Shown here: piece after piece, positions 1 to 64,000 of the stretch
How the letters are laid out: every line of letters starts with the position of its first letter
Position numbering within the stretch: position 1 is the first letter of the stretch
Assembly: GCA_022402565.1 (NCBI GenBank)
Contig: JAKRSC010000028.1
Location: 251,604 to 315,603 of the forward strand
Reading direction: 5' to 3'
From: Hydrotalea sp.
Lineage (GTDB): Bacteria > Bacteroidota > Bacteroidia > Chitinophagales > Chitinophagaceae
DNA: 64,000 nt
The notes under the pieces: generated by a model
Seen by the model: the letters and a program-made list of their open reading frames with translations, nothing else
The model's database searches: none
Told to the model about the DNA's origin: nothing
Made by a program: the position numbers and the translations under genes

Positions 1-630
1 ACATACGAAGTTGTAAAAACTTTAACCGCGCAATCTGCAGATAAAAAATCTAGTAAGACTTTAAACTATACTTCAACTGGCTATTTTATTGCCTCAAACA
101 ATAAATACCTATTTTATACCAAGCCTAATAAAGAAGAGCGACTCATGGGTAAAGACTGGCAGGTTTCTTTTTCAAACTCAGAGCGACATTCATATGGTTT
201 ATTTGCAGATACATTGCATAATATAAACTATTTAAATTTTGATTCTTTGATTTATAGATATAGAACAGATGCCTCAGATGAGTTACTAAAAACCAACTTT
301 GTAAGAAAATTTGAACCAGGCTATAGGGTTTGGTTGTTTTCAAAGGAAACTAAATTTTATAAGGGAATGAAACTTGAAAAAGCCAGCTCATTTAACAACA
401 AAAATGAGCTTGTTAAGGAAGTATGGTTCACTAGGGATATACCAAGTAAAGGCTCTCCATACGGTCTTGTAAATTTACCTGGATTAGCTGTTGAAATTTA
501 TTCTCCAATATTTAATGAAAGGGCTGTTTTATCTAATATTAATTTTGGAATAAAAATTTCAGAAGAAGAGTTTTGGCCAAAACAATTTAGTTTGCCTTTT
601 AAAGAGATGAGTCCATTACGTGCTAAATAA
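1..630 (+). CDS. GLPGLI family protein, 5'-truncated by the window edge
   Basis: The reading frame is open from base 1, so the gene starts outside the window; the first internal ATG (145) is not the start. The C-terminal part carries the sequence YGLVNLPGLAVEI, matching the GLPGLI signature that defines this Bacteroidota family of secreted or periplasmic proteins of unknown function. It is followed after 9 bp by a large outer-membrane barrel gene. GLPGLI genes are often paired with TonB-receptor-like genes, so co-transcription is likely. No enzymatic residues are recognisable. The family is fairly clear; the function is unknown. Confidence 0.75.
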   Translation, partial: TYEVVKTLTAQSADKKSSKTLNYTSTGYFIASNNKYLFYTKPNKEERLMGKDWQVSFSNSERHSYGLFADTLHNINYLNFDSLIYRYRTDASDELLKTNFVRKFEPGYRVWLFSKETKFYKGMKLEKASSFNNKNELVKEVWFTRDIPSKGSPYGLVNLPGLAVEIYSPIFNERAVLSNINFGIKISEEEFWPKQFSLPFKEMSPLRAK

Positions 631-639
631 TCAATAATA

Positions 640-3321
640 GTGCGCTTTAGTTTTATTGTCATACTAATCACTTCATTCATACATTTTGCAGCACGTTCTC
701 AGTCAAGTCAAATAGGAATTAAAGGATATTTTTCAGGCGTTGAATTGCGAAAGAATGAACAACTTCGCATTCGGTTTGAAAATGAAAAAAATGAAGTAAT
801 TGGGTACTTACCATTATTTGAAAAAAGGGAATTTAGTGTTCAGTTAAACCGATCAGACTCACTTCTCATATTCATTTTAGGAGAAAGCTTTCCAGCAATA
901 AAGTTTAAATCATTATTTCCCCAAAAAGATACATGCATTCATTTTAATATTGACCCTAAAGTGGCTGAATTAGATGAAGTAACCGTATTTTCTCAGCAAC
1001 CTATTAAAATATCTGGAGATACAACTTTTTATAATGTCAACTTCTTTAAAGAAGTAAATGATTTCAAACTCGTTGATTTAATAAGTAAACTACCGTATTT
1101 TACAATTTCAGGAGATGGTAGTTTGTATTTTAAAGCTAAGCCAGTTGAAAAAATTATGATTGAGGGACAAGAGCTTTTTTCTGATAAAGTTCAGCTCCTT
1201 ATGAAAAATATTCCAATACATTTGATTGAGAAAATTCAAGCATTAGAGAATCAGTCTTCAAGTAAATTAGCAAAATCATTCAAGAATGAAAATCGAGTTT
1301 TCTTGAATATAGAATTAGATAATAGCAAAAAAAGCGGAGCAAGGTTTGGCGATTTTTCGGGAGGTATAGGTGACTTAAATAGGTATATTTTAAATATCAC
1401 AGCATTCCAGATTTCAAAATCCTTGAATATTGGATTTATTGGACAAAATGATCATTCTGGTCTTAATGCGGGTTCAGCTGATTTTAATGAGGTTATGACA
1501 GTTTTCTGGGGAAACCCAATTCCCTCTTTAATGAATGTTGGCTCGCCATTTTTTAGATTAATTCCTAGATACGAACAATTCAAATATTTAATTAACAGAA
1601 GAAATGATCAAAGAATCCATATTACTAAATCTCTTGGAAAGGAGTTTGTTTTTAGTTCAGAAATTGGATACATAAAAGATTTCAAACAACAAGAATATCA
1701 AAATCAATTAACAACACTCAGCAATAATAATACATTTACCAGAAATGAAAATACCACTTGGGTGCAGGACCCAAGGTACATTTATATCAGTACGCAAATA
1801 AAAAATCATGAAAACAAGAAGTATAGTTTGGATTTGACAAATACTGTTATTTCAGAAAATACTAATGCCAATGAGCAAATTTTGAATAGAGTACAGTTTG
1901 ATACTAATTTTTCCAACCTAAATAATGCTCAAAGAATGACGGCTATAAAGTCACAGTTCAATTTGATGCATCTTTTAAATAGTCAATACGCACTTTCATT
2001 TCATTTGACATGGCATCATTGGTTTATGAATCAAAACTTTTTAAATAACAGCGATGCAATATCTAGTGCATTTCAAATAAATGATCCCTTGTTTAACATA
2101 CAAAATTTAATTAGTAAAAATACCCTGTCAAATTTGAGTTTGAAAGTTGATTTAATGAACAAAAAATCAGCCCAGAATATTTATTTTCAAGTAAACAGAG
2201 ATTTATACAATAATGATCAATCTAATTCATTTTCAAATTTGAATGGCGATAAACTATTTATTTCAGCATTAAACCATATTCATCGATATAATCATACAAA
2301 AATTAGTACAGGTTTTAATAAGGGGTTTAATTCATACTCATATAAAATTAGTTTTGATATTACAGCAGGAATGAATATTCTTCATCAATATTCTACAGTT
2401 CAAACCAATGTCAAGAATATTGTGCCTAACCTAAAATTTGCAATAAATCAAAAAATATCATCAATAAAAAAAATAGACATTAATCTGCTGACTTCATTTG
2501 AGAAAGGCTTACCAGAGATTTCAAGATTTCGAGATTATCCCTTTTTCCAAAATATAAATTCAATTCATAGAAGCCAGCAAATGAATTTACCTAGAGAGCG
2601 GATATCCATTTTTGCAACATTTATTGATAAAATGAATTCTTTGCAGAAAAGGAAAATTGCCAATACTATTACTTTAGTTTCAGATATTGATTTGGTATCT
2701 TATATTTCTGGCTTAAATTATGGAAGTATATATTCTTTTATAAATGATAGTGCTATAAGAAAGCCAACATTTTTCATTAATGCTTCTTGGTATGCTATGT
2801 ATTTTCCAAAGACCAGATCCTTATCAGGAAGAAACACATTTGAGGTATCATATTTTCAGGCGCCTTTATTCGCTAATACTCGTATTTATTCAAGTAATAG
2901 AATCTCACTCTTAGATGAAATTGAACTTACAGCAAAGCATAAATCATTATACAAATTCAGCAGTTTTTTAGGTTTTAAAATGAATTATTTCACAGTTCCA
3001 GTATTGGAAAACAAACAGTTTACTACAGATGTATGGGGGAAATTGAATTTCGATTATTACCATAAAAATCTGACTATTAGCGTTAATAATACCTGCTTTG
3101 CAAATAATTTAGGACTCGCAGAATATTCTGCATTATTCTCATTAGATATAAAGTTCAGTTATACACTTCCTCAGAAAAAATATAGTTTAGAGTTGGGTTT
3201 TTATAATTTGCTAGACCAAAAAGATTTGCGAATTATACAAAACTCCATATGGTTTCAGCAGTTTACAAGTATTCCTGTATTGCCAAGGAATTTTCTTTTT
3301 AATATCAAAAGGGCTTTTTAG
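640..3321 (+). CDS. Outer-membrane beta-barrel protein, TonB-dependent-receptor-like
   Basis: This is an 893-residue protein starting at GTG 640, with a signal peptide (about residues 1-20, ending near ARSQ). An N-terminal carboxypeptidase-regulatory-like stretch is followed by a plug-like region at about 112-230. That region has the family pattern GDTTFYNV, then DLISKLPYF, then VEKIMIEGQELF. The remainder is rich in alternating aromatic and polar strands typical of the Bacteroidota 'outer membrane beta-barrel' family. The C-terminus ends in Phe (RAF), as expected for an outer-membrane barrel. No TonB box is obvious. It probably forms an operon with the GLPGLI gene upstream. The substrate is unknown. 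Confidence 0.75.
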   Translation: MRFSFIVILITSFIHFAARSQSSQIGIKGYFSGVELRKNEQLRIRFENEKNEVIGYLPLFEKREFSVQLNRSDSLLIFILGESFPAIKFKSLFPQKDTCIHFNIDPKVAELDEVTVFSQQPIKISGDTTFYNVNFFKEVNDFKLVDLISKLPYFTISGDGSLYFKAKPVEKIMIEGQELFSDKVQLLMKNIPIHLIEKIQALENQSSSKLAKSFKNENRVFLNIELDNSKKSGARFGDFSGGIGDLNRYILNITAFQISKSLNIGFIGQNDHSGLNAGSADFNEVMTVFWGNPIPSLMNVGSPFFRLIPRYEQFKYLINRRNDQRIHITKSLGKEFVFSSEIGYIKDFKQQEYQNQLTTLSNNNTFTRNENTTWVQDPRYIYISTQIKNHENKKYSLDLTNTVISENTNANEQILNRVQFDTNFSNLNNAQRMTAIKSQFNLMHLLNSQYALSFHLTWHHWFMNQNFLNNSDAISSAFQINDPLFNIQNLISKNTLSNLSLKVDLMNKKSAQNIYFQVNRDLYNNDQSNSFSNLNGDKLFISALNHIHRYNHTKISTGFNKGFNSYSYKISFDITAGMNILHQYSTVQTNVKNIVPNLKFAINQKISSIKKIDINLLTSFEKGLPEISRFRDYPFFQNINSIHRSQQMNLPRERISIFATFIDKMNSLQKRKIANTITLVSDIDLVSYISGLNYGSIYSFINDSAIRKPTFFINASWYAMYFPKTRSLSGRNTFEVSYFQAPLFANTRIYSSNRISLLDEIELTAKHKSLYKFSSFLGFKMNYFTVPVLENKQFTTDVWGKLNFDYYHKNLTISVNNTCFANNLGLAEYSALFSLDIKFSYTLPQKKYSLELGFYNLLDQKDLRIIQNSIWFQQFTSIPVLPRNFLFNIKRAF

Positions 3322-3334
3322 TGATATTTTATTG

Positions 3335-3356
3335 AGCAGCTCAGTTGCTGATTTTT
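3335..3356 (+). terminator. Probable intrinsic terminator after the barrel gene
   Basis: A 6-bp stem AGCAGC/GTTGCT with a TCA loop is followed by a run of T (ATTTTT). It lies 14 bp after the stop codon of the barrel gene. The stem is short and includes a G-T pair, so confidence is moderate. Confidence 0.45.
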
Positions 3357-3489
3357 AAGTAAGTGGAAATTTTATAGAATTATCACCTCTTCTTATTGGT
3401 TCGCATTTTTTGGTGATTTATGAACCCAAATGCACTGTTTATGGCTTATTCGTATTATAAATCCTAGTTAAGCTATATTTTTATGTCAA

Positions 3490-5352
3490 ATGAAACACTT
3501 AGGACCCACTCTTCTTTTTTTATTCACTTTTATATTGTTACGAAGCCAGCCTATTAACCTAGCTGATTCAATTCAAGAAAAGATTAAAACCCTATCAGAG
3601 AAAGATAAAGCTGTATTTCTTTATGAAAAGGGTGCTGGGTTGGTTCAATCCAAGCCCTATGAAGCTCAAAAATATTTAACCGCTTCACTCCAACTGTTCC
3701 GACGGCAAAACCAAGTTGCAGGACAAATTCAAGCTTTAAACGATTTAGCTTCAACCTATTTGCAAATTGAGAATAATGCCCAAGGCTTAGAAATTTTATT
3801 AGAGGCAGAGAAACTCATTTCGCAATCTAAAGCCGATAGTTTTTTAGTAGATACTTATACCAGTTTGGGTATTGTGTATGAACGATTAAACCAGTTTGAA
3901 TCGGCTATTCAATATTATGAAAAGGTAAAAACACTGCTTCAAAATCAGCGGGCTGGTCCAATGGAGTTGGCGAGGAATTTAACCAATATTGCTCATGCAT
4001 ATGCTGGTTCTGGAAACAGAAGAAAGGCTATTCAAATTTATAAAGAAGCATTACGCATTTGCGAGGAGCATAATATTTATTTTGGTATTGGTTTGCTCAA
4101 TCAAAATTTAGCAGATGAATATGTTCAAGCAGATATGTATGCATTAGGAATTACGCATGCAGAAAAAGCCATTCAAGTAGCGAAAGAAAGAGATTTGCCC
4201 AGAATAGAAGTGGGCGGATTAGAAAATAAAGCTGCGGCCTTAATGAAAATGAAGTCTTATAATGAGGCTTTACAGGTTTTTCAAACTGCTTTATCTATTG
4301 CAAAGGATATTAATTACATCAAATCTATTGTCAATATCCACGGATCTATTTCAACCTGTTATGAAGCGTTGGGGAATGCATCAGAAGCACTTCGTTATTT
4401 TAAATTGTATACTTCACTCAATGACTCTGTTTATTCACGCGAACAAAATCAGCGATTGCAGGATTTACAAATTGCTTTTGAAACGGAACAAAAAGAAGCA
4501 AAGTTGAGGGAACTACAGCAGGCTAATGATTTGCAAGAAGCTAAATCTCAAAGACGACTTATCTTTTTTATTGGACTCTTTTTGACTGCAGTATTGGTTG
4601 CAGGGTTGGTTTGGATGCAATCGAAACGTAAGGAAGCTAATTACAAAGCAGCTTCTTTACAAAAAGCTTTGCAGGAAGCAGAAGAAAAGCGGGTCTTACA
4701 ACAGCAAAAAAATGAAAGTGAACTGAATGCATTGAAAGCACAAATGAACCCTCATTTCATTTTTAATGCGTTGAATTCCATTCAAGAAATGTTTTTATTA
4801 GGCGATAAAATGTTGGCGAATGAACACCTCGCAAGGTTTTCTGATTTAACACGTGCAATTTTAGATTCATCGGGTAAAAAGGAAATTCGATTGGAAGAAG
4901 AACTAGCTATTTTGCAAGATTATCTTTCTCTCGAGCAACTCCGCTTTGAAGAAGATATGGAGTATCATTTTCAAGTTGATACAACTATTCAGGTAGCTAA
5001 TGTTACTGTACCTCCTATGTTAATTCAACCTTATGTAGAAAATGCCATAAAGCATGGGCTGCTCCATAAAAAAGGAATGAAAGTGATTAATGTTGCTATC
5101 GAGCAAATAGATGCTCATTTGAAAGTAATTATTACAGATAATGGTATAGGCCGAAAACAAGCAGCCTATTTTGCTTCTATGCGACCTAAAAAACATACTT
5201 CATTTAGTTCAAGTGCAACCGAAAAACGATTGGCATTATTAAATGACGGCAGAGATCAAAAAATTGGTGTAACATTTGAAGATGTTGATTCATCTAAAGA
5301 AGGTGAAACGGGAACAAGGGTTACTTTAATTATTCCTATTCAATCAAACTAA
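3490..5352 (+). CDS. TPR-containing sensor histidine kinase (LytS/His_kinase family)
   Basis: A 620-residue protein. A signal peptide is followed by tetratricopeptide repeats (about 60-310) that would sit in the periplasm, then a transmembrane helix (about 355-377), a coiled-coil linker (380-415) and a His_kinase domain. The phosphoacceptor His422 lies in QMNPHFIFNALNSIQ. The ATP-binding N box is PYVENAIKHGL and a DNGIG motif follows. This is the LytS/YehU-type architecture common in Bacteroidota. The next gene, 5 bp downstream, encodes a LytTR response regulator and is the obvious partner. The signal sensed is unknown. Confidence 0.9.
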   Translation: MKHLGPTLLFLFTFILLRSQPINLADSIQEKIKTLSEKDKAVFLYEKGAGLVQSKPYEAQKYLTASLQLFRRQNQVAGQIQALNDLASTYLQIENNAQGLEILLEAEKLISQSKADSFLVDTYTSLGIVYERLNQFESAIQYYEKVKTLLQNQRAGPMELARNLTNIAHAYAGSGNRRKAIQIYKEALRICEEHNIYFGIGLLNQNLADEYVQADMYALGITHAEKAIQVAKERDLPRIEVGGLENKAAALMKMKSYNEALQVFQTALSIAKDINYIKSIVNIHGSISTCYEALGNASEALRYFKLYTSLNDSVYSREQNQRLQDLQIAFETEQKEAKLRELQQANDLQEAKSQRRLIFFIGLFLTAVLVAGLVWMQSKRKEANYKAASLQKALQEAEEKRVLQQQKNESELNALKAQMNPHFIFNALNSIQEMFLLGDKMLANEHLARFSDLTRAILDSSGKKEIRLEEELAILQDYLSLEQLRFEEDMEYHFQVDTTIQVANVTVPPMLIQPYVENAIKHGLLHKKGMKVINVAIEQIDAHLKVIITDNGIGRKQAAYFASMRPKKHTSFSSSATEKRLALLNDGRDQKIGVTFEDVDSSKEGETGTRVTLIIPIQSN

Positions 5353-5357
5353 CTAAC

Positions 5358-6113
5358 ATGCGAGCCATTATTATTGACGATGAGTTGAAAGCACAAAGGG
5401 TGTTACAAGCTATTTTAACAGAACACTGTGTGGGTGTAGAAGTGGTAGATATTGTTGGAAATGTACCTGATGCTTTGAAAAGTATTCACCAGAATCAACC
5501 CGATGTGCTGTTTCTTGATATTGAAATGCCAGGCTATACAGGATTTCAGTTGTTAGACTTATTACCCGATTCTACTTATCAAGTTATTTTTACTACGGCA
5601 CATAGCGACTATGCCTTGCAGGCTTTTGAAGTGGCCGCTGTTGATTATTTGCTGAAACCTATTCGTATTCAAAAACTTCAACAGGCTGTAGAACGTGCAA
5701 AAAAGAATGTTTTAAATGGAACTAGTTCGCAAGAATCTTTGGTGACATTAAAAACTAATATGAAAAGTTCTATCATTCAACGACTGGCTTTGCCTGTGAA
5801 TGATGGACTCATTTTTGTAGATGTTCGATCTGTTATTATGGTTGAAGCAGAAGGTGCATATACGCGCATTTTTTTAGATTATACCGATCAGCCATTGCTC
5901 ATTTCAAAGTCTATCAAAGAAGTTGAATCGGCTTTAGAATTACACCCCGATTTCTTTAGACCACACCGCAGTTACCTCATTAATTTACAGCATATCGTTA
6001 AATACCAAAAGAGCGATGGCGGAACTATCTTCTTGAAAAAATCGCTTCATTCTCCCATTGCTAAAGACCGTAAAGATGAATTTCAACAGCGAATTTCAAA
6101 TATGAAGATCTAG
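5358..6113 (+). CDS. LytTR-family response regulator
   Basis: A 251-residue regulator. The N-terminal receiver domain has the acidic pair Asp7-Asp8, phosphoacceptor Asp54 in LFLDIEMPG, and the conserved Lys in DYLLKPI. The C-terminal LytTR DNA-binding domain (about 140-250) contains the typical FFRPHRSYLINL segment. The gene follows the TPR histidine kinase by 5 bp, so the two form a two-component system. Target promoters cannot be told from this window. LytTR regulators bind short direct repeats, but none was recognised nearby. Confidence 0.92.
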   Translation: MRAIIIDDELKAQRVLQAILTEHCVGVEVVDIVGNVPDALKSIHQNQPDVLFLDIEMPGYTGFQLLDLLPDSTYQVIFTTAHSDYALQAFEVAAVDYLLKPIRIQKLQQAVERAKKNVLNGTSSQESLVTLKTNMKSSIIQRLALPVNDGLIFVDVRSVIMVEAEGAYTRIFLDYTDQPLLISKSIKEVESALELHPDFFRPHRSYLINLQHIVKYQKSDGGTIFLKKSLHSPIAKDRKDEFQQRISNMKI

Positions 6114-6141
6114 GTGTTTATAATTTTACGAACTTGCCACC

Positions 6142-6927
6142 ATGCAATCGCTGACAATTTTAAAAATTGGTGGACAAGTACTGGATCATGCTGCTTTACT
6201 TAATCAGGTGCTTGATGCTTGGTCAAACACTCCAGGACATAAAATATTGGTTCATGGTGGTGGCAAATTGGCTACACAGTTGGCAGAAAAATTGGGTATT
6301 CCTCAAACCATGATTGAAGGAAGAAGAATTACAGATGATGCAACCTTAGATGTTGCTGTTATGGTATATGCTGGGTTAGTGAACCAACAACTGGTAGCGG
6401 GCTTACAAAGGAGGGGACTGAACGCCTGGGGTTGCTCTGGTGCTAGTGGTAATTTGATTTTATCTAAAAAGCGAGCACCTAAAAATGGGGTTGACTATGG
6501 TTGGGTAGGTGATGTGATTGCTATTCATACCCAGTCTATTTCATGGATGTTAACTGCTGGAATTTGTCCAGTTTTTTCAGCCATAACACACGATGGTCAA
6601 GGTCATTTACTCAATACAAATGCCGATACCATTGCTCAATCTCTAGCAACTGCTTTGGCATCTAGTTTTCCAGTTAAGCTGGTGTATACATTTGAAAAGG
6701 CTGGTGTATTGTTAAATGTTGAAGATGAAGCTTCGGTCGTGCGACGTTTAACTCCAGCTTTATATGATGAAATGAAACTAAAGGGACAGGTACACAGCGG
6801 TATGTTACCTAAGTTAGACAATGCATTTGCCGCTTTGCAATCAGGTGTTCAAACGGTTGTTTTAGGTAAAGCCGATGTATTAATTGAATTATTAGATGGT
6901 CAATCAGGAACAGAAATATCTTTATGA
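6142..6927 (+). CDS. argB: Acetylglutamate kinase
   Basis: A 261-residue amino-acid kinase. The N-terminal KIGG motif and HGGGK phosphate-binding loop are present, followed by the substrate-binding region EGRRITDDATLDVAVMV and the C-terminal nucleotide-binding segment with KLDNAFAAL. It phosphorylates the gamma-carboxyl of N-acylglutamate in arginine biosynthesis. The stop codon overlaps the start of the M20 deacylase gene by 4 bp (ATGA), so the two are translationally coupled. The gene lies 28 bp after the LytTR gene. A TAATTTTA element at 6121-6128 could be its own -7 box, with one mismatch to consensus. Confidence 0.92.
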   Translation: MQSLTILKIGGQVLDHAALLNQVLDAWSNTPGHKILVHGGGKLATQLAEKLGIPQTMIEGRRITDDATLDVAVMVYAGLVNQQLVAGLQRRGLNAWGCSGASGNLILSKKRAPKNGVDYGWVGDVIAIHTQSISWMLTAGICPVFSAITHDGQGHLLNTNADTIAQSLATALASSFPVKLVYTFEKAGVLLNVEDEASVVRRLTPALYDEMKLKGQVHSGMLPKLDNAFAALQSGVQTVVLGKADVLIELLDGQSGTEISL

Positions 6928-8045
6928 TTAGAAACAGTGCTATACATCAATTACAGCGAAGGACTATAGCTTTATTGGAGGAGTTAGTTCGCACGCCTTC
7001 ATTTTCTAAAGAAGAAGATCAAACTGCTGCTATTATTCAAACATACTTACAAGAATACGGTATTGCATCTCATCGTTTTTTGAATAATGTTTGGGCCATC
7101 CATCCGAGCTATGATATTCAAAAGCCTACTTTGCTTTTGAATTCTCACCACGATACAGTTAAACCTAACACGCAATACACAAGAGATCCTTTTGCCCCAA
7201 CTATTGAAAACGGAATTTTGTACGGGTTGGGTAGTAATGATGCAGGTGGATGTTTAGTGAGTTTATTGGCTGCCTTTGTATTTTTTTCTTCGCAGGCAGA
7301 ACTTCCCTTCAATTTGGTTTTGGCTGCAACTGCAGAAGAAGAGATTTCTGGAAAAAATGGCATTGAAGCACTACTTACCTCTAAAGAATTTTTATCGTCG
7401 CTGCACTTACAAGAGCCTTCATTTAACAGGTGGTGTGGCATTGTAGGTGAGCCTACTCAAATGAATCTTGCCGTTGCAGAAAAAGGTTTATTAGTTGTAG
7501 ATGTTACTGTTGAAGGTAAAGCGGGACATGCTGCTAGGGAGGAGGGTATTAATGCTATTTACAAGGCAATGAAAGATATTAGTTGGATTGAAGCATATCG
7601 TTTTAGCGAAATTTCGAACTGGTTAGGACCAGTGAAAATGTCTGTGACTGTGATTCAAACCGATAATCGAGCGCATAATATGGTTCCTGAAAATTGTACT
7701 TACACAATAGATATTCGAGTAAATGACTGTTATACCCATGAACAAATTATAGAAGTTTTACAAAATCATTTACAGGGTTCCATTCGCCCGAGATCTATAC
7801 GATTAAGATCTACTTCTATTAATACTTCACATCCTTTAGTGGTAGCTGCATTGCAGTTGGGAGGCAAGCCGTATGGATCGCCAACTTGTTCAGATAAAGC
7901 TTTGATGCCTTTCCCAACTTTGAAAATGGGCCCCGGCGATAGTGCAAGAAGTCATACTGCCGACGAATATATTTTGCTTTCAGAAATTGAATCAGGTATC
8001 ATGGGTTATATTGAAGTAATAGGTCAACTTAAACCAAGTTGGTAA
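6924..8045 (+). CDS. argE: M20-family deacylase, probable N-acetylornithine/N-acetylcitrulline deacetylase (ArgE-like)
   Basis: A 373-residue M20 zinc peptidase-fold enzyme. Metal ligands are recognisable: NSHHDTV (His75/Asp77), the GSNDAGG aspartate (Asp106), a TAEEE glutamate pair (about 138-140), and a C-terminal SHTADEY histidine. The dimerisation domain lies around residues 185-290. Linkage to argB places it in arginine synthesis, removing the acyl group. In Bacteroidota that use N-acylornithine carbamoyltransferase, the substrate would be the N-acylcitrulline. That substrate choice is inference, because the carbamoyltransferase is not in this window. argH is about 47 kb away. Confidence 0.82.
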   Translation: MIRNSAIHQLQRRTIALLEELVRTPSFSKEEDQTAAIIQTYLQEYGIASHRFLNNVWAIHPSYDIQKPTLLLNSHHDTVKPNTQYTRDPFAPTIENGILYGLGSNDAGGCLVSLLAAFVFFSSQAELPFNLVLAATAEEEISGKNGIEALLTSKEFLSSLHLQEPSFNRWCGIVGEPTQMNLAVAEKGLLVVDVTVEGKAGHAAREEGINAIYKAMKDISWIEAYRFSEISNWLGPVKMSVTVIQTDNRAHNMVPENCTYTIDIRVNDCYTHEQIIEVLQNHLQGSIRPRSIRLRSTSINTSHPLVVAALQLGGKPYGSPTCSDKALMPFPTLKMGPGDSARSHTADEYILLSEIESGIMGYIEVIGQLKPSW

Positions 8046-8046
8046 T

Positions 8047-8256
8047 TTATTGTTCGCTCAGTTGGTTTTCTAATAAGCCTTTCGCAATAATTAAAAATTG
8101 TTCTGGAACATACACTTCAATTTCACCAAAACTAAGGTAGCTGCTGTCTAGTTTGTTGAGTACTTGAACAGGAACATCATTTTCTTCCAGCTTTCCTTGT
8201 ATAATAGATGCTTCAGCAATGCTCTTTGTTGCAAACAACATTTTCCATGAATACAT
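8047..8256 (-). CDS. DUF2007 (putative signal-transducing) small protein
   Basis: A 69-residue protein with the DUF2007 pattern: an N-terminal strand (KMLFATKSIAEASIIQGKL), then VPVQVLNK, and a hydrophobic C-terminal helix with VYVPEQFLIIAKGLL. The fold is PII-like or ferredoxin-like and the function is unknown. It sits 12 bp downstream of the CPBP protease gene on the same strand, so it is likely co-transcribed. Its stop lies 1 bp from the convergent argE stop, leaving almost no intergenic space. Confidence 0.75.
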   Translation of the reverse strand: MYSWKMLFATKSIAEASIIQGKLEENDVPVQVLNKLDSSYLSFGEIEVYVPEQFLIIAKGLLENQLSEQ

Positions 8257-8268
8257 GTAGAAATAAAT

Positions 8269-9207
8269 TTATGTAACAAAGTCGCCGTACGTGCGTAAAG
8301 TTGATTTGAGCTTATGAGAACCAATTCTATGGCTTTCTTGGTGTAAGTGAACAAATAAAGCTGCAATTACAACTGCTGCAACAATCGTCCAACCATACGG
8401 TACAACTTCATCTACGGATGAAGGAATTGGTTTCCCTTTTAATTTTAATATGTAAATCTGTGTAACCGCAATTCCATTATTGAGAAAATGCATCCACACG
8501 CTTAGCCAAATGTTTTTGGTAACAAAGAAAATAAAACCAAGTACCAGTCCCAATCCAGCTCTTGGTAAAAATCCAAAAAATGAAAAGTGTACAGCACTAA
8601 AAATAAGTGAGGTTAAAATAATGCCAATCCACATATTATGTGTCAACCCAATCATTACCTGCTGTAAGCAACCTCTGAAGAAAATCTCTTCAATAAAAGC
8701 AGGAGCAAGAGCGAGTACCGATAAAACAAACAAATAATCGGCCAGCGATTTCATTTGGGTAATTGACTTAATAGCGTTGTTGTATTCCAATTCCATAGCC
8801 TTCATCTGTGCCATCCAATCTGGAGGCAAAGGAATTCTTCTATTTAAATCGGCTAAGCTAGCGCTCAGTAATAATCCAGCAGCTGCCAATAAGGTTACAA
8901 CAATCCATTGTTTGATGCTCATTAACTTAAAAAACCCTATATAATTCACCGCTCTTTTTGAAACAATTTTTGCAAATATGAAGGCGGGTAATAAAAATCC
9001 GAATCCTGTGGTCAACACATTTGCAATGGCAGTCAATTTACCATATTCAGGTTTGGTCATGACTGTTCTAATTTCCGAAATGGGTTCATCCATTACAAGA
9101 GCAATGAGTCCAAAACTCAAGCTGGCGCCTACTATGAGGCCACCTCCAAGTAGGGCAAGCAATAGTCCAAACTGTCCCCAATATCCTATCAGTGGTCTTT
9201 CCTTCAT
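8269..9207 (-). CDS. CPBP family intramembrane glutamic endopeptidase
   Basis: A multi-pass membrane protein of about 312 residues. The CPBP/Abi signature is present as EEIFFRGCLQQ, followed by the second conserved block SLIFSAVHFSFFGFLPRAGLGLVLG and a third HFLNNG motif. These match the glutamate and histidine catalytic residues of Rce1-like intramembrane proteases. I place the start at the ATG at 9207, because the further upstream TTG (9216) overlaps a perfect -7 promoter box. DUF2007 follows immediately. The substrate is unknown. Confidence 0.85.
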   Translation of the reverse strand: MKERPLIGYWGQFGLLLALLGGGLIVGASLSFGLIALVMDEPISEIRTVMTKPEYGKLTAIANVLTTGFGFLLPAFIFAKIVSKRAVNYIGFFKLMSIKQWIVVTLLAAAGLLLSASLADLNRRIPLPPDWMAQMKAMELEYNNAIKSITQMKSLADYLFVLSVLALAPAFIEEIFFRGCLQQVMIGLTHNMWIGIILTSLIFSAVHFSFFGFLPRAGLGLVLGFIFFVTKNIWLSVWMHFLNNGIAVTQIYILKLKGKPIPSSVDEVVPYGWTIVAAVVIAALFVHLHQESHRIGSHKLKSTLRTYGDFVT

Positions 9208-9213
9208 ATAATA

Positions 9214-9221
9214 CAAAAATA
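9214..9221 (-). promoter_or_regulatory. -7 box (TATTTTTG) of the CPBP gene
   Basis: An exact match to the Bacteroidota TAnnTTTG -7 element on the minus strand, ending 6 bp before the ATG at 9207. The predicted transcript would start only about 3 nt before the ATG. No clear -33 TTG is seen. It lies back-to-back with the dusB box on the other strand. Confidence 0.45.
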
Positions 9222-9227
9222 TGCGTG

Positions 9228-9235
9228 TAACTTCG
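9228..9235 (+). promoter_or_regulatory. -7-like box (TAACTTCG) of dusB
   Basis: The sequence TAACTTCGC lies 15 bp before the preferred dusB ATG (9251). It differs from TAnnTTTG at one position, and the same TAnnTTCGC variant precedes the cupin (43105) and tetR (31583-31591) genes. It overlaps the start region of the longer dusB frame, supporting the shorter start. Confidence 0.35.
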
Positions 9236-9250
9236 CACTTTTTAGCGACA

Positions 9251-10288
9251 ATGGTTCAAATAGGCAAAATACAATTACCAGATTTCCCCTTGCTCCTCGC
9301 ACCTATGGAAGATGTGAGCGACCCGCCTTTTCGTGCAGTATGTAAAGATAATGGTGCAGACTTGATGTACACGGAATTTATTAGCAGTGAAGGGCTGATT
9401 AGGAATGCCATTAAAAGTCGACAAAAACTCGATATTTATGACGAAGAGCGCCCAATTGGTATTCAAATTTTTGGGGGCGATGAAGAGGCTATGGCTCTGA
9501 GTGCTCAAATTGTAGCAGCTGTTGAGCCAGATTTGGTAGACATAAATTTTGGTTGTCCTGTTAAAAAAGTGGTTTGTAAGGGCGCTGGTGCAGGCGTTTT
9601 AAAAGATGTACCATTAATGGTTCGTCTCACTTCAGCCGTTGTAAAATCAACTACTTTACCCGTAACAGTCAAAACTAGGTTAGGGTGGGATGATCAAAGC
9701 AAGAATATTGAAGAAGTTGCTGAAAGGTTGCAAGATGTAGGTATACAGGCCCTTTCTATTCATGGTAGAACCCGCGCTCAAATGTATAAGGGTGAAGCCG
9801 ATTGGGAGTTGATTGCTAAAGTGAAAGAAAATCCAAGAATTAAGATACCCATTTTTGGAAATGGCGATATTGATAGCCCTGAAAAAGCTTTGGCGTATAA
9901 AAACAAATATGGCGTGGACGGTATTATGATTGGAAGAGCAGCTATTGGTTATCCTTGGATTTTTAGAGAAATCAAGCATTATTTAGCAACAGGTGAAAAA
10001 TTACCACCGCCAACATTGACAGATAGAATTGAAGTTTGTAAAAAGCATTTACACAGAAGTGTTGCATGGAAAAATCCTGTCGTTGGAGTCAATGAAATGC
10101 GCCGTCATTATGCTAATTATTTAAAAGGGTTACCCAATATCAAAGAGTACAGAAATAAATTGGTAACCCTAACAGAGGTTGGTGCAATTGATGATGTTTT
10201 AGATGAAATTGCAAGAGTATATGAGGGGTATGAATTTGAAAGAATGCCTATTCAACTCATCAACTACCACGAAAAGTGTAGTGTTTAA
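9251..10288 (+). CDS. dusB: tRNA-dihydrouridine synthase B
   Basis: An FMN-dependent enzyme of about 345 residues that reduces uridine in the tRNA D-loop. The N-terminal LLAPMEDVSDPPFR, the catalytic cysteine in INFGCPVKKV, the VKTRLGWDD segment, the FMN-binding SIHGRTRAQMYKG and FGNGDI blocks, and GIMIGRAAIG are all present, as in DusB. The start at 9251 (MVQIGKIQL) fits family length better than an ATG at 9221, which lies inside the promoter region. Its TAA stop overlaps the convergent crtY stop by 4 bp. Confidence 0.93.
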   Translation: MVQIGKIQLPDFPLLLAPMEDVSDPPFRAVCKDNGADLMYTEFISSEGLIRNAIKSRQKLDIYDEERPIGIQIFGGDEEAMALSAQIVAAVEPDLVDINFGCPVKKVVCKGAGAGVLKDVPLMVRLTSAVVKSTTLPVTVKTRLGWDDQSKNIEEVAERLQDVGIQALSIHGRTRAQMYKGEADWELIAKVKENPRIKIPIFGNGDIDSPEKALAYKNKYGVDGIMIGRAAIGYPWIFREIKHYLATGEKLPPPTLTDRIEVCKKHLHRSVAWKNPVVGVNEMRRHYANYLKGLPNIKEYRNKLVTLTEVGAIDDVLDEIARVYEGYEFERMPIQLINYHEKCSV

Positions 10289-11436
10289 CCCCGAAGCATT
10301 TGCTTGATTGCAGCCGGAAAGAAAATACTAGTTGGAACGCTGCTCATAATTTTGATTTCTTCTTGCAGACTGGTCTCATTATCTAAAAAGCGAAGTACAC
10401 GCGTTGCCGGATTTTTCTTAAACAAATCTGCAAATACACTGTAGCCCGGAACTTTTCTTTCACTTAATACACGTAATAAGGTTGCATCGTATAGCTGAAA
10501 CCTTTCTTGGAAGCTTGTTGTATGCACAAATGGATGGCCTACTCTAATTAAATTTTCTACAATTGCAGCACTGTGTTTTTGTACAAATTGAAAAGTATAT
10601 CCACTGCTCGCTTTGGTTTGTCCACCTGCAGTTCCAATGAAAATAATGTTTCCTTGTTTTTTTGGAAACTTATAGTTCGTCATTGGAATTACACCATATT
10701 CGGTTGTATGAATTTGAAACTGATCAATTTGAAGCGTGTTGTGAATATAATCGGTCAGCGCTTCTTCATAAGTTTCTTGTGGTAATAAAGATTCATTGAA
10801 TAGTGTGTACTCTACAAGTGCTCTATTTGGAGCCAATGGTAGCATGTACATGAAAGTAGTTCCATAATGCTGGCTTACCCGAAAGTCCATGAATGTTGCA
10901 ACAGATGGATTAAAATAATCTTTCTCAGTTACAATTTCCCATCCTTTGAAATGTTGATGTAGATAAAAGGTTCCCAAACTTGGCTGAATAGGCTCAAATA
11001 GAATACTGTTAAAGACATATTGCGCTTCTATTTTTTCACCCTCACTTATTACAAATGCAGCATTTGTTTCAGTTCCAATTGAATCAACTGAACGGAATTG
11101 AATATGCACATTGGGATATGATTTTAGTATTGTAAAGCAATGTTCGTAAAAGTCCTTACCACGTATGACTTTATACGTATAGGGGGCAATTTCTAATAGC
11201 GAAGAAAAATCTGGAGAATAGAAATGGATGTTCTTCCATTGATGATGTACCACGTCTTCAAAATAGCCTCTACCACTTTCCCAAAAGCACCAAGTTCGAT
11301 CGTTTTCTGTCTTTCGTGCCTTGTCAATAATGAGAATTCTCTTTTCTTTCAGAAGAGGTTCTTGTACCAACCTCACGGCTAAGCTTAGTCCCGCAGCACC
11401 AGCTCCTGCAATGATATAATCATAAGCTGGCATCAT
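10285..11436 (-). CDS. crtY: Lycopene cyclase (CrtY type)
   Basis: A 383-residue flavoprotein. The N-terminal dinucleotide-binding motif GAGAAGLSLA is followed by the family-typical DRTWCFWE segment. Further lycopene-cyclase blocks include VEYTLFNESLL, GVIPMT and GTAGGQTKASSGYTF. It would close the end of lycopene or an acyclic precursor to a beta-ionone ring. It is the last gene of the carotenoid operon and its start overlaps the crtZ stop by 4 bp (ATGA). A second in-frame ATG follows directly at 11433. Whether one or both ends are cyclised cannot be read from sequence; the CruF-like and CrtD genes suggest one. Confidence 0.9.
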   Translation of the reverse strand: MMPAYDYIIAGAGAAGLSLAVRLVQEPLLKEKRILIIDKARKTENDRTWCFWESGRGYFEDVVHHQWKNIHFYSPDFSSLLEIAPYTYKVIRGKDFYEHCFTILKSYPNVHIQFRSVDSIGTETNAAFVISEGEKIEAQYVFNSILFEPIQPSLGTFYLHQHFKGWEIVTEKDYFNPSVATFMDFRVSQHYGTTFMYMLPLAPNRALVEYTLFNESLLPQETYEEALTDYIHNTLQIDQFQIHTTEYGVIPMTNYKFPKKQGNIIFIGTAGGQTKASSGYTFQFVQKHSAAIVENLIRVGHPFVHTTSFQERFQLYDATLLRVLSERKVPGYSVFADLFKKNPATRVLRFLDNETSLQEEIKIMSSVPTSIFFPAAIKQMLRG

Positions 11437-11921
11437 TGTGCTTGTGAAACTGACTTTTGGTGTGCTTTATCTCTTTGAACTTTTTCCCAATATTTTTTTG
11501 CTACAATCAACATCCCAAAGCTTTCACCATGTTCTTTGCCAATATGCTTATGATGCATTTTATGTGCCCAGCGAATTGCTTTTACATACGTGTTGTTAGA
11601 GCGAGTAAACCATTTGAATCGCTGGTGAATAATTACATCATGCACAAGAAAGTAGGCTAATCCATATAATGCAATTCCAAAACCAATAGCAGCCACCCAA
11701 TAGTATCCATTTTGTAATCCTAACATAATGCATAGCCAACTTGGGATAGCAAATATTAAAAAGAAGGCATCATTCTTTTCAAAAAAATGTCCAGTAGGTT
11801 GATGATGATCTTCATGCAAGTACCATAGAAATCCGTGCATGATATATTTATGCGTTAACCATGTAATTCCTTCCATGATTATAAAGGTGGCCAGTGTAAT
11901 GAAGACATATAACAGTATCAT
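11433..11921 (-). CDS. crtZ: Beta-carotene (carotenoid 3-) hydroxylase
   Basis: A 162-residue membrane di-iron hydroxylase. The histidine clusters are visible: HKYIMH (His24/29), HEDHH (36-40), HDVIIH (94-99) and HKMHH (120-124). It would add the 3-hydroxyl to the beta-ionone ring made by CrtY. Four hydrophobic segments fit the integral-membrane family. It overlaps cruF upstream and crtY downstream by 4 bp each, so the three are translationally coupled. Confidence 0.92.
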   Translation of the reverse strand: MILLYVFITLATFIIMEGITWLTHKYIMHGFLWYLHEDHHQPTGHFFEKNDAFFLIFAIPSWLCIMLGLQNGYYWVAAIGFGIALYGLAYFLVHDVIIHQRFKWFTRSNNTYVKAIRWAHKMHHKHIGKEHGESFGMLIVAKKYWEKVQRDKAHQKSVSQAQ

Positions 11922-12601
11922 GCAAAAACTCTTAAAGCGATGAAGAAAATAGTTTGTATCAATAACAAATGCACTGCAAATTGGTTGTTTTTTTCAAATT
12001 TCAATTTCTGAAAAGCTACCAATAAAGCAGCACTAATTAGGAACCAACAAAGGTAGTTGAAAAAGGGAACTTCGCCTGAACCCTTCCATTCCCAAAAGCC
12101 CAGCATAATAGCACCGGGCTCCATAATCCAGTCAAAGAATGTGGCTAGTAAAGCACCATCAATGATAATAGAAAAGCTGTGAAGACCTGTTCTAATGCGA
12201 ACATCTTTCTCTCTATACTTATCCATAATCCATTCATTAATGTTGGTCATTAGAATGCCACATCCAAAAACGACCACCATCCAGTTTACACCAATCAATA
12301 AGGGTACTTGATTAAAGCGAGGCCCCATGGATGTACCATAAACATAGTTGCCAAATAATCGACCTGTGTGTACTCCAATCATTTCAGTGCCCATACCAGT
12401 TATAAAGGCGAGGATGGCAAAAAGCCAGAAACCAATGTTTCTATCTTTTTGATTCCAAATCAACAAGCCAAACATGAGCAACAAGTTCAGCGGTGTATTT
12501 GCAATAAACCAATCTTTGTATGGCGAAAACAAAATTCCAATGGCACCACTAACGTGAAATAAAATAGCAATTGCTATTGATATGTCTTTTTTGCTGTACA
12601 T
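11918..12601 (-). CDS. cruF: CruF-like carotenoid 1',2'-hydratase (DUF422 carotenoid biosynthesis protein)
   Basis: A 227-residue protein with about seven hydrophobic helices. It has the family signature GMGTEMIGVHTGRLFGNY and a GVNWMVVVFG block, as in CruF-type carotenoid hydratases. The family adds water across the terminal 1',2' double bond of an acyclic end group, giving a 1'-hydroxyl. Its place between crtD and crtZ fits synthesis of a carotenoid with one hydroxylated open end and one ring. Assignment as CruF rather than another DUF422 protein rests on context. Confidence 0.75.
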   Translation of the reverse strand: MYSKKDISIAIAILFHVSGAIGILFSPYKDWFIANTPLNLLLMFGLLIWNQKDRNIGFWLFAILAFITGMGTEMIGVHTGRLFGNYVYGTSMGPRFNQVPLLIGVNWMVVVFGCGILMTNINEWIMDKYREKDVRIRTGLHSFSIIIDGALLATFFDWIMEPGAIMLGFWEWKGSGEVPFFNYLCWFLISAALLVAFQKLKFEKNNQFAVHLLLIQTIFFIALRVFA

Positions 12602-12623
12602 CTTAGTCCTTACAATAAAGTTA

Positions 12624-14111
12624 CTATCCTTTCAAATGATAATCTTGTGATATTAGCTTGGTCGTAATTTTTGCACTTTGCAAACACAGAGGAATGCCAC
12701 CGCCTGGGTGCACACTACCCCCTGCTAAATATAGATTTTTTATCTTGGGTGCTGCATTAGGGTGCCTTAAAAAGGCTGCCCACTTTGAGTTTGAGCTAGT
12801 TCCATATAATGAACCTTGGTAAGAACTTGTTTTCGACTCAATAGTTACCGGATCTAAAATGGCTTCTGTAGCTATCAGCGGCTCCAAATCTGTTCCCAAC
12901 ATTTGCTTCAGTTTGACTAGAATATTATTTCTTGCCTGCTTTTTTAACTCCTCCCAGTTTTGTCCAACATTAGCCGGAGCATTAATCATTACAAACCAGT
13001 TTTCGTGGTTTTCAGGAGCATGTACCCCTTCTTCCATTTTGGAAGTAATATTGATGTAAATGGTTGGGTCGTTGTATAGCTGTTTGCTAACAAAAAGTGC
13101 GTTGAACTCTTTCTGGTAATTTTCTGTAAAAAAAATGTTGTGTAGTCCTAATTCAGAAAACGACTGACGAATACCCCAATAAAAAATTAGTGCACTGCTG
13201 CTTCTTTCTTGCTTCAATATATTAGCAGCTTTTCTATCTCGTTTAAGTAGATTCTTATAAGTAAAGTACGCATCCATATTACTTACAACTACATCTGCGA
13301 AATAATTTTTTTGATTTGCAACGATGCCTTTTGCTTTTCCTTCACTATGAATGATTGACTCAACAGGTGTTTCAAATTCAAAAACAACACCTAGTTCTGT
13401 TGCCAGTTTATACAGAGCCTTTGTAATAGATATCATGCCTCCCTTTGGATAAAAAGTACCTTCATTGATTTCCAAATGTGGAATCATTGTGAGCATTGCT
13501 GGCGCTTGATATGGGTTGCTTCCATTGTAGGTAGCATATCTATTAAAGAGCTGAACTGTTTGTGGATTTTTGAATGTAGATGTATTGTATTGATGCATCG
13601 ATTTGAAGAGATGCGCCAATTGAATTGGTTTAAGTGCATCCCTCCAATTAATATTTCGAACAGTTTCTTTTCGATGCAATGAGTGTTCTAAAAAAATATG
13701 TCCGGTTTGGTTATAAAGTTGATTGGCTTTTTGAAGATAGTTTAATACCACTTCTGAAGATTCTCCTAAATGTTCTTCAAGTGTTTTTGCAAGTTCTGTT
13801 GGATTAGCAGGTGCTTTGAACCGGGTTCCATTGGGATAGAAGTAGTGACAAGCAAAGGGTACAGATTCATAGTTCAAATAATCCTTTAGTTGTTTGCCCG
13901 CAGCTGCAAATAATTCTTCTAATAAATGAGGTTGAGTAAACAAACTTGGACCTGCATCGAAAGAATATCCATCCTGTTCAAAGTGACTGAGCTTGCCACC
14001 CGGGTAACTATTTTTTTCAAATACGGTTACAGAAAATCCTTTCGCAGCAAGACGAATAGAACCTGCTAAACCCGCAACGCCAGCTCCAATTACTATGGCA
14101 TTATAACTCAT
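12624..14111 (-). CDS. crtD: CrtI-family desaturase, probable 1-hydroxycarotenoid 3,4-desaturase (CrtD)
   Basis: A 495-residue FAD-dependent carotenoid desaturase. The N-terminal FAD motif GAGVAGLAGSIRLA is followed by YPGGKLSHF and FDAGPSLFTQP. The C-terminal block is LYLAGGSVHPGGGIPLCLQSAK. The SLFTQP and SVHPGGGIPL variants are those I associate with CrtD rather than phytoene desaturase, and the operon already holds a second, more CrtI-like gene. It would introduce the 3',4' double bond in the open end group after hydration by the CruF-like enzyme. Its start overlaps the idi stop by 11 bp. The exact step is inferred from context. Confidence 0.78.
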   Translation of the reverse strand: MSYNAIVIGAGVAGLAGSIRLAAKGFSVTVFEKNSYPGGKLSHFEQDGYSFDAGPSLFTQPHLLEELFAAAGKQLKDYLNYESVPFACHYFYPNGTRFKAPANPTELAKTLEEHLGESSEVVLNYLQKANQLYNQTGHIFLEHSLHRKETVRNINWRDALKPIQLAHLFKSMHQYNTSTFKNPQTVQLFNRYATYNGSNPYQAPAMLTMIPHLEINEGTFYPKGGMISITKALYKLATELGVVFEFETPVESIIHSEGKAKGIVANQKNYFADVVVSNMDAYFTYKNLLKRDRKAANILKQERSSSALIFYWGIRQSFSELGLHNIFFTENYQKEFNALFVSKQLYNDPTIYINITSKMEEGVHAPENHENWFVMINAPANVGQNWEELKKQARNNILVKLKQMLGTDLEPLIATEAILDPVTIESKTSSYQGSLYGTSSNSKWAAFLRHPNAAPKIKNLYLAGGSVHPGGGIPLCLQSAKITTKLISQDYHLKG

Positions 14112-14637
14112 GGGTAGTGTAGTTTTTGTGCCACCACTCCTGCACTTTTGGAAAAGCTATTTTGAACCAAGGCGTAAATTCTTGTGGAGCAATATGTATT
14201 TGCTCTTCAATTTTTACAAGCGACTCAAACTTAAAATCTGCTACTTCTTCTGGGTTGGGTTGAATGCTACCTTCGTATTCACCAACAAATACATGGTCGT
14301 ATTCGTGTTCAACCAAACCATTATCGAATGGTGCTTGATAGGTGAAATCAAACACTTTATTCAGCTTCGTGTGAATCCCCATTTCTTCATGGAGTCTTCT
14401 GTTTGCAGCATCTAAAGTGCTTTCACCAGGACGAGGATGACTACAACAGGTATTGGTCCACTGACCACCACTATGGTATTTTGAAAAAGCCCTCTGCTGT
14501 AACAGCATATCACCTTTTTTATTAAAAAGAAAAACGCTGAAAGCTCTGTGAAGCAAAGCTTTTTCATGCGCTTCCATTTTTTCCATCACGCCTATTTCAT
14601 GGTCATTGGTATCTACTAAAATAACTTCATCTCTCAT
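14101..14637 (-). CDS. idi: Isopentenyl-diphosphate delta-isomerase, type I
   Basis: A 178-residue Nudix-fold enzyme that interconverts IPP and DMAPP. The metal and catalytic residues are in HRAFSVFLFN, WTNTCCSHPRPGE (active-site Cys and His) and the Nudix-type RRLHEEMGI helix. The catalytic glutamate region is EHEYDHVF. It sits inside the carotenoid operon between crtB and crtD and would raise the supply of DMAPP for prenyl chain synthesis. Length is normal for the bacterial enzyme. Confidence 0.94.
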   Translation of the reverse strand: MRDEVILVDTNDHEIGVMEKMEAHEKALLHRAFSVFLFNKKGDMLLQQRAFSKYHSGGQWTNTCCSHPRPGESTLDAANRRLHEEMGIHTKLNKVFDFTYQAPFDNGLVEHEYDHVFVGEYEGSIQPNPEEVADFKFESLVKIEEQIHIAPQEFTPWFKIAFPKVQEWWHKNYTTHEL

Positions 14638-14658
14638 CGCAACGGGGGTATAATCTGG

Positions 14659-15495
14659 CTAGAGTAAATTAAACTGACTTCGAATACCAGCTTTAGCAAG
14701 AATAAACATTTTGCCATAATCTGGAATACGAATACGTTCTTCTAAAATTCGCTCTGGTTGTATTTGTTTTATTTTTTTGAACAGCGATAAATAGTATTTA
14801 TAAGCTACATACACACCAAACCTAGCTTTCATAGGCAATCGAATGATGCCATCAAAAGCATCATCAAAATCTTTTTGAATATCGGCTTCAATAGCTAGTT
14901 TATCTTGGTAGCTGAAGTTTTTAAAATCACAACCAGGGAAATACATTCTATTCAATTGCTGATAGTCTGCTTTCACATCTCGCAAGAAATTTACTTTTTG
15001 AAAAGCAGAGCCTAAACTTTTTGCGGCTGGTTTTAGTGAGTCGTACATTTCTTGGTTGCCTTCACAAAAAACATAGAGACACATTAATCCAACAACTTCC
15101 GCACTTCCATAAATATATTCTTCATAACCAGCCCTATCATATTGGCGCTTCGAAAGATCCATTTCCATGCTGTACAAGAATGCATCGATCAGTGCATGAT
15201 CAATATTATATTGGTTAACTGTTAGTTGAAAGCTATGAAGAATAGGGTTGAGGCTAATTTTTCGGTTGATGGCGTCGTAGGTAGCCTGCTTGAATTCAGC
15301 CAGCAACATGTCTTTATCATGCTCATGAAATGTATCCACAATTTCATCAGCAAATCGAACAAATCCATAGATATTGAAGATAGGCTGACGAAGCTCCTTA
15401 TCCAACAAGCGGATAGCAGATGAGAAGCTGGTACTGTACTTCTCAGTAGTGATTTTGCTGCATTGTTCTGATACTTCTCGGAAAAGCTGAATCAT
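14659..15495 (-). CDS. crtB: Phytoene synthase
   Basis: A 278-residue squalene/phytoene synthase-family enzyme. The first aspartate-rich motif is FVRFADEIVDTFHEHD. The second lies in QKVNFLRDVKADYQQLNRMYFP. The YIYGSAEVVGLMC block is also conserved. It condenses two geranylgeranyl diphosphates to phytoene. It lies 15 bp after crtI and 21 bp before idi. No crtE (GGPP synthase) is present in the operon, so precursor must come from elsewhere in the genome. Confidence 0.94.
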   Translation of the reverse strand: MIQLFREVSEQCSKITTEKYSTSFSSAIRLLDKELRQPIFNIYGFVRFADEIVDTFHEHDKDMLLAEFKQATYDAINRKISLNPILHSFQLTVNQYNIDHALIDAFLYSMEMDLSKRQYDRAGYEEYIYGSAEVVGLMCLYVFCEGNQEMYDSLKPAAKSLGSAFQKVNFLRDVKADYQQLNRMYFPGCDFKNFSYQDKLAIEADIQKDFDDAFDGIIRLPMKARFGVYVAYKYYLSLFKKIKQIQPERILEERIRIPDYGKMFILAKAGIRSQFNLL

Positions 15496-15510
15496 AAACC
15501 GATTTTAAAG

Positions 15511-16983
15511 TTAGCTAAAATGTTTCAACACTTCGTTCGCCACTACTTCTCCACTAATCAGGCTGGGAGGCACACCGGGTCCGGGTACTGTGAGCTGTCC
15601 AGCATAAAATAGGTTTTTCACCTTTTTACTTCTACAGGCAGGTTTTAAAACAGCCGTTTGGAGCAAAGTGTTCGCTAGTCCGTAAGCATTTCCCTTGAAA
15701 CTGTTGTACTCTTTTACAAATTCGCTGTATGCAAATGATTGTTTGAATACAATGTGTTCCCGAATGCTTTGTCCAGTAATTCGCTCCATTCTTTCAAGTA
15801 CTAAATTAAAATAATGATTGCGAACTTCCTCAGTATCACCTTTTAATCCAGCTGCTACGGGTATTAAGAAAAATAAATTTTCGTGTCCTTCAGGAGCGCA
15901 AGAAGGGTCAGTTATGGAAGAAGCGCTTACATAAAATAATGGATTTTGAGGCCATGTTTTAGTTACATAAATTTCTTTTCCATGAACTTCAAACGAGCTA
16001 TCAAAAAACAAGCTGTGGTGCACCATGTTCGATACTTTTTTATTAATACCCACATAGTATAATAAGCAGCTTGGAGCCATTACTCTTGAGTCCCAGTAAG
16101 TTTCTGAATAAGATCTTGCAGAGGCTGGCAGTAATTTAGTTTCAATATGATGATAATCGGCACTTCCTACAATTGCATCGGCCTTATATGAACTGTTTTT
16201 GGTGTGCACAAATTTGATTTGGTTGCCTTGTAATTCCAATCGATCAACTTCTTCATCGAACTTAAATTCCACACCTAAAGAAAGAGCTAATTGGTACATG
16301 CCTTCCACAATGCTGTACATTCCTTTTTCAGGATACCAGGTTCCGCCTTTAATGTCAGCATAATTCATAAGGCTGTACAGGGCAGGCGTTTTTTCTGCCA
16401 AGGCACCCAAGAAAAGGACAGGAAATTCCATGAGTTGCTGTAAGCGTGAATCTTTAAAGTGGCTCGCCACATGCGATTTCATAGAATTGAAAACATCTAA
16501 TTTAAAGATGCCTTTCAGCAAATCAATATCTGCAAATTCTGTAAGAGATTGGCCAGGTTTAAATACCAACTTTTGAATACCCACTTGGTATTTGTAGGCT
16601 GCTTCGTGCAGAAATTTGTCGAGTTTAGGTGCACTTCCAGGTTCTAATTTTTCAAAAACATGTCGGAGAGCTTGATAGTCGGCTGGAATATCAATTGGTC
16701 CATTTTCGTAGTAAACCCTATAGGAAGGGTCTAATCTGGTAAGCTTGTAATAGTCAGAAACTTGTTTCCCGAACTGTTCAAAGTAGCGTTGAAAAATATC
16801 CGGCATCCAGTACCAGCTTGGTCCCATATCGAATTGGAAGCCATTGGCACTAAGTCTGCGGGCTCTCCCGCCTGGCTGGTTGTGTTTTTCTAAGACAGTT
16901 ACCTTCCAGCCTGCCTTTGCCATGAATGATGCGGCTGACAGACCGGCAAAACCACTGCCGATTACGATTAATGATTTATTCAC
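15511..16983 (-). CDS. crtI: Phytoene desaturase
   Basis: A 490-residue FAD-dependent desaturase starting at GTG 16983. The FAD-binding motif GSGFAGLSAASFMA, the NQPGGRARRL block, FDMGPSWYWMPD, and the C-terminal LFYAGQLTVPGPGVPPSLISGE are characteristic of bacterial CrtI. It would desaturate phytoene to lycopene. It lies directly after the sigma-factor gene (33 bp) and before crtB (15 bp), the usual crtI-crtB pairing. It is the more typical CrtI of the two desaturases in the operon. Confidence 0.92.
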   Translation of the reverse strand: MNKSLIVIGSGFAGLSAASFMAKAGWKVTVLEKHNQPGGRARRLSANGFQFDMGPSWYWMPDIFQRYFEQFGKQVSDYYKLTRLDPSYRVYYENGPIDIPADYQALRHVFEKLEPGSAPKLDKFLHEAAYKYQVGIQKLVFKPGQSLTEFADIDLLKGIFKLDVFNSMKSHVASHFKDSRLQQLMEFPVLFLGALAEKTPALYSLMNYADIKGGTWYPEKGMYSIVEGMYQLALSLGVEFKFDEEVDRLELQGNQIKFVHTKNSSYKADAIVGSADYHHIETKLLPASARSYSETYWDSRVMAPSCLLYYVGINKKVSNMVHHSLFFDSSFEVHGKEIYVTKTWPQNPLFYVSASSITDPSCAPEGHENLFFLIPVAAGLKGDTEEVRNHYFNLVLERMERITGQSIREHIVFKQSFAYSEFVKEYNSFKGNAYGLANTLLQTAVLKPACRSKKVKNLFYAGQLTVPGPGVPPSLISGEVVANEVLKHFS

Positions 16984-17016
16984 TGTTTAATGGAAAGATT
17001 CAACAGCAATATAACA

Positions 17017-17517
17017 CTATCCGCGTTGAATTTGTTCTTTCAGCAATTTTCTGGCGAAATGTATACGACTTTTAATGGTTCCTAAAGGTTCTTGCAGCAT
17101 GTCTGCAATTTCGTGGTACTTAAATCCATCGTAGTATAACATAAATGGATTTTTAAAGATTTCAGGCAAGTTGTGAATGGCTGCTTGAATTTCTTTTATG
17201 TTAATACCTGCAATGGCTTGGTTGCTAACAGCACCTTGGTTATAGTCGATTAAGAACTCGTTGGGAGTATTATCGAAAATGGTATTTCTTTTTGCTTTTC
17301 TGCGGTAGTTGTTAATAAAGATGTTACGCATGATTGTGTACAACCAAGCTTTAATATTGGTACCAACGTGGTATTTATCTTGATTCGATAAAGCCCTGAA
17401 CAGGGTTTCCTGAAACAGGTCTTTTGCAGCTTCTTGATCGCGGGTAAGTGTAACAGCAAATGGCTTCAAAAACTCTGCATTGTTGATAAGCATTTGGTTG
17501 AATTCTGCGGTTGACAT
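17017..17517 (-). CDS. ECF-type RNA polymerase sigma factor heading the carotenoid operon
   Basis: About 166 residues from ATG 17517 (MSTAEFNQ). An in-frame upstream start (17568) would add an odd hydrophobic tail and is less likely. Region 2 has DLFQETLFRAL and AWLYTIMRNIFINNYRR; region 4 has YHEIADMLQEPLGTIKSRIHFARKLLK. No anti-sigma gene is adjacent; the next gene in the operon is crtI. The position suggests it controls the carotenoid operon, as sigma factors do for pigment induction in some bacteria, but that is inference. A 12-bp palindrome lies just upstream. Confidence 0.88.
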   Translation of the reverse strand: MSTAEFNQMLINNAEFLKPFAVTLTRDQEAAKDLFQETLFRALSNQDKYHVGTNIKAWLYTIMRNIFINNYRRKAKRNTIFDNTPNEFLIDYNQGAVSNQAIAGINIKEIQAAIHNLPEIFKNPFMLYYDGFKYHEIADMLQEPLGTIKSRIHFARKLLKEQIQRG

Positions 17518-17525
17518 AACTTCTT

Positions 17526-17549
17526 GTTTAATTGTTAACAATGTAAAAC
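17526..17549 (-). promoter_or_regulatory. Palindromic operator candidate in the carotenoid operon leader
   Basis: A perfect 12-bp palindrome ATTGTTAACAAT (17531-17542) is flanked by partly matching arms GTTTA and TAAAAC. It lies 14 bp upstream of the sigma-factor ATG and just downstream of a possible -7 box TAGTTTTA (17544-17551, minus strand). A TTG lies 21 bp further upstream (17573-17575). A repressor bound here would block transcription start. No dedicated repressor gene is adjacent. Confidence 0.4.
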
Positions 17550-17647
17550 TAAACAAATAAATGTACAAACACCAAATTTTTGTCTAAGAAAATATGTTAA
17601 AAAATAAAACAAAGTAGGTCAATGGGTTATGAGTTTCTTACAGCTAA

Positions 17648-18025
17648 TTACAAGTCTTCTAATTGTTTTTTTAGTGGGATCACCTCGTTTTTGGACGTTA
17701 AGCGGTACCCATAATCGTAGCAGAAATAGCAGGTTTCGCCATTCCGATTGGTAAGTGAATGGGTAAAAAACTGGAAACAAAACCCTTTTTGCGCTAACCT
17801 GTCACGGCAAATGGATTTTAGTTCTGGAGTCTTTCTTGAGAAGATTTGCTCCAATAAACGACGATTTCTTGCCAGCAGCTGATTAATTTTTTTGATAGTC
17901 TGTTTGGTTTGGCAATTCTGCGTTTTAAAATTGTTGAATTCATTTTTACAAATTGTGCTGCAAAACTTTTTGTCTGAACGCCCCGAAAATTTTTGTTCGC
18001 AGTTAAGGCAAGTCTGTTTGGTCAT
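17648..18025 (-). CDS. Small zinc-finger protein, conserved hypothetical
   Basis: A 125-residue basic protein. The N-terminus holds a likely zinc site, Cys6-x2-Cys9 with Cys22-x3-Cys26, in a context (KFCSTICKNEF) like MYM/FCS-type or DUF2116-type zinc ribbons. A second pair, Cys99-x2-Cys102, lies near the C-terminus in TCYFCYDYGYRL. The middle is a charged helix. No enzyme motif is recognised. It is divergently transcribed from ssb across a palindrome-rich 243-bp region, suggesting shared control and a possible nucleic-acid role. That role is inference. Confidence 0.7.
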   Translation of the reverse strand: MTKQTCLNCEQKFSGRSDKKFCSTICKNEFNNFKTQNCQTKQTIKKINQLLARNRRLLEQIFSRKTPELKSICRDRLAQKGFCFQFFTHSLTNRNGETCYFCYDYGYRLTSKNEVIPLKKQLEDL

Positions 18026-18103
18026 ATTATAATCAACGATTTTTAAAAAACTGGGAACTAATTTATAGAAAAATTCAAAAAAACAAAATTTGGTTACCGT
18101 TAG

Positions 18104-18150
18104 TCGTTTGATAAACGATTTAAACGTTTATTATCCGATATAAACGTTTA
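18104..18150. promoter_or_regulatory. Repeated palindromes TAAACGTTTA, operator candidate between zinc-finger gene and ssb
   Basis: Two identical 10-bp perfect palindromes TAAACGTTTA lie at 18121-18130 and 18141-18150, exactly 20 bp apart, about two helical turns. A related inverted repeat TCGTTT-GAT-AAACGA lies at 18104-18118. All sit between two divergent genes. This looks like a cooperative repressor or activator site controlling both. Confidence 0.5.
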
Positions 18151-18189
18151 AAAACGGGTATTTTAGAAATTCTTATTCACATTTGGTTA

Positions 18190-18218
18190 CGATTTTGAAA
18201 AGGCGCCTTTCGAAATCG
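18190..18218. promoter_or_regulatory. Imperfect long palindrome upstream of ssb
   Basis: A near-perfect inverted repeat is centred on GGCGCC (18202-18207), with outer arms CGATTT and AAATCG; it has one mismatch and one bulged base. It lies about 50 bp before the ssb ATG. It could be a second operator or an RNA hairpin in the ssb leader. No T-run follows, so a terminator is unlikely. Confidence 0.35.
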
Positions 18219-18268
18219 TGTTATAACAATCTATTTTAAAAATCGCCGTAAGGCACAAATGTTGAACT

Positions 18269-18634
18269 ATGAATAACATTAGAAACAAGGTTCAGTTAAT
18301 TGGGAACCTAGGTGCAAATCCAGATGTTAAAGTACTTGATCAAGGGAAAAAGCTAGCAAGATTTAGTATGGCTACCACTGAAACTTATAAAAATAGTCAA
18401 GGTGAAAAAGTAACAGAAACGCAATGGCACAATGTGGTTGCTTGGGGTAAGTTAGCAGATATTGCAGAAAAGTATTTGCAAAAAGGCGCTGAAGTTGCCA
18501 TTGAAGGTAGGCTTATTACGCGCAACTACGACGACCGCGACGGACAGAAAAAATACATTACAGAAGTAGTGGTTAATGAAATGTTGGTTGTAGGAAGTAA
18601 AATAAAGTCAGAGCCAGCCATGGCTAAATCTTAA
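18269..18634 (+). CDS. ssb: Short single-stranded DNA-binding protein
   Basis: A 121-residue protein consisting of the OB-fold SSB core only. VQLIGNLGANPDVK, the aromatic ssDNA-binding segment TQWHNVVAWGKLA and VAIEGRLITRNYDDRDGQKKYITEVV are all recognisable. The E. coli protein is about 178 residues and ends in an acidic DDDLPF-type tail that recruits repair enzymes. Here the tail is absent and the C-terminus is SEPAMAKS. It may be an accessory SSB rather than the replicative one. Divergent from the zinc-finger gene; a 450-bp gap follows. Confidence 0.93.
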   Translation: MNNIRNKVQLIGNLGANPDVKVLDQGKKLARFSMATTETYKNSQGEKVTETQWHNVVAWGKLADIAEKYLQKGAEVAIEGRLITRNYDDRDGQKKYITEVVVNEMLVVGSKIKSEPAMAKS

Positions 18635-19084
18635 ACTTTTTCAGGCAGCGTAATAATCGTTGCTTGGAGCTGAAATAAGGAAGTATTGTTAAAGGCTTCT
18701 TTATGCAAAAATCAGTGGGTTTTACTTTAACGTTATCTGCTATATATTTACCCCCCACAGATGTATTGCTCTGTCAATGCTTGTTATTGCTGCCTGAATT
18801 TTGCAGTGTTTCACCTTTGCACATGTTGATTTAGCTAAACAACTTTGGTTGCACAACTGCTTTGAGGTTGTTTATAAATCGCTTTGTGTATTATAGCCCG
18901 GCACTGGATTTCTCAGGCATACAGGGTTTCTGTTGAATCATTATTGGTATCCCATTCCATAGAAATCCTTTCAAATTTCTGTTAGGCGCAATTGTAAATC
19001 TATGCTTTGCTAGAAATCCATGTGCCCGGTTATATTGTGAGCATAAAACAACTTTCAAATATTAGATAGTTGTATAAAAGATGG
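18635..19084. other. 450-bp region without a recognisable gene
   Basis: No convincing open frame exists on either strand. Visible features are a C-run in TTTACCCCCCACAG near 18750 and several short related stretches around 18910-19015 (GTTTCTGTTGAA, ATTTCTGTTAGGC, AGAAATCC). A structured RNA or a decayed gene is possible, but nothing identifies either. Confidence 0.3.
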
Positions 19085-19630
19085 TTAAGATGGGTACTGA
19101 CAATTGACAGTAATTTCAATGTCTTTGGCTATCGCTTTGCCAATCTCGCTTCCAGTAATATTGAAATCCTTCAAAGCTACTTTAAAAACTGCCTTGACAA
19201 TTATAGTTCCCTTTTTTACTTCAATGGTTCCAGGAACTGAAACTGGCTTACTAATGCCACGCATGGTTAAATTTCCAGTTGCAGTTACTTTATAAGTGCC
19301 TTCTTTTTTGAAATCAGCTTCTTTCATTCCAGTAAGCGTGCCTTTAAAATCACCTCTAGGAAATTTTGCACTTTCCATGTAGTCGTCGTTAAAGTGCTCT
19401 TGCATTAAGCTATTTGGAAATCGGAATCCTTTTATCAAAACCGTAAACTGCATTTGACCTGTACTAGATAGCTTACTATCTACTTCATTGTTAACTGCCT
19501 CAATGTCTTCGGCTGGCGTGCTTGAGAAAAACTTAATCTGACCAGTTTTTGTACTAAATATTTTTTGTGCGCTTACGTTATTAGCTAAGAATAATGCCAA
19601 TACAAAAAGTGGTGCAAGTATTTTTTTCAT
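19085..19630 (-). CDS. YceI family periplasmic protein
   Basis: About 181 residues from ATG 19630; an upstream TTG is less likely. A clear signal peptide (LAPLFVLALFLANNVSAQ) is followed by a lipocalin-like YceI domain with TKTGQIKFFSSTP, VDSKLSSTGQMQF, FNDDYMESAKFPRGDFKG and VTATGNLTMRGISKPV. The family binds isoprenoid or other lipid-like ligands in the periplasm. It directly follows the OB-fold protein gene, 6 bp after its stop, so the two form a short operon. The ligand is unknown. Confidence 0.88.
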   Translation of the reverse strand: MKKILAPLFVLALFLANNVSAQKIFSTKTGQIKFFSSTPAEDIEAVNNEVDSKLSSTGQMQFTVLIKGFRFPNSLMQEHFNDDYMESAKFPRGDFKGTLTGMKEADFKKEGTYKVTATGNLTMRGISKPVSVPGTIEVKKGTIIVKAVFKVALKDFNITGSEIGKAIAKDIEITVNCQYPS

Positions 19631-19636
19631 ATTCAA

Positions 19637-20047
19637 TTATTTTAAGTAGGCGTCTTTAATTTTTACATTACTAGTATAACCTATACAAATGCCTTTGATG
19701 GTAACAACAGATCCAACTTCCACTGTCTTCTGCTCTTTTAAAGTACAATCAATAGTAGCAAACATATCATCTGTGCTTAAACTTACTATTGGAAATCCAT
19801 CTTGGTTGGTGGTTACCTCGCTTACGGTTCCTTGCACTTCTATAGCCTTATCTAGGTAAGTAGTATTTGCTGCATTCTCATCGGTTACAAATGCGGTATT
19901 CAATTCGTTTGCGGATACTTGTATAGCTGTTTCTTTTTGCACATCCCTATGGTTGTTTTTGCGATAAACAAATCCATAGTACCAAGCCCCAATTGCTCCA
20001 ATAAAACTTAGGAGCATAATGTATAAAATGATTTTTTTCGCTTTCAT
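19637..20047 (-). CDS. Membrane-anchored OB-fold (tRNA_anti-like) protein
   Basis: A 136-residue protein with an N-terminal transmembrane anchor (ILYIMLLSFIGAIGAWYYGF) and an extracytoplasmic OB-fold domain. The pattern DKAIEVQGTVSEVTTNQDGFPIVSL, then IDCTLKE, then GSVVTIKGICIGY matches the 'tRNA_anti-like' family found across Bacteroidota. The function is unknown; despite the family name a tRNA role is unlikely for an exported domain. It is operonic with the YceI gene. A perfect -7 box (TAATTTTG) lies 4 bp before its ATG. Confidence 0.8.
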   Translation of the reverse strand: MKAKKIILYIMLLSFIGAIGAWYYGFVYRKNNHRDVQKETAIQVSANELNTAFVTDENAANTTYLDKAIEVQGTVSEVTTNQDGFPIVSLSTDDMFATIDCTLKEQKTVEVGSVVTIKGICIGYTSNVKIKDAYLK

Positions 20048-20051
20048 GATA

Positions 20052-20059
20052 CAAAATTA
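20052..20059 (-). promoter_or_regulatory. -7 box (TAATTTTG) of the OB-fold/YceI operon
   Basis: An exact TAnnTTTG match, 4 bp before the ATG at 20047. A TTG lies 22 bp upstream of the box, within the usual -33 range. Predicted transcription starts at or next to the ATG, so this mRNA would be leaderless. Confidence 0.55.
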
Positions 20060-20103
20060 CATGTATCAACATATAATTTTGCAAAAGGTTGTAAAATCAA
20101 GCT

Positions 20104-20718
20104 TTATTTAACGTATTGCTGAACGGGAAGTCGGTTTTGTAAGCTTCTAGCAAGTGTCATTTCATCGGCGTATTCCAACTCTCCACCAAAAGCTACCCCA
20201 CGAGCTATGGTAGTTACTTTGCATTTACCGGCACCAAGGCGTTTTTGGATATAATAAATGGTAGTATCTCCTTGAATATTAGGACTTAACGCAAAAATGA
20301 TTTCATCAATTTGCTCCTCTTCAATCCGAGCAATGAGCGATTCTACATTCAATTGTTCAGGTCCAACGCCATCGAGCGGAGAAATAACCCCTCCTAAAAC
20401 ATGATAAACTCCATTGAATTGCTGGGTACTTTCAATGGCAATTACATCACGAATATTTTCCACTACACAAATGGTATTCTGCTGGCGCATAGTATTTGTA
20501 CAGATAGAACAAATTTCACCATCACTAATATTAAAACAACGTTTGCAGAACTGAATTTCTTGCCTCATTTTGGTAAGTGCATCGGCAAGTCTATTTACAT
20601 CGCCCACTTCCTTTTTTAGTAAATGCAGCACTAAGCGTAGGGCTGTTTTTTTACCAACGCCGGGAAGTTTTGAAAATTCAGCCACTGCATTTTCTAAAAG
20701 GGAGGAGGGTAATTGCAT
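20104..20718 (-). CDS. recR: Recombination mediator protein RecR
   Basis: A 204-residue recombination-repair protein. The helix-hairpin-helix LPGVGKKTALRLVLHLL, the zinc finger with C-x2-C and C-x2-C (CKRCFNISDGEICSIC), and the Toprim segment TICVVENIRDVIAIE are present, as is the Walker-like YHVLGGVISPLDGVGP. It loads RecA with RecF/RecO at gaps. Length matches the family. It is preceded by a perfect -7 box 7 bp before the ATG. Confidence 0.95.
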   Translation of the reverse strand: MQLPSSLLENAVAEFSKLPGVGKKTALRLVLHLLKKEVGDVNRLADALTKMRQEIQFCKRCFNISDGEICSICTNTMRQQNTICVVENIRDVIAIESTQQFNGVYHVLGGVISPLDGVGPEQLNVESLIARIEEEQIDEIIFALSPNIQGDTTIYYIQKRLGAGKCKVTTIARGVAFGGELEYADEMTLARSLQNRLPVQQYVK

Positions 20719-20725
20719 GATGAGG

Positions 20726-20733
20726 CAAAGCTA
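20726..20733 (-). promoter_or_regulatory. -7 box (TAGCTTTG) of recR
   Basis: An exact TAnnTTTG match followed by CCTCATC and the recR ATG. The predicted 5' leader is about 4 nt. A possible -33 TTG lies 24 bp upstream, slightly outside the usual spacing. Confidence 0.5.
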
Positions 20734-20767
20734 ATATTTCTGGAATCAAGTTAGAAACAACAACTAC

Positions 20768-23491
20768 TTACTCTAAGTTCGGACGAAGCCATTTTTCCGC
20801 AAGGTCAATTGGCATCCCTTTTCTTTTTGCATATTGCTCTAATTGATCTTGCTGAATTTTACCAACTCCAAAATATTGACTTTGTGGATTTGCAAAATAC
20901 CAACCACTTACTGAGCTCGCAGGATACATTGCCAAAGACTCTGTTAATCCTACCCCTATGGTATTGGTCGCATCTAGCAATTGAAAGAGTTTATACTTTT
21001 CGGTATGATCAGGACAAGCGGGATATCCTGGCGCTGGGCGAATACCTAAATATTTCTCTTGAATTAATTCTTCGTTCGATAAATGTTCTTCTGAAGCATA
21101 ACCCCATTCAGACTTTCTAACACGCTCGTGCAAGTATTCGGCATAAGCTTCTGCTAATCTATCTGCAAGTGCTTGTAGCATAATTTTACCATAGTCATCA
21201 TGATCTGCTTCAAAGCGTTTGATATGCTCTTCAATACCATGAATCGTTACCACAAAAGCACCTATGTAATCTTTTTCTTTTTCGTTTTTAGGCTGAATAA
21301 AATCAGCTAGACTTACATTAGGTTGTCCTGCTGCTTTCTGAATTTGCTGTCGAAGGAATTCTAAATGTACATCTTCATTGTTATTACTAGCATTAGGGAG
21401 CACTATTGTATCTCCTTCTGAATAAGCAGAAAAGAATCCGTAACAAGCTTTTGGCTGAAGCCATTTTTCTTGTTCAATTTTATCAAGCATACGCTGTGCA
21501 TCTTCATATAATTGCGTTGCTTGCTTTCCTACAACTTCATCTGAAAGAATTTGAGGAAATGGACCATGCATTTCCCATGCAATGAAAAAAGGTTTCCAGT
21601 CGATGTAGTTTCTTAATGCAGTAATATCTGCAAGTTCTTCGGAACGTGTGCCCAAAAATGTTGGTTGAACAGGCTCAAATTTTTCCCAATTTATTTTGAA
21701 TGGATTTGCTAGCGCTGCTTCGTACGATAAGTAGTTTTTAGCAGTTTTCTTCTTATCGAATCCAGCTTTTAGTTGAATGTATTCTTTTTGTACTTCCGAT
21801 AAAAACGATGTTTTCTGTTCATCACTAAGTAAACTTCCTGCTACTGTAACACTTCTTGATGCATCTAGTACATGAATAACACCGTTATCGTATTCAGGAG
21901 CAATTTTAACGGCAGTGTGCATACGCGAAGTGGTAGCCCCACCAATTAATAGAGGCTGATGCATATTGCGTCGTTTCATTTCTTTAGCAATATGAACCAT
22001 TTCATCGAGCGAGGGGGTGATAAGTCCACTTAGTCCAATTATATCAACCTGTTCTTTTTCGGCAGTATCTAAAATTTTATCTGCTGGAACCATAACGCCC
22101 ATATCAATAATATCGTAGCCGTTGCAGCCAAGCACAACACCAACAATATTTTTTCCAATATCGTGTACATCGCCTTTTACAGTAGCTAATAAAATTTTAG
22201 CTGCACCAGCTTGGTTATTAAGGCTAATGTCACCAGATTGTTCGGCGAGTAATCTATTTTCTTCTTTTTCTTTTTCAATATAAGGAGTAAGGACAGCCAC
22301 TGCTTTTTTCATAACACGTGCGCTCTTTACCACCTGAGGTAAAAACATTTTGCCACTTCCAAATAAGTCGCCAACAATATTCATTCCATCCATCAATGGT
22401 CCTTCAATCACTTCTAGTGGACGAGGATATTTTTGCCTCGCTTCTTCTGTATCAGCATCAATATAATCGGTAATACCATTGATGAGTGCATGTGCCAATC
22501 TTTTTTCAACGGGTTCACCTCTCCATGCTTCATCTTTCTTCTCTTCTTTGCCTTTTGCTTTAACTGTTTCAGCAAATGCAATTAATTTTTCAGTAGCCTC
22601 ATTGTTATCATTGTTTCTATTCAAGATAACATCTTCACAAAGATCTCTAAGTGCAGGTTCAATTTCATCATATACTACAAGCTGTCCCGCATTCACAATA
22701 CCCATATCCATGCCTGCTTTAATAGCGTGGAATAAGAAAACAGAATGCATAGCTTCGCGGACATGATCGTTTCCTCTGAATGAAAATGATAAGTTACTTA
22801 CGCCACCACTAATTTTACAAAGCGGCATTAAACGTTTGATTTCTCTTGTTGCTTCAATAAAATCAACTCCGTAATTATTATGCTCTTCTAGTCCAGTTGC
22901 AACTGCAAAAATATTCGGATCAAAAATGATATCCTGAGGAGCAAATCCAACTTGTTCTGTTAATATTTTATAAGCGCGGTGACAAATTTCAACTTTTCTT
23001 TCTTTAGTATCTGCTTGTCCAACTTCATCAAATGCCATCACTACAACAGCAGCTCCAAAATCCTGACAAATAGAAGCTTGTTCAATGAATTTTTCCTCTC
23101 CTTCTTTCATTGAAATGGAATTCACAATACATTTTCCTTGTACACATTTTAATCCAGCTTCAATGATTTCAAACTTTGAGCTATCAATCATGATAGGGAT
23201 TCGCGCAATATCTGGTTCGCTTTGTAGTAGGTTTAAAAAGGTAACCATAGCTTGCACTCCGTCTAATAGTGCATCATCCATATTCACATCTAATACCTGA
23301 GCGCCATTTTCTACCTGCTGTCTAGCAACAGATAACGCTTCTTCATATTTATTTTCTTTGATGAGGCGAGCAAACTTCTTGCTTCCAGTAACGTTTGTTC
23401 TTTCACCAACATTAATAAAGTTAGTTTCAGGTCTTACCACCAAAGGTTCTAAACCCGATAGGCGCATGAAAGGATGAATAACTGGTACCAT
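20768..23491 (-). CDS. metH: Methionine synthase, folate/cobalamin/activation domains (C-terminal part of split MetH)
   Basis: A 907-residue protein equal to MetH without its homocysteine domain. The pterin-binding domain opens with [16 protein letters not shown]. The cobalamin cap and binding domains follow, with the His ligand motif [11 protein letters not shown] and the [11 protein letters not shown] region. The C-terminal AdoMet-activation domain includes [17 protein letters not shown]. Together with the upstream 341-residue protein it would transfer methyl from methyltetrahydrofolate to homocysteine. The split falls at the domain boundary, 20 bp apart, with a proper start, so it is not a frameshift. 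Split metH is known in Bacteroidota. Confidence 0.94.
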
Positions 23492-23511
23492 ATTTTAAGC
23501 TTACAAACGAT

Positions 23512-24537
23512 TTAATTGGTTTCTTCTAGTTGAGTAACTACTTGTGGGCGTTTTCTTGGAGCAATTTTTTTCACATGATCGGCAATATGCTTGATGTGAT
23601 CAGGTGTAGTGCCGCAACAGCCTCCAACTATATTTACAAAACCTTCTTTTGCCCAGTCTTCTAAAAAATGTGCAGTTTCATGGGGCTGTTCATCATATTC
23701 TCCCATTGCATTTGGCAATCCAGCATTGGGGTAAGCCGAGGTGAAACAGGTTGCAATTTGACTGAGTTCTTCAATGTGTCCGCGCATTTCTTTAGCTCCA
23801 AGTGCACAATTCAAGCCAACACTTAAAGGCTGTGCGTGCATTACAGATATGTAAAAAGCTTCTAAAGTTTGTCCACTTAGCGTTCTTCCGCTGGCATCTG
23901 TTATGGTGCCACTGATCATGATGGGCAGTGGATTTTGTTTTTTCTTTTTGAAATATTGCTTGGCGGCGAAAATGGCCGCCTTTGCATTAAGGGTGTCAAA
24001 TATGGTTTCAATTAATAATATATCAACTCCACCAGTAACCAAACCATCAATTTGCTCTGTATATGCTTCAACAACTTCATCAAATGTTACTGCTCGAAAC
24101 CCGGGATTATTTACATCAGGAGATAATGAAAGCGTTTTATTCAATGGGCCAATTGCACCTGCAACAAACTTAGGTTCTTTGTTTCCTGTTTTTTCATGGT
24201 ATCTTTTAATAGCTTCCTTAGCACACTTGGCAGCAGCTACATTCAGCTCGTGTGCCAACGATTGCATATCGTAATCGGCCTGAGCGATTGTGGTACTACT
24301 GAATGTATTTGTTTCAATAATATCTGCACCTGCTTCTAAGTATTGCAAATGAATACCTATAATAATTTCTGGTTGAGTGATGCATAGCAAGTCGTTATTA
24401 CCTTTTACATCTGAATGCCAGTTGGCAAAGCGTGTTCCTCGGTAGTCGGCTTCTTCTAACTTATGCCTTTGAATCATGGTACCCATGGCACCATCAATCA
24501 CTAAAATTCTGTTTTCTAATTCTTTTTGAATATCCAT
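23512..24537 (-). CDS. metH: Homocysteine S-methyltransferase domain (N-terminal part of split MetH)
   Basis: A 341-residue Hcy-binding barrel. It begins with [17 protein letters not shown]. The zinc-ligand cysteines are in [12 protein letters not shown] and in the C-terminal [13 protein letters not shown], exactly the MetH/BHMT pattern. It supplies the homocysteine-binding zinc site for the adjacent folate/cobalamin subunit. The gene is first in a two-gene operon behind a candidate SAM riboswitch (24606-24667) and promoter. The end-product control this implies fits methionine synthesis. Confidence 0.94.
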
Positions 24538-24605
24538 GCTTCGAAAAATTAATTACAACATAACCGAAGGATGGAACGCTGAAGAGCCCGGGGGTGCTGG
24601 TAGAC

Positions 24606-24667
24606 GTTTATTAGTTCAATCGGTAATGCCATTCCATAGGTTGAACAATAAACAAATCCGCCTATGG
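24606..24667 (-). promoter_or_regulatory. H-type pseudoknot leader of metH, candidate SAM-II-class riboswitch
   Basis: On the minus strand, stem P1 is CCATAGG (24667-24661) with CCTATGG (24640-24634). Its loop segment GTTTATTGTTCAA (24653-24641) is complementary, apart from one extra base, to TTGAACTAATAAAC (24619-24606) downstream. The two helices interleave, so they form a pseudoknot. The bases after P1 read CGGATTT, similar to the GAUUU of SAM-II loops. A promoter ends just before P1 and metH begins about 68 nt after P2. SAM is the expected ligand from class resemblance and gene; this is inference. Confidence 0.55.
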
Positions 24668-24672
24668 TAGTG

Positions 24673-24702
24673 CAAATGTAGATATAAATTGTAAATCAAC
24701 AA
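24673..24702 (-). promoter_or_regulatory. Promoter of the metH operon (TTG-N19-TACATTTG)
   Basis: On the minus strand TTG (24702-24700) lies 19 bp from TACATTTG (24680-24673), an exact match to the Bacteroidota -33/-7 consensus. The predicted start falls at about 24667-24669, the first base of the pseudoknot, which supports both assignments. Confidence 0.65.
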
Positions 24703-24730
24703 GAAAAGCCTCCCAAATGGAAGGCTTTTC
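24703..24730 (-). terminator. Intrinsic terminator of the RND efflux operon
   Basis: A perfect 9-bp stem GAAAAGCCT/AGGCTTTTC with a 10-base loop lies 18 bp after the RND permease stop on the minus strand. The T-rich end TTTTCTTGTT follows in the sense of transcription. It separates the efflux operon from the metH promoter. Confidence 0.7.
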
Positions 24731-24748
24731 AAGCTTGTTTAAAGTAAT

Positions 24749-27700
24749 TTAGGCTTTAGAAGGAGCGGGTTTAAGTTGCCCCATCCATACCTTTTTACCT
24801 TGAATTCGTTTTACTAAGAACATAATTCCTACCAAGATAAAAAAGAGTGGTCCAGTAAATCCAAGTAATGCTACAAACTTATTGCCATAGAATCTTTCCA
24901 TAGGTCTTTTGATTCTTTCAGCTATTAAATACATACTTGGTACCATTGTTAGAGTAAGGAAAAATGCAAACACCAAGCCGTATATAATGGTCCAACTTAA
25001 AGGTCCCCAGAAAATAACACTATCTCCACCAAAGAAAATTTTAGGGTCAAGGTGTTGAAATAGTGACACAAAGTCAATGTTGAATCCAACAGCCAATGGT
25101 AGTAAGCCTAAAATAGTTGCAATAGCTGTTAATAGAACTGGAATAATCCTAATTTTTCCTGCTTGTATTGTAGCTTCTTTAACGCGCATCCCTCTTCCTC
25201 GCAGTTCATCAGTAAATTCAATTAAGAGAATCGCATTCTTCACAACAATTCCTGATAAACCCACAACACCTACACCTACCATAATGGTTGGTACATCCAT
25301 TTTTGTTAAGCCAATTCCTAGCATAACACCAATGATACTAAAGAAGATTTCGGTAAGTACAATGAATGGTTTGCTGAGGGAGTTAAACTGAAGTACCAAA
25401 GTCATGAAAATTAGTCCAAGTGCAATCATAAGTGCCCAACCTAGGAATGAAGAAGTTTCTGCTTGCTCTTCACCTTCACCAGTTTGTTTAATTTGAACAC
25501 CTTCTGCTGCATAACGCAGTTTGAATTTTTCCAAAACAGGGGTTAGCCTAGCATTTACATCAAATGGCGTAAATCCAACTTCAACATTGCTATATAAGCT
25601 AATTACTCGCTTATAATTTTTTCTTCTAATTCCACCTGCAGTATTTGTATAATCAACACTTGCAACTGCTCCTAAAGGAACTTGTTTAATTTGTCCAGTA
25701 GAGAAATCACGAAATGTGATTTTCATATTCATTAGATCGGTAATATTATTTCTTTGTAAGTCGTTGTATCGAATTTGAATTTTGTATTCATCTTCATCAA
25801 TCTTTAACTTACTTGCTTCTCTACCGAAAATAGCAGTTCTTAATTCAAAACCAATTTGACCAGTGCTTAAACCTGCCGCTAAGGCTTTTTCTCTGTCTAT
25901 GTTGATGCTGATTTCTGGATTTGTTAAATCAATATCCATTTTTAGGTTTTCTATACCATCAACTTTAATTGTATCGAGATAGTTTTTAAGCGCAACGGCT
26001 GTTTGTGATATTGCTGTAAAATCTTCACCTATTACTTCAATATTTACTGGAGGTTGCGTAGGAGGTCCACCTTGTTCTTGGTCAACAGTAATTAAAGCAC
26101 CTGGAATTCCTTTCATGACACTTCTAAATGAATCGAGGTAAGGCGTAGTTTTTTGCCCATGTCTTTTTTCAAACTCAACAAATGAAATTTGAATTCTTCC
26201 CAAATTACTCTGTGTACTTCTGTTGGGATCATTAGGATCTGTTGCTCCAACTGCAACGTTACTAATAACACTTTCAACTATTGGGTTATTATCACCAAGT
26301 ACACTAAATACTCTTTTTTCTAATTCAGCAGTTACGCTATCTGTATATGAAGTTTTAGTGCCAACAGGCATTTTAAGGTACACATAGATAATATTAGGGT
26401 CTCCGTTTGGAAAAAACTGAATATTAGGTTCTCTAATTACTACAAATACAAGCGCAAGAGGAAAAATTAAAAACATAACAACTAGTGACCAAACAGGACG
26501 AGTTCCATGTAATACCCATCTTAAAAGCTGCTCATATTTATTCATGAGCTTGGGTAAAAATCCCTCCTGAAATGTATAAATTACATCTCTCAGAACAAAT
26601 CTGTTAAATACGCCTAGGATAGCTAATAGCCATAAAAAGTTTGCAAAACCATGCCATCCCGAAATATGAAGAATTCCTCCCAAAACAATAAACATCCACC
26701 AATACCATTTTTGGAAGATAGCTTTCTTAGGCTCATCATGCTCTCTACCTTCTGGCTTCATTGTGCTAACTGCAAAAACCGGGTTGAAAATAAAAGCTAC
26801 AATCAATGAAGCAGCTAACGTTAAAATGAGCATGGTAGGTAAGTAAATCATGAATTTACCAATGATACCTTTCCAGGCTAACAATGGGAAGAAAGGAGCA
26901 AGTGTTGTTACTGTACCTGCTAATACAGGTATGAATACTTCACCTGCAGCTTCTTTAGCAGCTCTTACTACAGGAACTCTTCCGTTTCCATAAATTCTAT
27001 GTGTATTCTCAATTACAACAATTGCATCATCTACTATTATACCCAGCCCAAAGAGTAAAGCAAAAAGTACAATAAAGTTTAAAGTAATTTCAGTTCCAAC
27101 GATATAGTTGCCGAGGGGTAGAAATAAAAATGCAACAAATACTGAAAGTGGTACGCTTAGTGCCACAAAGAAGGCGTTGGTAACACCCATGAAAAACATC
27201 AATATCAATAAAACCAATGTGAAGCCAATGATGATTGTATTCACCAACTCATTAAATGAAGTTTTGGTTTGTTTACTTTGATCACCTGTAAATACAACAC
27301 TTAAATTTTTTGGAATTTGATTGGTTTTAAACATATCATCTACAGCTGCTTTTACAGCATCTGCAGTTTCAATTAGGTTTTCACCAGCTCTCTTCACAAT
27401 GTTTAACGTAATTACATTTTTGCCATTTAAACGGCTATAGCTTTCTTTTTCTTTAACTGTATCAATAATTTGTGCAATATCTCTCAGATAAATACTTTGT
27501 CCATAAATGTTTTTTACAATTAGCTGTTGCATATCAAATGCAGAGACAAACTGCCCTTTTACACTTAAAGAGCGCTTCATATTACCTACTTCAACTAAAC
27601 CACCACTCACATCTCTATTTTCATTAGAAATAGCTTGGGCAATATCATTGAAAGATACTTTTGCAATCTCCATTTTAGCTTTATCAACATTCACTTGAAT

Positions 27701-28291
27701 TTCTCTTTCAGGTGCGCCAACTATTTCAGCCTTACTAATCATAGGCAGTTCTTCAAATCTGTCTTGAAGCTTATCTGCATATTGTTTCAACTTAACGGCA
27801 TCATAATCACCACTTACGTTGACAAACATAATTGGCAAATCACTAAATGCAAACTCCTGTACGTTTGGCTGCTGAGTTAAGTCGTTTGGTAAATCTGTTT
27901 TTGCTTTGTCAACTGCGTTTTTTACTTTTTCTTTTGCTATATCAATTTTTACATCTGTTTCAAATTCAACAGTAATTAAACTGAAATCTTGTTGAGAAAT
28001 AGAATTTACTTTTTTGATTTTAGCGCCTGTTAACCCTTTGATTTGTTTTTCAATGGGACGAGTTACCAAGTTTTCCATGTCTTTGGGCGATGTACCAAAG
28101 TATATGGTAGTTACACTTATTGTAGGCACTACAATATCTGGAAACTGTTCTTTAGGTAAGGTTTGAAATGTATTTAAACCAATAAGAGTAATAATGATTG
28201 TGAAAATGTACATTGCTGTACGATTGTCCACAGCCCAACTGGTGGGTTTAAACTCTTTAAATTTTTGTGATAAGTCTTTTAAGACTGCCAT
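24749..28291 (-). CDS. RND-family efflux transporter permease (AcrB-like)
   Basis: A 1180-residue inner-membrane proton antiporter, longer than the usual 1030-1050. An N-terminal helix, two large periplasmic loops, and TM4 with the proton-relay pair Asp421-Asp422 (GIIVDDAIVVIENT) are seen. The C-terminal half repeats the pattern, with GVVGLSGIVVKNAILLIEF. An insertion at about residues 515-575 carries two extra hydrophobic stretches between TM6 and TM7. It is the last gene of a TetR-TolC-adaptor-permease operon. Substrates cannot be predicted. Confidence 0.92.
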   Translation of the reverse strand: MAVLKDLSQKFKEFKPTSWAVDNRTAMYIFTIIITLIGLNTFQTLPKEQFPDIVVPTISVTTIYFGTSPKDMENLVTRPIEKQIKGLTGAKIKKVNSISQQDFSLITVEFETDVKIDIAKEKVKNAVDKAKTDLPNDLTQQPNVQEFAFSDLPIMFVNVSGDYDAVKLKQYADKLQDRFEELPMISKAEIVGAPEREIQVNVDKAKMEIAKVSFNDIAQAISNENRDVSGGLVEVGNMKRSLSVKGQFVSAFDMQQLIVKNIYGQSIYLRDIAQIIDTVKEKESYSRLNGKNVITLNIVKRAGENLIETADAVKAAVDDMFKTNQIPKNLSVVFTGDQSKQTKTSFNELVNTIIIGFTLVLLILMFFMGVTNAFFVALSVPLSVFVAFLFLPLGNYIVGTEITLNFIVLFALLFGLGIIVDDAIVVIENTHRIYGNGRVPVVRAAKEAAGEVFIPVLAGTVTTLAPFFPLLAWKGIIGKFMIYLPTMLILTLAASLIVAFIFNPVFAVSTMKPEGREHDEPKKAIFQKWYWWMFIVLGGILHISGWHGFANFLWLLAILGVFNRFVLRDVIYTFQEGFLPKLMNKYEQLLRWVLHGTRPVWSLVVMFLIFPLALVFVVIREPNIQFFPNGDPNIIYVYLKMPVGTKTSYTDSVTAELEKRVFSVLGDNNPIVESVISNVAVGATDPNDPNRSTQSNLGRIQISFVEFEKRHGQKTTPYLDSFRSVMKGIPGALITVDQEQGGPPTQPPVNIEVIGEDFTAISQTAVALKNYLDTIKVDGIENLKMDIDLTNPEISINIDREKALAAGLSTGQIGFELRTAIFGREASKLKIDEDEYKIQIRYNDLQRNNITDLMNMKITFRDFSTGQIKQVPLGAVASVDYTNTAGGIRRKNYKRVISLYSNVEVGFTPFDVNARLTPVLEKFKLRYAAEGVQIKQTGEGEEQAETSSFLGWALMIALGLIFMTLVLQFNSLSKPFIVLTEIFFSIIGVMLGIGLTKMDVPTIMVGVGVVGLSGIVVKNAILLIEFTDELRGRGMRVKEATIQAGKIRIIPVLLTAIATILGLLPLAVGFNIDFVSLFQHLDPKIFFGGDSVIFWGPLSWTIIYGLVFAFFLTLTMVPSMYLIAERIKRPMERFYGNKFVALLGFTGPLFFILVGIMFLVKRIQGKKVWMGQLKPAPSKA

Positions 28292-28317
28292 ATAAATAGT
28301 TTATGCGTGCAAAAATT

Positions 28318-29520
28318 TTATTTGATGTCAACTATCTGACCATCGTACAAGTCTTGAAATCCTTCTGTAATAACCTTTTGTCCAGCAGTTAGACCTGTTT
28401 TCACTTCTATGTAAGTACCGTACAACTCACCAACGGTGATCATTTTTTTAGATGCAATGATTTTTCCATTTTTATTTTCTGCTATAAAAACATATTTACC
28501 TTTTTCATCGGTCTGAACAACATTTACTGGAATAGTTATTGCATTATTATTTACGTAGTCTTGAATTTTAAGATTGGCTACTTGATTGGGAAGTATAGAA
28601 GCGTCATATGGAATAGATGCTTCTGCTGTAAAAGCTCTGGTATTTGGATTAATTGATCTTCCTGCAATTTTTATAGTGCTTTTAATTTCTTTATTTAAGT
28701 CAGGTAAATTCACTACAACTGGTACACCTACTTTTACCTTACTCAAATAATTCTCGGGAACATCAGCAACAACTTTAAGTTTAGATGTATTTACAATTTT
28801 AATTTGTGCCCCAAGCGCCCCAATACCTGTAAATGTTTCTCCTACACGAACATTTACTTCATCTGCAATGCCTTCTACATCGCTATACACTTTAGTCGTT
28901 TTCAATTGTTCTTCAGCAACTTTTACTTGCTCTTGTGCCGACAATAAGTTTTTCTCTAAAGTTTCAACATTATTTTTTGCTTGAAGCAGTTGTACTTCAG
29001 TTCCAATTCCTTCATTCCAAAGATTTCTTTGACGCTGGTAGATGTTTCTGGCAAATTCTAATTGTACATTAAGAACTTCAAGATTTTGTTCAGCTGCTTT
29101 TACATTCTGTTTAATTACACCATCATCTAGCGTTGCTACAAGCTGACCCTTCTTAATAAAGTCACCTTTTTTTATTAAAAGTGATTTTACTAATCCACCC
29201 ATTCCTCTTGGAGCGATATAAGAGATATCCTCTGCATCAATTCTAGCCTGTAAATCTATATAGTGAGTAAAGTTTTTTACCTGTAGTTCTTCTACTGCAA
29301 CCAATTTTAGAGCGCCTGTTGAAAGTGCAGAACTATCTAGGCTAGTAATTTCCTCTTCTAAGGCTTTAATTTTTTGACTAAGGATATCTGCATCACTTTT
29401 CAGTTTTTCTAATTCTTGCTTTTTTGATTCAAGACCTTTATCCGACTTTTTAGAGCTACAAGCTGTAAAAGCAAGTATTGTAACTGAAAGTAAGCATGCT
29501 AGTTTTATATAATTTTTCAT
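28318..29520 (-). CDS. RND efflux periplasmic adaptor subunit (membrane-fusion lipoprotein)
   Basis: A 400-residue lipoprotein. The lipobox is LAFTACSSK, so the mature N-terminus is lipidated. A short coiled coil (about 25-65) precedes the lipoyl-like half GLVKSLLIKKGDFIKKGQLVATLDD, a helical hairpin (about 130-210), the second lipoyl half VEGIADEVNVRVGETF, and beta-barrel/membrane-proximal domains. It links the RND permease to the TolC channel encoded on either side. Gaps are 26 bp to the permease gene and 16 bp to tolC. Confidence 0.92.
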   Translation of the reverse strand: MKNYIKLACLLSVTILAFTACSSKKSDKGLESKKQELEKLKSDADILSQKIKALEEEITSLDSSALSTGALKLVAVEELQVKNFTHYIDLQARIDAEDISYIAPRGMGGLVKSLLIKKGDFIKKGQLVATLDDGVIKQNVKAAEQNLEVLNVQLEFARNIYQRQRNLWNEGIGTEVQLLQAKNNVETLEKNLLSAQEQVKVAEEQLKTTKVYSDVEGIADEVNVRVGETFTGIGALGAQIKIVNTSKLKVVADVPENYLSKVKVGVPVVVNLPDLNKEIKSTIKIAGRSINPNTRAFTAEASIPYDASILPNQVANLKIQDYVNNNAITIPVNVVQTDEKGKYVFIAENKNGKIIASKKMITVGELYGTYIEVKTGLTAGQKVITEGFQDLYDGQIVDIK

Positions 29521-29536
29521 AAAAATTCAATTGATT

Positions 29537-30967
29537 TTAATTAGACGATTTTTCTGAAAGTTTACCAAGAGCTTTCATATAATTAACTTTAGCAATAAGT
29601 GCATTATATAGCGCCGTAAAGTAATTACTTTGAGCATTTTGTAAATCGGTATCAGCAGTTAATACTTCAAAACTGCTTCCAAGACCTTGTTCGTATTTTT
29701 TCTTGGTAGTGTTATACACATTTTGGGCCAGTTGCATATTCTTCTCAGATGCATCCATAATTTTTAAGTTATTCACCAATGTTTTTCTGGCCACTGTTTT
29801 TTGCAAGTCAATACTTTGTTCTACATTTTTAATAGTGTTTTGATGCTTTTGTAAATTGTAGCTTGCTTCTTTAATTTTTTGATTCTTAGAAAATCCACTA
29901 AAAATTGGCATGTTCACCTGTAATCCAACTATTGAAGTTTGGAACCAAGGATATTGCGCACCTCTTTTAAAGAAGTCGAATTGTTGTCTTTGTGCATTTT
30001 CACTAAAATTCCAAAAGGCTGCTAATGTGGGAAGCTTATTTAGTTTATAACGTTGAACGTCCATTTCTAATAGCTTTCTTACCTTCTCTAGCGCTTGAAT
30101 CTCATTTCTTTGGGCATACTGAAAGTTAGCCTCATCTAATATCCCATTTTTTACATCTTGAGTTGATAGTTCTGAAATAAGAATGACAGAATCAGTTTGC
30201 GGGATACCAAGTTGAAATTTAAAATTTGCATAACCTCCATCCAACATAGATGAAAGTTGAGCCTTAGCATTCATTAAATTATTTAAACCAACTTGCGCTT
30301 TGTCTATATCTAATTTTTCTGCAAAACCGTTTTTGTACATCTGTGTCATGTCTTGCACCAGCTTTAATAATCTTGATTCACTTTCAGTGAGAAAATTCAA
30401 CTGTTTTTGTGCAATAAGTACAGCATAGTATGCATTCATTACATTTTCTCTTACTTTATCTTCTCCAACTTTGTAGTTTGCTTCTGCATACTCCATAGCT
30501 GTTTTTCTTGCTTTTAGCCCAATAAAAACATCTGCCTGAAATAATAATTGTTGTAATGTAAATCCAGCACTGGCAGTCCATGGCACACCAAACTGAGCTG
30601 GAACATTTCCGAACTTTTCGGGCATTTGAATTGGATTGCCATTACCATCACGGACACCTTCATTGGTTAACACACCGTAAACAGCAGGTGAAATAAAATC
30701 TGGTATTACAGTAACCGGTATTGCAAATAATCTTTGCATAGTAATATTTGCAGTTACTTGTGGATACGCCGAACCTTCTATTTCCTTATTCTTAGTTTGT
30801 TGTAGTGCAATATCCAGTTTTAGGTTTTTTAAGTCTTGCACATTTTTTATAGCCATGTCTATGCTTTGTTCTAGCGTTAGCGAATGCACTTGTTGCGCTT
30901 GTAACGGCTGAGAAAAAAACAGAGAAGCAATAAGACCAATAAATAGGTGCTTCAATTTTGAATTCAT
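29537..30967 (-). CDS. TolC family outer-membrane channel
   Basis: A 476-residue protein with a signal peptide (FIGLIASLFFSQPLQAQ). It has two long helical repeats typical of outer membrane efflux proteins, with TLEQSIDMAIKNVQDLKN at the start of the first and a C-terminal helix YEQGLGSSFEVLTADTDLQNAQSNYF in the second. It provides the outer-membrane duct of the adjacent pump. Its ATG overlaps the stop of the TetR gene by 4 bp (ATGA), so regulator and channel are translationally coupled. Confidence 0.92.
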   Translation of the reverse strand: MNSKLKHLFIGLIASLFFSQPLQAQQVHSLTLEQSIDMAIKNVQDLKNLKLDIALQQTKNKEIEGSAYPQVTANITMQRLFAIPVTVIPDFISPAVYGVLTNEGVRDGNGNPIQMPEKFGNVPAQFGVPWTASAGFTLQQLLFQADVFIGLKARKTAMEYAEANYKVGEDKVRENVMNAYYAVLIAQKQLNFLTESESRLLKLVQDMTQMYKNGFAEKLDIDKAQVGLNNLMNAKAQLSSMLDGGYANFKFQLGIPQTDSVILISELSTQDVKNGILDEANFQYAQRNEIQALEKVRKLLEMDVQRYKLNKLPTLAAFWNFSENAQRQQFDFFKRGAQYPWFQTSIVGLQVNMPIFSGFSKNQKIKEASYNLQKHQNTIKNVEQSIDLQKTVARKTLVNNLKIMDASEKNMQLAQNVYNTTKKKYEQGLGSSFEVLTADTDLQNAQSNYFTALYNALIAKVNYMKALGKLSEKSSN

Positions 30968-31575
30968 ATCGATTGTGCTTGTTTGTATTTGTAAATTAAT
31001 TTTTGACCTTTTGCAGTTGATAAACCAAATAAAAAAAGTTCCATTAGTTTGTATTCTACATCAAATAGCGTGTACTTGGTTGGAGGAAACAAATCTTGAT
31101 TAAAAGGAATGAAAATGCTATCAATTCTTAGCCTTGCAGCTATATCTACAGGAACATCTTCTCTATAAAGTCCTTCTTTTATACCTCTTTCAATATTGTT
31201 GCTTACTACCGAAAGCATGAACTTATTCATGTGGTCTTGAAAAATCTTAAATGCTGCTGGATGATATTTGCGCAGTTCAAAAATGATAGCTGGATTCATA
31301 TTGGCTAACATTTCTCGAAGCATTTCTATTGCCATAAAAACTTCATGAATGGCATTGTCGCTTTCTGCTTTGTGTCTAGCACATTCTTGGTGATCTTTTT
31401 CAATTTCACTTCTTAAAACAGCTTCTACTAGTTGGTCTTTGTCTGAGAAGTGCTGATAAATTGTTTTTTTGCTTACCCCTAAATGAGCTGCAATTTCATC
31501 CATTGTAACGCTCTTAACTCCGTAAGTAAAGAAGAGGTTATGGGCTTTTTCTATAATTCTCCTTGCTGTTTCCAT
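30964..31575 (-). CDS. TetR/AcrR family transcriptional regulator of the efflux operon
   Basis: About 203 residues from ATG 31575 (METARRI). A longer in-frame start at 31734 adds 53 unlike residues and is rejected. The N-terminal helix-turn-helix is ARRIIEKAHNLFFTYGVKSVTMDEIAAHLGVSKK followed by TIYQHFSDK, a textbook TetR domain. The C-terminal domain would bind a ligand. As first gene of the TetR-TolC-adaptor-RND operon it probably represses its own transcription and is relieved by pump substrates. A TAGTTTCGC box lies 7 bp upstream. Confidence 0.92.
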   Translation of the reverse strand: METARRIIEKAHNLFFTYGVKSVTMDEIAAHLGVSKKTIYQHFSDKDQLVEAVLRSEIEKDHQECARHKAESDNAIHEVFMAIEMLREMLANMNPAIIFELRKYHPAAFKIFQDHMNKFMLSVVSNNIERGIKEGLYREDVPVDIAARLRIDSIFIPFNQDLFPPTKYTLFDVEYKLMELFLFGLSTAKGQKLIYKYKQAQSI

Positions 31576-31583
31576 AGCGGGTG

Positions 31584-31591
31584 CGAAACTA
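31584..31591 (-). promoter_or_regulatory. -7-like box (TAGTTTCG) of the tetR-efflux operon
   Basis: One mismatch to TAnnTTTG, followed by CACCCGCT and the ATG at 31575. The predicted leader is about 5 nt. No correctly spaced -33 TTG is apparent. Confidence 0.35.
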
Positions 31592-31707
31592 AGAAAACTA
31601 TTAATACATAAAAAGTTTCCAAGTGAAATTATTATTAATTTTGATTCGAATAGCCTTGTAAACGGATAAATGGGCCAAATCAACCATAAAAGGAGGTTTA
31701 TTTGGTG

Positions 31708-31715
31708 TAGTTTTG
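31708..31715 (+). promoter_or_regulatory. -7 box (TAGTTTTG) of the DUF502-serC operon
   Basis: An exact TAnnTTTG match 17 bp before the DUF502 ATG at 31733, giving a leader of about 14 nt. No -33 TTG at standard spacing was seen. Confidence 0.4.
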
Positions 31716-31732
31716 CTGAAAGTTGGTTACAC

Positions 31733-32374
31733 ATGTTCGATCCAAAAAATAAGTTCAGCTTTCAGTTCTTTCTTGCCAAGTTCCTGCGCCATTTTTTTCA
31801 GGGACTTATAGTAATGGCCCCTATTGGAATAACTATTTATGCAGTTTGGTTCTTATTTAACTGGGTAGATGATATTTTACCTAATTTCTTGCACACTATA
31901 GCACCATCTATGATAGGTTTGTATGAAGATGGTTCTCCAAAGAAGATACCTGGATTAGGCTTTGTTTTGGTACTTTTCTTGGTTTGGTTTGTTGGATGGT
32001 TATCTTCTCTTTTTATTGTAGGAAGACTGGTTGATGTGTTTGATAAAGTCTTAGAAAATACACCAGGCATTAAATTAATTTATACCTCTGTTAAAGATTT
32101 TTTAGAGGCGTTTGCAGGAAATAAGAAAAAATTTAATCAACCAGTTTTAGTTGATGTTGATAATAATAATATGTGGCGAGTGGGGTTTATTACCCAACAA
32201 ACAGCAGTTGATTTTGGACTGCCTGAGCATGTTACAGTTTATATACCATTTTCTTATGCTATTTCAGGTATGACTTGTTTTGTACCTTCAGAAAGAGTTA
32301 AACCTTTAAAAAATATCTCGGCCGCCAATGCAATGAAATATGCTGTAAGTGGTGGTGTGAGTGATGTAGAATAA
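31733..32374 (+). CDS. DUF502 family membrane protein
   Basis: About 213 residues from ATG 31733 (MFDPKNKF); a longer start at 31670 falls before the promoter box. Two hydrophobic segments are present: GLIVMAPIGITIYAVWFLFNW and a second around LGFVLVLFLVWFVGWL. The family motif PGIKLIYTSVKDFLEAF and the C-terminal FVPSERVKPL region follow. These match DUF502, a conserved membrane family of unknown function. It lies 2 bp before serC, so the two are co-transcribed, though no functional link is evident. Confidence 0.85.
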   Translation: MFDPKNKFSFQFFLAKFLRHFFQGLIVMAPIGITIYAVWFLFNWVDDILPNFLHTIAPSMIGLYEDGSPKKIPGLGFVLVLFLVWFVGWLSSLFIVGRLVDVFDKVLENTPGIKLIYTSVKDFLEAFAGNKKKFNQPVLVDVDNNNMWRVGFITQQTAVDFGLPEHVTVYIPFSYAISGMTCFVPSERVKPLKNISAANAMKYAVSGGVSDVE

Positions 32375-32376
32375 GT

Positions 32377-33447
32377 ATGCCAATCCATAATTTTAATTCT
32401 GGTCCGTCTATATTACCAAAGTCTGTGTATGAAGAAGCTGCTCGTGCAGTTATTGAATATAATAATACTGGCTTATCAATTTTAGAAATTGGGCATAGGA
32501 CCAATTGGTTTATTCAAATAATAGAAGAGGCGCGTTCTTTAGTAAAGGAATTGATGGGCATTGGAGGTGAATATGATGTTCTTTTCCTTCATGGTGGGGC
32601 AACTACTCAGTTTATGCAAGTGCCCATGAATTTTTTAGATCAACAGGCAAGAGCTGCTTATACCGATCACGGAATTTGGGGCTCCAAGGCTATCAATGAA
32701 GCAAAAGTTTGGGGTGAAGTTGATGTGGTTCAGTCTTCTGCTAATAGTAAATATGATCATATTGATCGGCTCGAATTTCTCTCTAACAAACATAGCTATC
32801 TACATATTACTACCAATAATACCGTTGAGGGCACACAGGTTCATCATTTGCCAGAAACAAATTTGCCCATTATAGCAGATATGAGTAGCGATATTTTTTC
32901 GCGGCCATTTCCCTTCTCAAAATGTTCATTCATTTATGCTGGAGCACAAAAAAATATGGGTGCAGCAGGTGTTACCATGGTAGCTATACGCATCAACGAT
33001 TTGCCTTCAATCAGCAGAAGTATTCCGCCTATTATGGATTATAGAAAGCATATTGAAGCAAATTCCTTGTTAAACACACCTCCAGTTTTTGCAGTCTATG
33101 TAAGTCTACTCACTTTGAGATGGATAAAAGAGCAAGGCGGATTGGGTGTTATGGAAAAAAGGAACCACGAAAAATCTGAGCTGCTCTATAATACTATTGA
33201 TGCATTACCAGTTTTTTCAACTTATGTGGCTCCATCCTCGAGGAGTCAAATGAATGCAGTATTTTTTATTGAGGATGAATTATTACAGCAGCAATTCTTA
33301 GATGAGTGCAAGGAATTAGGTATGATAGGTGTGAAAGGGTATAGAACAGTTGGAGGAATTCGTGTTTCTATGTACAATGCCTTACCATTAAGCAGTGTTC
33401 AAGAATTCTGTAGCTTAATGAAAGATTTTGCTAGACGAAAAGGTTAG
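32377..33447 (+). CDS. serC: Phosphoserine aminotransferase
   Basis: A 356-residue PLP-dependent class V aminotransferase. It opens with HNFNSGPSILPKSVYEEAA. The substrate-binding region includes EIGHRT, and the FLHGGATTQF block and PLP-lysine motif FIYAGAQKNMG are as in SerC. The C-terminus has GVKGYRTVGGIRVSMYNA. It forms phosphoserine from 3-phosphohydroxypyruvate in serine synthesis and may also serve pyridoxal synthesis. Its TAG stop overlaps the stop of the convergent next gene by 4 bp. Confidence 0.95.
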   Translation: MPIHNFNSGPSILPKSVYEEAARAVIEYNNTGLSILEIGHRTNWFIQIIEEARSLVKELMGIGGEYDVLFLHGGATTQFMQVPMNFLDQQARAAYTDHGIWGSKAINEAKVWGEVDVVQSSANSKYDHIDRLEFLSNKHSYLHITTNNTVEGTQVHHLPETNLPIIADMSSDIFSRPFPFSKCSFIYAGAQKNMGAAGVTMVAIRINDLPSISRSIPPIMDYRKHIEANSLLNTPPVFAVYVSLLTLRWIKEQGGLGVMEKRNHEKSELLYNTIDALPVFSTYVAPSSRSQMNAVFFIEDELLQQQFLDECKELGMIGVKGYRTVGGIRVSMYNALPLSSVQEFCSLMKDFARRKG

Positions 33448-33848
33448 TGGGCCATATCATCATACCCTAAAGCAATATCATTATTGGGTTGATTGGTGCT
33501 TCTCTTTTCTTGGTTCCTAATTTCTCCAATTACTTGGGAGTGCTCTAGCCCATGTGTTTGTCGAATAAAATTTCTATATGAACCATATGTTTTTATAATC
33601 TGTATGCCTTGACCTGTTAAATAAATAAAACCATTTTTGCCAAAACCTATAGAAGGTTTTATGAGCTGGGTTGCCAATAATAGTTCTCTTAAATGTTCAC
33701 TTTGTCTCTCATCTAATTCAAGTCCGGCAGGTACTAGAATATCTTTTTCTAAATGCAATTCATTCTTATCTAAATTCTGATAAAGTTGCTGAATAACGTA
33801 TTCAATCACATCATCTTCTGTAACGGTTTTAGTATTTTGTTGTTCCAT
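33444..33848 (-). CDS. Conserved hypothetical protein, possible winged-helix fold
   Basis: A 134-residue soluble protein. The segment ERQSEHLRELLLATQLIKPSIGFGKNGFIYLTGQGIQIIKTYGSYRNFI looks like a small winged-helix domain, with a helix, a turn, and a strand-rich wing ending in LTGQG. The N-terminus is acidic and the C-terminus is polar and probably disordered. No known family is named with confidence. It shares a stop overlap with serC and lies 67 bp downstream of thiL on the same strand. Confidence 0.55.
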   Translation of the reverse strand: MEQQNTKTVTEDDVIEYVIQQLYQNLDKNELHLEKDILVPAGLELDERQSEHLRELLLATQLIKPSIGFGKNGFIYLTGQGIQIIKTYGSYRNFIRQTHGLEHSQVIGEIRNQEKRSTNQPNNDIALGYDDMAH

Positions 33849-33915
33849 AGTAGATATTTTAAAGAAAGTTACAACTACTCTATTAAAAATCTTTTCAATT
33901 AATTATAAGTTCTCG

Positions 33916-34947
33916 TTAAAATGCCTTCCAACCCTGTGCAGTAATATCAAATGTATTACCACCCTTTGAAATTATTTTATGACCTTCATCTAAATCAGCC
34001 ATATATCCAACTACGCTAATTTCTTCTTGAAGAGTCAGCTTTTCATAATCGTCTTGACGAACTGTAAAGATTAACTCATAATCTTCGCCTCCATTTAAAG
34101 CACAAACGGTTGGGTCTAATCCAAATTTAAATGCTGCCCTTCTTGCGTCTTCGTGAATTGGCAGTTTGTCTTCATAAATGCGACAACCAAGTTGACTTTG
34201 TTTACACAGATGTAACACTTCACTACTCAGACCATCACTAATATCCATCATGGAAGTTGGTTTAATTTGTTGGTCTTCTAAATATTGAATAATATCTTTT
34301 CTAGCTTCAGGCTTTAACAATCTACCTACAATAAAAGCTTCATTTTCTAAGTCGGGTTGAACTTGCGGATTCTCTAAATAGATTCTCTTTTCCCTTTCCA
34401 GGAGAGTTAGTCCAAGAAATGCACCACCTAAATATCCAGATACACAAATCAAGTCTCCTTTTTGAGCTGTACTCCTTTTCACAAACTGATCTGGTGCAAC
34501 TTCACCTAAGGCAGTTACAGAAATTAGTAATCCTTTATTAGAGCTAGATGTATCTCCACCTATTAAATCAACACCATATTTATTGCAGGCACTAAGTATT
34601 CCTTCATAAAGCTCTTGCAATGCCTCTACACTAAACCTATTACTGAAAGCTATGTTTACTGTAATTTGCGTAGGCTGCGCATTCATAGCATAAATATCAC
34701 TTAAGTTAACTACTACCGATTTATAGCCTAAATGCCGCAAGGGCGTATAGGTTAAATCAAAGTGTATTCCCTCTACCAATAAATCTGAACTGATCACTGT
34801 TTGTTTCCCAAAATGATCAATAACAGCGCCATCATCGCCTATACCCAATATGGTAGATGCGTGTTGTAATTCTACATTTTTAGTGAGATGGTCAATTAGC
34901 CCAAACTCTCCCAAACTACTTACTTCTGTTCTTGTGGGTGTTGACAT
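33916..34947 (-). CDS. thiL: Thiamine-monophosphate kinase
   Basis: A 343-residue PurM-fold kinase that makes thiamine diphosphate from the monophosphate. The N-terminal GEFGLIDHLT, the ATP/Mg site LGIGDDGAVI, SDLLVEGIHFDL, LIGGDTSSS and SMMDISDGLSSEVLHLC are all conserved ThiL blocks, ending with ALNGGEDYELIFTV. It is 3 bp downstream of the inositol-monophosphatase-family gene, so the two are probably one transcript. Confidence 0.94.
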   Translation of the reverse strand: MSTPTRTEVSSLGEFGLIDHLTKNVELQHASTILGIGDDGAVIDHFGKQTVISSDLLVEGIHFDLTYTPLRHLGYKSVVVNLSDIYAMNAQPTQITVNIAFSNRFSVEALQELYEGILSACNKYGVDLIGGDTSSSNKGLLISVTALGEVAPDQFVKRSTAQKGDLICVSGYLGGAFLGLTLLEREKRIYLENPQVQPDLENEAFIVGRLLKPEARKDIIQYLEDQQIKPTSMMDISDGLSSEVLHLCKQSQLGCRIYEDKLPIHEDARRAAFKFGLDPTVCALNGGEDYELIFTVRQDDYEKLTLQEEISVVGYMADLDEGHKIISKGGNTFDITAQGWKAF

Positions 34948-34950
34948 GTA

Positions 34951-35745
34951 TTATGCTTTTAAATTTCCTTTAATCTCTCCACCCTGCACAACTGCTAACA
35001 TATCATCGTGAATTAAACCGTTTGTAGCCAATAAGTGCGGCTGATAAGGTGAATAATAATTGCCTTCAAAGTCTGTAATTTTTCCTCCAGCTTCTTCAAC
35101 CATCAAGAATCCAGCTGCACTGTCCCATGCCTGTAGTTTGTGTTCATAGAAGCCATCAAATCTACCAGCTGCAACCCAGCATAAATCAATAGCAGCGCTA
35201 CCTAGTCTTCTAACAGGAATCCCTTTTCTAATAAATTTTTCAAAAACTTGCAATGGGCCATTCGGCATATCTAGGTAAGTATAGGGGAAGCCAGTAACCA
35301 AACAACTATGAATTAACTCGGCTTTTTTACTCACATAAATTCTTTTATCATTTAAAGTAGCGCCACAATTTTTTTCTGCTAAATAAAATTCATGCATAAA
35401 TGGATTGTAAACGGCACCAAGAATCATTTTGCCTTCTTTTTCTATCCCAATAGAAACACAACAAATTGGGATACCATTTGCAAAATTTACAGTACCATCA
35501 ATGGGGTCAATAATCCATTTATAGGTTGAATCTTGTACAAGTTCACCTGATTCTTCACTTAAAATAAAGTGGTCAGAAAATTTTGTTTGAATAACTTCAA
35601 TAATTGCTTTTTCTGATGCGTGATCTGCTTCGGTGACTAAATTATTGATGCCTTCTTTATTTGAAATAGTAAAACTTCCGTTGAAATAAGATGTAAGCAC
35701 CTCGGCACCTGCTCGGGTAGCTTCAATTAGAGTTTCTTTAAGCAT
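34951..35745 (-). CDS. Inositol monophosphatase family protein
   Basis: About 264 residues from ATG 35745; a TTG six bases upstream lies in the promoter box. The Li-sensitive phosphatase motifs are present: EADHASEKAI, ILSEESGE, WIIDPIDGTVNFANG, and the C-terminal QAWDSAAGFLMVEEAGGKITDF. Mg ligands are Glu and Asp in these blocks. It may be SuhB or another sugar-phosphate phosphatase of the family; sequence alone does not decide. It is followed by thiL. Its -7 box TACATTTG abuts the start codon. Confidence 0.9.
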   Translation of the reverse strand: MLKETLIEATRAGAEVLTSYFNGSFTISNKEGINNLVTEADHASEKAIIEVIQTKFSDHFILSEESGELVQDSTYKWIIDPIDGTVNFANGIPICCVSIGIEKEGKMILGAVYNPFMHEFYLAEKNCGATLNDKRIYVSKKAELIHSCLVTGFPYTYLDMPNGPLQVFEKFIRKGIPVRRLGSAAIDLCWVAAGRFDGFYEHKLQAWDSAAGFLMVEEAGGKITDFEGNYYSPYQPHLLATNGLIHDDMLAVVQGGEIKGNLKA

Positions 35746-35748
35746 TTG

Positions 35749-35756
35749 CAAATGTA
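35749..35756 (-). promoter_or_regulatory. -7 box (TACATTTG) of the inositol-monophosphatase gene
   Basis: An exact TAnnTTTG match, 3 bp before the ATG at 35745, so the transcript would begin at the start codon. It is identical to the metH box. No -33 TTG at standard spacing. Confidence 0.45.
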
Positions 35757-35774
35757 CATTGAAACTCGTGAATC

Positions 35775-37163
35775 TTATTTTGAAATGCCAGGCCTATCTG
35801 GAATTGTTTTATCAAATTCATTATCCCAGTTTGCCCTTATTGTAATTTTTCCTTCTATAGGTAATACAATTTCAGGTTGTTTTTTTAACTCAAAATTTCC
35901 AGTATCCCACTTTAAGTTTTTGTTTTTGTCAAAAAGAATCTTTAGCTCGTAGCTGCCAGGTAAGATTCTGTTTTTTAAGAATGTGCGGTCTTTAAGTGCA
36001 ATGGATTCAACCAGCTGACTCTCTTGGTAAATGAGTAAAACAGGGTGTTGACTTGTATCTAAATTGCTGAACTTTATTCGTAGTAAGCCATATTCTTTCT
36101 CATCTAAAGTTCTGAACTTTAATGTATCATTTTTAAGAATTGTTTTTCCCAAGGAGTCAGCAAACGCATTCTTTTCAATTACTATTTGGTATTTATTGCC
36201 TGCATTCCAATTGTGTTGTATGCTTACTTCTTGTTGAAGTGTATCAAAGAAAAATGATTCTATTTTTTTAGACGCACCAGTTGAATCGGTAAGTTTCCAT
36301 AAACTAGGATTTACTTGGGTAATTTTATCATTAAATCTAAATCGTAATGGAAGAAGAAGATTTTGCCCTCCATTCTCTAAAATTGGCAATGCTTTTAACG
36401 CTTCATCTTTTTTTCTATTAGCAGCTCTTTGCGGGGGTGAAGTTTTTGTAAAAGCTTCAAATGCATATAAGACAGGCGTATTTTCAGTCACACCATTTAT
36501 AATGATAGGTTGATCTAGAAATGCAAATCGTTTTGTACTATCATCGTACTTTTTTGTAAAATCATTTGGAACAACATATAATCTGTATAATCCAGATGGA
36601 AGATATTTAAAATTGAATTTACCTTTACCATCTATTCTTGTAATGTAGGGCGGAGTTAATTTCTTTACTGCACTATCGTCTAGATTTTGATGTAAAACTG
36701 CTAATAATGTGGAATCGGTTTTTCCAGATTCAGCAAGAAGTACTTTTCCTTCTAGTGCAAGGGTATCTATATTATTGCCTGTAGAAAATACATAGCTAAA
36801 TCCAGTAGCAATATTCCCTTCATTCACATCTTTAATTGCATTCCCAAATTGAAAAGCATAAGTGGTATTAGGTAGAAGACTATCCTTCAGCAAAATGGTA
36901 ATATTTCTTAACCGCCCTTCAACAATCGGATTATTTTTTGGTACTGGTGTTACTATTAGATTCTCCTGTATTTTTTCCAGTGTAATAAATTCGTCGAATG
37001 TGAGTATAATTTTTTTTGATTGAACTTGTGTTGATTTAACTGCGGGTATGGCTGAAACCAATACGGGCGCTAAGCTGTCTTTAGGTCCACCTCCAGGCGG
37101 CACCATATTAGCACATGAAAAAAGAAAAATACAAGAAATAAAAAGTAGAACAGTTTGTCTCAT
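35775..37163 (-). CDS. Ig-like domain-containing lipoprotein
   Basis: A 462-residue lipoprotein. The lipobox is ISCIFLFSCAN and is followed by PPGGGPKDSLAPVLVSAIPA, the common start of this Bacteroidota family. An SbsA-like Ig domain (Big_5 type) follows, with ILTFDEFITLEKIQENLIVTP and LLPNTTYAFQFGNAIKDVNEGN. A prealbumin-like fold (about 185-225) includes KFNFKYLPSGLYRLYVV. The C-terminal LPGSYELKILFDKNKNLKWDTG block is also typical. The role is unknown but it is probably in the outer membrane. A -7 box abuts the start. Confidence 0.85.
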   Translation of the reverse strand: MRQTVLLFISCIFLFSCANMVPPGGGPKDSLAPVLVSAIPAVKSTQVQSKKIILTFDEFITLEKIQENLIVTPVPKNNPIVEGRLRNITILLKDSLLPNTTYAFQFGNAIKDVNEGNIATGFSYVFSTGNNIDTLALEGKVLLAESGKTDSTLLAVLHQNLDDSAVKKLTPPYITRIDGKGKFNFKYLPSGLYRLYVVPNDFTKKYDDSTKRFAFLDQPIIINGVTENTPVLYAFEAFTKTSPPQRAANRKKDEALKALPILENGGQNLLLPLRFRFNDKITQVNPSLWKLTDSTGASKKIESFFFDTLQQEVSIQHNWNAGNKYQIVIEKNAFADSLGKTILKNDTLKFRTLDEKEYGLLRIKFSNLDTSQHPVLLIYQESQLVESIALKDRTFLKNRILPGSYELKILFDKNKNLKWDTGNFELKKQPEIVLPIEGKITIRANWDNEFDKTIPDRPGISK

Positions 37164-37167
37164 ATTG

Positions 37168-37175
37168 CAAACTTA
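37168..37175 (-). promoter_or_regulatory. -7 box (TAAGTTTG) of the Ig-like lipoprotein gene
   Basis: An exact TAnnTTTG match, 4 bp before the ATG at 37163. The predicted leader is 1-2 nt. Confidence 0.45.
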
Positions 37176-37270
37176 CGGCTTTCCACAAACTGCTCTTCTT
37201 TCTGTTCTTGCTTTAATATTTAACAAAGAGATATTCATAATAACAAATACAAATGGTTTCTTTGTGATAC

Positions 37271-38176
37271 ATGTTATCAAGAAAGTACATATTTCTTATA
37301 AACCCCCATTCTGGTACGCAGAAATTTTCTGCAGTAAAAGCTAACATAGAAGCGTTTATTGAAAAGCATACTCTAGATGCAGAAATTATAGAAACACTCT
37401 CATCTGGTAACTATGATTTGATACACGATAAAATAATTTCTGAAAGAGTTACACATATCATTATTGGTGGGGGAGATGGTACCATACATGGAGTAATAAA
37501 TTCCTTATTTGATTTACCTGTTCAATTTGGTATTTTGCCACTTGGCTCTGGTAATGGCTTAGCTAGAACCTTAGGGATACCCATGCCGCTTCAAAAAGCG
37601 CTGAATTTAATAATAACTGGAAAGCCCGTTTTAATAGATGCAATTGATATTAATAACAAGTTATCGCTCAATGTAAGTGGTTTGGGCTTTGATGCAAGTA
37701 TTGCAGAAGATTTTGCCGGGAGAGTTAAAAGAGGATTATTAACCTACACGCAACAAAGTTTAGTACAGTTTTTTAAAGCCCATCCATATCAGTTTGAAAT
37801 ACAAGTTTTTGGGATGAACTTTTTTACAGAAGCCTTTCTAATTAGCATTGCTAATAGTACACAATTTGGCAATAATTTTACAATTGCACCCAAAGCGAGT
37901 TTAATTGATGGGCTTTTAGACGTAGTAATTGTTCAGAAAATGAATAAAGTAAGACTCCCATTTGCTATGCTCCAACAAATTAGAGGCAATAACCACTTAA
38001 CGGAACTTGTAGAAAAATTTTCTAACCAAGGGATTCTTTATTTTCAAACACCTTCTATTACTATTGTCAATAGAAAACATGCCCCCTTTCATATCGACGG
38101 AGATCCATATCCAGCTTTAGAAACAATACATGCAGCCATTTCTGGCAAAAAAATTCCTATCATTCAACCACTTTAG
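37271..38176 (+). CDS. Diacylglycerol/lipid kinase family protein (YegS/LCB5 type)
   Basis: A 301-residue lipid kinase. It opens with IFLINPHSGTQK and has the catalytic IIGGGDGTIHGVIN motif and nucleotide site GILPLGSGNGLARTLGI. The C-terminal half holds NVSGLGFDASIAEDFAGR and HIDGDPY. It likely phosphorylates a lipid such as diacylglycerol at the membrane. It is divergent from the lipoprotein gene and followed after 77 bp by the HypF-like gene. Confidence 0.9.
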   Translation: MLSRKYIFLINPHSGTQKFSAVKANIEAFIEKHTLDAEIIETLSSGNYDLIHDKIISERVTHIIIGGGDGTIHGVINSLFDLPVQFGILPLGSGNGLARTLGIPMPLQKALNLIITGKPVLIDAIDINNKLSLNVSGLGFDASIAEDFAGRVKRGLLTYTQQSLVQFFKAHPYQFEIQVFGMNFFTEAFLISIANSTQFGNNFTIAPKASLIDGLLDVVIVQKMNKVRLPFAMLQQIRGNNHLTELVEKFSNQGILYFQTPSITIVNRKHAPFHIDGDPYPALETIHAAISGKKIPIIQPL

Positions 38177-38253
38177 TGATTTTGATGAATTACTAATAAT
38201 AAGTTTTGGTTAACCCAGTTTGGTTAATTATTTTACTTTCCAACCTGACTAAC

Positions 38254-40515
38254 ATGCCTTGTTTTCGTTTAGATATAAATGGAATGCTTCATGGCGTGGG
38301 CTTTTCTGCCCATGTGCATAGGTTGGCACATGTACATAACGTTTCAGGCATATTGCATTTAGCTACATCTGGGTACCAAGTACATTTTAAGGCCGATTAT
38401 ACAATTGCCGAGGTCTTTACGCAACAAATTGTAAAACAGCATCCTCCCCATGCCATCATACTTTCATATCATTTAAATGAATTAAATGATGAGATAGATT
38501 TTGAAGGCTTTGTTACAGATTACTCAAGCGAGTATCCTCAAACAGGTGCAGGTCTAATTACTCCTGATTTCTCTTTGTGTAACAACTGCCGTCAAGAAAT
38601 GTCGCAAGCAGATCATCCGCTCTATCATTCGCCTTTTATTCAATGCTCGCAATGTGGTTATAGGTACGCAATTCAACTAAATGCTCCATTTCAGTTACAT
38701 AATTCTACTTGGAAACATATTCAACTTGGTGCTCATGCAGAAAATGCAATTGCAGATTCTTTAAATAGAAGGTTTGAAGACTCTTTCTTTGTCTCATTAT
38801 CAGATTCCTTGCATCTTAAATTAATTAATTCTGAAGGCTATACAGTTAGTCAAAATACCCACGATATTCTTTCAATTTCTAAGATGCTTTTATCGCAAGG
38901 AAACATTATTGCTGTGAAAGCAACCGGTGGATTTGTACTTTTATGTGATGCGGCGCAAGAAGACAGTATTCGTTTGCTAAGGGAAAGAAAAAATAGCAGC
39001 TTACAACCACTTCATTTAATGTACAGCGATTTGGATATGGCGCATACAGACATACGTTTGCGCCCTATTGAAATTAGTGCTCTAAAAAACAGAGCTGGTT
39101 TTGCCGTGCTTTGTACTCCCCATCTCAATACACCGCTTCCTTTTGAGTTAATAACACCTGTTGTTCATAAAGCCGCTGTTGTTCTTCCTTATACTGGGTT
39201 GCTTCATATAATAACTGAGCAATTTGGGAAACCTCTAGTTATAACACCAGCCGAAAAACAAGGTTACCCTGCTTTATACTCTGAAAAAGAAAGTTTACAC
39301 GAGTTATTTGAGTTGGCAGATTATGTAATTTCTCACCCATTAGATGTAGCGTTTGGACAGCATGATAGTATTCTACAGTTTACAGAAAGAGAGCAAAAAA
39401 TTATTCTTAGAAGGGCAAGAGGAATGGCGCCTCTATTCGAGCCTAGTCCTTTTAAAATTGGAAGTGAAACTTGGTTAGCACTTGGTGAATCTGCAGAAAG
39501 CGCTTATAGCATTGCTAAAGAAAATTCATATTTCGTGTATGAAAAGCAAGGTAATCAAGAACTAATTCCATCTCAGCAAAAACTCGTTCATCATTTACAG
39601 CTCCAATTAAATATTCTTCAATCAAGCCCATCCGTTATCTTAACTTCAACAGGGTATAAGCCGCCTCATGTATTGAATTTGTTTAGCGAAGCAAAGGTTA
39701 TAGAGGTTCCGCATCAACAGGCGCATTTTTATAGCGTACTTGCAGAGAACGACTTGTTGTTTCATCCTGAACCAGTATTAGGAATTATTTGGGATGATGC
39801 ATTTTTAGGTGATGATGGTATGCTAGGAGGTGGTGATATTTTTATTTATGAGCAACAAGAAATGGAAAGGGTTGCTCATTTAGGGCGTTTCCCTGTACTT
39901 ACTAATAGTGGTATGTATCAACCTCGACTTTCGGCTCTTGGTATTTTGAAAAGTATGCCGAATAAAATGCACTGGGAACGCAGGCATTTCTCAGATGTTG
40001 AATGGCAGGCTTATTTAAGTGAATTAGAAAATGCTAACTTAATTGAAACATCAAGTGTGCAACAATTACTTGAAGGTATTGCTTCACTATTTGGATTAGC
40101 TCAAGTAAACGCACACAGAGGTCATGCGTTGTTGCAATTGGAGCAGTTGGCTTATACCTGTACTTATCCAGTTTATGATTATTATAGATTGCCTCTAGAA
40201 AATGGGCAACTGAATTTGAAAAGTTTTTTGATAGAATTAATGGAAGATTGGCAACAAAAGGAGGACATTAATGTAATTGCATGGAAGGTATTCTTCTCTT
40301 TAGCAAAAGTGGTTGAGAAGCTAAGTAATCATTATTATATAGATCATATAGCTTTCAGTGGCACAGTCTTTAAGAGTAGTCTTCTAACTGATATGATTAT
40401 TGAACAACTTAAGCATAAACGTAAACTTTATTTCCATAAGCAAATTTGTTCTGGTAGTGAATGTATTTCAATAGGACAAATGGCTTATTACTATTGTTTG
40501 CAACCTCGTGCATAA
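38254..40515 (+). CDS. Divergent HypF-like protein (acylphosphatase-like, zinc finger, YrdC-like, Kae1-like)
   Basis: 753 residues from ATG 38254. The domain order is that of the hydrogenase maturation carbamoyltransferase HypF. Residues 5-95 resemble an acylphosphatase, but the catalytic Arg after GVGF is Ser18. One zinc finger is intact (Cys109/112, Cys131/134, spacing C-x2-C-x18-C-x2-C); the second has lost its cysteines. A YrdC-like domain (about 200-392) has AVKATGGFVLLCDA and RRARGMAP. A Kae1-like domain (about 400-750) keeps His487-x3-His491 and DD-x4-GDDG, but the C-terminal NDGG site reads SGSECIS. No hyp or hydrogenase genes are near. It is probably not a standard HypF. Confidence 0.8.
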   Translation: MPCFRLDINGMLHGVGFSAHVHRLAHVHNVSGILHLATSGYQVHFKADYTIAEVFTQQIVKQHPPHAIILSYHLNELNDEIDFEGFVTDYSSEYPQTGAGLITPDFSLCNNCRQEMSQADHPLYHSPFIQCSQCGYRYAIQLNAPFQLHNSTWKHIQLGAHAENAIADSLNRRFEDSFFVSLSDSLHLKLINSEGYTVSQNTHDILSISKMLLSQGNIIAVKATGGFVLLCDAAQEDSIRLLRERKNSSLQPLHLMYSDLDMAHTDIRLRPIEISALKNRAGFAVLCTPHLNTPLPFELITPVVHKAAVVLPYTGLLHIITEQFGKPLVITPAEKQGYPALYSEKESLHELFELADYVISHPLDVAFGQHDSILQFTEREQKIILRRARGMAPLFEPSPFKIGSETWLALGESAESAYSIAKENSYFVYEKQGNQELIPSQQKLVHHLQLQLNILQSSPSVILTSTGYKPPHVLNLFSEAKVIEVPHQQAHFYSVLAENDLLFHPEPVLGIIWDDAFLGDDGMLGGGDIFIYEQQEMERVAHLGRFPVLTNSGMYQPRLSALGILKSMPNKMHWERRHFSDVEWQAYLSELENANLIETSSVQQLLEGIASLFGLAQVNAHRGHALLQLEQLAYTCTYPVYDYYRLPLENGQLNLKSFLIELMEDWQQKEDINVIAWKVFFSLAKVVEKLSNHYYIDHIAFSGTVFKSSLLTDMIIEQLKHKRKLYFHKQICSGSECISIGQMAYYYCLQPRA

Positions 40516-40530
40516 ATAAATTCTAAGTAT

Positions 40531-41004
40531 ATGAAACAGATAGTTTGCTCACTTGCTTTTACAATGATATTGTTTGTAGCTTCTTCACAACAAGTAGATC
40601 GAATGAATCCAGATGGCATTAATAAGCCCGCCACGTATTCTCAAGTTGTACGTGTTAATAAAGGAACAATGGTTTTTACTTCGGGAATAGTTTCAGATAA
40701 TGAGAAAGGAGAAATTATTGGTAAAGGCGATTTAAAAGCACAGACTAAACAATGTTTCGAAAATTTGAAGATTGCTTTGGCCGCAGCTGGCGCAGAATTT
40801 AAAGATGTTGTTAAGATAAATTATTATGTGGTGAACTATGATAGAAGTCAAGTTGGACTTATAAGAGAAGTGCGTTCAAATTATTTAGATACAAAAGCAT
40901 TACCTGCAAGTACATTAGCAGGGGTGCAAGCACTTTTTCATCCCGATGTCTTAATTGAAATTGAAGCTATAGCTGTAGTGCCTAAAAAGAAGAAGAAATC
41001 TTGA
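40531..41004 (+). CDS. Exported Rid (YjgF/YER057c/UK114) family protein
   Basis: A 157-residue protein with an N-terminal signal peptide (about residues 1-19, ending ASSQ) and a Rid domain with GTMVFTSGIVS, QTKQCFENLKIALAAAG, VVKINYYVVNY and the arginine/glutamate ligand region VLIEIEAIAV. Cytosolic RidA deaminates reactive enamines; this one appears to be exported and ends in KKKKKS. It lies 15 bp after the HypF-like gene on the same strand, so co-transcription is likely. The role in the periplasm is unknown. Confidence 0.85.
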   Translation: MKQIVCSLAFTMILFVASSQQVDRMNPDGINKPATYSQVVRVNKGTMVFTSGIVSDNEKGEIIGKGDLKAQTKQCFENLKIALAAAGAEFKDVVKINYYVVNYDRSQVGLIREVRSNYLDTKALPASTLAGVQALFHPDVLIEIEAIAVVPKKKKKS

Positions 41005-41012
41005 TACAATAA

Positions 41013-41047
41013 AAAACCACCGACTGTAAAAGCGGTGGTTTTGTTTT
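41013..41047. terminator. Bidirectional intrinsic terminator
   Basis: A perfect 10-bp stem AAAACCACCG/CGGTGGTTTT with a 10-base loop lies between convergent genes. T-runs occur on both sides: GTTTT on the plus strand and TTTTTTATT on the minus strand. It would end both the Rid and the acetyl-CoA hydrolase transcripts. Confidence 0.8.
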
Positions 41048-41056
41048 CAGATGGCT

Positions 41057-42343
41057 TTAGAATATTTTAAATCTTTCAAAACAAGCTTTCTCAAGCATTT
41101 CTCTATCATCTGGGTGTGCAATTTGAATGAGTGCTTTTGCCCGCTGACGAAGGTTTTTTCCATATAGATAAGCTACACCATATTCAGTTACAATATAATG
41201 TGCGTGAGCTCTTGTTGCAACAACACCTGCACCTGGTTTTAAGAAGGGAACAATTCTCCCTACGCCCTTATTGGTTCTTGAGGGTAATGCAATGATGGGT
41301 TTCCCACCTTCACTTAAAGCCGCACCTCGTAAAAAGTCCATTTGTCCACCCACACCACTAAATTGCATAGTTCCAATTGAGTCAGAACAAATTTGTCCGG
41401 TTAAGTCTACTTCAATAGCGCTGTTAATAGCAACCACCTTAGGATTTCTTCTTATAACATGCGGGTCATTAACATAGTCAATGTCTAAAAATACAAAACC
41501 TGGGTTGTCATCAATATAATCGTACAGTCTTCTGCTACCTAGTGCAAATCCTGATACAATTTTGTTGGGGTGTATTGCCTTGTATTTGTTAGTGATAACA
41601 TCTTTATCATACAAATCAATGACACCATCGGATAACATTTCTGTATGAATTCCTAAATCCTTATGTTGATGTAAACATTTCAACACTGCATCGGGAATAG
41701 CTCCAATGCCCATTTGCAAAGTGCTTCTATCTTCTATAAGATCTGCTACATGTTGACCAATCTTCATTTCATCTTCACTAACTCTGCTACCAAAACTTGC
41801 TTCATAAAGTGGATCTTCACAATATACCATTGCATCAAAGCGAGTTGTATGTATTAATCCATCGCCATGTGTTCTTGGCACATTTGGATTCACTTGTGCA
41901 ATTACTTTTTTAGCTGTATTAACTGCAGACCTTGCAACGTCTACAGAAATACCCATTGAACAGTAGCCATGTTTATCGGGAGGAGATACCTGAATAATTG
42001 CTACATCTAATGGTAAAACATTCCTTTTAAAAAGTTCTGGGATCTCACTTAAAAACACAGGTACATAATCGGCTTTTCCTTCAGCAACATCTTTACGAAT
42101 GCTTTCTGAAACGAATAAGGAATTAATTCTAAATGAAGATTCCATTCCTGGTTTGTCTACATGAACTGGTCCAAAAATGCTGATGAATACAAGTTCTACA
42201 TCTCTTAATCTGTCTGCTTGCTTAGCTAAATGCTCTAACATAAATGTGGGCGTTTGTGCGCTTCCGTGCACAAATACACGGTTACCACTTTGAATGAGCT
42301 GTAATGCTTCTGCGGGTTGTTGGTACTGAAAGTTTGTGTACAT
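41057..42343 (-). CDS. Acetyl-CoA hydrolase/transferase family protein (CoA-transferase)
   Basis: About 428 residues from ATG 42343 (MYTNFQYQQ); an upstream TTG is less likely. The N-terminal domain has RVFVHGSAQTPTFMLEHL, the centre has VSPPDKHGYCSMGISVD, and the C-terminal domain carries LQMGIGAIPDAVL, FVFLDIDYVNDP and FSGVGGQMDFLRGAALSEGGKPIIALP. These match the acetyl-CoA hydrolase/4-hydroxybutyrate CoA-transferase family. The active-site Glu region (SAIEVDLTGQI) is present. The substrate, acetate or another short acid, is not determined. Confidence 0.9.
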   Translation of the reverse strand: MYTNFQYQQPAEALQLIQSGNRVFVHGSAQTPTFMLEHLAKQADRLRDVELVFISIFGPVHVDKPGMESSFRINSLFVSESIRKDVAEGKADYVPVFLSEIPELFKRNVLPLDVAIIQVSPPDKHGYCSMGISVDVARSAVNTAKKVIAQVNPNVPRTHGDGLIHTTRFDAMVYCEDPLYEASFGSRVSEDEMKIGQHVADLIEDRSTLQMGIGAIPDAVLKCLHQHKDLGIHTEMLSDGVIDLYDKDVITNKYKAIHPNKIVSGFALGSRRLYDYIDDNPGFVFLDIDYVNDPHVIRRNPKVVAINSAIEVDLTGQICSDSIGTMQFSGVGGQMDFLRGAALSEGGKPIIALPSRTNKGVGRIVPFLKPGAGVVATRAHAHYIVTEYGVAYLYGKNLRQRAKALIQIAHPDDREMLEKACFERFKIF

Positions 42344-42417
42344 AATCAAACGGCTTTTACGCAAAATAAAATGGCAATGTTTAAATAAAATATGTTTTAT
42401 GTCATGTTTGAAAAAAA

Positions 42418-43032
42418 CTATTCATTTTCTTCCCATGGACCAGCCCCTTGACGAATGAGTTCGTAAGGCGATTGTGTACAATCTACAATGGTTGATGGAA
42501 TCATGCCACCAATTCCACCATCGACTACCATGTCAACGAGTTTCTCAAATTTTTCATGAATGAGTTCTGGATCTGTATATTCTTCCACCATATCACCTGG
42601 TAACGATGCTGAAAGAATGGGGTTGCCTAATTGTTCAACAATGGCTTGTGTGATTTTATTATCAGGAATTCTTAAGCCAATCGTACTTTTTTTGCTTTGT
42701 AAAATTTTAGGAACTTCTTTGCTAGCTGGTAAAATAAATGTGTAGGGACCGGGTAAATAGCTCTTTAAGGTTCTATAAAGTGGTGTCCCAATACTTTTTG
42801 TGTATTTGCTTAAATCACTTAAATCAGCACACACAAAACTTAGTTGCGCTTTTTGTGGATCTACTTGCTTAATGCGTGCAATTTTCTCCAGTGCTTTATG
42901 TTGAAAAATATCGCAGCCAATACCATATATGGTATCTGTTGGGTAGATAATGACGCCACCCGACTGCAAGCATTCTGTGATGATGCGGATGTGCCGTGTT
43001 GATGGATTATCTGGATGAACGCGAATGAACAT
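42418..43032 (-). CDS. YciO-type YrdC/Sua5 domain protein
   Basis: A 204-residue protein with the YrdC/Sua5 fold: VIIYPTDTIYGIGCD, LSFVCADLSDLSKY, LPGPYTFILPASKEVPKIL, and TIGLRIPDN. Automatic annotation would call it threonylcarbamoyladenylate synthase. However, the block ILSASLPGD has Leu where TsaC/Sua5 has the conserved Asn of its KRSN tetrad, as in E. coli YciO. I therefore prefer YciO, a paralogue of less certain function. It lies about 1.9 kb from the HypF-like gene, which also contains a YrdC domain. Confidence 0.8.
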   Translation of the reverse strand: MFIRVHPDNPSTRHIRIITECLQSGGVIIYPTDTIYGIGCDIFQHKALEKIARIKQVDPQKAQLSFVCADLSDLSKYTKSIGTPLYRTLKSYLPGPYTFILPASKEVPKILQSKKSTIGLRIPDNKITQAIVEQLGNPILSASLPGDMVEEYTDPELIHEKFEKLVDMVVDGGIGGMIPSTIVDCTQSPYELIRQGAGPWEENE

Positions 43033-43104
43033 GCCCCAATTTACGATACTTTGTTGAAAACGAATACGTTGTATCTGAATGGATTTTTAATTTTTTATTC
43101 TGTT

Positions 43105-43112
43105 TAATTTCG
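43105..43112 (+). promoter_or_regulatory. -7-like box (TAATTTCG) of the cupin-like gene
   Basis: TAATTTCGC is one mismatch from TAnnTTTG and lies 16 bp before the ATG at 43129. It is the same TAnnTTCGC variant seen before dusB and tetR. Confidence 0.3.
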
Positions 43113-43128
43113 CAAAAATTTGATTGAT

Positions 43129-44007
43129 ATGAAGCTTGATACAGTAGATGTGGTTGATGAGATTTCAAAGGCTGAATTTCAACGCAATTATTTCAAGAGC
43201 AGAAAGCCTTTGGTGATTAAACAATTGTCAAAACAGTGGCCAGCATTTGAAAAGTGGAACTGGGATTATTTCCAATCATTGGTTGGAGATCAAAAAGTGG
43301 GGATTTACAACAATGTAAAAAGTGATGCGTATACTCCCATCAATACGGCTGATGATTATACCACTTTCGGTAAGTACATTGATATGGTAAGAAGTGGTCC
43401 TGCTGCTTGGAGAATTTTCTTGTTCAACATTTTTGATCATGCGCCACAATTGATGCAAGATTTTACATGGCCCGATCACTTAATGAGTGGTTTCGTAAAA
43501 AAATATCCTATGTTATTTGTGGGTGGTGAGGGCTCTATAACACACATGCATTTTGACATAGATACCAGTCACATTTTTCATACGCAGTTTATTGGAAGGA
43601 AGCGTGTGTTGCTATTTCCATTTGAGGAGCAGCATAAATTGTATAGAAAGCCATTTGAGGTGCTCAGTATAGTTGACTTTTCAAGGTATTATGAGCAAGA
43701 GCCGGATTACAACCAATTCCCTGCGTTGCGGCATGCTTCAGGTTATGAAGTTATCTTAGAGCATGGTGATACTTTGTTTATGCCTGGCGGTTATTGGCAT
43801 CATATGGAATACCTTGAAAGTGGCTTTGCAATGAGTTTACGTGCATTACAAGAAACCTTATCTGGCAAGCTACAAGGTGTTTGGAATTTGTTTGGTATGC
43901 GAACCATTGATACGGTCATGAAAAAGCAAGCACCATTGAAATGGTATGGATGGAAGAAGGAACAAATCAAGAAGAGAGAGCAGAAAATTTTACAAGAGAT
44001 GCTATAA
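43129..44007 (+). CDS. Cupin-like (JmjC-type) domain protein, possible 2-oxoglutarate dioxygenase
   Basis: About 292 residues from ATG 43129. The JmjC/cupin_8 pattern is clear: KPLVIKQLSKQWPAFEKWNWDYF, then the iron-ligand pair in HMHFDIDTSHIFHTQFIGRK (HxD), and the distal histidine in GDTLFMPGGYWHHMEY. These residues fit an Fe(II)/2-oxoglutarate hydroxylase acting on a protein or small molecule. The target is unknown. It is monocistronic, divergent from the YciO gene, and followed by a hairpin. Confidence 0.85.
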   Translation: MKLDTVDVVDEISKAEFQRNYFKSRKPLVIKQLSKQWPAFEKWNWDYFQSLVGDQKVGIYNNVKSDAYTPINTADDYTTFGKYIDMVRSGPAAWRIFLFNIFDHAPQLMQDFTWPDHLMSGFVKKYPMLFVGGEGSITHMHFDIDTSHIFHTQFIGRKRVLLFPFEEQHKLYRKPFEVLSIVDFSRYYEQEPDYNQFPALRHASGYEVILEHGDTLFMPGGYWHHMEYLESGFAMSLRALQETLSGKLQGVWNLFGMRTIDTVMKKQAPLKWYGWKKEQIKKREQKILQEML

Positions 44008-44012
44008 TAAAA

Positions 44013-44034
44013 AACGACCATAGATATGGTCGTT
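44013..44034. terminator. Hairpin after the cupin-like gene
   Basis: A perfect 9-bp stem AACGACCAT/ATGGTCGTT with an AGAT loop lies 5 bp after the cupin stop. The T-run is on the minus-strand side (TTTTTTATT), so it may serve mainly the convergent alkB-like gene 138 bp away, or both. Confidence 0.55.
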
Positions 44035-44118
44035 GTAAAAGTATAATCCCCAAATTGAGAAACTGCTGACATTTAATTTCTCAAAGGTGAAAGTAGACAG
44101 AATTGAGTTTAAAAAAAC

Positions 44119-44153
44119 TGCGTGTTTTACGGTATTTTATTGCGTGTTTTACG
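44119..44153. repeat. 13-bp direct repeat pair (TGCGTGTTTTACG)
   Basis: Two exact copies at 44119-44131 and 44141-44153, 22 bp apart, in the gap between the convergent cupin and alkB-like genes. The function is unknown. The spacing is about two helical turns. Confidence 0.5.
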
Positions 44154-44172
44154 AAGTCTTGTAGCGAATTCA

Positions 44173-45234
44173 CTATGCATTTGTAGGTAGAACCACAGCA
44201 TATTTCTTCATTTGTTTTTTCATAATGTAGAAAAATAATGGAGGAATATGTGCTAAGATCATCATACCCGGATAGCCAGTTGGCATTTGTGGCGCATCAT
44301 CGTGGTGGCGCAAAATTTGGTATTTGCGACTTGCTAAATAATGATGGTCGCTATGTCGACTTAATTCAAACAACATAATCCTACCTAAAGCATGGTTACT
44401 ATTCCAGCTGTGGTGCGGCATAGCTCGCTCATATTGTCCAGTTTCCTTTTTGGTTCTTTGTAAACCATAATGTTCAATATAGTTCACCGTTTCTAGTAAT
44501 CCAATTCCAAGTGCGGCGGCAGCTAAATAAGCCATAAAAATCCAGGTCCCAAACATCCAGTAAATGCCTCCCAAGAAGCTTAATTGAATAAATAAATTTT
44601 GTACCATTTCATTCTTCCAATGAAAAATAGGAAGATTCTTCTTTTTTATTTCATCATTGGCAATGTGCCAAGCACTTAAATATGAGTAGATAATAGTTCT
44701 CGGATAGAATTCAAATAAGCTTTCATGTAATCTTGCTGAACTTGGATCTTCTCTGGTTGCTACTCTCTTATGATGGCCTTTATTGTGTTCTGTAAAAAAG
44801 TGCATGTATTGAGACGTTAGTAATAAAAACTTGGCCATCCATTGTTCATATTCATTCTTTCTATGACCAAGTTCATGTGCCACATTTATTCCAAATGCAC
44901 CACATAAAAGTCCCATGCTTAACACCCTGCCAATAATAGTTGTCCAGTCTAAATTGGGCTGTTGCAGTGAATACAGGAAAACAAAAAGAAAAATGTATTG
45001 AAGAGGCAGAATGGCATATAAGATATAGTCGTAGGTCCGATCGTTTTTTTCCATTTCTTCTTCTGCTGCTGAAAGGTTATACACACTCGGGGGCACAATT
45101 AATTCAACTAAAGGAATAAACATGTAGCTCCAAAAAATTGGGAGAAATGCTTTCCAGCCTGTTTCATGAAAGGCTATCCAAGCAAGGCCAAACACCAATA
45201 ATGGTGTTGTGTATTTTAATGCCCGCCAGTTCAT
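44173..45234 (-). CDS. Alkane 1-monooxygenase-like membrane di-iron enzyme (AlkB family)
   Basis: A 353-residue membrane protein with about six helices. The histidine boxes match AlkB: HELGHR, HNKGHHKR and HSDHH, and the AlkB-specific NYIEHYGL block is present. The family inserts oxygen into terminal methyl groups of alkanes or related lipids, needing a rubredoxin or ferredoxin partner that is not in this window. A Crp/Fnr gene lies 66 bp upstream on the same strand. The true substrate is unproven. Confidence 0.88.
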   Translation of the reverse strand: MNWRALKYTTPLLVFGLAWIAFHETGWKAFLPIFWSYMFIPLVELIVPPSVYNLSAAEEEMEKNDRTYDYILYAILPLQYIFLFVFLYSLQQPNLDWTTIIGRVLSMGLLCGAFGINVAHELGHRKNEYEQWMAKFLLLTSQYMHFFTEHNKGHHKRVATREDPSSARLHESLFEFYPRTIIYSYLSAWHIANDEIKKKNLPIFHWKNEMVQNLFIQLSFLGGIYWMFGTWIFMAYLAAAALGIGLLETVNYIEHYGLQRTKKETGQYERAMPHHSWNSNHALGRIMLFELSRHSDHHYLASRKYQILRHHDDAPQMPTGYPGMMILAHIPPLFFYIMKKQMKKYAVVLPTNA

Positions 45235-45300
45235 ACAGTACGATTTAGCAATAAACTTACAGGATTCTTACAATACTAAAATGATTTGTACAGCAGAAGC

Positions 45301-46044
45301 TTAGTCTTGAATATTAGCTACCCTCAACAAATCGCGGGGCTTGAGAATCTTGATTTTTTTACCATCCAAATCAATTAATCCGTCTTTCTTAAATTCAGAT
45401 AATAAGCGAATGGTAGATTCAGTGGCTGTTCCAACGAGGTTGGCAATTTCTTCTCTTGATAGACGAACATTAAGGGTTTGTTCATCACTTTCAAAACCAT
45501 AGGTTTCTTTAATGAAAAGTAAGGTCTCAGCCAATCTTTCACGAACGGGCTTTTGAGCAAGGTGCGTAATTTTTGTTTCTGCCTTGTGCAATTCGTCACT
45601 CAAAAGTTTCATCATCTCAAAAGCCATAGCTGCATCATTTTTTAATGCAGTTACGAAAAGCTCTTTAGGTATGAAACATACTTTTGTATCTTCTAGCGCT
45701 ACAGCAGATGAACTGTACCTGTCGCCACTTAACAATGCCCGATAACCTAAAATATCACCTCCTCTTAATAAGCGCACAATTTGTTCTTTGCCATCATCGC
45801 CCAAGTGGGAAAGTTTAATTTTTCCATCATTGATACAATAAACGCCAAATGGATGAGATCCTTCGTTAAAAACGACTTGGCCTTTTTTATAAAAATTACA
45901 AACTTTTTGCAGGTTAATTTCTTCAAGAAACTCATGCTTAGCTCTACAAATAACGGATGTGTTTCTATGTTGACAATGGCCACAGTCTGTATGAAAGCCA
46001 TCGAGACCCTTGTGTTGCTTATTGGTTGAAGTACTGAGGCCCAT
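45301..46044 (-). CDS. Crp/Fnr family transcriptional regulator with N-terminal cysteines
   Basis: About 247 residues from ATG 46044; a GTG at 46068 would add eight residues. A cyclic-nucleotide-binding-like domain (FYKKGQVVFNEGSHPFGVYCINDGKIK) is followed by a helix-turn-helix (LSREEIANLVGTATESTIRLLSEFKKDGLI). Before the sensor domain lie Cys21-x2-Cys24 and Cys33, with Cys49 further on. This resembles the N-terminal cluster ligands of Fnr, so oxygen or redox sensing through an Fe-S cluster is possible. An Fnr-like fourth ligand near residue 120 is not seen. Confidence 0.87.
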   Translation of the reverse strand: MGLSTSTNKQHKGLDGFHTDCGHCQHRNTSVICRAKHEFLEEINLQKVCNFYKKGQVVFNEGSHPFGVYCINDGKIKLSHLGDDGKEQIVRLLRGGDILGYRALLSGDRYSSSAVALEDTKVCFIPKELFVTALKNDAAMAFEMMKLLSDELHKAETKITHLAQKPVRERLAETLLFIKETYGFESDEQTLNVRLSREEIANLVGTATESTIRLLSEFKKDGLIDLDGKKIKILKPRDLLRVANIQD

Positions 46045-46125
46045 GGGTGAAATTTTTTTGAAATTCACACTTTTTTATGAGCTGTTTATCTTTTGTGTAA
46101 GAAAATCAATGCGTTAATCAAACAT

Positions 46126-46155
46126 AAGCCCCTAAAAATGAATATTTAAGGGCTT
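46126..46155 (-). terminator. Hairpin between the amidase and Crp/Fnr genes
   Basis: The arms AAGCCCCTAAA and TTTAAGGGCTT pair with one mismatch around an 8-base loop. It lies about 50 bp after the amidase stop. A long T-run is lacking, so termination is uncertain; a perfect TATGTTTG element (46119-46126) directly follows and may be the crp promoter. Confidence 0.4.
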
Positions 46156-46206
46156 GCTGTAGAGTGGATGGTTACTCTGGGTCAACAAAATGAATGTATT
46201 GTTCTA

Positions 46207-47442
46207 TTATTTTTTTGTCGTTACCTCTTGTTTTAAAAACTGTTCAATTCCTTTTCGAATCTTAACAGAGGTTTCCTTATGAAACTTTGCTTCCTGAATC
46301 CTGGCTTCATCTTCTGGATTACTCAAAAATGCAATTTCTACTAGGGTATTTACAAAATCGGTAGGTGCATTCAACATAAAATTGAAATGACCAATGTTTC
46401 CAAACTCGTTTAATCCAAGTGTAAGCATTTCTTTGAGGATGGCTTGTGAAATGGGTCTAAAACCAATATGCTTGTAATAAGTACTAACTCCTTTTACTTG
46501 TGGTCGACTGGCTGAATTAAGATGCAAGCTGATTAAAACTTGTGGACCTTGTTGCTGAAGCCAAAGAACTCTATCCTTATTGTCGATTGCAGTATCTGCA
46601 GATCGCACCATAATGACTTCTGCACCATATCGCTTCAATTCTTTTTCTAAAGCTTTTGCAAATAGAAGTGTATAGTCTTTTTCCAGAATGCCAGATTGTG
46701 TTCCTCTTGCACCAGTATTAGATCCACCATGACCAGCATCCACAGCAATTTTTAGTCCTCTTAATTTTTTTGACGCAGGAGGTTCATTCACAAGCAATAA
46801 CAACGATTTGCCCTTATAGCCAAGACTATATCCCCAATGTGCAGTATGTTTTAAGTGAATGGTTATTTGAAGGACATCTGTAGCAGTTTGTACATAATCA
46901 ACATGCGCAATAGCTTTACTAGAACTTAGTTGCGTAATCCAGTTGGTGTTGCTTTGGGCTCCAAATACCTCAATGATAATTCTATTAGGCTGTATTTCCA
47001 TCCAGCTCCTGTAAGGCACTCGTTCATCTAAACGAATCCACATACTATCTCTGCCCTGTGTGCCGCCTTTCACTGTCCAAGAGCCCGATAGAGTAGGCAA
47101 ATTAGGTTCTTTTTTATCTGTCCACTTAATGAAACTTTTTGCCATCCATGCTTGTCGTTGAGAAGAGAGCTGAATTTTATACATCCCTTTACTGCTATCT
47201 AACACCTGCACCCATACTGCGGTATCAATAAAGCCCATTTTTGCACCGCCTAGCCGGTCTTCTCCAATTCCATAGTCAATCATTGGTAGTTTACCTGTGG
47301 TAAGCGCCCATTTTGCTTGAGATATACCCTTACTTTGTATTAAACCGAATATGCAAACCAACAAAAGGATTGTAATGATTTTATTTGGTTTGAAAAAAAA
47401 GCTGTCGGATATCCAACAGCTTTGATGTGATTTATTCTGCAT
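46207..47442 (-). CDS. N-acetylmuramoyl-L-alanine amidase
   Basis: About 411 residues from ATG 47442. An N-terminal signal/anchor (ITILLLVCIFGLIQSKGISQ) is followed by an SH3-like segment, an AMIN-like region, and an Amidase_3 domain from about 225. Zinc ligands are in KIAVDAGHGGSNTGARG (His), LEKDYTLLFAKALEKEL (Glu) and VLISLHLNSA (His), with a catalytic Glu in TLVEIAFLSNPED. It cleaves the amide bond between MurNAc and the peptide in cell-wall turnover. Its start overlaps the stop of the upstream acyl-CoA synthetase gene by 11 bp. Confidence 0.9.
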   Translation of the reverse strand: MQNKSHQSCWISDSFFFKPNKIITILLLVCIFGLIQSKGISQAKWALTTGKLPMIDYGIGEDRLGGAKMGFIDTAVWVQVLDSSKGMYKIQLSSQRQAWMAKSFIKWTDKKEPNLPTLSGSWTVKGGTQGRDSMWIRLDERVPYRSWMEIQPNRIIIEVFGAQSNTNWITQLSSSKAIAHVDYVQTATDVLQITIHLKHTAHWGYSLGYKGKSLLLLVNEPPASKKLRGLKIAVDAGHGGSNTGARGTQSGILEKDYTLLFAKALEKELKRYGAEVIMVRSADTAIDNKDRVLWLQQQGPQVLISLHLNSASRPQVKGVSTYYKHIGFRPISQAILKEMLTLGLNEFGNIGHFNFMLNAPTDFVNTLVEIAFLSNPEDEARIQEAKFHKETSVKIRKGIEQFLKQEVTTKK

Positions 47443-49219
47443 AAATTCTTTCAATACTTTCTTTATACTTTTCTGTAATTACCCTCCGCTTTAATTTGAG
47501 TGTTGGAGTTAGTTCTCCATTTTCTACATTCCACTCATGCGGCAGGAGTTCAAATTTCTTGACTTGTTCAACATGGTTGAAGAATTTATTGAAGCTGTCA
47601 ACCAGCTCTCTATATAACTCCAATACGCGCGGGTGATTGATGGCCGCTTCATGCGTAGTGAATGGAATATTTTTTTCGCGCATCCATTCTTTTAGTGTTG
47701 GGAAAGAAGGAACAATAAGGGCGCCTACGAACTTTCTCTCAGGTCCAACAATCATCACTTGTTCAACAAACATGCTTTCTTTCAATCTGTTTTCGATGGG
47801 TTGAGGAGCTACGTATTTTCCGCCACTTGTTTTGAACAATTCTTTTTTACGATCTGTAATTTTTAAATACTTTCCTTCATCCCACACACCAATATCACCT
47901 GTATGCAACCAGCCGTTAATAATGGTTTCAGCAGTAATATCAGGACGCTTATAATAACCTTGCATCACACAAGGACCAGTTACTAGAATCTCACCATCTT
48001 CAGCAATTTTTACTTCAATACCTGGAATAGGCAAACCAACTGTTCCGTACTTGCTTCCGCCTTTTGTTTGTCGGTTTACAGTAATAACAGGGCTGTTTTC
48101 TGTTGGGCCATACCCTTCATATACAGGTATTTGCGCACCATTGAATATGCGTAATAGCTTCTCTTGACAAGCCGCACCACCAGTAATAATGAATTTCACA
48201 TTCCCACCTAATGCCTCTCTCCATTTGCTGAAAATGAGTTTGTTTGCAATTGAAAGCTGAGTGTTATACCAAAGGCCGCCACTCACATTGTTATCATATT
48301 TTTCTGCAAGAGATACAGCCCAGAAAAACAGCTTCCTTTTTGTTCCAGTAAGCTCATTGCCTTTAGCCATAATTTTCTCAAATACTTTTTCAAGTAATCG
48401 AGGAACAGTGGTAAATCCATCTGGCTTCACCTCTTTCAAGTTATCACCAATGGTTTCTAAGCTTTCAGCATAATACACACTAATACCGCTGTAGAAATAT
48501 ATGTAGGTAACCTGCTTTTCAAATATGTGGTTCAAAGGAAGGAAGCTTAATACCTTATGGTGCGGTGCGTCTGGGAATGGGAATGCTTCTTTTGAGAACA
48601 TAATGTTCATATAGATGTTTGCATGGGTGAGCATAACACCTTTAGGGGTTCCAGTTGTACCAGACGTGTAAATGATAGTCGCTAAATGAGAAGTTGGAAT
48701 ATCTTTTTTGATAGCAGCTACTTTAGCCAAGCTCTCATCATCTGCTAATGCTAATACTTCTTTCCAATGAGGTGCACCTTCAATTTCATCAAAACTATAT
48801 ACACCTTGCACCGATGGTACTCTTTCAGCAACACTTTTTGCTTTTTCGTATAGTTCTTGGTTACCCGCAAAAATGTATTTTACTTGAGCATCATTCAAAA
48901 TAAATTCTAATTCACTCGGGTTGGTAGTTGGATAAATAGGCGTGAGAATTGCACCAATCTGTTGTGCTGCAAAGTCGGTAAAAATCCACTCGGGCCTGTT
49001 GGCACTAAGGATAGCTATTTTATCACTTCCTTCAGCAGAAAAGTCATTAGCGCTTACACCCAATTTTAATAAACCTGCACTGAAGCGGTTCGCAATATCT
49101 TGAACTTGTTCGGTGGAATAGGGGGTCCAAACTCCTTTCTCTTTAGCTACCATCATATCGGCCTTGGGGAACTTGCTCAGCTGATGGTCTAGACAATCGA
49201 ATAAGCGTTTAATTTCCAT
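47432..49219 (-). CDS. Long-chain acyl-CoA synthetase (AMP-dependent)
   Basis: About 595 residues from ATG 49219. The adenylate-forming motifs are clear: TIIYTSGTTGTPKGVMLTH, GYGPTENSPVI, WLHTGDIG, and the C-terminal ITDRKKELFKTSGGKYVAP lysine region. It activates fatty acids to acyl-CoA. Together with the nearby AlkB-type enzyme it could channel oxidised alkyl chains to beta-oxidation, though that link is inference. It overlaps the amidase gene by 11 bp. Confidence 0.92.
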   Translation of the reverse strand: MEIKRLFDCLDHQLSKFPKADMMVAKEKGVWTPYSTEQVQDIANRFSAGLLKLGVSANDFSAEGSDKIAILSANRPEWIFTDFAAQQIGAILTPIYPTTNPSELEFILNDAQVKYIFAGNQELYEKAKSVAERVPSVQGVYSFDEIEGAPHWKEVLALADDESLAKVAAIKKDIPTSHLATIIYTSGTTGTPKGVMLTHANIYMNIMFSKEAFPFPDAPHHKVLSFLPLNHIFEKQVTYIYFYSGISVYYAESLETIGDNLKEVKPDGFTTVPRLLEKVFEKIMAKGNELTGTKRKLFFWAVSLAEKYDNNVSGGLWYNTQLSIANKLIFSKWREALGGNVKFIITGGAACQEKLLRIFNGAQIPVYEGYGPTENSPVITVNRQTKGGSKYGTVGLPIPGIEVKIAEDGEILVTGPCVMQGYYKRPDITAETIINGWLHTGDIGVWDEGKYLKITDRKKELFKTSGGKYVAPQPIENRLKESMFVEQVMIVGPERKFVGALIVPSFPTLKEWMREKNIPFTTHEAAINHPRVLELYRELVDSFNKFFNHVEQVKKFELLPHEWNVENGELTPTLKLKRRVITEKYKESIERIYAE

Positions 49220-49256
49220 AATAAACAATTAATGGTTGAAGCAATAGTTAGGGTGA

Positions 49257-49535
49257 TTAAGAATTTGATTTTTTCTTGGTGAGTTGTTCATATTCGTGTT
49301 GTACCCAGTCTTTGCCTTTTGTATAGGCTTCAATGAACTGAAATACAAGGGCAATACCCCAGCTTAATGAAACCCATGCAGGCCAAGGTAATGTAGATTG
49401 TACAATACGCGCACCCTTAAATGCCCAAATTAACCAAAGAAAAAGGTTAACTAAGAGATAAATGGTAAGCGATCGTTTAAATCTGGCGCGTTTTTGAGCC
49501 ACACGCCAAAGGCTATAGTCTTTTTGGGGCTCCAT
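49257..49535 (-). CDS. 2TM domain-containing small membrane protein
   Basis: About 92 residues from ATG 49535 (MEPQKDYSLW); a GTG further upstream is less likely. The pattern LWRVAQKRARFKRSLTIYL is followed by two hydrophobic helices (LLVNLFLWLIWAF and AWVSLSWGIALVFQFI) and a basic tail. This matches the Bacteroidota 2TM domain family, often seen next to LytTR regulators. Its function is unknown. It lies 37 bp upstream of the acyl-CoA synthetase gene on the same strand. Confidence 0.8.
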   Translation of the reverse strand: MEPQKDYSLWRVAQKRARFKRSLTIYLLVNLFLWLIWAFKGARIVQSTLPWPAWVSLSWGIALVFQFIEAYTKGKDWVQHEYEQLTKKKSNS

Positions 49536-49629
49536 AGAGGGGTCCTTTGGGGTGTTGAAAGTAGTTAAATCGCCCTGAATCACAAAGCCTTTAGTTATTC
49601 AAATAAGCTATAAAAGAAATTTTAACAGC

Positions 49630-50661
49630 TTAGTCCTCCCAAACTGTTAATCCTTCACTGCAGTTGGAGCATATGTCAATGTTTTTCCTAGAACTCATGA
49701 GCTCTTGTCGGAACTGCTTATAGTTCTCATTTTTCCAGATTTCTCTGAATGATTGCGATTGTAAATTTCCCAAATGATGCATGGCATCTTTATCGAAGCA
49801 ACAGGGTACCACAATGCCATCCCATGTTATTACATTGGCATGCCAAAGCTTCCAACAATGATTTTGCAGGCCGCTCTTGACTTCCCTTTCACCTTTTTTA
49901 TTGGTTCTATAGCGACTGTATTTATCAATGGTAGGAATTAGGTTGTGTGGATCTTCTTCGTAGTTGTACACTTGCGCAGTTTTGAATCGAACTTGATCAA
50001 CTCCAATTTCCTTGCCCAATGCTTTAATCTCTTCTATTTGGTGCTCATTGGGTTGTACCACTAAAAATTGAAAGAAAACAAATGGGGTTTTACTTTTCAG
50101 TTCTTTCTTCCACTTCACTATGTTGCGCGCCCCTTGTATGACTTTATCTAATTTTCCACCAACTCTATACTGTTGGTACACATCTTGTGTAGTTCCATCA
50201 ATAGAAATAATCAATCGGTCTAATCCACTTTCAACAGTTTGTTTGGCCTTTTCCTCAGTTAAATAATGTGCATTGGTACTAGTAGCCGTGTAAATTCCTT
50301 TTTGGTGTGCATACTTCACCATATCCAAAAATTGCGGATTGAGGTAAGGCTCCCCCTGAAAATAAAAAATCAAATACAGCAATTCCTGGTGAATATCATC
50401 AATGGTTTTCTCGAAGAAAGATTTTTCCAACATACCGGTTGGACGAGTAAATGAACGCAATCCACTTGGACATTCAGGACAACGAAGGTTGCATGATGTG
50501 GTTGGTTCGAAGGAAATGGAAATAGGATAGCCCCATTGAATGGGTTTCTTAGTGAGTTTACTTAGCTGATAACTGCTCCAAACCAAAGCAGCATTGGTGG
50601 CTTTTTTGAAGGTGAGCTTAGACAGTAAGTTGATGCTATCGTTCCAGTTGAAATAAGGCAT
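49630..50661 (-). CDS. Radical SAM/SPASM domain-containing protein
   Basis: About 343 residues from ATG 50661 (MPYFNWND). The radical SAM cluster motif is EPTTSCNLRCPEC (C-x3-C-x2-C as CNLRCPEC). It is followed by IFYFQGEPYLNP and the SAM-binding IISIDGTTQDVYQQYR. The C-terminal SPASM region has NHCWKLWHANVITWDGIVVPCCFDKDAMHHLGN and CSNCSEGL, binding extra Fe-S clusters. Such enzymes modify peptides or carry out other radical reactions. No precursor peptide gene was seen beside it. The substrate is unknown. Confidence 0.88.
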   Translation of the reverse strand: MPYFNWNDSINLLSKLTFKKATNAALVWSSYQLSKLTKKPIQWGYPISISFEPTTSCNLRCPECPSGLRSFTRPTGMLEKSFFEKTIDDIHQELLYLIFYFQGEPYLNPQFLDMVKYAHQKGIYTATSTNAHYLTEEKAKQTVESGLDRLIISIDGTTQDVYQQYRVGGKLDKVIQGARNIVKWKKELKSKTPFVFFQFLVVQPNEHQIEEIKALGKEIGVDQVRFKTAQVYNYEEDPHNLIPTIDKYSRYRTNKKGEREVKSGLQNHCWKLWHANVITWDGIVVPCCFDKDAMHHLGNLQSQSFREIWKNENYKQFRQELMSSRKNIDICSNCSEGLTVWED

Positions 50662-50682
50662 GAGCCGTAAAAATACAAACTC

Positions 50683-51537
50683 ATGCACCAAATAGAAGCA
50701 TTGAAAAGGTTCTATTCAAATTCTTCCATTTTTCGTAATGAAACCTACGCTTATCTTCACGCAGTGAGTCGTAAAAGTTCAAACTTAATTTGGTGGTTGC
50801 TGCCATTGTTGTTGGTGAGTGTTTTCATTTTGGTGCGATTTTTTGCTCCAAAGTTCTCAGATCACACACCTGCTTCATCTCAGTTTGAGCAAGGTTGGTG
50901 GCAACTTTATCCCCAGGAATATGCTATAATTGGGATAGACATAAGCAGGTACCAGGGCATGATTAGGTGGAAAGAAATTAAAGAAGGATTTCCGCCTGGA
51001 GCAGAGCTGCGTTTTTGTTACGTTAAAGCCACAGAAGGAATTACAATTACAGATCCTTATTTTTTTCGAAACTGGAAGGCTGCTAAAAAAGAAGGATTGA
51101 AAAGAGGCGCATATCATTTTTTTAGAACAAGAGAAGATCCTATTCGACAAGCAGAGCATTTTCTGCGACTTCGACCCTACCAAAAAGGCGATTTGCCTCC
51201 TGTTGTAGATATTGAACATCTAGATGGTGTGTCAGTTCGAATTACTCGTCAGCGTTTGTTAAGCTTTCTTCAGTATGTTGAAAGAAAAACGGGTATTCGT
51301 CCAATTATTTATACTTATGCAAGCTTCTATGAGTCTTATTTAGGTGATGCATTCAAGGAATACCCTCTTTGGGTAGCTCATTACTTTCAGCCTAATGCAC
51401 CTCGTATTTCAAGAGATTGGCTTTTTTGGCAGTTTACAGATAAAGCCCAAATACCAGCTATTTCTGGGAAGGTAGATGTCAATGTTTTTCGTGGCGATAG
51501 TATTCAGTGGAACAATTGGCTAAGAGAGTTCAAATAA
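50683..51537 (+). CDS. GH25 family lysozyme, membrane-anchored
   Basis: A 284-residue protein with an N-terminal transmembrane segment (LIWWLLPLLLVSVFILVRFF) and a GH25 muramidase domain from about residue 82. The catalytic acidic residues fit GIDISRYQG and PPVVDIEHLDG. Other conserved parts are FCYVKATEGITITDPYF, GAYHFF, PIIYTYASFY and FWQFTDKAQIPAI. It would hydrolyse peptidoglycan glycan strands outside the inner membrane. It is divergent from the radical SAM gene with 21 bp between the starts. Confidence 0.92.
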   Translation: MHQIEALKRFYSNSSIFRNETYAYLHAVSRKSSNLIWWLLPLLLVSVFILVRFFAPKFSDHTPASSQFEQGWWQLYPQEYAIIGIDISRYQGMIRWKEIKEGFPPGAELRFCYVKATEGITITDPYFFRNWKAAKKEGLKRGAYHFFRTREDPIRQAEHFLRLRPYQKGDLPPVVDIEHLDGVSVRITRQRLLSFLQYVERKTGIRPIIYTYASFYESYLGDAFKEYPLWVAHYFQPNAPRISRDWLFWQFTDKAQIPAISGKVDVNVFRGDSIQWNNWLREFK

Positions 51538-51559
51538 TTGTAATTTGGTGTTGAACTGC

Positions 51560-52564
51560 ATGAAATTAATTTTTACAATCATTGGTTGTTGGGTTTTTTG
51601 GGGAATAGCACAAAGTCAAGACTCAAAAAGCTCTTCTTATTACGAGCGGATAGATTCCCTGTGGCATATTACTACAGGATTTCAAACAAATAATGCTGAG
51701 TTTTTGGTTCGTTATCCAAATCGACAAAAAATCATTTTAACTCCTGCAACGGCTGTTCAGCATTATGTTAAAATGGAATATGGTGTATTGTATGTGAAAG
51801 CTGGGTATACACCCGGTTGGGCTAATCCAGATAAATCTGCTATAACTGGACAAAATAAGCGTACAGAAATTGGAGTGGGTTTTACTTTTAAGGGATTAGA
51901 TATTGATTTAAGTCGACAAAAAGCTAGGGGCTATTTTATTCGAAATACCAAGGATTTTATTCCATCGTGGCAGCCTGGACAACCTTACCTTCAAATTCCT
52001 AATTTAAATACAACGTTGTATTCTTTTCAAATTGGCTTGAGTACTAGATCAACCCTTCCAGTTGGAGCTTTGTATTCAGAAAGAACTAGGGTATTGAAAA
52101 ATACCTGGTCTTTTATTCCCTCGTTTAGTATTTATTGGATAGAAATGCAAAATGATGCACCCATGCAACCAGGCATGTATAACAACGATCGTCACCGCGA
52201 TTTTAATTTACGCTTGCCAATGGCGTTTGCAATGACTGCTAAATCGGGGTGGTATGCAATTATATTGGGTGGCCCAGTTGTTGGACTAAGCTTATTTAGC
52301 ACAGAACTGTACGATGCTAATCTTAATTCCACAGTACAACGATCTTCACATCTTGCATTAGGATATACTTCCAAAATTAGAGCAGGATACAATGGGAAGA
52401 AGTGGTATACTGGTATTAGCGCCTTCAGCGAACAATATTTTACAACACTGCAAGATGTGCGTACAACCAGAAATTTTTCAGGAGCAGAAATACATATTGG
52501 TACTAGAATTCCTCCTTTCCGTCTTTTAAAGAAAACAAATCAGTTGTTAGAAAAGTGGTTCTAA
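51560..52564 (+). CDS. Secreted protein, possible DUF4421-type outer-membrane protein
   Basis: About 334 residues from ATG 51560 (MKLIFTIIGC). A signal peptide ends near GIAQSQ. The mature part has many alternating hydrophobic strands with glycine turns (IGVGFTFKGLDIDLSR, AFAMTAKSGWYAIILGGPVVGLSLF), suggesting a beta-barrel. The opening SSYYERIDSLWHITTGFQTNNAEFLVRYPN resembles DUF4421 proteins of Bacteroidota, but I am not certain. It lies 22 bp after the lysozyme gene and its stop abuts that of paaD. Confidence 0.6.
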   Translation: MKLIFTIIGCWVFWGIAQSQDSKSSSYYERIDSLWHITTGFQTNNAEFLVRYPNRQKIILTPATAVQHYVKMEYGVLYVKAGYTPGWANPDKSAITGQNKRTEIGVGFTFKGLDIDLSRQKARGYFIRNTKDFIPSWQPGQPYLQIPNLNTTLYSFQIGLSTRSTLPVGALYSERTRVLKNTWSFIPSFSIYWIEMQNDAPMQPGMYNNDRHRDFNLRLPMAFAMTAKSGWYAIILGGPVVGLSLFSTELYDANLNSTVQRSSHLALGYTSKIRAGYNGKKWYTGISAFSEQYFTTLQDVRTTRNFSGAEIHIGTRIPPFRLLKKTNQLLEKWF

Positions 52565-53056
52565 TTAGTGACACTTAAAATAATCGAACGGCTCTAAACA
52601 GTCGTTGCATTGAAACAAAGCTTTACAAGCTGTACTTCCAAATTCACTTACTAATCGCGTATCTACGCTGTTGCATTGCGGACAAGGCGGATGGGTGTCT
52701 TCAATATTTGCATCATCTTTTACTTTGTATTGAGGGGGTGCAATTCCGTATGCGTGTAATTTTTTCTTTCCTTCTTCACTCATCCAATCGGTTGTCCAAG
52801 CAGGCGATAAAATTTGTTTGATTTCAACTTCTTTGATACCAGCTTCAGCTAAAGCCATTTTAATTTGGATGCGTATAACATCCATTGCAGGACAACCGCT
52901 ATAAGTTGGCGTAATTGTTATTACTGCTCCTTTCTCTGAAGTTTGTACATCCCTAACTATGCCTAAATCAACAATAGTAAGAACAGGCACTTCGGGGTCA
53001 CAAACTGTTTCGAGTACTTTCCAGATTGCTGCAGTAGGTTGAATGATTGCTTCCAT
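52565..53056 (-). CDS. paaD: 1,2-phenylacetyl-CoA epoxidase subunit PaaD
   Basis: About 163 residues from ATG 53056. The N-terminal DUF59/MIP18-like domain has VCDPEVPVLTIVDLGIVRDV and ITPTYSGCPAMDVI. The C-terminal zinc site is formed by cysteines in CPQCNSVDTRLVSEFGS and CNDCLEPFDYFKC. PaaD is thought to assist maturation of the epoxidase iron centre. It is the last gene of paaABCD; the reductase paaE is not adjacent. Confidence 0.92.
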   Translation of the reverse strand: MEAIIQPTAAIWKVLETVCDPEVPVLTIVDLGIVRDVQTSEKGAVITITPTYSGCPAMDVIRIQIKMALAEAGIKEVEIKQILSPAWTTDWMSEEGKKKLHAYGIAPPQYKVKDDANIEDTHPPCPQCNSVDTRLVSEFGSTACKALFQCNDCLEPFDYFKCH

Positions 53057-53067
53057 AGTTGGCAAGA

Positions 53068-53880
53068 TTACCAAGATGCACCTGGATAGGCCCTTTGCAA
53101 AAACTGCATTTCAGCCAAGATATATCCTAGGTATTCTGTATGCTTTCCTGTTTTACCACCCGATTGAAAAGCTTGTTGTGTTGGAACTTCTAGCCCTGCT
53201 TCTGCAAAAACTTCTTGCAATTCTTGTTTCCATAATTCATGGAGCTTGGCAAGTTGTATGGTGGTTGCTGAAGAAGTGGCGGTTTCATAAGAAGCTTCCT
53301 TAAAAGCTTCACCTGTGAATGGCCATAAAAATGTGAGTGCTTGACGTAAGCGTTTTGCACTTTCCTCTGTGCCGTCACCCAAACGAATCACCCATTCCCT
53401 GCTCCAACGCAGATGGTATTTTACTTCTTTCAATGTTTTTTCGGCAATAGCAGCAACATCTGCATCAGAACTTTGGGTAAGTTGCTGATAGAATAGCCAC
53501 TGGAAACTGCTGATGAAATAAACGCGAATTGTTGTTTGTGCCCAATCGCCATTTGGTAATTCTGCAATCAACAAATTTTTAAAATCCCACGCATCCCTTA
53601 AATATGCTAAAGTATCTTCTGTTACTTCTAAAGAAGGATCTTTGGCTTGAATACGTGTAGCCGCCAATTGGTAAAAGTTGCGAGCAGCACCTATATAATC
53701 GAGGGCAATATTCGATATGGCAATATCCTGTTCAAGAATGGGTCCGTGTCCGCACCATTCGCTGCATCGGTGACCAGTAATTAAGGCATTGTCTCCAGCA
53801 TACAATAAAAATTGTAGCATGGGGTCTTCTTGCACTATTTGAGCAATCTTTCCCTCGTATTGAATCATTGTTTGTGACAT
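53068..53880 (-). CDS. paaC: 1,2-phenylacetyl-CoA epoxidase structural subunit PaaC
   Basis: A 270-residue ferritin-like helical protein. The segments LLYAGDNALITGHRCSEWCGHGPILEQDIAISNIALDYIGAAR and VKYHLRWSREWVIRLGDGTEES match PaaC, the non-catalytic partner that supports PaaA. It acts in the aerobic phenylacetate pathway, where PaaABCE epoxidises the ring of phenylacetyl-CoA. It lies 15 bp after paaB and 11 bp before paaD. Confidence 0.93.
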   Translation of the reverse strand: MSQTMIQYEGKIAQIVQEDPMLQFLLYAGDNALITGHRCSEWCGHGPILEQDIAISNIALDYIGAARNFYQLAATRIQAKDPSLEVTEDTLAYLRDAWDFKNLLIAELPNGDWAQTTIRVYFISSFQWLFYQQLTQSSDADVAAIAEKTLKEVKYHLRWSREWVIRLGDGTEESAKRLRQALTFLWPFTGEAFKEASYETATSSATTIQLAKLHELWKQELQEVFAEAGLEVPTQQAFQSGGKTGKHTEYLGYILAEMQFLQRAYPGASW

Positions 53881-53895
53881 GTTGAAAGCTTGCTA

Positions 53896-54255
53896 TTACA
53901 TGTATTGAAGTTCATCGGGCAAATCGTAAAAAGTTGGATGCCTGTATACCTTATCAGATGCCGGATCATAAAATGATCCCGCTTCATCTGGATTTGAAGC
54001 ATGAATGTGTTTGCTTTCTACCACCCAAATACTCACTCCTTCTTGTCGTCTGGTGTACACATCTCTTGCATTTTCAATAGCCATAGCAGCATCGGCAGCA
54101 TGCAAGCTACCAGCATGTTTATGGTCTAAACCTTGCTTACTTCTAATGAATACTTCCCACAAAGGCCACTCATGTTTATTTTGATTGGTTGTGCTGATGT
54201 CTGCAGCTCCATGTTTCGATTCACCATAGTCGCCATAATAGAATTTTCTTATCAT
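53896..54255 (-). CDS. paaB: 1,2-phenylacetyl-CoA epoxidase subunit PaaB
   Basis: A 119-residue small subunit. The segments WPLWEVFIRSKQGLDHKHAGSLHAADAAMAIENARDVYTRRQEGVSIWVV and the C-terminal ASDKVYRHPTFYDLPDEL are the usual PaaB pattern. It bridges PaaAC heterodimers in the complex. It lies 18 bp after paaA. Confidence 0.94.
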   Translation of the reverse strand: MIRKFYYGDYGESKHGAADISTTNQNKHEWPLWEVFIRSKQGLDHKHAGSLHAADAAMAIENARDVYTRRQEGVSIWVVESKHIHASNPDEAGSFYDPASDKVYRHPTFYDLPDELQYM

Positions 54256-54273
54256 CTTGCAAGAAGTTAATGG

Positions 54274-55224
54274 TTAAGCAATTTGTTGAACAGGGGTACG
54301 TGCTTTCTTTTTCTCAGCATAGGCTGCCGCAGCTTCTCTTACCCAAGCACCTTCTTCCCAAGCTTTTTTTCTGGTGTCCAAGCGCTGTTGGTTGCAAGGA
54401 CCATTTCCACCAATCACCTGCCAAAACTCTTCCCAGTTAATGGTTCCGAAATCGTAGTGACCTCTTTCTTCATTCCACTTTAAATCGGGGTCAGGTAAAG
54501 TCATGCCCAAGAATTTCACCTGTTCGGCACATACATCTATAAACTTCTGGCGTAATTCATCGTTGGTGAAGCGTTTGATTTTCCACTTCATACTTTGTTG
54601 GGTATTTGGACTAGCATCATCGGTTGGACCAAACATCATAATACTTGGCCACCACCAGCGATTGATAGCATCTTGACACATCCTGCGTTGCGCTTCATTT
54701 CCCTTACTAAGGTGTAATAGCAATTCAAATCCCTGGCGCTGATGAAAACTTTCTTCTTTACAAATACGAACCATCGCTCTCGCATAAGGTCCATAACTGG
54801 TTCTACACAGCGGAACTTGGTTCATGATGGCTGCACCATCTACCAGCCAACCAATAGCTCCCATATCGGCCCAGGTTAAAGTAGGATAGTTGAATATGGA
54901 AGAATATTTTGCTTTGCCGGAATGCAACTGATCATACATTTCATCGCGGCTAATGCCCAGTGTTTCTGCTGCGGAATATAGATACAAACCATGTCCAGCT
55001 TCGTCTTGCACTTTAGCAATTAAAATTGCTTTTCTTCTTAAACTAGGAGCTCTAGTTATCCAGTTAGCTTCTGGTAACATGCCCACACATTCACTGTGTG
55101 CATGTTGAGAGATTTGGCGAATTAAGGTCTGTCGGTATTTCTCCGGCATCCAATCTTTCGGCTCAATTTTAATTTCCTGATCAATCTTTTCTTGGAAGCG
55201 CGCTTCTGAAGATTCCCACTGCAT
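54274..55224 (-). CDS. paaA: 1,2-phenylacetyl-CoA epoxidase catalytic subunit PaaA
   Basis: A 316-residue di-iron ferritin-like oxygenase subunit. Conserved blocks include the iron-ligand helices around [24 protein letters not shown] and [19 protein letters not shown] (EXXH). [18 protein letters not shown] is also typical. It converts phenylacetyl-CoA to the 1,2-epoxide. It is the first gene of paaABCD. The promoter has a TACTTTTG -7 box and an overlapping palindrome. Confidence 0.95.
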
Positions 55225-55243
55225 AATCTTTCAATTTGTAAGC

Positions 55244-55284
55244 CAAAAGTATGGGTTTTCCCTACAAAAACTAACAATTGTTAG
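55244..55284 (-). promoter_or_regulatory. Promoter and operator candidate of paaABCD
   Basis: A -7 box TACTTTTG (55251-55244) matches TAnnTTTG exactly, 19 bp before the ATG. A perfect 14-bp palindrome CTAACAATTGTTAG (55271-55284) covers the TTG lying 23 bp upstream of the box. A bound repressor would occlude the -33 element. A possible half-site CCTGTTAGG lies at 55311-55319. Paa operons are often controlled by TetR-type repressors, but none is adjacent. Confidence 0.5.
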
Positions 55285-55338
55285 GGAGTGAAAGGTTAAA
55301 ATTGGCTATTCCTGTTAGGCAAAATGGATCAACCACCC

Positions 55339-56679
55339 CTAATTCTTCAACAAATGGGCAATTGCCTGCTGTTTTTGATCAAATCCAAATCCTTCTAGAT
55401 AGCTTTTCATGAGGTTTGAAATTTCTTGATTGCATAAATTCCCCATACTGCCTTCATGTGTTCCAAGTTGTGGCTGTGTTGGTTTTTGGAAGCTGCCCTC
55501 ATTCACTTGTTTGCCAACTTCTTTATAGGCATCTCTAAAAGGCATTCCTTGCATGACAAGGTTATTAACCGTATCTACTGTGAAGAGGAAGGTGTATTTT
55601 TCATCGTCCAGAATATTCTTTTTAACCTGCATATTTTCCAACATCAGCATCATCATATTCAAACAATGATGCAGCTCTTCAAATGCCGGGAACAACACTT
55701 CTTTCAGCAGTTGTAAATCGCGGTGATAGCCACTAGGCAGGTTGGTTGTGAGCAACATAATCTCCTGCGGTATACTTTTTATACGATTGCATTTCCCACG
55801 AATAATTTCAAACACATCTGGATTTTTCTTGTGTGGCATGATGCTGCTTCCTGTGGTTAAATGATCGGGGAAAGAAATGAAACCCATATTTTGGCTCATG
55901 TACAAACACATGTCCATACTCATTTTGGCCAAGGTTTCTGCAACACTCGTAAGCGCCTGAGCAGTGATGCGCTCCACTTTACCTCTACCCATTTGTGCAT
56001 ATACCACATTGAAGTTCAGTGTATCAAATCCTAGCAATTCAGTGGTCATTGTTCTGTTAATGGGAAAGGATGAGCCATAGCCGGCGGCACTTCCAAGCGG
56101 ATTTTTATTAGTGATCCGATACGCATTTTGAAGTACCAATACGTCGTCTGCTAAGCTTTCAGCATAAGCCCCCAGCCATAGTCCGAAGGAAGAAGGCATA
56201 GCCAATTGAAGATGCGTATAACCAGGAAGTAAGTCGTTTTTATGTTGCTCGCTCAGTTTTTGCAGCAATTGAAAACAGTCGTTTATGTGTGTTGCCAAAT
56301 GCTCTATTTCATCGCGCAGAAATAAACGAATATCTACCAAAACCTGATCATTTCTACTTCTGGCAGCATGAATTTTTTTTCCGGTTTCACCCAACTCCTC
56401 AGTGAGTTTATTTTCAATATAGCTATGAATGTCTTCTACATCTTCGGGCAGCGTAAATCCTTTTTCTTGAAGAGCGGGAAACATTTTTCTCAACGAATTT
56501 TGAAGTGCTTCATTTTCTGAGTCACTTAAAAGGCCTATGCTTGCTAACATGTTGGCATGTGCCATATTGCCCAATACATCGTGACTAGCCATGAGGGCGT
56601 CAAATGAGCGGTCTTTACCTACTGTAAATGTATCTACCTGTTCTGAGGAGATATTTTGATCCTTCTGCCAAAGTTTCAT
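55339..56679 (-). CDS. argH: Argininosuccinate lyase
   Basis: A 446-residue fumarase/aspartase-superfamily enzyme. The N-terminal DRSFDALMASHDVLGNMAHANML, the HAARSRNDQVLVDIRLFLRDEI block, PGYTHLQLAMP with its catalytic His, and the mobile-loop signature GSSIMPHKKNPDVFEIIRGK are present. It splits argininosuccinate to arginine and fumarate. The gene stands alone, about 47 kb from argB-argE. The enzyme start at 56679 fits family length. Confidence 0.94.
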   Translation of the reverse strand: MKLWQKDQNISSEQVDTFTVGKDRSFDALMASHDVLGNMAHANMLASIGLLSDSENEALQNSLRKMFPALQEKGFTLPEDVEDIHSYIENKLTEELGETGKKIHAARSRNDQVLVDIRLFLRDEIEHLATHINDCFQLLQKLSEQHKNDLLPGYTHLQLAMPSSFGLWLGAYAESLADDVLVLQNAYRITNKNPLGSAAGYGSSFPINRTMTTELLGFDTLNFNVVYAQMGRGKVERITAQALTSVAETLAKMSMDMCLYMSQNMGFISFPDHLTTGSSIMPHKKNPDVFEIIRGKCNRIKSIPQEIMLLTTNLPSGYHRDLQLLKEVLFPAFEELHHCLNMMMLMLENMQVKKNILDDEKYTFLFTVDTVNNLVMQGMPFRDAYKEVGKQVNEGSFQKPTQPQLGTHEGSMGNLCNQEISNLMKSYLEGFGFDQKQQAIAHLLKN

Positions 56680-56759
56680 GGCTGCAAGTTATGCAAAGCT
56701 TCGCTATACCTGTTTAAGAGACGAAATAGTGCAATGGAATTCCTGTAATTTCACACCGT

Positions 56760-57617
56760 ATGAACAACAACTCATTTCATTTACAGGAGATTCTGTTGGT
56801 GGTTAGAAAGAACATGCATTCTGTATGGGTATTTACAATTGTGGTAGGCCTATTGGGTGCAGCGGCTTTGTTCTTGGTTCCTCGAAAGTATGAGTCAACC
56901 GTAGTGTTAACTGCCAATAATCCGCAAATAACCGATAAAGCGGCTCTATTCAACCAACAAATCCAATCGCTTTATTCTGGTTATGGAAGTACCGATGATT
57001 TAGACAGGATTATAGGTATAAGTATGCTAGATACTTTGTATCTGGCCATGGTTGATCAATTTAAATTGCATTTGGTATATCGGCTGAATGCTTTAGACAC
57101 ATTGCGCTTACGACAATTAGCAGCCAAAAAATTGCGGAAAGATGTTCAACTAGAAAGAACAGATCAGCAGCAACTAAAAATGAATGTACGCTTTAAGCAT
57201 CCAGATACTGCTGCATCTATAGCAAATGCAATGCAGCAGTGGATTTCAAAGCATGCCATGCAAGAGAATAAAAATCGGTATGAGAAAATTGTGGCTGTGC
57301 TGAACGAAAAAATAAAAGGCTTGGAAGCTGAGTATCAAGAAACGACTGGAAAAATCAGTCAAGCCAATGCTCTTGCTCAGATAAATTGGTTAGTGCAAGA
57401 TCAGCAAAGACTTTTACAGCAAGCTCAGGAAATAAGGAAATCGAAGGAAGAGTTTGCAGTTGGGTTGGCAGCAATGCCTGAATTGGTTGCAGTGCAACAA
57501 GTGGCTACGCCAAATCTTAAGCATGTTTATCCCAATGAGTGGATGTTTATTTTTCTCTTTCTACTCGGCGGATTTGCAACAGGTGTGCTTTGGGTGATTA
57601 TTAGAAACAGCAAATAA
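56760..57617 (+). CDS. Wzz-type chain-length determinant/polysaccharide co-polymerase
   Basis: A 285-residue protein with a transmembrane helix near each end (about 20-38 and 259-280) and a periplasmic coiled coil (about 165-225). The N-terminal segment HLQEILLVVRKNMHSVWVFTIVVGLLGAAALFLVPRKYESTVVL is typical of Wzz domains. The short tail after the second helix lacks a tyrosine kinase domain. It opens a plus-strand cluster with an O-antigen ligase-like gene and rfbBCA, so it likely sets polymer length. Confidence 0.8.
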   Translation: MNNNSFHLQEILLVVRKNMHSVWVFTIVVGLLGAAALFLVPRKYESTVVLTANNPQITDKAALFNQQIQSLYSGYGSTDDLDRIIGISMLDTLYLAMVDQFKLHLVYRLNALDTLRLRQLAAKKLRKDVQLERTDQQQLKMNVRFKHPDTAASIANAMQQWISKHAMQENKNRYEKIVAVLNEKIKGLEAEYQETTGKISQANALAQINWLVQDQQRLLQQAQEIRKSKEEFAVGLAAMPELVAVQQVATPNLKHVYPNEWMFIFLFLLGGFATGVLWVIIRNSK

Positions 57618-57624
57618 ATTAAAC

Positions 57625-59067
57625 GTGAATATCCAAATTCTCAAAAATTGGATATTGCCTTTTAGTGCAATACTGGCATTGTTCTTCATTGCCTTCTTGT
57701 TGCGCTCCCCTTTCTATGTTTTTTTAGTTCCTGCTGCGTTCATCTTATACATTCTTTTTAAAAACCTTTCGCTGGATGCTCGACATATATGGTGGTTCAT
57801 GTGGTTGTGCTTGCCAATGAGTGGAGAGTGGCAAGTAACAACATCACTTGGACTAGATATGCCCATGGAGCCTTTGCTCATCATTTTGACTGGAGTTGGA
57901 ATACTTAGCTGGCTGTATCGCCCTAGTCTTTTCCCAAATCATTTTATGCAAAGTGTAGTAGGCACTTTGCTACTTATTCATGTTGCTTGGTTGGGTCTAC
58001 AGCTTTTATTTTCGTCTACACCATTGCTCAGTTTAAAATATCTACTAGCAAAAATCTGGTACATTTTTCCTTTCGTGCTAATGTTGCCAGTTTGGCTAGA
58101 AGACAATTCTTTTTGGAAAAAATTGGTTGTCTTTTCTGTGGCAGCTATGTTACTGGGGGTTATACAAACTTTAATACGACATGCTGCGTATGGATTTGAG
58201 TTTGATGCTTTAGAAAATATTTTTCATCCGTTTTATCGCAACCATGTAACCTACAGTGCTATCTTAATTGTGGTAATGGCCATTTTGTTTGCGAATTATT
58301 GGATGACTGATAACAAAAAAGTACGCAAAATCTCTCTCGGTATTGGATTACTTTTTTTGATTGCACTTTACTTTTCATTTTCTAGAGGTGCATGGTTGGC
58401 GGGCTTATTAGGAATGGCTTCTATATTCATTTTCCTGAAACGTTGGTGGGTGCAGGTAATGGTATTAACAGCAATCGCACTAGCTTCAATAAGTATTTGG
58501 ATTACCCAAGACCAGCGCTGGCATTTTTTACGTCCTGCTTACGATCAAACTATTTATCACACCGATTTTGATGCGCATATGCAAGCAACCTTTGCATTGA
58601 AGGATGTTTCCAATGCAGAACGCATACATAGATGGATAGCTGGTGCGCGAATGATAACCGAGCGACCAATGGTAGGGTTTGGTCCAAATAGTTTTTACGA
58701 GAATTACCGATATTACACGAACCCACTTTTCAGAACTTGGGTTAGCGATAATCCAGAAAAGTCAACAGTGCACAATTATTATTTATTGGTGGCAGTGGAA
58801 CAGGGCATAATTGGTTGGTTGATATGGATGGCAATGATTGTAACCGTATTGTTGCGATTACAATTTTTCATTCAGCATGAAAAAGATAAAATGTATAGGG
58901 TCATTTGGTTAACAACGGGCGCTGTTTTTGTGATGATTTTGGCTTTGAACTTAATAAATGATCTTATTGAAACCGATAAAGTGGGAGGTGTTTTCTGGGT
59001 TTGTATTGGATTGGTTATTTGGGGAGAAAAAAGAATCAGGGCTTTTCAAAATGCTGCAAGTAATTAG
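57625..59067 (+). CDS. O-antigen ligase/polymerase family membrane protein
   Basis: A 480-residue protein starting at GTG 57625, with about eleven predicted transmembrane helices. The O-antigen ligase (Wzy_C) region is visible: FSRGAWLAGLLGMASIF in one helix, then a periplasmic loop containing RWIAGARMITERPMVGFGPNSF and HNYYLLVAVEQGIIGWLIW. It may ligate polysaccharide to lipid A-core or polymerise repeat units; sequence does not decide. It follows the Wzz-like gene by 7 bp. Confidence 0.85.
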   Translation: MNIQILKNWILPFSAILALFFIAFLLRSPFYVFLVPAAFILYILFKNLSLDARHIWWFMWLCLPMSGEWQVTTSLGLDMPMEPLLIILTGVGILSWLYRPSLFPNHFMQSVVGTLLLIHVAWLGLQLLFSSTPLLSLKYLLAKIWYIFPFVLMLPVWLEDNSFWKKLVVFSVAAMLLGVIQTLIRHAAYGFEFDALENIFHPFYRNHVTYSAILIVVMAILFANYWMTDNKKVRKISLGIGLLFLIALYFSFSRGAWLAGLLGMASIFIFLKRWWVQVMVLTAIALASISIWITQDQRWHFLRPAYDQTIYHTDFDAHMQATFALKDVSNAERIHRWIAGARMITERPMVGFGPNSFYENYRYYTNPLFRTWVSDNPEKSTVHNYYLLVAVEQGIIGWLIWMAMIVTVLLRLQFFIQHEKDKMYRVIWLTTGAVFVMILALNLINDLIETDKVGGVFWVCIGLVIWGEKRIRAFQNAASN

Positions 59068-59150
59068 CCATTTTTTACCCTTAGCTGAATAGTGTATTTT
59101 GCGGCCGAAAATGGAGCTTTTTCCTGTAAAAATCTGGTGATTTCAATTTT

Positions 59151-60206
59151 ATGAGCAAAAAAATATTAATTACGGGCGGTGCTGGTTTTATTGGTTCTCA
59201 TGTAGTTAGGCTGTTTGTGAACCAGTATCCACAATATCAAATTGTAAATTTTGATGCGTTGACCTATGCGGGCAACTTGGAGAATTTACGTGATGTAGAA
59301 ACTGCTTCAAATTATCATTTCTTTAAAGGCGACATTACAGTTCCACAAGAAATTGAAGCGGCTTTCCAGCAATATGGCATTACCGATGTCATTCATTTGG
59401 CAGCTGAATCTCACGTAGACAGAAGCATACATTCTCCTGTTGATTTTGTAATGACCAATGTGGTGGGAACGGTTCATTTGCTCAATGTGGCCAAGCAGTT
59501 TTGGGCAAGTGATTTAGAGAATCATTTATTCTATCATGTATCTACTGATGAAGTATATGGAACTCTGGGAGAGACAGGGCTGTTCACGGAACAAACCCCC
59601 TACGACCCACGTTCACCATATTCAGCCAGTAAGGCTTCTTCAGATCATTTTGTAAGAGCTTATCATGAGACCTATCATTTAAGAACTGTGGTTTCTAATT
59701 GCTCGAACAACTACGGACCGTTTCATTTTCCAGAGAAACTCATTCCTTTAATGATTCGTAACATACTTCACCAACAGCCGCTACCAGTGTATGGTGATGG
59801 TCTATATACACGTGATTGGTTGTTTGTGAAAGATCATGCTAGAGCAATAGATACAGTGTTTCATAAAGGAATAGTTGGAGAGACGTACAACATTGGTGGC
59901 TTTAATGAATGGAAGAACATTGATATTGTTCACCTTGTTTGTGGCATCATGGATGAGAAACTCGGACGCGAAAAAGGTACAAGTCAACAGTTGATTCGCT
60001 TTGTGAAAGATAGACCTGGTCACGATAGAAGATATGCAATTGATGCAACCAAAATCAATCGTGAGTTGGGTTGGAAGCCTTCGGTTACTTTTGAAGAAGG
60101 AATTGTTGAAACAATTGATTGGTACTTGGCTAACCAAGAGTGGTTAGAACATGTTTCAAGTGGCGCCTACCAATCGTATTATGAATCAATGTACCAAAAC
60201 CGATGA
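59151..60206 (+). CDS. rfbB: dTDP-glucose 4,6-dehydratase
   Basis: A 351-residue extended SDR. The NAD motif is TGGAGFIGSHVVRLF, followed by HLAAESHVDRSIHSP, the catalytic STDEVYG with Thr/Asp/Glu, and YSASKASSDHFVRAYHETY (Tyr-x3-Lys). It also has NNYGPFHFPEKLIPL and RPGHDRRYAID. It makes dTDP-4-dehydro-6-deoxyglucose for rhamnose or related sugars. Its stop overlaps rfbC by 4 bp. Confidence 0.96.
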   Translation: MSKKILITGGAGFIGSHVVRLFVNQYPQYQIVNFDALTYAGNLENLRDVETASNYHFFKGDITVPQEIEAAFQQYGITDVIHLAAESHVDRSIHSPVDFVMTNVVGTVHLLNVAKQFWASDLENHLFYHVSTDEVYGTLGETGLFTEQTPYDPRSPYSASKASSDHFVRAYHETYHLRTVVSNCSNNYGPFHFPEKLIPLMIRNILHQQPLPVYGDGLYTRDWLFVKDHARAIDTVFHKGIVGETYNIGGFNEWKNIDIVHLVCGIMDEKLGREKGTSQQLIRFVKDRPGHDRRYAIDATKINRELGWKPSVTFEEGIVETIDWYLANQEWLEHVSSGAYQSYYESMYQNR

Positions 60207-60757
60207 AATTAGTACCAACACCATTAGCAGGATGTTTTGTAATTGAAGACCAATTTTTTGGTGATGAGCGAGGCTATTTCTTTGAAAGCTTCAACCAAAA
60301 AACTTTTGAAGCTGCTACTGGACAATCTGTACATTTTGTGCAAGACAACCAATCTATGTCGAAAAGGGGCGTATTGAGAGGATTGCATTTTCAACAACAT
60401 GAGCATGCACAAGCTAAGCTGGTGCGTGTTTTGCGAGGATCGGTTTTAGACGTGGTGGTGGATATCAGAAAAGGATCACATACCTACGGCCAAACTTTTT
60501 CGATTGAGCTTACAGATAGCAACCACAAACAATTGTTTGTGCCACGCGGATTTGCGCATGGATTTTTAGTGACGAGTGAAACGGCTGTTTTCTTTTATAA
60601 GGTTGACAACTATTATAATAAAGCTAGTGAGCAAGGCATCATCTACAACGATCCTCAGTTGGGTATTGACTGGGGCATGGATGCATCACAGTTCATTTTA
60701 TCGGAGAAAGATCAGCAACTTCCATTATTACGTGACATTCAACCTCAAGTGGTATAA
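60203..60757 (+). CDS. rfbC: dTDP-4-dehydrorhamnose 3,5-epimerase
   Basis: A 184-residue cupin-type epimerase. Conserved parts are [34 protein letters not shown] with the catalytic His, [17 protein letters not shown], and [12 protein letters not shown]. It epimerises C3 and C5 of the RfbB product. It overlaps rfbB by 4 bp and is followed by rfbA after 2 bp. No rfbD reductase follows in this window. Confidence 0.95.
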
Positions 60758-60759
60758 AT

Positions 60760-61620
60760 ATGAAAGGAATTATTCTTGCCGGTGGATCCGGTACCAGATT
60801 GTACCCCATCACTAAGGGAATCAGCAAGCAATTGATGCCTATTTACGATAAGCCCATGGTGTACTATCCTTTATCGGTGCTCATGTTGGCGGGAATCAAG
60901 GAGGTATTGATTATAACGACTCCTGAAGATAATAGTCAGTTTCAACGTTTGTTAGGTGATGGAAAATCCTTGGGTTGCTCTTTCACATATGCCATTCAAG
61001 AAAAGCCAAATGGACTTGCACAGGCATTTGTGATTGGAAAGGAATTCATTGGAAATGATAAAGTGGCGTTGATATTAGGCGACAATATTTTTTATGGAGC
61101 TGGATTTAGTAAGCTAGTACAATCTTTCAATGATGTAGAAGGTGCTGCTGTGTTTGCTTACGAAGTGAATGACCCAGAACGTTATGGGGTTGTTGAATTT
61201 GATGCGGAAAGAAAAGTAATTTCAATTGAAGAAAAGCCGAAGCAGCCTAAATCAAATTACGCTGTTCCTGGTCTGTATTTCTATGATAATGAAGTGGTGA
61301 AAATTGCTAGTGAAATTGAACCATCACCAAGAGGAGAGTATGAAATTACAGATGTAAATCGTGTTTATTTAGAGCGAGGTAAATTACAAGTAGGCATCAT
61401 GAATAGAGGCACTGCTTGGTTAGATACTGGAACATTTGATTCATTAAGCGACGCAAGTGAGTTTGTGCGTGTGATTGAAAAGCGCCAAAGTCAAAAGATT
61501 GGCTGTATTGAAGAAGTAGCCTATAGAATGGGCTTTATTGACGAGACACAGCTAATGGAATTGGCTCAATTGTATGCCAAAAGTGGTTACGGGGAGTATT
61601 TGAAAAATTTGAAGAAGTAA
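60760..61620 (+). CDS. rfbA: Glucose-1-phosphate thymidylyltransferase
   Basis: A 286-residue nucleotidyltransferase. The N-terminal [37 protein letters not shown] signature, [24 protein letters not shown] and the [13 protein letters not shown] block are characteristic of RfbA. It forms dTDP-glucose, feeding rfbB and rfbC just upstream. The order here is rfbB-rfbC-rfbA, followed by a convergent DUF5522 gene. Confidence 0.96.
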
Positions 61621-61643
61621 GCTTGAAGGGTTTCAAATATTAA

Positions 61644-61850
61644 TCAACAATCGTCTCGTTCTACTGTGTTGGTTTTGTGATGCAACAACAAAGACTTTCT
61701 GGGTTCTGGTACAGCTTCGTATTCAAACGGACAGTGTTTGCAGCCATTTCCGCAGCAAAATCCTTTGCTTAGATGATAGGCTTCGGTAAATACCATATAG
61801 CCCTGCTCATTGTAATAAAAATCTTTTCCTTCAATCAATTGTTTGCTCAC
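61644..61850 (-). CDS. DUF5522 cysteine-rich small protein
   Basis: A 68-residue protein starting at GTG 61850. The signature is GYMVFTEAYHL, followed by GFCCGNGCKHCPFEYE, with four clustered cysteines that could bind a metal or Fe-S cluster. This is the DUF5522 family found in Bacteroidota and other bacteria, of unknown function. Its start overlaps the trmB stop by 20 bp, so the two genes are probably coupled. Confidence 0.8.
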   Translation of the reverse strand: MSKQLIEGKDFYYNEQGYMVFTEAYHLSKGFCCGNGCKHCPFEYEAVPEPRKSLLLHHKTNTVERDDC

Positions 61851-62535
61851 GAATCATTTCTTTTAAAATCTGGTCCTTTTCTTCTGGTAGCGACTTATTG
61901 AGCCTAAACTGAAGATAATGGACCCGATTACTTTTTGCAATATCTAAGCTCTCATAATAGGTGCGAATGGCCAACTCTTGTGGAATGTTGGGCTGTGCAT
62001 AGGCATCATTCCAATCCACTAACGTTTCTAACTCAAATAAGTTGATGACTGTTTTGGTGAATTCGTACAATGCTGGACTATCAGTTTTAAGATGGATTCG
62101 TCCATTTGGCTCTAAAAACTGCAAATAACGACGAAGAAACAATGGATGGGTTAATCTTTTTTTGGCTTTAGAACCTCTCAACTGCGGATCGGGGAAAGTG
62201 ATCCAAATGTCGGCCACCTCGCTTGGAGCAAAATAAGTGTGTATATGGTCAATGGGTGTACGAAGAAAAGCGGCATTCTTCAGTCCTTTACTATTGGCAA
62301 TGCTTGCGCCTTTCCAAATTCTATTCCCTTTAATATCAACCCCTAAGGTATTTATTTGCGGGTGCATTTCTGCTAAGCCAACAGTGTACTCTCCTTTGCC
62401 GCATGCCAATTCAAGCACAATTGGATGGTTGTTTCCAAAAAAACTTGACCAATTGCCTGCCATGTCTTTAGGGTGCTCCAACACATTCGACATATGTCGG
62501 ATAGCCTCAAATCGTTCCAATTTTTTATGCCCCAT
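61831..62535 (-). CDS. trmB: tRNA (guanine-N7-)-methyltransferase
   Basis: About 234 residues from ATG 62535 (MGHKKLERF); the TTG further up lies in the -7 box. SAM motif I is PIVLELACGKGEYTVGLA, followed by LGVDIKGNRIWKGA and the TrmB-specific ITFPDPQLRGSKAKKRLTHPLFL. It methylates G46 of tRNA. A perfect TAnnTTTG box lies 6 bp upstream. Confidence 0.94.
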   Translation of the reverse strand: MGHKKLERFEAIRHMSNVLEHPKDMAGNWSSFFGNNHPIVLELACGKGEYTVGLAEMHPQINTLGVDIKGNRIWKGASIANSKGLKNAAFLRTPIDHIHTYFAPSEVADIWITFPDPQLRGSKAKKRLTHPLFLRRYLQFLEPNGRIHLKTDSPALYEFTKTVINLFELETLVDWNDAYAQPNIPQELAIRTYYESLDIAKSNRVHYLQFRLNKSLPEEKDQILKEMIREQTID

Positions 62536-62541
62536 GGGGCG

Positions 62542-62549
62542 CAAAAGTA
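62542..62549 (-). promoter_or_regulatory. -7 box (TACTTTTG) of trmB
   Basis: An exact TAnnTTTG match followed by CGCCCC and the trmB ATG. The predicted leader is about 3 nt. No -33 TTG at standard spacing. Confidence 0.5.
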
Positions 62550-62569
62550 GGGGGAAAGAAATAAATGGA

Positions 62570-63364
62570 CTAACTACCTGTTTTTCCTAAGACTTTAAGT
62601 TGATCAAGGGTTGGGGTTGGACTTCCACCAACATTTTCTAACGTAATAGCGAAAGCGTCGGACTGTCCACATGCTTTCATGGCAACAAATCCATTCTCCA
62701 ACAAAGCTAAAGGAACAAGTCCAGCATCATTTGGTTGATTGCCTTGAATACACCAAAGTTGGTATTGTTTGCCCGCAGGAGCTGGTGGTAAATTACCTGT
62801 GAATAGCCAAACCTTTCCAGCTTCTTTATCCCAAATTATTTTTGCTGCAAGTGTTGAATTAGGTTCAATAGATGCAAGTGCAATATTTTGAGTGGTTTGC
62901 TTTGCAAGAGCTTGTTCAATTTCTTGGAAACGATTCAAGTTCAATTTCAATGAATCCATTTGAAATGCCATTGCTCTGTTATCTGCATCAAGCTTTTGAA
63001 AACTTTGGTTTAACCATAGCCAGCCACTTACAAGAATAATGATGGATGCAGCAGCAGCCCATTTCCAATAAGATTTCATTGCAACAACAGTTGCAGATTT
63101 ATTTTGACTTTCAGGTGTAGATACAGGAGCTTTTTGAATAGCAGCAATTTTTGAAAGTACACTGTCTTTAACATGCGAGCTTGGTGTTACAGCCTCTGCA
63201 CTTGCTAGTTTTTCAAGTCCAGCTTCAATGCGTTGGATTTCTTCTCGAACTTCAGGAAATATTTGAGCCAATGCAGCTATCTGCTCCCGCTCTTTTGGCG
63301 GAAGCTGATCGAGTACATACAACTCAAGATCACCAGACGATATAATGCAGCTTAGATCCAACAT
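62570..63364 (-). CDS. Anti-sigma factor, RskA-like
   Basis: About 264 residues from ATG 63364. The N-terminal zinc-finger-like/anti-sigma region (ISSGDLELYVLDQLPPKEREQIAALAQIFPEV) is followed by a single transmembrane helix (WAAAASIIILVSGWLWL) and an exterior RskA domain with AKIIWDKEAGKVWLFTGNLPPAPAGKQYQLW and ITLENVGGSPTPT. It would hold the adjacent ECF sigma factor at the membrane. The two genes overlap by about 13 bp. Confidence 0.88.
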   Translation of the reverse strand: MLDLSCIISSGDLELYVLDQLPPKEREQIAALAQIFPEVREEIQRIEAGLEKLASAEAVTPSSHVKDSVLSKIAAIQKAPVSTPESQNKSATVVAMKSYWKWAAAASIIILVSGWLWLNQSFQKLDADNRAMAFQMDSLKLNLNRFQEIEQALAKQTTQNIALASIEPNSTLAAKIIWDKEAGKVWLFTGNLPPAPAGKQYQLWCIQGNQPNDAGLVPLALLENGFVAMKACGQSDAFAITLENVGGSPTPTLDQLKVLGKTGS

Positions 63365-63975
63365 ATCCAAATCATCAATTCTCTTAATTTTTTTAAAGCC
63401 AGTCTCAGCCTCGACTTTACCGTTCCAAGTGGAACCGATAAAGCTTCACTGATTTCTTCCTGGGTATAACCTCCATAATAAGTCATCATAACAATTTTCC
63501 TCTGCTCTTCAGGAAGCTTTTGCAGCGGCTTTTCTAATCCAATGGCATCTACCAAAGTTTGATTGCTTCCACCACTTCCTTCCAAATGTACGTAATCATC
63601 TACCCCTTTGGTTTTCGATGACTGAGTAAATCTTTTTGAACGTAAATAATCAATGCTATGATTTCTAGCAATATTCAACATCCAAGTATATGCGCTGGCT
63701 TTATCTGGTTGATACGAAGCGGCATTTTGCCAAATCTTTACAAATACTTCTTGTAATAAATCTTCAGCAGTGGTTTGATCAGGAACATTTTTCATAATCA
63801 CGCCAAGTAGTGCTGGGGCATAATTATCATATATACGACTCAGGGCGTCTGAGTTCCCCATTGCAATTTCTTGCAACCAAGTTGTTATGGGTAGGTGTTG
63901 AGACAAGTAGCACAAAGATGGACTTAAATCGATTTCAAAAAAAAATTTGTGGAGGAGTGATCCAAGTTTTTTCAA
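63352..63975 (-). CDS. ECF RNA polymerase sigma factor paired with RskA-like anti-sigma
   Basis: Up to 207 residues; the start is uncertain. No ATG precedes region 2, so candidates are TTG 63975 or TTG 63906, the second giving LSQHLPITTWLQEIA, which better fits the family. Region 2 contains AEDLLQEVFVKIWQNA and AYTWMLNIARNHSIDYLRSKR; region 4 is YTQEEISEALSVPLGTVKSRLRLALKKLREL. It is coupled to the downstream anti-sigma gene by overlap, as in SigK/RskA pairs. An in-frame stop lies at 63991-63993. Confidence 0.88.
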   Translation of the reverse strand: MKKLGSLLHKFFFEIDLSPSLCYLSQHLPITTWLQEIAMGNSDALSRIYDNYAPALLGVIMKNVPDQTTAEDLLQEVFVKIWQNAASYQPDKASAYTWMLNIARNHSIDYLRSKRFTQSSKTKGVDDYVHLEGSGGSNQTLVDAIGLEKPLQKLPEEQRKIVMMTYYGGYTQEEISEALSVPLGTVKSRLRLALKKLRELMIWICWI

Positions 63976-64000
63976 TCGCCGTATATCTATTCAAACAAAT

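Follow-up and report, generated by a model that had tools for sequence, protein, structure and literature searches.

HypF is commonly regarded as a marker of [NiFe]-hydrogenase maturation. The accessible part of PMC6022934 describes it as carrying three linked active sites. In the available excerpt of PMC9654439, the YrdC unit has KxR...SxN as its catalytic motif and the Kae1 unit a motif of two histidines with an aspartate, and HypF and TobZ conserve both. Incomplete genomes have been reported that carry hyp genes but none for a hydrogenase: the relevant portion of PMC7761526 gives, for two of three metagenome-assembled genomes, only some of the accessory hyp genes, and hypF is not named there. 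No description of a degenerate or orphan HypF was found in the literature searched, most subscription journals being outside the reach of the search.

The window (the whole stretch of DNA analysed, 64,000 nucleotides) contains at 38254-40515 on the + strand an open reading frame, uninterrupted from ATG to stop, for a protein of 753 amino acids. The frame, Pfam and the HypF equivalog model identified it as a HypF-like protein. Pfam matches were obtained with Acylphosphatase (residues 6-87), zf-HYPF (108-140, this model matching a single finger), Sua5_yciO_yrdC (212-387), HypF_C (405-498) and HypF_C_2 (510-742). The preliminary description had recognised the domain order of HypF, acylphosphatase, zinc finger, YrdC and Kae1, and this was confirmed by Pfam, the AlphaFold2 model being in agreement. 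The NCBIfam HypF equivalog TIGR00143 covered residues 7-744 with 360 bits, below its cut-off of 466.1; all eight HypFs of relatives scanned against the same library passed it, with 486.9-703.3 bits.

The motifs were compared in an alignment of the window protein with 40 other rows (41 in total), 20 of the 41 being displayed as motif blocks. Conservation, simulation and hydrophobic-column counts were made on a canonical set of 33 HypFs of the family, which left out five fragments (L019, L021, L023, L027 and L028), the highly divergent L025, and L086, which is identical to L006. In the acylphosphatase-like domain (38269-38514, + strand, amino acids 6-87; PF00708), the arginine and asparagine that we take to be the catalytic residues were both lost (R18S and N36L). 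The arginine was present in all 37 other rows covering the column, the remaining three of the 40 being fragments that lack it. Two CxxC-x18-CxxC fingers are expected of a HypF. The first (38575-38673, + strand, amino acids 108-140; PF07503) was intact, with C109, C112, C131 and C134, and the second (38728-38805, + strand, amino acids 159-184 in the alignment) was gone, its cysteines C159, C162, C181 and C184 being replaced by G, A, S and D.

The YrdC-like domain (38887-39414, + strand, amino acids 212-387; PF01300) retained only K246 of the KxR...SxN tetrad, with R248S, S332P and N334E; K251Q was also observed, and K222 and T331 were kept. The motif is that of the excerpt of PMC9654439, and its placement on the window protein is our own. 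The Kae1-like domain extended over 39466-40479 (+ strand, amino acids 405-742; PF17788 and PF22521). In its two-histidine-plus-aspartate site, H487, H491 and D514 were retained and D735 was lost (D735S), the identity of the metal-ligand aspartate being assumed here. E736 was kept, and within residues 641-680 the protein retained 10 of the 11 columns that reach at least 60% conservation. Other changes in this domain included H488Q, G515D, G517F, G704T, Q707K and N734G, together with the loss of G603, R604 and E622.

Ser18, the second finger without cysteines, the intact first finger and the HxxxH metal site had all been noticed in the preliminary description and were borne out by the alignment, which added N36L and the four YrdC substitutions. 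The proposed change of an NDGG block to SGSECIS stood in part: Asn-Asp is lost, G-S being aligned with N734-D735, but in the 20 rows displayed the relatives have not NDGG but NDE, with C, N, S or G as the next residue. Judged from these aligned sequences, the E (and the C) of SGSECIS is a common family state and the real loss is that of N-D. Over the whole protein, 66 of the 120 columns conserved at 97% or more in the canonical set were kept. In a leave-one-out control, every canonical row kept 121 of its 121-128 conserved columns. Since none of the three reactions of HypF has kept all its motif residues, the window protein was not classed as a functional HypF.

The gene had been called an orphan from its surroundings in the window, and a search of the whole genome had been proposed. 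The source genome (2.98 Mb in 35 contigs) is rated 100% complete. The window protein was the only zf-HYPF match in it, and the genome-wide profile searches gave no match for HypD and none for the NiFe large subunit. Three genes matched the HypE model, none reaching the cut-off; one of them is the gene at 33916-34947 of the window (L125), which by our reading is ThiL. The orphan status therefore held for HypD, HypE and the NiFe large subunit: by these markers, no hyp operon that this copy would serve as sole HypF lay elsewhere in the genome, and the copy is not broken. In a first set of 195 family genomes, 24 had a HypF match, and among these 24, the genomes covered by the hydrogenase test, both HypD and the NiFe large subunit were found in 23, the exception each time being the genome of the window. 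In a larger family set, 50 of 394 genomes were HypF-positive, 47 of them with HypD. The 26 positive genomes new in this set included 24 with HypD, and the two others are 78-79% complete. Two genomes (G073 and G193) matched HypD but not HypF, one of these matches being a fragment and the other below the cut-off. In a single-contig genome (G254:C1:50531-53973) the HypF and HypD matches each fell in two neighbouring pieces, perhaps through frameshifts or sequencing errors.

Full-length matches above 41% identity to the window protein were absent from the family (394), genus (3) and order (396) genomes, sets that overlap; HypD was tested within the family, and the 40 order hits outside it may include orphans. 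Partial matches reached 47% over residues 355-749 (G190) and 55% over residues 627-749 (G128), and both genomes have HypD. Another genome of the genus (G146) carries two HypF-HypD sets (L026 and L132), and the gene pair of hydrogenase type close to the second set is a different one.

The HypF-like gene lies outside any hyp cluster, in a neighbourhood of diacylglycerol-kinase, Rid and TsaC genes. A diacylglycerol-kinase-family gene identified by Pfam (37271-38176, + strand) ends 77 bp before it. Downstream, after the gap of 15 bp (40516-40530) correctly given in the preliminary description, comes a Rid-family gene (40531-41004, + strand; Pfam and similarity) with an N-terminal signal-like stretch seen by eye, and TsaC, which passes its family cut-off, is located at 42418-43032. 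In all six stretches read around relatives' HypF genes (L128-L133), HypF came together with hydrogenase-type genes and with genes of the hypA, hypB and hypD types; hypE was there too in five, the contig of L129 ending inside hypD. The names in these stretches were given by similarity to L086 genes, themselves named by reading, and Pfam models also found HypD and the large subunit in the genomes concerned. In both congeners, HypF sits within a hyp cluster. Five stretches surrounding the kinase gene in relatives (L134-L138) had no HypF match, and TsaC was present in four of them. No HypF was found in 24 shorter kinase-family loci (L101-L124), some of which are paralogues. The kinase gene itself had no match at E <= 0.001 in either of the two other genomes of the genus.

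Both of these genomes possess the Rid gene (62-64% identity), adjoining a gene for 349 amino acids, and their 20-kb Rid stretches (L172 and L173) gave only chance-level tblastn pieces for HypF (E 0.4 or worse). As the seven kinase and Rid stretches are without HypF, the HypF-like gene sits where the relatives read have none. HypF and Rid were not adjacent in any of the 13 stretches read around relatives' HypF, kinase or Rid. The two were on the same contig in one more distant relative (G163), where a Rid-like match (37%, with an internal stop) lay about 12 kb from HypF. The suggestion that Rid is a functional partner thus gained little from the congeners, and Rid was not retained as a conserved partner. 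Among the 21 genomes searched, the 62-64% form of Rid was seen only in the two congeners, the next match by score being at 37%.

The window protein is 37% identical to the HypFs of its own genus; a genus HypF (L010) is 53-58% identical to those of other genera (L003, L006, L007 and L008). A first tree, which left out the five fragments and included L025 and L086, placed it near g87 and the own-genus sequences with a support of 83/13, a weak placement, and a second tree of 26 chosen rows did not resolve its position. A topology uniting it with the genus HypF gave a borderline result (p-AU 0.0509). It may have arisen either by duplication within the lineage or by transfer. Its end branch, at 2.77 changes per column, exceeds the median of 0.45. 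That of the canonical L025 was longer still (5.1), so branch length by itself does not set the protein apart. L025, from a genome with HypD and the NiFe large subunit (G075), is 24% identical to the window protein and yet keeps the VQGVGFRP, Asn-Asp and zinc-finger motifs, so divergence by itself is not accompanied by motif loss.

The AlphaFold2 model had a mean pLDDT of 87.3 and a pTM of 0.88. Its best PDB matches were HypF structures (Z 44-47.5), among them 3vti (Z 47.5, rmsd 7.1 over 728 residues), 3tsq (Z 47.0, rmsd 2.4 over 630 residues) and 4g9i (Z 46.3, rmsd 4.6 over 721 residues). Because the 35-row input alignment (A1) otherwise consisted of canonical HypFs, which pull the model towards their fold, the predicted structure is compatible with a HypF fold, short of proof.

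We propose that the window protein is probably a relocated, fast-evolving HypF pseudoenzyme, present in one genome, whose open and fold-compatible frame has been kept under selection. In this model, a hypF copy would have moved away from the hydrogenase-maturation cluster, in a genome from which the NiFe hydrogenase, HypD and HypE are absent. The copy has lost residues for carbamoyl-phosphate hydrolysis, for carbamoyl-adenylate formation and for carbamoyl transfer to HypE, and the protein would be unable to perform the chemistry of HypF. It would work by binding and not by catalysis, either to a protein partner or to a metal or nucleotide in what remains of the Kae1 cleft (H487, H491 and D514). 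Its current role is probably non-catalytic and other than hydrogenase building. The preliminary description had seen in it a HypF-derived protein with a new carbamoyl-transfer or nucleotide-related role. The derivation, the orphan state and the altered sites were upheld; carbamoyl transfer was not, R18 and N36, the YrdC tetrad except its K and the Kae1 Asn-Asp being lost. A nucleotide- or metal-binding role may nevertheless be considered from the residues, since H487, H491, D514 and E736 remain.

The pattern of replacements was compared with neutral expectation by mutating the genes of three relatives to the observed retention of 55% (600 runs). The simulated genes acquired on average 20.4-23.1 stops, with a minimum of 8 in the 600 runs, and the observed gene has none. 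Even at 10% replacement, about five stops were expected (minimum 1 in 60 runs). Among the near-invariant positions, 42 of 57 nonpolar, glycine or proline residues were retained against 24 of 63 polar ones, a gap of 0.36, the largest of the 600 neutral runs being 0.29. Residues were hydrophobic at 178 of the 197 hydrophobic columns, and the GC content by codon position was 51/34/26%. Other measures pointed the other way. Retention was flat across columns of at least 70% conservation (0.59, 0.61 and 0.55), a pattern that general relaxation would produce. At the changed conserved hydrophobic columns, 19 of 33 residues were still hydrophobic for a neutral expectation of 0.51, which is not significant (p = 0.28), and neither was a looser cut (28 of 45, p = 0.12).

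These observations bear on the alternative of a relic in decay, in which the hydrogenase was lost and the gene has been drifting for a time too short to close its frame. The flat retention, the neutral-looking hydrophobic sub-test and the lack of any full-length match above 41% in the 394 family and 396 order genomes (overlapping sets) are in its favour. The replacement of 45% of the near-invariant residues should by then have produced about 20-23 stops, and the intact frame, the stops already expected at 10% replacement and a polarity contrast beyond the neutral range make neutral decay unlikely. Giving more weight to the stop count and the polarity than to the null tests suggests that coding and fold constraint persists and that catalytic constraint is lost. 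The form was found in one genome only, a sample in which selection within the lineage is not measurable.

HypF might also have been exapted outside hydrogenase biology: after the carbamoyl chemistry was gone, the residual Kae1 cleft and zinc finger 1 would have taken on a new role in this lineage, in catalysis or in sensing, and we regard this as rather doubtful. A neofunctionalised enzyme, whose Kae1-type cleft would bind a metal and a nucleotide and carry out a transfer or hydrolysis reaction new to it, possibly with Rid or TsaC, appears improbable. The metal-site histidines, D514, E736 and the well-kept segment 641-680 would fit such an enzyme. However, the YrdC tetrad is down to its K, the acylphosphatase residues are gone, Kae1 glycines are altered (G515D, G517F and G704T) and Rid is unlinked to HypF in two congeners. 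Moreover, as an export signal seems by eye to be present on Rid only, the two proteins may not share a compartment. It is very hard to believe that the gene is the ordinary HypF of a hyp and hydrogenase cluster fallen into an assembly gap, a reading that the 35 contigs would allow, but that conflicts with the completeness rating of 100% without HypD, HypE above its cut-off or the NiFe large subunit, and with motif losses that would probably inactivate such a HypF.

With the pseudoenzyme as the preferred reading, a bacterium that has hydrogen-using relatives, and in which no hydrogenase was detected, retains one full-length, altered copy of HypF type that domain-based annotation would call HypF. 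If true, this would show that a maturation enzyme has become a pseudoenzyme in nature, and would caution that hydrogen metabolism should not be deduced from the presence of hypF by itself. A question that could then be tested is what portion of the HypF scaffold remains useful once the chemistry is gone.

Compared with known systems, the window protein resembles TsaC/Sua5 and TsaD in how its individual domains are folded (TsaC2 9dsq, Z 19.1, rmsd 2.4 over 199 residues; TsaD-TsaB 8iey, Z 14.4, rmsd 3.4 over 269 residues). A role as substitute for TsaC in t6A synthesis was ruled out, as the separate TsaC at 42418-43032 makes it unneeded. With the O-carbamoyltransferases of the TobZ/GdmN type it has the YrdC and Kae1 domains in common. 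In the excerpt of PMC9654439, the domain order of TobZ is opposite and the catalytic KxR...SxN is conserved, whereas the window protein has only the K of the tetrad and possesses acylphosphatase and zinc-finger domains. It differs from HypF (TIGR00143; 3vti, 3tsq and 4g9i) by its sub-equivalog score, by the loss of R18, N36, R248, S332, N334, N734-D735 and zinc finger 2, by a genome without HypD, hydrogenase or HypE above the cut-off, and by its location outside a hyp cluster. It shares with HypF the four-domain order, the length, the predicted fold (Z 46.3-47.5), zinc finger 1, the HxxxH site and D514.
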